The notes under the pieces were generated by a model that did no database searches, was not told the DNA's origin, and worked only from the letters and a program-made list of their open reading frames with translations. A DNA stretch of 23,646 nucleotides from assembly GCA_003667245.1 (NCBI GenBank), contig RCNN01000361.1, positions 1 to 23,646 of the forward strand. The letters are read 5' to 3'. A program made the position numbers and the translations under genes. Within the stretch, counting starts at the first letter, position 1, and the number at the start of each line of letters is the position of its first letter. Below, one piece after another: positions 1-23,646 of the stretch. Source of the stretch: Heterostelium multicystogenum. Its lineage: Eukaryota > Evosea > Eumycetozoa > Acytosteliales > Acytosteliaceae.

Positions 1-333
1 CACAGACTTTATGAAGTGGCCAATGCGCCATGAGCTAAAGTGATGAAAGTCTTTGTGCAGTAATTGCCCGATCCAATTGATCGAAGCATCTCTTACGATT
101 TGTTGGATTAGCTTGGATAATAGGAATATTTGCGCAGGGTTTACTAAGGCCTGAATGCATCCGGCCAGAATGAAGCCTGCAATCAGTATGAATAAGGTGT
201 TCATTGTTGGCTGGTTGTTGCTAAGTGCGTCTACGACTTCTCCTAGCAGTAAAGGTGGCGCGAGCGCTATAAGTTTAAGCCCTATTGTGGTAAAGGATGG
301 TAGACGTAAGCAGAGCTGTATGCTGTTTTGCAT
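1..333 (-). CDS. ABC exporter, N-terminal part of membrane domain (partial, runs off left edge)
   Basis: On the minus strand an open frame runs from an ATG at 333 to the window edge (111 codons). It reads as the start of an ABC_membrane domain: a first hydrophobic helix with IALAPPLLLGEVVDAL, a second helix around FILIAGFILAGCIQAL, then the cytoplasmic extension with QLLHKDFHHFSSWRIGHFIK. That last stretch resembles the conserved 'LL.LPL.FF..R..GDI.SR' segment of peptide and bacteriocin exporters. The ATP-binding domain would lie beyond the left edge. It follows the YcaO gene by about 60 bases on the same strand, so export of the modified peptide is the obvious role (inference). The start is uncertain: ATGs at 390 and 374 lie nearer the YcaO stop, and the ATG at 390 shares this frame but is cut by one TAA, which may be a sequence error. 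Confidence 0.72.
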   Translation of the reverse strand, partial: MQNSIQLCLRLPSFTTIGLKLIALAPPLLLGEVVDALSNNQPTMNTLFILIAGFILAGCIQALVNPAQIFLLSKLIQQIVRDASINWIGQLLHKDFHHFSSWRIGHFIKSV

Positions 334-392
334 GCTATTTTAACAAGTGTTTGCATTTGGTCGCCTATAGGCATTCTTCGCTGCATTCATAC

Positions 393-1584
393 TTATAGTG
401 TAGGGGTGGGGTAGCTGAGTAGAGTGTGCTGGGGCGCTACCAAGTTTCCACTTCTAATAATGTTGAAGCGCTCAAGGCTGGGGATGTAGATTTGTATAAC
501 GCTACAGCCGTTGGCAAACTTGGTGAGTGTTCTGAAGAATATTTTCTTTCCGTCATTGGAAAGGCGTTTTGTAATGTTTGCAGCTGATGCGGAACGCTTG
601 CTGAGAATTGTTTGTGTTGATGTTTAATGAGGGGCAGTCTCAAGTTCTTTATTGAGGAGAACTCAATGAGAGGTTTTGAGCTTTTCTGAGCTAGACAGCA
701 GCTCCAGGGTTTTCTTGTCCAGCTCCTCTCCTGCAGAGTCATACAGTTTCGTTTGCTTGGAATTGCTCCGTCACCGCTCGCTGCAAAGCTACGTTAACGT
801 CCAGCGAGGCAACCTGAGCCAACAGATGCAATATGTAGATCGCCTGCGCCCGCTCTGGGGAAAGCTGCTGCAAATAAACGCCTAAAAAATCTTTAATGAC
901 CACGATCTGGAGACGTTGGGCAGATTTTATTGCATACGGATTGTTATGTAGTGCCATCGCAAGGAGGGATTGTGGACGGGGAGTATAAATTTATGGGTGG
1001 GCCGATTTTGCAAATGCCATATAATAAAAAGCGATAGAATGTGTCGCTCAATGACTTCGAGAATGCCGTGCAAGAGGGCCTCGTCTTCGTACATCCGAAT
1101 GCCATACCTGAATTGGATGAGTAGCGGGCTAGAAAAATTTAAGTGAGAGTTTCCTTTGGGATGTTTGTTTTTGGCGATGGCTGGGCAGAGGAGCGCGTGT
1201 GGGACTAATATTTTTCCTTTTTATCAAGGGTTGTGAGCGTTAAGCATTCAAGAGGCTCCTTGATTGAGAGCAGTTGAAGAGTAAGCCATCGATTTTTGCT
1301 GGCGCTTGTGCAGCAACTGCCTTGCAGTGACACGTCGTAATACCAAGGACGATTGGTTGGCCCGCGATAAGGTGCTCTAAGCTTTCAGCGAGTGCTCCAA
1401 TAAGTGATTCGGGCCTTTGCCTGCGCCCGATGCGACTAGTTGGCTATTTGCGTCGTACAGTTCCGTCGTCGCTACTAGGTTTTTCTTTGTTTGCATACTG
1501 CGTAATCGCAGTTAGGCCCAAGCTATGAATGGTCTCTTTTATTTTTGATAGAGCATTGGTTGGGCTTAGTTCTCGCTCTGACAT
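393..1584 (-). CDS. YcaO-domain protein (RiPP azoline/thioamide-type cyclodehydratase), frameshifted
   Basis: YcaO enzymes use ATP to activate peptide backbone amides and form azolines, thioamides or amidines in RiPP precursors. About ten minus-strand fragments in changing frames line up, in order, with a whole YcaO domain of roughly 397 codons. The landmarks are: N-terminal LVASGAGKGPNHL (near 1430-1400); the first ATP/Mg motif GALAESLEHL (near 1395-1365); a VPHALLCP strand (near 1200); the second motif EDEALLHGILEVIERH (near 1100-1055); VVIKDFLGV (near 900-875); IASVGSGCLAG (near 830-800); VALQRAVTEQFQAN (near 795-750); LERFNIIRSGNLVAPQ; and a proline-rich end, YPTPTL, before TAA at 393-395. 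The last two match the usual YcaO C terminus. The start at 1584 has a GAGG ribosome site six bases upstream. The frameshifts are as dense as in gdhB, so the gene may be intact in the organism. I see no partner E1-like, TfuA or dehydrogenase gene; one could lie beyond the left edge. Confidence 0.8.
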
Positions 1585-1603
1585 GCTTGCCTCGTTATTT
1601 TTG

Positions 1604-1636
1604 AATGCCGAAAGGATTTCCCTTCGGGCATTTTTT
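1604..1636. terminator. Hairpin between the small ORF and the YcaO gene
   Basis: AATGCCGAAAGG (1604-1615) pairs with CCTTCGGGCATT (1621-1632), with one mismatch around a 5-base loop. On the plus strand it is followed by six T (1631-1636), a good intrinsic terminator. On the minus strand, the direction of the operon, it has no U tract, so it would be a leaky terminator or a processing/stability hairpin. It lies just after the candidate precursor stop (1663) and just before the YcaO ribosome site. Confidence 0.6.
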
Positions 1637-1662
1637 AGCGGGTGCTTCATTTGTATGGAATG

Positions 1663-1777
1663 TCAGTTTGTGAGTGTGGCGAAGAAGTGGACCTCGGTCG
1701 CTAGTAAGCTTTCGGATGCGCCTGCGTTTTTGCGGAAAGCCAGTCGGGATGGTTATTTCGGAGCGTTTATTACCCAT
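1663..1777 (-). CDS. Small ORF upstream of YcaO gene, candidate RiPP precursor
   Basis: The ATG at 1777 has a strong ribosome site (GAGGTGA, about six bases upstream) and opens the operon. As written, the frame runs 60 codons to a TAA at 1595 but turns into an arginine-rich string after residue 16, typical of reading out of frame. Dropping one base in the five-T run at 1727-1731 gives a 37-residue peptide that ends at TGA 1663-1665 and has much better codon-position base use (G-rich first positions). The peptide starts MGNKRSEITIPTGFPQ and ends HFFATLTN. RiPP precursors are short, sit next to their YcaO gene and carry Ser, Thr or Cys in the core. This one has Ser and Thr but no Cys. It shows no similarity I recognise, so the precursor role rests on position, size and ribosome site only. 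Confidence 0.45.
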
Positions 1778-1829
1778 TTCAATCACCTCGTTTCTATTTT
1801 GAATTAGAGGCACTCGATAGTGAGTTCCC

Positions 1830-1853
1830 CACTTGCGCGTAATTTCGCAAGTG
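1830..1853. promoter_or_regulatory. Inverted repeat at the predicted transcript start of the YcaO operon
   Basis: CACTTGCG (1830-1837) and CGCAAGTG (1846-1853) form a perfect 8-base inverted repeat with an 8-base centre. It begins at the predicted first transcribed base of the promoter at 1859-1887. It could be a repressor operator or a 5' UTR hairpin. Confidence 0.5.
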
Positions 1854-1858
1854 ATCAA

Positions 1859-1887
1859 TTAATAGCAGTGGCCCTACCTCGATTCAA
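1859..1887 (-). promoter_or_regulatory. Predicted sigma-70 promoter of the YcaO operon
   Basis: On the minus strand TTGAAT (1887-1882) is followed after exactly 17 bases by TATTAA (1864-1859). Spacing is ideal and both boxes are one base from consensus. The predicted start near 1852 gives a 5' UTR of about 75 bases before the ATG at 1777. Confidence 0.5.
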
Positions 1888-1889
1888 TT

Positions 1890-2609
1890 GGTGTGAAGGC
1901 GCGAGCGTCCTGTGTTTGTGTAGGAATTATCTTCGTCGGGGCGTGGGATGATAGTTGTCTATGTTTGATTTTTTGGCTTAGCTGCGTTTGTACGCAGCTG
2001 TTTCAATGGTTTGTGATGTTTTATAGTTTTTATGAGAGTAGGCAAACTAAGAGCGGTTCGACAAATTACTCATTTAGCTTTTGATGTGATTGGGAGTTCA
2101 GCCTCTCAATTGGGAAGGGGGCGACCACCGAGAATTTACCCTGATGATTCACTTTCTCAGGAGGCGCGCGGCATGCTGGCGAAAATGCGGCGAATTTTGT
2201 GCTGCATCGTGTGTCAGACCTTGTGGCATGACCTGGCGGGCAATATCAGTCATTTCCGGTACTCGGCGCCTTGGGATTTCTCTGAAAACACCCGGTTGCC
2301 CAAGTCGCAACCCGCCGGCAGCGTGCCGATGACCGAATATGTCGCAGCGTCGCAAGCAGCTTGCTTCCTACACTCGTTAAGCTGCGCAACGGATGTGCCT
2401 CGCCAGGAGTCTGACCTGCCCGTCGTACCGTCACCTGGCAAGGTGCGCATCTTATGGAAGTTGAATGTGACCTCATTGTCTTGTCCAGCTTCACCCACCT
2501 GTCACTCTGAATTCGTTACTGTAGACCGCGAACAGAGCTGACGGTCTCCCCCGCAAGGGGATAACACGCGACGCTTCCATCAATAACAAGCCCAAGCGGA
2601 GTACCACAG
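1890..2609. other. Intergenic stretch without a convincing gene
   Basis: Base composition moves from AT-rich to GC-rich here. A perfect hairpin, AGCTGCGT-TTGT-ACGCAGCT, lies at 1979-1998 with only a poor T tract. Another small stem, TCCCC-CGCAA-GGGGA, lies near 2549-2563. Open frames occur (for example plus strand 2032-2541), but they overlap others of equal length, show no domain, and have unlikely composition (many Cys, Trp and Arg). I see no tRNA, repeat array or recombinase site. Confidence 0.5.
2344..2372. repeat. Degenerate REP-like palindrome
   Basis: GCAAGC-A-GCTTGC (2352-2364) followed by TTCCTACA resembles the 'TGTAGGAGCGAGC...GCTCGC' REP family of P. fluorescens read from the other strand. 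It is a single diverged copy. Confidence 0.35.
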
Positions 2610-5600
2610 ATGGCGTTCTTCACCGCAGCCAGCAAAGCCGACTTCCAGCACCAACTGCAAGCGGCACTGGCGCAGCACATCAGTGAAACAGGCAACTGCC
2701 ACAAAGTGGCGCTGTTCGCTTGAACAATTCTTCGGCATCATTTCCCGGATGAACTGACCCAGCGTCGCTTGTCCGACCTGGCCGGTTGCACCCTGTCTGC
2801 TGGCGCCTGCTTGAGCGCTTTGATCACAACCAACCGCAAGTGCGGGTCTACAACCCCGATTACGAACGTCATGGCTGGCAATCGACCCACACTGCGGTCG
2901 AAGTGCTGCACCACGACCTCCATTCCTGGTGGACTCGGTGCGTACCGAGCTGAACCGCCGTGGCTACAGCATCCACACCCTGCAAACCACCGTACTCAGC
3001 GTGCGTCGTGGCAAGAAGGGCGAATTGCTGGAAATCCTGCCCAAAGGCACCCAGGGCGAAGACGTTCAGCAAGAATCGCTGATGTACCTGGAAATCGACC
3101 GTTGCGCCAACGCCGCCGAGCTGAGTGTCCTGAGCAAGGAACTTGAGCAGGTACTGGGCGAAGTGCGCGTTGCCGTCGCCGATTTCGAACCGATGAAAGC
3201 CAAGGTCCAGGAACTGCTGGCCGGTATCGACGCCAGCCCGTACGTGATCGACGGCGAGAAAAAGCCGAGATCAAGAGCTTCTTCCTGGAATGGCTGGTGG
3301 GCAACCACTTCATCCCTTCCTCGGCTATGAAGAGTTTGTGGTACGTGACGAGGCGGACGGCGGTCATATCGAATATGAACGCCAAACTCGTTCCTCGGTC
3401 TGACCAAACTGCTGCGCCCGGGCCTGACTACCGACGAGCTGCGCATCGAAGACTACGCGGTGAACTACCTGCGTGAGCCGGCCGTGCTGTCGTTCGCCAA
3501 GGCTGCACACCCAAGCCGCGTGCACCGCCCGGCCTACCCGGACTACGTGTCGATCCGCCCAGATTAGACGCCGACGGCAAGGTCATCAAGGAATGCCGCT
3601 TCATGGGCCTCTACACCTCCTCGGTGTACGGCGAAAGCGTGCGGGTGATTCCTTACATCCGTCGCAAGGTGACGGAAATCGAGCGTCGCTCGGGCTTCCA
3701 GGCCAAGGCGCACTTGGGCAAGGAACTGGCCCAGGTGGTCGAGGTGCTGCCCCGTGATGACCTGTTTCCAGACCCCGGTGGACGAGCTGTTCAGCACCGT
3801 GATGTCGATCGTGCAGATCCAGGAACGCAACAAGATCCGCGTGTTCCTGCGCAAAGACCCGTACGGCCGCTTCTGCTACTGCCTGGCCTACGTGCCGCGC
3901 GACATCTATTCCACCGAGGTGCGGCCAGAAGATCCAGCAAGTGCTGATGGATCGCCTGAAAGCCTCGGACTGCGAGTTCTGGACGTTCTTCTCCGAGTCC
4001 GTACTGGCTCGCGTGCAGTTGATCCTGCGGGTAGACCCGAAAACCGCCTGGACATCGACCCGCTGCAACTGGAAAAAGAAGTGGTGCAGGCCTGCCGCAG
4101 CTGGCAGGACGACTACTCCAGCCTGGTGGTGGAAAGCTTCGGCGAAGCCCACGGTACCAACGTGCTGGCTGATTTCCCGAAAGGTTTCCCGGCCGGCTAC
4201 CGCGAGCGTTTCGCCGCGCATTCGGCGTGGTCGACATGCAGCACTTGCTCAGCCTGACCGAAGCCAACCCGCTGGTGATGAGCTTCTATCAGCCGCTGGG
4301 CCAGGTTTCCGGCCAGCGCGAGCTGCATTGCAAGCTGTATATGCCGATACGCCGCTGGCGCTGTCCGATGTGCTGGCCGATTCTGGAAAACTCGGCCTGC
4401 GGGTGTCCTGGGTGAATTTCCGTGCCTGCCGTCATGCCAATGGCCGCGAGTTTCTGGATTCACGATTTCGCGTTACATCGCCGCCGAAGGTGTGAACCTC
4501 GATATCCAGCAATTGAACGACACCCTGCCAGGACGCGTTCGTGCATATCGTGCACGGCGATGCCGAAAACGATGCGTTCAACCGCCTGGTGCTGACGGCC
4601 GGCCTGCCATGGCGCGACGTGGCGCTGCTGCGTGCCTACGCCCGTTACCTGAAGCAGATTCGCCTGGGCTTCGACCTGGGTTACATCGCCAGCACCCTGA
4701 ACAACCACACCGGACATCGCCCGCGAGTTGACCCGGTTTGTTCAAGACCCGTTTCTACCTGGCGCGCAAGCTCACCGCCGAAGACCTCGAAGACAAGCAG
4801 CAACGCCTGGAACAAGCGATCCTCACGGCCCTGGACGACGTTCAGGGTGCTCAACGAAGACCGCATCCTGCGTCGCTACCTGGACCTGATCAAGGCCACC
4901 CTGCGGACCAACTTCTACCAGGCTGACGCCAACGGCCAGAACAAGTCGTACTTCAGCTTCAAGTTTCAACCCGCACGCGATTCCTGAGCTGCCCAAGCCG
5001 GTGCCGAAGTTTGAAATCTTCGTCTACTCGCCACGGGTTGAAGGCGTGCACCTGCGCTTTGGCAACGTCGCTCGCGGCGGCCTGCGCTGGTCCGACGTGA
5101 AGAAGACTTCCGCACTGAAGTGCTGGGCCTGGTAAAAGCCCAGCAAGTGAAGAACTCGGTGATCGTGGCCGGTGGGGCGCCAAGGGCGGTTTCCTGCCGC
5201 GTCGCCTGCCGTTGGGCGGCAGCCGGGACGAGATCGCGGCCGAGGGCATCGCCTGCTACCGCATCTTCATTTCGGGCTTGCTGGACATTACCGACAACCT
5301 GAAAGACGGCGCCCCTGGTGCCACCGTTGAACGTGGTGCGCCACGACAACGATGACCCGTACCTGGTGGTGGCCGCGGACAAGGGCACTGCGACCTTCTC
5401 CGACATCGCCAACGGCAATCGCCATCGACTACGGCTTCTGGCTGGGTGATGCGTTCGCTTCCGGTGGTTCTGCCGGTTACGACCACAAGAAAATGGGCAT
5501 CACCGCCAAGGGCGCGTGGGTGGGGGTGCAGCGTCACTTCCGTGAGCGCGGCATCAACGTCCAGCAAGACAGCATCACCGTGGTGGGCGTGGGCGACATG

Positions 5601-7496
5601 GCTGGCGACGTGTTCGGCAACGGCCTGTTGATGTCCGACAAGCTGCAACTGGTCGCCGCCTTCAACCACCTGCACATCTTCATCGATTCCAAACCCGAAC
5701 CCGGCCAACAGTTTCGCTGAACGTCAGCGCCTGTTCGACCTGCCGCGCTCGGCCTGGACCGACTACGACACCAGCATCAATGTCCGAAGGCGGCGGTATC
5801 TTCTCGCGCAGCGCGAAAGAGCATTGCCATCTCGCCACAGATGAAAGAACGCTTCGACATCCAGGCCGACAAGCTGACCCCGACCGAACTGCTGAATGCC
5901 TTGCTCAAGGCGCCGGTGGACCTGTTGTGGAACGGCGGTATCGGCACCTACGTCAAGGCCAGCACCGAGAGCCACGCCGATGTGGGCGACAAGGCCAACG
6001 ACGCCCTGCGCGTCAATGGCAACGAGCTGGCGCTGCAAGGTGGTGGGCGAGGGCGGTAACCTCGGCATGACGCAGCTGGGTCGTGTGGAATTCGGCCTCA
6101 AATGGCGGCGGTTCCAACACGGACTTCATCGACAACGCCGGTGGTGTGGACTTGCTCCGACCACGAAGTGAACATCAAGATCCTGCTCAACGAAGTGGTG
6201 CAGGCCGGTGACATGACCGACAAGCAGCGCAACCAGTTGCTGGCGAGCATGACCGACGAAGTCGGCAGCCTGGTGTTGGGCAACAACTACAAGCAAACCC
6301 AGGCCCTGTCCCTGGCTGCCCGCAAAGCCTTCGAGCGCGTGGCCGAGTACAAGCGCCTGATGAGCGACCTGGAAGGCCGTGGCAAGCTGGACCGTGCCAT
6401 CGAGTACCTGCCGACCGAGGAGCAGCTCAACGAGCGCGCCGCTGCGGGCAAGGGCCTGACCCGTCCGGAGCTGTCGGTACTGATCTCCTACAGCAAGATC
6501 GACCTCAAGGAAGCGTTGCTCAAATCCCTGGTGCCGGATGACGACTACCTGACCCGTGACATGGAGACCGCTTTCCCGCCGAGCCTGGTGGCGAAGTTCT
6601 CCGAAGCCATGCGTCGCCACCGTCTGAAGCGCGAGATCGTCAGCACCCAGATCGCCAACGACCTGGTCAACCACATGGGCATCACCTTCGTTCAGCGCCT
6701 CAAAGAGTCCACCGGCATGAGCCCGGCGAACGTGGCGGGCGCCTACGTGATCGTGCGAGACATCTTCCACCTCCCGCACTGGTTCCGTCAGATCGAAGCC
6801 CTGGACCACCAGGTCTCGGCCGACGTGCAACTGGAGCTGATGGATGAGCTGATGCGCCTGGGCCGCCGTGCCACGCGCTGGTTCCTGCGCAGCCGTCGCA
6901 ACGAACAGATGCCGGGCGTGATGTTGCGCACTTCGGTCCGCACCGCACCTTGCCGCGCTGGGCCTCAAGCTCGACGAACTGCTGGAAGGCCCGACCCGCG
7001 AAGGTTGGCAGAACCGTTACCAGGCTTACGTCGAAGCCGGTGTGCCGGAGTTGTTGGCGCGCATGGTTGCAGGCACTACCCACCTGTACACCCTGCTGCA
7101 ATCATCGAAGCCGCCGACGTGACAGGCCAAAGTGCGGCAGACGTCGCGAAGGCTTACTTCGCCGTCGGCAGCGCCCTGGACTTGCCGTGGTACCTGCAGC
7201 AGATCAGCAGCCTGCCCGTGGGCAACAACTGGCAGGCCCAGGCCCGCGAAGCCTTCCGCGATGACGTGGATTGGCAGCAACGGGCGATCACCATTTCCGT
7301 ACTGCAAATGGCCGATGCGCCAGAAGACATGGAAGCCCGCGTGGCCCTGTGGCTTGAGCAGCACCAGGACATGGCTGATCGCTGGCGCATCATGATGGTG
7401 GAGATTCGTGCTGCAGTCGGCACGGACTACGCCATGTACGCGGTAGCCAACCGTGAGTTGCTGGACCTGGCGATGAGCGGCCAGTCGGTGCTGTAA
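2610..7496 (+). CDS. gdhB: NAD-dependent glutamate dehydrogenase, large 180-kDa class, frameshifted
   Basis: The enzyme converts glutamate and NAD to 2-oxoglutarate, ammonium and NADH in the cytoplasm and works mainly in glutamate catabolism. The span corresponds to about 1628 codons, against about 1620 in pseudomonads. It starts with [12 protein letters not shown] at ATG 2610, behind a GGAG at 2597-2600. The catalytic region near the middle holds [14 protein letters not shown] (5055-5096) and [12 protein letters not shown] (5133-5168). The NAD-binding Rossmann motif [15 protein letters not shown] lies at about 5580-5626. The last third (about 6100-7496) is nearly continuous except for a shifted patch at about 6935-7095. 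I count about twenty one-base frameshifts, including near 2722, 2756, 2800, 2925, 3262, 3570, 3775, 3925, 4215, 4345, 4735, 5175, 5420, 5700 and 6050. Protein identity persists on both sides of every break, which points to sequence errors, not decay. The gene stands alone and is followed by its own terminator. Confidence 0.96.
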
Positions 7497-7515
7497 CGGG
7501 TCTGACTGAGCGTTA

Positions 7516-7556
7516 AAACAAAAAGCCGGTATCGAAAGATATCGGGCTTTTTTTGC
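7516..7556 (+). terminator. Intrinsic terminator of gdhB
   Basis: AAAGCC-GGTATC, a GAAA loop and GATATC-GGGCTTT form a stem followed by a run of seven T. It begins about 20 bases after the gdhB stop. Confidence 0.85.
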
Positions 7557-7584
7557 ATTTGATTATCGGCGTGTTATCTCAACT

Positions 7585-7676
7585 TGTGGCGAGGGAGCTT
7601 GCTCCCGCTGGGCTGCGCAGCAGTCCCGTTTTTGGGGCCGCTGCGCGTCCCAGCGGGAGCAAGCTCCCTCGCCACA
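7585..7676. repeat. REP doublet (REPIN-like), copy 1
   Basis: Two REP units in inverted orientation: TGTGGCGAGGGAGCTTGCTC at the left and its near-exact reverse complement ending CTCCCTCGCCACA at the right, around a GC-rich centre (CTGCGCAGCAG...GGGGCCGCTGCGC). It sits between the convergent gdhB and GntR genes. It is nearly identical, in the same orientation, to the copy at 9135-9227. Confidence 0.9.
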
Positions 7677-7692
7677 GGTTAAAACAGTGTGA

Positions 7693-8378
7693 TCAATTGC
7701 TGCGTAGTAGCTTGGCTTCCAGATGATCCAGATGCCGGGTCATCAAGTTGACGGCTTTGCCGGCATCGCCATGCTCCACCGCATCCACAATCGCCCTATG
7801 TTCCTGCCATGCGCAATACGTGCAAGCCTTGGCCTCAAACTGCGCAATCGCCAATGAGGTGAGCGGCACCAGGCTGTTGAGAAACTGTGCCAACGGTGCA
7901 TTCCCGGCGATGGCTGCCAGTTGCAGGTGAAACTCCCCGGAGAGCCGAATCGCCGGGCCACGTTCGTCACGCTCGATGCAGTCGCGCTCCCGTGCGATCA
8001 ACTCCCGCAGTTGGCGGATCTGCGCCGGTTTCGCCTGGGCACACGCCAACTGCACCACGGTGATTTCCGTCAGGCGCCTTGCCTCGAGAATCTGCTGGGT
8101 CTGTTGTGCATCCGGTGCCGCCACCTGGGCGCGGTGGTTGGCCGCAGGATGATCACTTGCTGGTGCGACAGCCGCGCCAGCACCCGGCGAATCACGCTGC
8201 GGCTGACGCCAAAACTTTGCCCGAGGCTCTCCTCGGTAAAACGGCTGGCGGGGGCGATGCGTTGCTCGAGAATGGCGTCGAACAGTGCCGGGTAGATGTC
8301 GTCCACCGAGAGTTTCGGCTTGCCCACCAGGCGCAACGGCGTAAAGGGGAAAGGGGGGTGCAGGGCGTGAGCGGTCAT
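7693..8378 (-). CDS. GntR-family regulator with FCD domain (frameshifted)
   Basis: This is a transcription regulator of about 228 residues. The N-terminal winged helix shows SVDDIYPALFDAILEQRI, FTEESLGQSFGVSRSVIRRVL and LARLSHQQVIILRP. The C-terminal FCD ligand domain shows LTEITVVQLAC, GEFHLQLAAIAGN and EHRAIVDAVEHGDAGKA...MTRHLDHLE, with the usual His-rich metal/ligand positions. One frameshift near 8115 joins the two parts. The ATG at 8378 follows AGGAGA by six bases. It starts 17 bases after the stop of another GntR gene on the same strand, so the two are probably cotranscribed. The ligand cannot be told from the sequence. Confidence 0.88.
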
Positions 8379-8395
8379 GCGCGGTCTCCTGGAAG

Positions 8396-9100
8396 TCAGC
8401 TACCCAGATGGTCGTCCGGGATGTTCAAGCGAATGCCCATGCGCAAGCCTTCCTGCAGGATATGCCGGCGCATTTCGGCGCTGGCCAGGGCGCTGTTCTT
8501 GTTGCGGATCGCCCGCACCACGGCGTCGTTTTCCTGCAAGCGTTCCGCCAGGTGTTCGGGGGAGTTGCGCAGTACCTGGGCGCTTTGCTTGAGGGCGTTG
8601 CTGGTTTGTTGCACCACGTTCTGGAAGATCGGGTTGGAGGTCAGGGCGAACAGTTCTTCGTGGAACGCGATGTAGGCGTTCATCCCGGCTTCGCTGTCGC
8701 CGGCGTCGAGGGCTTCGCGCATGTCCATCAGGGTCAGGCGCAGTTGCCCGACTTCCTTGCTGCTGATGGATTGCGCCACTAAACCTACGATAAAGGGCTC
8801 GAGGGTGTAGCGCAGTTGCAGGATGTCTTCGAGGCTGGCGTCGGCCACGCCGCTGTCCTGGGCCTGGGATTTCGTTGAGGGTGGTTTCCAGCACCACCAC
8901 GCCCTTGCCGGGCATGGAGCGCACCAGGCCGAGGGTTTCCAGCACGATCACCGCTTCGCGCAGGCTCGGGCGGCTGATGCCCATTTGCTCGGCCAGTTCA
9001 CGCTGGCCGGCAGCATCTCGCCGCGCCGCCACTGACCCCTCGCCAGGGCGGCGCGCAGTTTTTCTACCACTGAATTGACGACGGTTGACGAGGTGATCAC
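8396..9100 (-). CDS. FadR-type GntR regulator (frameshifted)
   Basis: A regulator of about 235 residues. The GTG start at 9100 has GGGAG about six bases upstream; no better ATG fits the conserved N terminus (VVEKLRAALARGQW). The winged helix continues QRELAEQMGISRPSLREAVIVLE and LGLVRSMPGKGVVVLE. The FCD domain covers DILQLRYTLEPFIVGLVAQ, AYIAFHEELFALTSNP and AEMRRHILQEG. Frameshifts lie near 9025 and 8860. Members of this subfamily usually control uptake or catabolism of an organic acid. The DctA-type transporter immediately upstream on the same strand, with two GGTCTGACC palindromes in its promoter region, is the likely target (inference). Confidence 0.9.
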
Positions 9101-9134
9101 GTGTGGCTCCCTTTAAATTGAACTGTCTGCTTGG

Positions 9135-9227
9135 TGTGGCGAGAGAGCTTGCTCCCGCTGGACTGCGCAGCAGGCCCATTTTTTGGGGCCGCTTCGCGCC
9201 CCAGCGGGAGCAAGCTCCCTCGCCACA
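9135..9227. repeat. REP doublet (REPIN-like), copy 2
   Basis: It has the same architecture as 7585-7676: left arm TGTGGCGAGAGAGCTTGCTC, right arm ending CTCCCTCGCCACA, centre CTGCGCAGCAGG...GGGGCCGCTTCGCG. It differs from copy 1 at only a few bases. It lies between the transporter gene and the FadR-type regulator. Confidence 0.9.
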
Positions 9228-9245
9228 GGGGGTGAGTCTGTCTCA

Positions 9246-10558
9246 TCAGAACTCTTGGTGGGCGGGCAGCACCGGTTTTCTTGGCCTGGAAGGCATACCC
9301 TTGTTGACCGTCCAGCACCTTGTTGGGCGCGCTGGATATCGATGTCTTTTTCCCAGCGGGCGATGGCCACGGTGGCGACGCAGTTGCCGATCAGGTTGGT
9401 CAGCGCCCGGCCAATGCCCATGAACCAATCCACCGCCAACACCAGCACCAGGCCCACCACCGGAATCGCCGGGATTGCGGTGAGTGTCGCCGCCAGAATC
9501 ACCAGTGCCGAACCCGGAATCCCGTGGGCGCCCTTGGAGGTGATCAGCGACACCAGCAGGATGGTCAGCAGGTCGGTCATCGACAGCGGTGTGCCGGTGG
9601 CATTGGCGATAAACACGATGGCCAGGGTCAGGTAGATGGAGAAACCGTCGAGGTTGAATGAATACCCGGTCGGAATCACCAGGCCCACGGTGGAGCTGCC
9701 AATGCCAAGGTGTTCCAGTTTACGCATGATCTGTGGCAACACGGCATCGGAGGACGCGGTGCCCATCACGATCAACAGTTCTTCCCGCAGGTACTTGAGC
9801 AGCGGCATCATCCGCAGGCCCGACAGGCGCATCACCAGCCCCAGAATCACCGCGACGAACAGGAAGCACGTAAGGTAGAACAGGCCCACCAGGCTGCCCA
9901 GGTGTTGCAGGGAATCCAGGCCGTAGGTGCTGGTGGTGAAGGCGATGGCGCCGAACACGCCGATGGGCGCCAGGCGCACGATCATGCCCATGATGCGGAA
10001 GATCACGTGGCTCAGCTCGTTGATCAACCGCGAGATGCCGGAAGCGGCTTCGCCCACCAGGTTCAGTGCGCTGCCGAACAACACCGAGAACAACAGCACT
10101 TGCAGCACGTTGTTGTCCGCGAAGGCGCCGATCACCGAGTTGGGGATCAGGTCCATCAGGAACTGGCTGGTACCCTTGATGTGTTGGCCACGGTCTGCCA
10201 GTTCATTCAGGCCGGCAGACGACAGTTGCTCCAGGTGGATATTGGCGCCGGTGCCGATCCCGGTGCTGAAGGCCATGATCAGGCCGATCACCAGGGCCAC
10301 GGTGGTCAGTGCTTCAAAGTAGATCACCGACTTGAGGCCGATGCGCCCGACTTTCTTCAAGTCGCCGGCACCGGAAATACCGCTGACCACCACGCAGAAT
10401 ACGATCAGGCCAATCAGCATTTTGATCAGCTTGATGAAGCCGTCACCCAGGGGTTTGAGTTGCGAGGAGAATTCAGGGAGGGCGAGGCCGCAGATTATGC
10501 CGATCACCAGGCCAATCACGACTTGCAGGAAAATCGAACGCGAGCACCATCTGAGCAT
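9246..10558 (-). CDS. dctA: DctA-type dicarboxylate:cation symporter
   Basis: An inner-membrane carrier of the DAACS family that takes up C4-dicarboxylates or related acids with Na+ or H+. It starts MLRWCSRSIFLQVVIG at ATG 10558. Family signatures are GTASSDAVLPQIMRKLEHLG (re-entrant loop), VIPTGYSFNLDGFSIYLT, TSKGAHGIPGSALVILAATL, and RALTNLIGNCVATVAIARWE near the end, with about eight hydrophobic helices. The frame is intact to the C-terminal tail. There, two small shifts after IQRAQQ move it into the adjacent REP element; the tail that ends HQEF with TGA at 9246-9248 is the likely true end, giving about 437 residues. The exact substrate is uncertain because pseudomonads carry several paralogues; the symbol means the family, not proven orthology. 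A FadR-type regulator lies downstream. Confidence 0.9.
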
Positions 10559-10607
10559 GGGAAGGATCTCTATTCGGTGCCCTGGTGGGTCCAGGGCTTA
10601 ATTGTTG

Positions 10608-10620
10608 TGGTCTGACCGGT
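10608..10620. promoter_or_regulatory. Putative GntR/FadR-family operator 1
   Basis: TGGTCTGACCGGT contains the palindrome GGTC-T-GACC (10609-10617), the form typical of operators for FCD GntR regulators. It lies about 50 bases upstream of the dctA-type start codon, near the expected transcript start. Confidence 0.5.
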
Positions 10621-10692
10621 ATGTCCAGTGCGGGGCCAGTCTACGCTCGGTTTTTTTCAAGTCGCAAGTAAATATTACGCGGATGGCAGGTC

Positions 10693-10705
10693 CCGGTCTG
10701 ACCAG
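10693..10705. promoter_or_regulatory. Putative GntR/FadR-family operator 2
   Basis: The same GGTC-T-GACC palindrome (10695-10703) occurs 86 bases from the first, about eight helical turns. Two copies in one divergent promoter region could allow looping or control of both dctA and tag. Confidence 0.45.
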
Positions 10706-10792
10706 TTGGTTCGCAAGGTTTCGTGCTTGAGCGGTTGGCGGCCCGGAATTTTTTTTCGCTTATCATCCCGGGCTTGGTTCACAGGGTGAGTT

Positions 10793-11424
10793 ATGGATAT
10801 TCCAGGATTGATCACGGACGCGGCGGGCGTCACCAGCTGTACGTGGCGCACGGCGGCGCCGGAGTACCCGGATTACCACGACCACGAATGGGGCGTGCCG
10901 GTGGCCGATGACATTGCGCTGTACGAGAAGATTTGCCTGGAGGGTTTTCAGGCGGGCATGGCGTGGATCACCATCCTGCGCAAGCGCGAGGCGTTTCGCC
11001 GGGCGTTCGAGGGCTTTGATTTTCGCCGGGTGGCGCGGTACACCGAGCAGGACATCGAGCGATTGATGGCCGACCCGGGCATCGTGCGCAATTCGCGCCA
11101 AGATCGTGTCCACCATCAACAACGCCCGGCGCGCCTGTGAGCTGGTGGATGAGACCGGTTCGCTGGCGGCGTGGCTGTGGTCGTTTGAACCGGCCGCCGA
11201 TGAGCGCCCGGCGGTGGTGGACATGGCGTACTGGACGGCCAACCCCACGTCAGCCGCGTCAACACGTTTGTCCCAAGGCCCTGAAAAAGCGTGGCTGGAG
11301 CTATGTGGGGCCGACCACGATGTATGCGTTCATGCAGGCGATGGGCATGGTCAACGACCACCTTGAAGGCTGTACCTGCCGGTCTCGAATCGAACACCTG
11401 CGCCACCACTTCAAACGACCCTGA
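10793..11424 (+). CDS. tag: DNA-3-methyladenine glycosylase I (frameshifted)
   Basis: This base-excision repair enzyme removes 3-methyladenine from alkylated DNA. The ATG at 10793 has AGGGTGAG upstream. The N terminus contains the zinc/active-site segment SCTWRTAAPEYPDYHDHEWG (Cys and His ligands). The middle has GFQAGMAWITILRKREAFRRAF, matching the family's 'GFQAGLSW..IL.KR..FR..F'. The end has SYVGPTTMYAFMQAMGMVND followed by H and C ligands in HLEGCTCR. Two frameshifts (near 11095 and 11260) split it. The total of about 210 codons fits the family. It is transcribed divergently from the dctA-type gene. Confidence 0.95.
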
Positions 11425-11447
11425 GCCACTGACTGTGCGCGGTTATA

Positions 11448-11539
11448 ACTGTGTGTGGCTTGCCGGCGATGGCGGTGGATCAGCAAACACAACTGTGTCT
11501 GATGCACCGCCATCGCAGGCAAGCCAGCTCCCACAGGAG
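11448..11539. repeat. REP doublet of a second class
   Basis: TGGCTTGCCGGCGATGGCGGTG on the left is mirrored by CACCGCCATCGCAGGCAAGCCAGC on the right, ending TCCCACAGGAG, a different REP type from the two at 7585 and 9135. It lies between the convergent tag and cupin genes. Confidence 0.8.
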
Positions 11540-11555
11540 GGTGCGGTGGCGCGGG

Positions 11556-11956
11556 TTAGTGGGGCAGCGGCGTGAGCACGTCGGCCTTGTCATCCATCAC
11601 CATCACTACCAGCAGTTTCGCCGGTTGGGTCTGGCTGGCATTGCTGGATTCAAAGTGCCGCGAGCCGGCGGGTTCGTAGAACGATTGGCCGACCTTGTAG
11701 GTGATCGCCTTCTCATCGTTGACCCGCGAGGTGATTGCACCTTCCAGCACATAGGCCACGGCCGTGCCGGTGTGGCTATGGGGCACGGTGGCCTGGCCCG
11801 GGCGTAGTCCACGGTGAGCATCACGGTTTTCTTGCCGGGGACGTTGGCCAGGGCGTGTTCCTGCAACACGTTGATCTTTTCCTGGTTGTACACCGGGTCG
11901 TGGGCAAAGGCGCTTAACGAGGCCAGCAGCAGGGTGGTGCCGAGCAGTACTTTCAT
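11556..11956 (-). CDS. Exported small cupin-domain protein (frameshifted once)
   Basis: About 133 residues. The N terminus MKVLLGTTLLLASLSAFA is a clear signal peptide, with cleavage expected after AFA, so the product is periplasmic or secreted. The cupin barrel follows: VMLTVDYARG, the metal-site segment VPHSHTGTAVAYVLEG, then YKVGQSFYEPAGSRHFESSN, which supplies the last His. A single frameshift near 11805 separates the signal peptide half from the cupin half. It lies 84 bases downstream of the MocR gene on the same strand; a candidate regulatory site sits in that gap. The substrate is unknown. Confidence 0.85.
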
Positions 11957-12002
11957 GGTGAGGCTCCGAGTGAGTCGAGACCCGTTCACCCTAGGCCCCG
12001 AT

Positions 12003-12028
12003 CCGGATTTGACCAATAGCCAATCCGG
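12003..12028. promoter_or_regulatory. Inverted repeat with a TTGG-CTA-TTGG core upstream of the cupin gene
   Basis: CCGGATT (12003-12009) and AATCCGG (12022-12028) flank a core that reads TTGGCTATTGGTCA on the minus strand. It lies about 50-70 bases before the cupin ATG. A similar core occurs at 15420-15437. It could be an operator or a weak hairpin after the MocR gene. Confidence 0.4.
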
Positions 12029-12039
12029 CGGAAATTCCC

Positions 12040-13473
12040 TCAGCCAATCTGTCGCAGGATATCCCGCACCACGTCCAGCGCCGGGTCAATGTCCAGGGTT
12101 TCGATCGCGCCAAACCCGATCTTTCAGTCCCTCGCGTACTGGTGTGTCGTGGAAAAACACGCTCAGCGGATAGAGCCCCACGTCAGCCTCCCGTGCCAAT
12201 TGGGTGAGCTGCGGAATATTCACCGGCACCTTGCACAGTGCGGCCAGATGGAACCCGGCCACGGTGGGCACCACGTCGAACCACGGCGAGAGGTCCCCCG
12301 CCAGGCGCTGCAGAATCCGTTCCCGGCGCCCGGCATATACCCCATGGCAGCGCCGAATGTGCTTGAGCAGGTAGCCTTCGCTGATGAACTTGGCCAGGGC
12401 CCATTGCGGCAGGGTGGAGCTGTGCTGGTCGGTGAGTTGCTTGGCCTTGAGCACCGCGCCGAAAATCGCCGGCGGCAACACCGTGTAGCCCAGGCGCAAC
12501 TCCGGCAGCAGGGTTTTCGAGAAGGTCCCGACGTAGGCGACCACGCCGCGGGTGTCCATGCTTTGCAGGGAGTCGGTGGGGCGGCCCTCGTAGCGGAATT
12601 CGCTGTCGTAGTCATCCTCGATCACGATGGCGCCCAACGCCAGCGCACGTGCCAGCAACGCCTCACGGCGCGGCACGCTCATGGGCATGCCCAGGGGGAA
12701 CTGATGGGACGGTGTCACGTAGATCAGCCGCGTGCCGTCGGGAATCAAGTCGACCCGCAGGCCGTGTTCGTCCACCGGCACGCCCACCACGGTCGCCCCC
12801 ATGGCGTCGAACATCAGTCGCACCGGGGTGTAGCCGGGGTCTTCCATGGCGACGACGGTGCCCGGTTCCAGCACCACGCGGGCGATCAGGTCAAGCGCCT
12901 GCTGGCGCCGTTGGTGACTACGATGTCGTCTTCGCTGCACCTGACCCCACGGGAAAATGCGATATGCCCGGCGATTGCACTGCGCAGGGCCGGCAAGCCT
13001 TCCGGCCGGCTGTAGAAGCCGCTGTCCTGTGAGATACGGCGCAAGGCATCGAGGGTGCAGCGCCGCCATTCATCCTGGGGGAACTGGCTGCGGGCGGTGG
13101 CACCGCCGATAAAGTCCCGGCTCGGGCGGGTTTCACGGTTGGGGTGACCCATGGGCGCGGAAGGGCCTGCCACTTGGCCAGGTTGGCGGCGCAGGCAAGG
13201 TCGGCGGCACTTTGCAGGTGTTCGCGGCGCGTGGCCCAGGCGTTGACGAACGTGCCACGGCCGATCCTGCCGACCAACAACCCTTCGTAGGTCAGCGCCG
13301 CGTAGGTGTCTGAGACTGTCTTGCGCGGACACGCCCAGTTGCAGGGCCAGCAAGCGGCTGGGAGGCAATTGCGACCCGGCCACCAGTTGTCCCGACTCAA
13401 TGGCCGTGCGCAATTGCTGGTAAAGCTGTTCGGCCAGGTCCTTGCGGCCCTTGATAACGACGTGCAGTTCCAT
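12040..13473 (-). CDS. MocR/PdxR-type regulator: GntR winged helix fused to aminotransferase domain (frameshifted)
   Basis: About 477 codons, normal for MocR proteins, which bind PLP and often control vitamin B6, amino-acid or GABA-type genes. The N-terminal winged helix reads AEQLYQQLRTAIESGQL, LPPSRLLALQLGVSRKTV and TYEGLLVGRIGRGTFVN. The fold-I aminotransferase domain shows FYSRPEGLPALRSAIAGHI, PGYTPVRLMFDAMGA, VIEDDYDSEFRYEGRP (PLP Asp) and VGTFSKTLLPELRLGY, where SKT holds the Lys for the PLP aldimine. The end reads IGFGAIETLDIDPALD, with TGA at 12040-12042. Four frameshifts lie near 13328, 13160, 12905 and 12115. Its target is unknown; the flanking cupin and short-chain dehydrogenase genes are candidates. 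Confidence 0.92.
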
Positions 13474-13533
13474 GTTTCATCCAGAGGCAAGCAATCACCC
13501 GCAAGATTACCGCAAGTCACCCGCCAGCCCGAA

Positions 13534-14302
13534 TCAGGACAGGAAACCACCGTCTACATTCAGCGATACACCGGTGGTGTAGCTCGACGCATCGCTGGCC
13601 AGGTACAGCACCGCGCCGGCCATCTCGCTCGGGTCGGCCACGCGCTTGAGGGGGATCTGCGCCAGGGCCATTTTCAGGATCGAGTCGTTCTTAACCAGCG
13701 CGGAGGCGAACTTGGTGTCGGTCAGGCCCGGCAGCAGTGCGTTGCAACGAATGCCGAACGGCGCGCATTCCTTGGCGAAGACTTTGGTCATGTTGATCAC
13801 GGCGGCCTTGGTCACCGAGTAGATGCCCTGGAATACGCCCGGCGAAATCCCGTTGATCGAGGCCACGTTGATGATGCTGCCGCCACCGTTCTCGCGCATC
13901 AGCTTGCCGGCTTCCACCGACATGAAGAAGTAGCCGCGAATGTTCACGTCGACGGTCTTCTGGAATGCGCCCAGGTCGGTGTCCAGCACGTTGCAGAACT
14001 GCGGGTTGGTGGCGGCGTTGTTGACCAGGATGTCCAGGCGGCCGAACTGTTCGCGGATCGCGGCAAACACGTTGGTGATCTGTTCCATTTCGCCGATATG
14101 GCAGGCAATTGCCGTGGCCTTGCCGCCGTCGGCGATGATCGCGTCGGCCACGTGCTGGCAGCCGTCGATCTTGCGGCTCGACACGATCACGTGGGCGCCT
14201 TGCTGGGCCAGCAACTTGGCGATGGCCTCACCGATACCCGCGGCTGGCGCCGGAAACGAAAGCGATCTTGCCGTCGAGGTCGAACAGTTGGGTCTTGGAC
14301 AT
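13534..14302 (-). CDS. Short-chain dehydrogenase/reductase (SDR)
   Basis: A classical SDR of about 255 residues that uses NAD(P). The ATG at 14302 follows AAGGA by seven bases. The dinucleotide motif is in the SGASRGIG segment (with a frameshift near 14240), then DILVNNAATNP, the catalytic Ser in INVASINGISPG, the YSVTKAA segment with the Tyr and Lys, and RCNALLPGLTDTKF. It ends in LNVDGGFLS, the usual SDR C terminus. It begins 20 bases after the phosphotransferase stop on the same strand, so the two form an operon. This SDR plus APH-kinase pairing is common in pseudomonads near acyl-CoA metabolism genes; the substrate is not evident. Confidence 0.93.
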
Positions 14303-14322
14303 GGTTTTTTCCTTGAAGAGGG

Positions 14323-15390
14323 TCAGAGGGAAGACTGTTTGATGACATTCAGGCTCATCTGCTCAAGCAGCTTGTTCATGTGAATGAACTGCGCAAAGCG
14401 TTTGTCCTGGGTCTGGCCATGGAAGAAGCGGTAGTAGATCTGCTGCACGATGCCGGCCAGGCGGAACAGGCCGTAGGTGTAGTAGAAGTCGAAATTGTCG
14501 ATCTGGATCCCGGAGCGTTCGGCGTAGTAGTCGACGAACTGGCGGCGGGTAAGCATGCCGGGGGCGTTGCTCGGCTGGCGGCGCATCAGTTGCACCGGGG
14601 CCGGGTCGGCCGCTTTCGATCCAGTAGGCGAGGGTGTTGCCCAGGTCCATCAGCGGGTCGCCGAGGTGGTCAGTTCCCAGTCCAGCACGCCGATGATCTG
14701 CATCGGGTTATGCGGGTCGAGGATCACGTTGTCGAAGCGGTAGTCGTTGTGGACGATGCTCGAGGTGGGGTGGTCGGCCGGCATCTTGTCGTTGAGCCAG
14801 GCACGTACCGCTTCCCAGCTGGGGGCGTCGGGGGTCAGGGCTTTTTCGTAGCGGTCGCTCCAGCCGCGAATCTGCCGCTCCACATAACCTTCGGGCTTGC
14901 CTAGGTCGGCCAGGCCGCAGGCGCTGTAGTCGACCTGGTGCAGCTCGACGAACTTGTCGATAAAGCTTTTGCACAAGGCTTCGGTTTTCGCCGCGTCCAG
15001 GCCCAGTTCCGGCGGCAGGTCCGAGCGCAGGATGATCCCCTTGACCCGCTCCATCACGTAGAACTCGGCGCCGATCACTGACTCGTCGGTGCAGTGCACG
15101 TAGGCCTTGGGGCAATACGGGAAACCGTCCTTGAGCTGGTTGAGAATCCGGTATTCGCGGCCCATGTCGTGGGCGGACTTGGCCTTGTGGCCAAAGGGCG
15201 GGCGGCGCAGCACGAATTCCTGGCCGGGGTATTCCAGCAGGTACGTCAGGTTGGAGGCACCCCCGGGGAACTGGCTGATTTTGACGCTGCCGCTCAAGCC
15301 CGGGATATGGGCCTTGAGGTAGGGATCGATGAGGCTGGCATCAAGTTCTTCGCCGGGGCGAATCTGGGTCGATTGGTCATTAAGCGCCAT
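14323..15390 (-). CDS. APH-family phosphotransferase (ACAD10/11-like kinase), frameshifted
   Basis: About 355 residues with the protein-kinase-like APH fold. The start MALNDQSTQIRPGEELD at 15390 is followed by the glycine-rich FPGGASNLTYLL, the ATP Lys region EFVLRRPPFG, the catalytic loop IVHNDYRFDNVILD (His-Asp-Asn) and the metal-binding DWE in VLDWELTT. This subtype resembles the kinase domain of acyl-CoA dehydrogenase 10/11, which phosphorylates 4-hydroxyacyl-CoAs, rather than antibiotic-resistance enzymes. That substrate is an inference from family similarity. Two frameshifts (near 14660 and 14620) precede the C-terminal part, which ends at TGA 14323. It is the first gene of the operon with the SDR. 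Confidence 0.9.
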
Positions 15391-15419
15391 GCTTATCCCT
15401 TCTGCTTATTCTTAAGGCC

Positions 15420-15437
15420 TTGGACTATTGGCTAATC
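15420..15437. promoter_or_regulatory. TTGG-ACTA-TTGG motif upstream of the phosphotransferase gene
   Basis: TTGGACTATTGGCTAATC matches the core inside 12003-12028 (TTGG, CTATTGG, then AATC) with one extra base. It lies 30-47 bases before the phosphotransferase ATG, where an operator would be expected. Direct TTGG repeats of this kind fit MocR-type binding sites, but this is inference. Confidence 0.35.
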
Positions 15438-15448
15438 TAATGCGCGCG

Positions 15449-15475
15449 GCCGCCAAGCCACAAGGTTGGGGCGGC
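15449..15475. terminator. Weak hairpin upstream of the APH/SDR operon
   Basis: GCCGCC-AA-CC pairs with GG-TT-GGGGCGGC around ACAA. There is no convincing T tract on either strand, so termination is doubtful. It lies after the TadG-like gene on the minus strand. Confidence 0.3.
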
Positions 15476-15520
15476 TTAATAGGTTAGCGTGTTGGCCGAT
15501 GATCAGCGGGCTTGATGTGC

Positions 15521-17410
15521 TCAGATCACCAGAACTGCGCGCCCGCCGGGGTTGCAGGACAGGTTGGCACCGATTTCGACTTTCGCCAGGTCGATGCCCA
15601 GGCCGGCGAGCAGGTTATTGACCAGCGGGTCGAGGAGCGGGCTGAGCAGTCCGGAGATGATGCCGCTGAGCAGATTCAGTACGCCGGTGATCAGGCCGAC
15701 ACCACCAGGTTCAGCACCAGCCCAATCAGTCCGCCCTGTGTCGGTGGATGGTTGATCAACTGGATGCCATTGAGGGTGTTGCTCAAGCTGCCCACCACGT
15801 TGTTGGAAACTGAAACTGAAGTAATCCGGGGGGCTTTTCAACTCGGGCGGAGACAGGTAAGTGTGGTTCCGGACGGTCTTGGCCACGCTGCTGTCGATCT
15901 TCAGGCTGATGCCACCGACGCCATACGGTTGCCGGGGATCGCAGACACCGTTGCTACAGGTCTTCACCCCAAGGTCGAGTAATGGGAATTCGTCAACGTT
16001 CAGTGGTGCTGTGGAGGAAAACAGGTTTTTTGGGTCGATCTGGCCCACCATCAGCCTAACCGCCGAGGTGGTACCGAGCACCGACAAGGCTTTGTCCGCA
16101 GGCCCGTTGCAGCGATATCCGGTGACCGTGCTGCTGCCGCTGGCGGCTTCCAGTGCTACATCGATTTGCTGGCCGATTTTGGGGTCAAAGGAGCTGCCTA
16201 ACAAGATGCCCACCAGCGCCGTTACCCCGCCCAGTAAATCGTTCACCGCGCCGATTGCCGGCAGTTTCACCGAGATCAACGTCCTGACTTGCGCGGTCCT
16301 GACGTAGATCGGCTGGGTGGCGATCAGCTTGGGTTACCTTATGGCGGAAACCTGCGCCGGTTCAATGACCTTGGTCTTGACCGTGATATTCAGCAGTCCC
16401 AGCACATCCACCGGCAACTCCACCGCGACCGCGTTGTACTTGTTCGACAGTTGCACAAACCCCTGGATCAGGTTGAACAGTTGCAGGTTAACGTCCAGGG
16501 CGCTCTTGTCGGTGCCGTTCTGGATGGTCAGCAGGTCGCCCAGGTGCAGGATCTTGGTGCCGGGTGCAATCAGCTTGATCGCTTCCAGGTTATTGATCAC
16601 CACCTTGACCGCATCGCCCCCCAGCTTGAGTACATCTATCGCGGCCTGGATCAGATCGCCGACGCTGGCGTCGGTCTTGAGCAACTCGTCGTAGTTGCCG
16701 GCGCTGACCTTCAATTGAATCGCCAGCGCGTCCAGGTAACTGAGCAGGTTGATATCGGTATTGATCAGGCCCTTCCAGCCCACCGCATCGAGTTGCAATT
16801 TGCCCCCCAGCAGTCCGCCGATCAACGCATTGAGTGCCGCGGACTTGGTGCTGTCCACGGTCAGCAAGGTGCTGCGGATGGTCAGTACGGCCACCGGTGG
16901 CGCGGGCACGGCGGCCACGGCCACTGCCTGCAACCGGATGGTCGGCTCGAAAGGGCCGGTGGAGAGCAGCATGAACAGGCGGTTGGCGATACTGGTGACG
17001 ACGCGGTGGGTGGCGATGACCTGGATCGCATCGGACCTTGAGGGATTGGGGCTGAAGGCGCGCATGAAGTCAGCCCCGGTGACCAGGGTGCCACAGGTGG
17101 TCGCCAGGGTACGGTCTTCGTTGAGCGGGAAATCATTGCGGGCTGCGCTTTGGATCGCGAATTGCGCGGCGTTGGTATTCGGCGTCACGCAGGCGCCGCC
17201 GCGGGTGACCACTTCCAGCGCCGCGGTGTCGGCAACCCGTTGCAGCTTGCGCTTTTCCAGGTACAGCCGGCCGCTGTCGACCACCAGCAACAGGAACAAC
17301 AGTGCGATCCCAGGGTCATCGCACCCATCAGTCCTATTGCGCCGCGTTGGCGGCCGAGCCGGGTCCTTGGCAAACCATCCTGCGTTCCTTCGCCGGTCCA
17401 GTACCGGCAT
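15521..17410 (-). CDS. TadG-like (TadE/G, DUF2134-type) membrane-anchored protein, frameshifted
   Basis: About 630 codons. Near the N terminus is the TadE/G hallmark, a basic stretch RLGRQRGAIGLMGAMTLG followed by a single hydrophobic helix (IALLFLLLVVDSGRLYLEKR) and LQRVADTAALEVV. The rest is a long exported domain with a CVTPNTN segment, many Leu/Ile/Asp repeats (about residues 200-450) and a Gly/Leu-rich end (LLSGIISGLLSPLLDPLVNNLLAGLG). Such proteins are usually minor components of Flp/Tad pilus systems or of a related exported complex. Frameshifts lie near 17360, 17310, 16320 and 15700-15800. I chose ATG 17410 because GAGGGG stands nine bases upstream. The ATG at 17470 overlaps the preceding gene's stop (TAATG) and is an alternative. 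No other tad gene is visible here. Confidence 0.78.
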
Positions 17411-17469
17411 TCTGAGTATCCCCTCAGGCAGTGTAGTCAGGTTTTGCAAGGATTCATGGCTATTGGCCA

Positions 17470-18420
17470 TTATTTTCGCGGAGGCAGTGCCACGGGCGTC
17501 AGCACAGGGCGGCCGGCAAAGTATTCCAGCAGGTTGTCCGCCACGCGCTGCACGGTGTCATGGGCGGCTTCCGGCGACAGGCCGGCGACGTGGGGCGTGA
17601 GCACGGTATTGCTGAGGCGCTTGAGCGCGTCGGGCACGTTGGGTTCATCGTCGAACACGTCCAGTGCCGCGCCGCCGATGCGCCGTTGCTCCAGGGCGGT
17701 AATCAGGTCGGCAGTGACCACCACGCTGCCACGGCCGATGTTCACCAGGAAACCGTTGGGCCCCAGTGCATCGAGGGCCTGGCGGTCGATCAAATGTCGC
17801 GTGCTGGCGCCGCCCGGGGTGGCCAGGATCAGGAAGTCCGAGGCCCGCGCCAGTTCCACGGCGGTGGCGCAGTAGGTGTAGTCCACATCTTCGCGGGGCT
17901 GGCGGTTGTGATAACTCACCTCCATGCCAAAACCCAGGGCAGCCCGCTTGGCGATTTCCAGGCCCACGGCCCCCAGGCCGAGAATGCCCAGCTGTTTGCC
18001 GGCCAGGGAAGGGCGCATTATCTTGGGCCATTCGCTGCGCCGTACTGCTGCGTCCGCCCGGGGAATGTCCCGCACCAGGCACAGCAGCAAAGCCATGGCG
18101 TGGTCGGCCACCGACGGCGCATTCACCCCGGCGCCATTGGTGACCACGATTCCACGGTTGCTGGCGGCTTGCAGGTCCACGTGTTCATACCCGGCGCCGA
18201 TCACGCAGATGATCTCAAGCAGCGGCAGCGCGGCGATTTCCTCGGCGTACAGGCCCAGCGGGCCACGGGTCAGCACCGCCTGGACCTGCCCGCCGTGGGT
18301 CTTGATGGCCTTGGCGCGTTCGGCCGGGGTGGGCGCAAGAATCACGTGAAAGCCATTGCCTTCGATGATCGGCAGGTAGTCGTTGATGGTTTCAACCAGG
18401 ACCAGAACGGTGACGGGCAT
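17470..18420 (-). CDS. D-2-hydroxyacid dehydrogenase (glyoxylate/hydroxypyruvate reductase type)
   Basis: An intact 316-residue frame, one of the few unbroken genes in the window. The NAD(P)-binding motif is GILGLGAVGLEIAKRA. The catalytic Arg lies in VNIGRGSVV, the Glu in ALDVFDDEP and the His in LTPHVAGLSPEA. Together they are typical of the family that reduces glyoxylate, hydroxypyruvate or 2-ketogluconate. The start MPVTVLVLVET at 18420 follows AGGAA at moderate distance. The TadG-like frame may overlap its stop codon. I cannot choose among GhrA, GhrB and TkrA-type activities from the sequence, so no symbol is given. Confidence 0.94.
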   Translation of the reverse strand: MPVTVLVLVETINDYLPIIEGNGFHVILAPTPAERAKAIKTHGGQVQAVLTRGPLGLYAEEIAALPLLEIICVIGAGYEHVDLQAASNRGIVVTNGAGVNAPSVADHAMALLLCLVRDIPRADAAVRRSEWPKIMRPSLAGKQLGILGLGAVGLEIAKRAALGFGMEVSYHNRQPREDVDYTYCATAVELARASDFLILATPGGASTRHLIDRQALDALGPNGFLVNIGRGSVVVTADLITALEQRRIGGAALDVFDDEPNVPDALKRLSNTVLTPHVAGLSPEAAHDTVQRVADNLLEYFAGRPVLTPVALPPRK

Positions 18421-18600
18421 CGGAAGGTTCTTCCTGAAGGATTAGAGGCTTGGATTATGCGGGATTTGTAGTCCCGATCGTTTTCTTTACCGCAGAAAAA
18501 TTTCATTTCTCACCAGCCTAATCTGATTTTCCAGACCGCTCGTCCTAGGCCTTTTTACTGCAGCAGACTTCGACGACTTTCCTTAGCAGAGACGTCATGG

Positions 18601-18936
18601 ATGCATGTTCCTGCCACCCCCGAAATCGTCGAGTGGACCCCTTATGGCTACAAGCACAGCCCATCAAAAAACCTAGCTTGGGAAGATATTGTCAGCAGCA
18701 CCCGATACGGCCCGGCCAAATACAAGCCCGGTATAAATATTGAAAAGCTTGAGCGAGAAGCCTATAAAAATGGAGTGCCAAGCACTCATGCAAAACCCTG
18801 GAAACTCAGGGAGTATCCGCAAGTCATAGGTGCCAGTGATGGCAAGCCCAGTTACTGGGTTCGAATTGAGTCAAGCGCGGGCGTCATACATGGTCATCCG
18901 ATTTCCGAGCAGGAATTCAGGAGGTTAACAAGTTGA
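18601..18936 (+). CDS. Orphan polymorphic-toxin C-terminal domain-like protein
   Basis: A 111-residue frame that starts at an ATG with only a weak ribosome site. It has no signal peptide and no N-terminal delivery domain (no Rhs repeat, CDI or colicin translocation region). The sequence has a compact toxin-domain look: INIEKLEREAYKNG, WKLREYPQVIGASDG, YWVRIESSAGVIHGHPIS, then EQEFRRLTS at the end. This resembles C-terminal domains at the ends of Rhs, CDI or T6SS effectors. Lys, Tyr and His content is high and codon use is more AT-rich than the neighbours, which suggests transfer. The next gene overlaps its stop, as immunity genes do. The catalytic type is not identified; an RNase-like BECR or EndoU-like fold is only a guess. 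It may be a displaced remnant without a delivery part. Confidence 0.6.
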   Translation: MHVPATPEIVEWTPYGYKHSPSKNLAWEDIVSSTRYGPAKYKPGINIEKLEREAYKNGVPSTHAKPWKLREYPQVIGASDGKPSYWVRIESSAGVIHGHPISEQEFRRLTS

Positions 18937-19258
18937 TCTCACTAGGCTTTATTGACGGAAACGTCACCCATGATGATCTCTCCATCTTGCAGGATGGGGC
19001 GATGGAGAGTCAGGTTCACCTGTTGAAAAGAGACATGCTTCAGGTTGAATACGCCGGTGGGCTTATATTGGATGTCGGCTGGTACCCCTCCTTCGATACC
19101 CATGGTGGGTTCCGCATCAATGTAATAAGAAATTACGACTGGGACCGCCAGTGATTGCGTTAACGGCGCACGCAGCCGGTGATCTGGTGGAGCAACTGGC
19201 TGTTGCGCAGAGCGCGATCAATGGCGAACTGCGCAACGTATTGAGAACCTCGGCTTAG
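18933..19258 (+). CDS. Putative cognate immunity protein
   Basis: A TTG start at 18933 overlaps the TGA of the upstream toxin-like gene, with a strong AGGAGG about eight bases before it, so the two are translationally coupled. The frame as written ends after 73 residues at TGA 19152-19154 (NVIRNYDWDRQ). In the next frame the reading continues directly with VIALTAHAAGDLVEQLAVAQ to a TAG at 19256-19258. The true protein is probably about 108 residues, with a frameshift near 19150. It is acidic and soluble, with no signal peptide, as expected for a cytoplasmic inhibitor. I do not recognise its family; the role is inferred from the pairing. Confidence 0.6.
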
Positions 19259-19273
19259 GTAAAGCTCCAGGCT

Positions 19274-19812
19274 TTAGAAGCAGATATCGTCAGCTTTCAC
19301 ACGCTGCACAAATGCCCCGGCCAAGGTTGCGTTATGGTGCTCGATAATCGATGCGGCCGATAACGCCGGAGTGTCCATGCAAGTATGGGCATCCTCCGGC
19401 AGCAGCACCGAGAACCCCAGCTCCACGGCCACTCGGCACGTCGTGTCGATGCAGTAACTGGGTTTTCATCCCGACGATCACCAGTTCATTCACCTGTGCC
19501 GCCGCCAGTTGCTGCGACAGCTCGGTGCCGAGAAAACAGCTGGGCCGGGTTTTATTGAAAACCGTGTCGCGAGCTTCATCAACCTCCAGTGCTGGCCATA
19601 GTTGCCAAAACGGGCCTGCCCACCTCGATGGGCGAACCCGCAGGGCCGGTGTGACGTACAGCGAAAACCGGCACGCCAGCGTGTCGGGCGCGCTGAATCA
19701 GCCGGTTGATGTTGTCGAGTACGCGCTGGCGTTCGTAGGGTTTTTCCGGACCATCGTACAGACCGGTCTGCATGTCGATGATCAGCAGGGCGGGGCGCTT
19801 GTTGTCAGGCAT
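19274..19812 (-). CDS. Isochorismatase-family cysteine hydrolase (frameshifted)
   Basis: About 180 residues. The ATG at 19812 has AAGGAGCA about six bases upstream. The catalytic Asp is in LLIIDMQTGLYDGP, the Lys in FNKTRPSCF, and the nucleophile Cys in the QYCIDTTCR segment, the D-K-C triad of nicotinamidase/YcaC-like hydrolases. Frameshifts lie near 19600 and 19455. The C terminus FVQRVKADDICF ends at TAA 19274-19276. Its mRNA leader appears to include the small peptide and terminator at 19846-19988. The substrate is not evident: the family includes amidohydrolases for nicotinamide, carbamoylsarcosine and similar compounds. Confidence 0.9.
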
Positions 19813-19845
19813 GGTACTGCTCCTTGTGTTTGCCAGATGGCGGAG

Positions 19846-19881
19846 CAATAAAAAGGCCCCGTCCATTGCTGGCGGGGCCTT
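19846..19881 (-). terminator. Strong intrinsic terminator between leader peptide and hydrolase gene
   Basis: On the minus strand AAGGCCCCG (19881-19873) pairs with CGGGGCCTT (19861-19853) and is followed by TTTTATTG. It lies after the leader ORF stop and about 35 bases before the hydrolase start codon, the place of an attenuator. Confidence 0.8.
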
Positions 19882-19898
19882 GGGTAAATCCGGGTGGC

Positions 19899-19988
19899 TT
19901 AGTTTGCGCGCCACTCATCGCTACCACACGACCCGCCGGAAGCGGTCGTGGTGGTGGTGCGGGTGAGGGCCAGCTGAATAAGGTTCAT
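19899..19988 (-). CDS. Threonine-rich leader peptide (29 aa), candidate attenuator
   Basis: The ORF starts MNLIQLALTRTTTTTASGG and ends DEWRAN before TAA 19899-19901. Six Thr codons fall in a span of seven (ACC CGC ACC ACC ACC ACG ACC), as in amino-acid-responsive leader peptides. The Thr run forms the 5' side of a hairpin (19944-19955 with 19923-19933), and a terminator follows at 19881. The ATG lies about seven bases after the predicted -10 box, so the mRNA would be leaderless or nearly so. In the other reading the frame is the tail of the TetR gene, but promoter, leader and terminator together argue for a separate unit. Confidence 0.5.
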   Translation of the reverse strand: MNLIQLALTRTTTTTASGGSCGSDEWRAN

Positions 19989-19994
19989 GGGCCG

Positions 19995-20024
19995 ATCATG
20001 CTGGCGCTGGCGTTTGGCTGTCAA
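19995..20024 (-). promoter_or_regulatory. Predicted sigma-70 promoter of leader and hydrolase unit
   Basis: Perfect TTGACA (20024-20019), an 18-base spacer, then CATGAT (20000-19995) on the minus strand. The predicted start falls on or next to the leader ATG at 19988. Confidence 0.55.
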
Positions 20025-20028
20025 CGCG

Positions 20029-20626
20029 TCAGTCGAGGTTTTTTGCGGGATCAGCAGATTTCTGGCTGCTTCGAGGAATTCATCAGACAGGCTTGTTTCC
20101 CTTGGTCGCACGGGCGAGGGTAATTGCGCCTACCATCATCGCGTACTGGGCAATGGCGGCCTGGCGGTCACCCTCAGGTGGTGCCGGTCGCCTGGGTAGC
20201 GGCCAGGATGCCCATGGACGCTTCAAAGCCCCGGATAAAGCTGCGTTGCAACGCGCTGTCGGCGGCTTCATGGCACATCTCCCCGGCAAAAGCCGCAACC
20301 GGGCAACTGTCCCCGGGGTTGTCACGATTGGCGGCCGACAGATACGGATCAATCAACGCCAGGCGCGCAGCCTCGGGATCAGGGCTTTGCTCGACCCTGG
20401 CCTGCCAGCGCTCGCTCGATTGCTCGAATGCCCGGTTGCAGGCTTCCGTGGCCACGCCTCGCGGACTCGAAGTGCCCGTAGAAAACCGCCATGGGTCAGC
20501 CCGGCGGCGGCCATCACGTCCGACACGCTGATGCCATGGATGCCCCGTTCACGAAACAGCCGCGTGGCGGCCTCGACGATGATTTCGCGGTTGAGTTCGG
20601 CTTTGTTTGCGGGACACGCGTGGCAT
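20029..20626 (-). CDS. TetR-family regulator (frameshifted)
   Basis: About 199 codons. It starts MPRVSRKQ at ATG 20626, then AELNREIIVEAATRLFRERG and the helix-turn-helix GISVSDVMAAAGLTHGGFYGHF, the typical TetR recognition helix. The ligand domain includes ATEACNRAFEQSSERWQ, CPVAAFAGEMCHEA and AIAQYAMMVGAITLARAT, and ends NLLIPQ. Frameshifts lie near 20600, 20470 and 20180. The stop is ambiguous: one base in the T run near 20040 decides between TGA 20029-20031 and running on to 19899. I chose 20029 because a strong promoter for the next unit begins there. It lies 53 bases after the tautomerase gene on the same strand and probably controls it. Confidence 0.88.
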
Positions 20627-20679
20627 CGAGGGCTCTCTGGATCAGGTGGTGGCAGGGATGGGCGGCATCATAAAAACGT

Positions 20680-21066
20680 TTAGCTGGCGTACTGCGCAAT
20701 CCCGTTGCCGAAACGACCAGTTTTCCTTCTTGACCTCCACCAGGCTGATAAACACATCTTCCAGGCGCACCGCCAGTTCACGGTTCAAGCTCTCGGCGAT
20801 GGTCTTGTACAACAGCTTTTTCTGGCTCGGTGCTGCGGCCTTCATTCAGGGTGAATCTGGATGATCACCAGGTTGTCGGTGCGCTGGATGCCCAGGTACT
20901 CCGGTCATAGATGAAGTGGTGTTCATCGTGCTCGGTGAGGATCTGGAAGTTGTCGTGCTCAGGGCACGCCGATAGCCGTGTGCATGGCGTTGTAGATCAA
21001 TACGCCGACGCGCTTGGCGTAGGTGACGTCGGGGTTTTTCCGAAGGTCGATGCGCACGATTGGCAT
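20680..21066 (-). CDS. Tautomerase-family protein (frameshifted)
   Basis: About 128 residues. The protein starts MPIVRIDLRK at ATG 21066; after Met removal Pro1 would be the catalytic base of the tautomerase superfamily. Further segments are GVLIYNAMHTAIGVPEHDNF, YLGIQRTDNLVIIQI, then LLYKTIAESLNRELAVRLED and the end VEVKKENWSFGNGIAQYAS (TAA 20680-20682). The length and the duplicated beta-alpha-beta pattern fit the 'tautomerase family protein' type rather than the 62-residue 4-oxalocrotonate tautomerase. Frameshifts lie near 21040, 20960, 20900, 20845 and 20720. Followed by a TetR gene, it is a typical small regulated unit for response to an aromatic or electrophilic compound (inference). 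Confidence 0.87.
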
Positions 21067-21325
21067 GGCAGGTAGTCCAGTAGGGGGCGTGCTTTAAAAA
21101 ATACATGACGTGATGAATTTATAAAAATAGATTTTCTTATGAAATGTAAAAATTGACCCTGCCGGAAACGTCTTTCAATCCTCTGCACTGCACAACCATT
21201 TCTCAGCTAAGTCTTTGCTTCTTCAAAGCGAATCCCGGACAATCGCGCCCCTGTTTCGGTCGTGGCGCTGCCTGTCAGGTTTTTCTGACTCGTCTCGAAC
21301 TGAGTGAATGCGGAGATCCGAACGG
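21067..21325. other. AT-rich divergent intergenic region
   Basis: It separates the tautomerase (minus) and transporter (plus) genes and should hold both promoters. The stretch at 21095-21150 is strongly AT-rich. Candidate boxes exist, such as TTTACA and TATAAA on the minus strand, but their spacing is poor and I do not call a promoter. Confidence 0.4.
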
Positions 21326-22620
21326 ATGAATGATCAGGCCAATAGCGTCGACGAACGCTACGCAACGACACCTGCAACCCCTCACAAGCTGGAGCCGCCC
21401 AGGACACCACCTGGATGCTCGGCCTGTTCGGTACGGCCATACGGCGCCGGCACCTTGTTCCTGCCGATCAACGCGGGCCTTGGCGGTTTCTGGCCGCTGT
21501 GATCCTCGCGCTGCTGGCATTCCCGATGACGTTTTTTTTCGCGCACCGTGGCCTGACCCGCTTTTGTGCTCTCGGGCCGTGAAGGCTCGGACATCACCGA
21601 CGTGGTCGAAGAACATTTCGGCCTCAAGGCCGGCGCCGCGATCACCTTGCTGTACTTCTTCGCGATCTTCCCGATCCTGCTGATCTTATAGCGTGGCGCT
21701 GACCAACACCGTCGGCAGCTTCATGGAGCATCAACTGCACATCGCGCCACCACCGCGGGCGATCCTGTCACTCGTGCTGATCCTCGGCCTGCTGGCCGTG
21801 GTGCGTTGCGGCGAGCAGGTGATCGTCAAGGCCATGAGCCTGATGGTGTATCCCGTTTATCGTCGCCTTGCTGTTCCTCGCCGTGTAGCCTGGTGCCGCA
21901 ACTGGAACGGCGGCATCCTCAGCACCGCCAGCACCATCCCTGCCCCCGTCGGGCGCTGCTGCACACGCTGGTGGCTGGCGATTCCGGTGATGGTGTTCTC
22001 GTTCAAACATCGCCGATCATCTCGGCCTTTGCGGTGGACCAGAAAGCGCCAGTACGGCGAACACGCCGAGGAACGCAGCTCGCAGATCCTGTCCCGGGCA
22101 ACACATCCTGATGGTAGTGATGGTGCTGTTCTTCGTGTTCAGCTGCGTCCTGACCCTGTCGCCGGCCCAGCTGGCCGAAGCCAAGGCGCAGAACCTGTCG
22201 ACCTGTCGTACCGGCGAACCATTTCAGCAACCCCGACCATCGCGTTCGCCGCGCCGCTGATCGCGTTTGTGGCGATTGCCAAGTCGTTCCTGGGCCACTA
22301 CATCGGCGCCAGCGAAGGCCTCAAGGGCCTGGTGCTCAAAAGTGGCCGTCGCCCGGCTGCCAAGACCCTGGACCGCATGACAGCCGCCTTCATGCTGGTG
22401 GTGTGCTGGATCGTCGCCACCTCAACCCGAGCATCCTCGGCATGATCGAGACCCTGGGCGGGCCCGATCATGCGGTCGATTCCTGTCCTGATGCCCGATG
22501 TACGCGAATCCGCAAGGTGCCGGCGATGGCCAAGTACCGTGGCCAGGCGCCAACGTGTTTTTGTGACGGCGGTGGGCCCTGGTGGCAATCACCGCGCTGA
22601 TCTACTCGTTGATGTCCTGA
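21326..22620 (+). CDS. HAAAP-family amino-acid transporter (serine transporter-like), frameshifted
   Basis: About 431 codons. It is an inner-membrane permease of the hydroxy/aromatic amino-acid family (SdaC/TdcC type), which takes up serine or threonine with protons. It starts [13 protein letters not shown]. The first helix is [23 protein letters not shown], broken by frameshifts near 21400. Later segments are [98 protein letters not shown] and [15 protein letters not shown]. It ends IYSLMS at TGA 22618. Roughly eight to ten frameshifts are present. The start may be ATG 21308 instead; 21326 has a GGAG ten bases upstream. Substrate serine is likely from family resemblance, not proven. Confidence 0.9.
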
Positions 22621-22636
22621 TCCCCGGGGCGCTGTG

Positions 22637-22678
22637 AAAAAAAGGCCGACTTGCCCATAACGCGAGTGGCCTTTTTTT
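22637..22678 (+). terminator. Intrinsic terminator of the transporter gene
   Basis: AAAAAAAGGCC (22637-22647) pairs with GGCCTTTTTTT (22668-22678), extended inward by ACT/AGT. The run of T makes it efficient in the plus direction, and the A run allows activity in the other. Confidence 0.88.
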
Positions 22679-22791
22679 GTGCCTGCACGCCGCAAGGTGC
22701 TGATAAGTATCAACGCCAGGCGATCAATCACGGCTAAGCTTGTCGCGGGTGGTCTGACAGGGCACGTCGAATTCTTACCTGGAGGTTGTTC

Positions 22792-23426
22792 ATGGCTCGC
22801 GCCCGCCCGCAGTTGATCACCGGCAAGCTGGAAAAGCTGCACCATCGAATTTGAACGGTGGGCCTCGCCGAGGTCGCGACCCAAGCGCGAGCCTGGAAAA
22901 AGCTCAAGCGCAAGGAGCGCGCCGCCGCACTCGGCACTCGACCAGCATTGGTTTCCCTGTGTAATTGGGCCCGGAACGAGCGTTACTACATCACCGACCA
23001 TCATCACTTCGGCCTGGCGTTGTTGCAGGGAAGAGGTCAAAGAGTGTGTCGTTTGCTGGTGCTCAAGGACCTGTCGTTTGTCGAGCGTACTACGTTCTGG
23101 AACGTTCATGACCTTCAACCAATGGGTGCATCCCCTATGATGCGCGGGGTATCCGCCGCTCCTACGACGCCATTCCCCGGAGGATTACCGATTTTGCAGG
23201 ATGATCCCTACCGCAGTCTCGCGGGGCTGCTGCGTACCGCCGGCGGGTATGCCAAGGACGCCGCGCCTTTCAGCGAGTTTCTCTGGGCCGACTTTTTTCC
23301 GCAGCCGCATCGGCAAGCGACCTGATCGGCGACCTGAGCCCCAAGTTGATGGGCAAGGCCATGACCCTGGCCCGCAGCCAGGAGCCCCGTTACTTGCCAG
23401 GATGGGTAGGCCCGATTGACCACTGA
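22792..23426 (+). CDS. ParB-like nuclease-family protein (ParBc_2, PF08857 type), frameshifted
   Basis: About 211 codons. The ATG at 22792 is preceded by GGAGG (22781-22785). It begins MARARPQLITGKLEKL, followed by VGLAEVA and KLKRKERAAAL. The family hallmark YYITDHHHFGLALL comes next, then MVLKDLSFVE, a TFWNVM segment, DDPYRSLAGLLRTAGGYAKD and FSEFLWADFF. It ends near YLPGWVGPIDH. These match the 'putative ParB-like nuclease' family found as stand-alone proteins in pseudomonads, not the chromosomal partition protein, and its role is unknown. About five frameshifts interrupt it (near 22850, 22935, 23035, 23085 and 23310). The stop overlaps the start of the following SulP gene. Confidence 0.85.
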
Positions 23427-23646
23427 AACCCGACAGAACCGAGTCCAGGATTTATTGGGCCGGCCTGTCCATCGCCGGCCTGTTGCTGCCCGAGGCCGTG
23501 GCCTATTCCAGTATCGCCGCGTTGCCGCCCCAGGCGGGCGTGATCGCCTTGTTGCCGGATTGTTGTGCTACGGCCTGTTTGCACCAGCCGCTTTCGCGAT
23601 TGTCTCTGCCACATCGTCCTCGGCAGCGGTGCTGGCGGCGGCCACG
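23416..23646 (+). CDS. SulP-family anion transporter, N-terminal part (runs off right edge)
   Basis: After a short leader, the first helices of a SulP permease are readable: YWAGLSIAGLLLPEAVAYSS, then IAALPPQAGVIA, LLCYGLFAPAAFAIVSATSS and SAAVLAAAT at the edge. The family exchanges sulfate, bicarbonate or similar anions across the inner membrane. The start is probably TTG 23416 (MTTETRQNRV), overlapping the ParB-like gene's stop, with a frameshift near 23450 and another near 23555. The STAS domain would lie beyond the window. Confidence 0.85.
   Translation, partial: MTTETRQNRVQDLLGRPVHRRPVAARGRGLFQYRRVAAPGGRDRLVAGLLCYGLFAPAAFAIVSATSSSAAVLAAAT

Follow-up and report, generated by a model that had tools for sequence, protein, structure and literature searches.

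We identified a three-gene cassette, very probably of RiPP type, that comprises a precursor peptide, a YcaO enzyme and an exporter and lies on the minus strand of positions 1-1777 of the window, by which we mean the whole stretch of 23,646 nucleotides that was analyzed. A precursor-type small ORF is followed in this region by a hairpin, the YcaO gene and the start of the exporter gene, as detailed in the table below. The same organization is found in other genomes: in 40 of 48 related loci a precursor ORF precedes ycaO and an ABC exporter follows it, in several genomic settings. The RiPP-type operon proposed in the first-pass annotation of this DNA is thereby borne out, and that interpretation as a whole is partly supported.

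Table. Parts of the cassette located in the window
Feature	Position	Strand	Basis and remarks
Ribosome-binding-like GAGGTGA before the precursor ATG	1783..1789	-	Read directly
Precursor peptide gene	1663..1777	-	Frame-broken; MGNKRSEI N-terminus at ATG 1777; C-terminal piece to the stop at 1663-1665
Hairpin between precursor and ycaO	1604..1632	-	Folding of the spacer
YcaO gene, about 397 codons, about 13 frame changes	393..1584	-	PF02624 pieces and P0002 alignment
ABC exporter start, membrane domain only, cut by the contig end	1..333	-	ABC_membrane and TIGR01193

The YcaO landmarks that the first-pass annotation had followed across frames, and had assigned to one enzyme of about 397 residues, were recovered in order. 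When single-frame pieces of the window were compared with PF02624, the piece at 930-1220 matched profile positions 126-151 with 23.5 bits (E 4e-5), narrowly short of the 25.7 cut-off, and the piece at 742-990 matched positions 209-233 (E 0.13), in the right order relative to the former; the remaining single-frame pieces gave no YcaO match to this profile. The signal was confirmed through a stop-free single-frame stretch of the window, whose sole match (E 6e-20) was P0002, an intact protein of 396 aa that stands for 41 member sequences, scores 91.4 bits against PF02624 (cut-off 25.7) and is collinear with 1584-399 (minus strand) across the frame changes. Seven of the 13 ungapped pieces of this alignment are 93-100% identical and the other six 60-93%. 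A PF02624 search of the window's own assembly gave no match, which can be expected because the gene is cut into short frames. The proposed ABC exporter was also recognized, as the minus strand of 1-333 matched ABC_membrane below its cut-off (E 1e-4, 22.2 bits; cut-off 28) and TIGR01193 in its N-terminal membrane part (E 3.5e-7, 29.1 bits; cut-off 524). Pfam and NCBIfam profiles did not match the two precursor pieces of the window; an intact 37-aa homologue occupies the same place in L001, the closest relative. For the minus-strand promoter that had been proposed, a consensus scan, which is a weak test, found a single site, located on the plus strand, with 2.9 expected by chance.

The left part of the window is Pseudomonas-like, and the window is probably a bacterial contig inside a eukaryotic or mixed assembly, or belongs to a bacterial companion of a eukaryote. 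The assembly comprises 29.7 Mb in 528 contigs, and an RF00177 search of it returned three SSU matches of bacterial or organelle type. To the right of the cassette, positions 2610-7493 (plus strand) encode the NAD-glutamate dehydrogenase gdhB, most pieces of which are 91-100% identical to the intact 1619-aa protein of Pseudomonas sp. K2I15 (locus L001). Its frame changes are a sign of frequent sequence errors on the left side of the contig, and error is likelier than decay behind the broken cassette frames because this core gene is frame-broken too. It is improbable, in our estimation, that the window holds a decayed copy instead of a functional cassette seen through sequence error. Decay would suit the denser frame changes of ycaO (about 13 in 1.19 kb, or about 11 per kb) compared with gdhB (about 30 in 4.88 kb, or about 6 per kb), as well as the open frames of 316-481 codons kept by some genes further right; the breaks extend beyond the cassette, yet they are unevenly spread along the contig. 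However, gdhB is intact in relatives and broken here in the same contig, the ycaO pieces between breaks are near-identical to intact P0002, and the cassette is richer in A/T (GC 46% versus about 60%), where run-length errors are commoner. Further right on the minus strand, Pfam recognized a dicarboxylate symporter (9113-10558), an aminotransferase (12086-13069), a Tad-like pilus protein (16337-17470) and a D-2-hydroxyacid dehydrogenase (17473-18420). The whole window gave three plasmid matches by megablast, at 73-76% identity.

The 48 loci were obtained by scanning one genome per species and belong to Pseudomonas, Vibrio, two Bdellovibrionales MAGs and one Herbaspirillum. Seven of them have neither the precursor motif nor the exporter, and looser neighbour clustering placed exporter-family members in 43 loci, with some of these ABC genes not adjoining ycaO. 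Neighbour-family clustering across the 48 loci revealed no third gene recurring beside the cassette. Other recurring neighbours are confined to subsets of loci; gdhB and a chromosomal operon, for example, adjoin the cassette in many loci of the P. fluorescens group, as they do in the window. Only ycaO and the exporter recur adjoining each other in relatives, in agreement with the minimal system that the first-pass annotation had offered as one alternative. In L001, a 37-aa ORF, a hairpin, a 398-aa YcaO and a 567-aa exporter are followed by other genes. The TIGR01193 match of this exporter begins at profile position 148 and reaches 131.8 of 523.85 bits; the exporter carries ABC_membrane and ABC_tran with two weak AAA matches; Pfam found no peptidase domain in it, and the N-terminal C39 peptidase of TIGR01193 was not found. 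Three Vibrio plasmid records contain a YcaO relative at E 1e-10 and the same trio is present in all three plasmid stretches, one plasmid being typed as conjugative; phage records contained no YcaO relative at E 1e-5.

Several individual loci depart from the common form. Vibrio amylolyticus carries three YcaO relatives (L036, L040, L045) on one contig, of which L036 has the full trio. L040, L045 and L046 have neither a motif precursor nor an exporter, and a small ORF beginning MGHYYRV lies directly upstream in L045. Three loci look damaged: L041 retains the exporter and only part of ycaO, ycaO of L065 is matched as two overlapping pieces, and L069 has a precursor with the N-terminal motif present and the C-end disrupted, together with a partly matched ycaO.

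From the plus strand of the loci, 45 distinct precursor peptides were gathered by their N-terminal motif, and two more were seen besides. In the motif, MGxxR[S/T]EI, the opening MG is followed by one or two residues, mostly basic, and then by R, S or T, E and I. It begins exactly at the ATG in 45 of 45 peptides (one residue shorter in L038), and ExxF occurs in the last 16 residues of all 45; these two features and the spread over Pseudomonas, Vibrio (plasmids too) and Bdellovibrionales are the only ones independent of the motif-based gathering. Residue 6 is Ser in 34 peptides and Thr in 11. The precursors are 28-43 aa long, with a drifting middle of 11-22 residues, and Ser or Thr stands just before the invariant Glu in 33 of 38 aligned peptides. 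An azoline-rich core in the middle is unlikely on the sequences, because Ser, Thr and Cys are all lacking from three of the 45 middles and none of the middle positions is fixed. Elsewhere in the 48 loci, on either strand, MGxxR[S/T]EI was not found, and several codons are used for the invariant residues. Across 11 independent close pairs, dN/dS was 0.03 in residues 1-8, compared with 0.21 in the middle and 0.13 at the C-end. A chance ORF was rejected on the basis of the ATG-fixed motif absent elsewhere in the loci, the varied codons and dN/dS. The near-unchanging first eight residues point to a conserved, apparently undescribed modified-peptide product. This precursor family, its fixed N-terminus and its likely N-terminal core were absent from the first-pass annotation.

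The upstream small ORF, its ribosome site and the hairpin had been described there and are present in the window; the ORF and hairpin are conserved in relatives, most of which have a Shine-Dalgarno match of 4-6 bases upstream of the ORF. In 35 of 38 relatives the spacer between precursor and ycaO contains a stem of 8 bp or more, and in 33 of 38 it folds with z < -2; a control stretch taken from within ycaO does so in 5 of 38. The stem sequences differ between clades. A small ORF of this size and position, with a hairpin before the enzyme gene, could also represent a regulatory leader peptide of ycaO instead of a substrate. We consider this attenuator very improbable, as both peptide ends are under constraint, most strongly the N-end, and a peptide-exporter-like gene follows in 40 of the 48 loci.

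YcaO enzymes perform ATP-dependent activation of backbone amides, and the enzyme of the cassette has the expected features. The predicted fold of P0002 is that of YcaO (mean pLDDT 90) and matched 41 PDB chains at E <= 0.001, with M. jannaschii YcaO 6peu as the top match. The invariant columns include GxGKG, the two Glu of the A-E-EH block, E177, E180 and R181, which we take to be ATP/Mg ligand positions. A search with P0002 returned 111 further proteins at E <= 1e-10, which, where the organism is named, come from Pseudomonas, bar one Paraburkholderia and one compost metagenome. The proline-rich C-terminal tail that had been read from the window is not a family feature: PxPxP was found in the last 20 residues of none of 104 homologues of at least 380 aa. 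The accessible text of PMC12338566 ties this motif to azoline-forming YcaOs. The suggestion that a classic partner might lie further left also fails in the relatives, in which no third gene recurs; TfuA (PF07812) is absent from 19 of 21 genomes, and the E1-like TIGR03882 scored above its cut-off in none of the 21, with weak sub-cut-off matches in 17 of them, as also in 5 of 14 control genomes. An azole cluster with partners to the left was rejected on the neighbour clustering and the TIGR03882 result, and nothing found favours azoles or TfuA thioamides, PxPxP being likewise absent from the homologues. It is quite improbable that the enzyme forms a thioamide, the sulfur being donated by another component of the cell. 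The best equivalog-type profile of P0002 is TIGR03266, the McrA-glycine thioamidation protein (62.6 bits of a cut-off of 365), and its nearest solved relatives among the folds tried are the archaeal thioamide-type YcaOs 6pe3/6peu, both in line with thioamidation; against it, TfuA is present in only two of the 21 genomes and is not recurrent in the cassette. The YcaO of L001 itself scored best against the general YcaO domain model.

A profile of the YcaO family, sister group included, gave matches at E <= 1e-10 in 43 of the 298 Pseudomonas genomes. Thirty loci were fetched from these genomes, of which 17 have an MGxxR[S/T]EI precursor, 12 are of a sister type and one is the disrupted L069. The sister group comprises 15 loci (L037, L039, L042, L066-L068, L070-L078) whose precursors follow the pattern MGY[MIL]...NAN...EQIEALQLTEEEQAEL or come close to it, have 41-46 residues, start with M-G at the ATG in 15 of 15 and have a conserved C-end. 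The two groups share a related YcaO (26-29% identity to P0002) and the M-G start at the ATG, but the sister precursors differ in their core-like part, MGYM.SWNAN, and in their C-end, EQIEALQLTEEEQAEL. In L037, L039 and L042 no family-1 ABC exporter follows ycaO, and two other gene families do so in all three; in L037, ycaO is followed by a methyltransferase and a hydrolase of the prolyl-aminopeptidase family. In a quick, midpoint-rooted tree of 44 YcaOs, 34 of the 38 enzymes with an MGxxR[S/T]EI precursor form one clade (support 0.66). The other four, from Vibrio, join three YcaOs without this precursor (support 1.0), and that group joins the sister type at 0.92. Either the motif is ancestral or it was exchanged.

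Building on the observed genes, their order and conservation, and the lack of a recurring third gene, we propose a mechanism with an N-terminal core, a C-terminal follower, amide activation by a stand-alone YcaO and export, to which, taken whole, we give about an even chance. The ribosome would make a precursor of 28-43 residues, the hairpin allowing more precursor than enzyme to be produced, and removal of Met1 would expose an N-terminal Gly. The YcaO would bind the C-terminal follower through its ExxF motif, unaided by an E1-like, ThiF-like or TfuA partner, and with ATP would activate one of the backbone amides of the N-terminal core GxxR[S/T]EI. From Gly2 at the ATG-fixed N-terminus, the invariant Arg and the Ser/Thr that follows, we infer that activation takes place there, most likely at the carbonyl of Arg5, the residue preceding invariant Ser/Thr6. 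A macro-amidine as in bottromycin would then arise if the Gly amine attacks, or an oxazoline if the Ser/Thr hydroxyl does, and the product would be 18 Da lighter. The exporter would carry the product out, whole or after trimming by a host protease, and may give immunity.

Several observations tell against this mechanism. Conservation alone cannot tell a core from a recognition site, the cassette contains no protease, P0002 is nearest to thioamide-type enzymes by the profiles and folds tried, and the four Vibrio enzymes group with YcaOs that have no MGxxR[S/T]EI precursor. The weak TIGR03882 matches, the two genomes with TfuA and the seven loci that have neither precursor motif nor exporter count on the same side. 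The motif might instead be a very short recognition leader, with the core in the middle or in the C-terminal ExxFF stretch and the whole peptide possibly exported. Recognition parts are usually the conserved ones in RiPP precursors, the C-end is constrained as well (dN/dS 0.13), and a Ser or Thr precedes the invariant Glu in most aligned peptides, all of which would fit such a leader. We nevertheless regard it as unlikely: the start of the motif is fixed to the ATG, and the middle drifts without a fixed residue and, at a dN/dS of 0.21, gives no sign of diversifying selection.

With an N-terminal core, a wider proposal may be put forward tentatively, at somewhat less than even probability: that the cassette represents a RiPP class of its own, hitherto undescribed and produced by close to the smallest YcaO machinery possible, in which N-terminal GxxR[S/T]EI becomes a small amidine or oxazoline product and the rest acts as follower, with a sister class acting on MGY...NAN. 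If so, Pseudomonas chromosomes, Vibrio plasmids and Bdellovibrionales would all encode nearly one and the same product, which would probably be a conserved signal, a metal ligand or a broad inhibitor, not a diversifying bacteriocin. The near-invariant N-terminus likewise predicts one conserved product, not a library. Few stand-alone YcaOs, which have to locate and activate a single amide unaided by a partner, have been characterized; here one enzyme, a substrate of 28-43 residues and one transporter are small enough for reconstitution in the test tube.

The enzyme is of a known kind; what appears to be new is the family of precursors, together with the minimal form of three genes and its distribution. 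In the open-access literature, searched with literal motif strings included and with most subscription papers outside its scope, we found no description of the precursor family or the cassette, nor did the accessible parts of PMC8120280 and PMC12636437 describe it. Works on spyrimidone and on amidines from ammonia are cited in the accessible part of PMC12338566. For Pseudomonas, the portions consulted of the respective papers name microcin B17-like clusters (PMC4603692, PMC8719888) and YcaO-TfuA clusters (PMC8719888), and mention an unspecified ycaO homologue in one Pseudomonas (PMC9369656). The microcin B17-like clusters share with the cassette the genus, a YcaO and peptide export, but are described in those portions with an E1-like/McbB partner and a flavin dehydrogenase (PMC4603692, PMC8719888), no such partner recurring in the cassette, whose precursor also has no Gly/Ser/Cys-rich repeats. 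YcaO-TfuA thioamide systems share the YcaO fold, with thioamide-type archaeal YcaOs as the nearest profile and structures, whereas the cassette is without TfuA.

Closer comparisons are offered by the stand-alone enzymes. For streptamidine, an amidine product from a stand-alone YcaO is proven according to the accessible text of PMC8442711, which describes streptamidine-type systems of Actinobacteria and Firmicutes and does not name Pseudomonas or Vibrio. They resemble the cassette in the stand-alone YcaO and in a precursor poor in Ser/Thr/Cys-rich regions, but their core is internal with a leader, their typical cluster has many more genes, and their two described precursor motifs are unlike that of the cassette (PMC8442711, same text). 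The bottromycin precursor starts with Met-Gly, and the cassette precursors, with their fixed M-G start and conserved C-end, are consistent with an N-terminal core and C-terminal follower, as a candidate layout only. Bottromycin of Streptomyces has, in the accessible parts of PMC7136475 and PMC5103208, an N-terminal core, a conserved C-terminal part as follower and stand-alone YcaOs without partner proteins, and an attack of its Gly1 on the Val4-Val5 amide has been proposed (PMC5103208). Counting four residues in from Gly in the cassette precursors, one reaches the carbonyl of the invariant Arg, a parallel in spacing that is suggestive by analogy. Bottromycin differs in having two YcaOs, methyltransferases, an amidohydrolase and a P450 (PMC7136475, PMC5103208, parts as above), whereas the cassette has only one YcaO and an exporter, and its putative core is different and basic. 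If its core is indeed N-terminal, the cassette would provide a second, simpler case of follower-guided YcaO chemistry.
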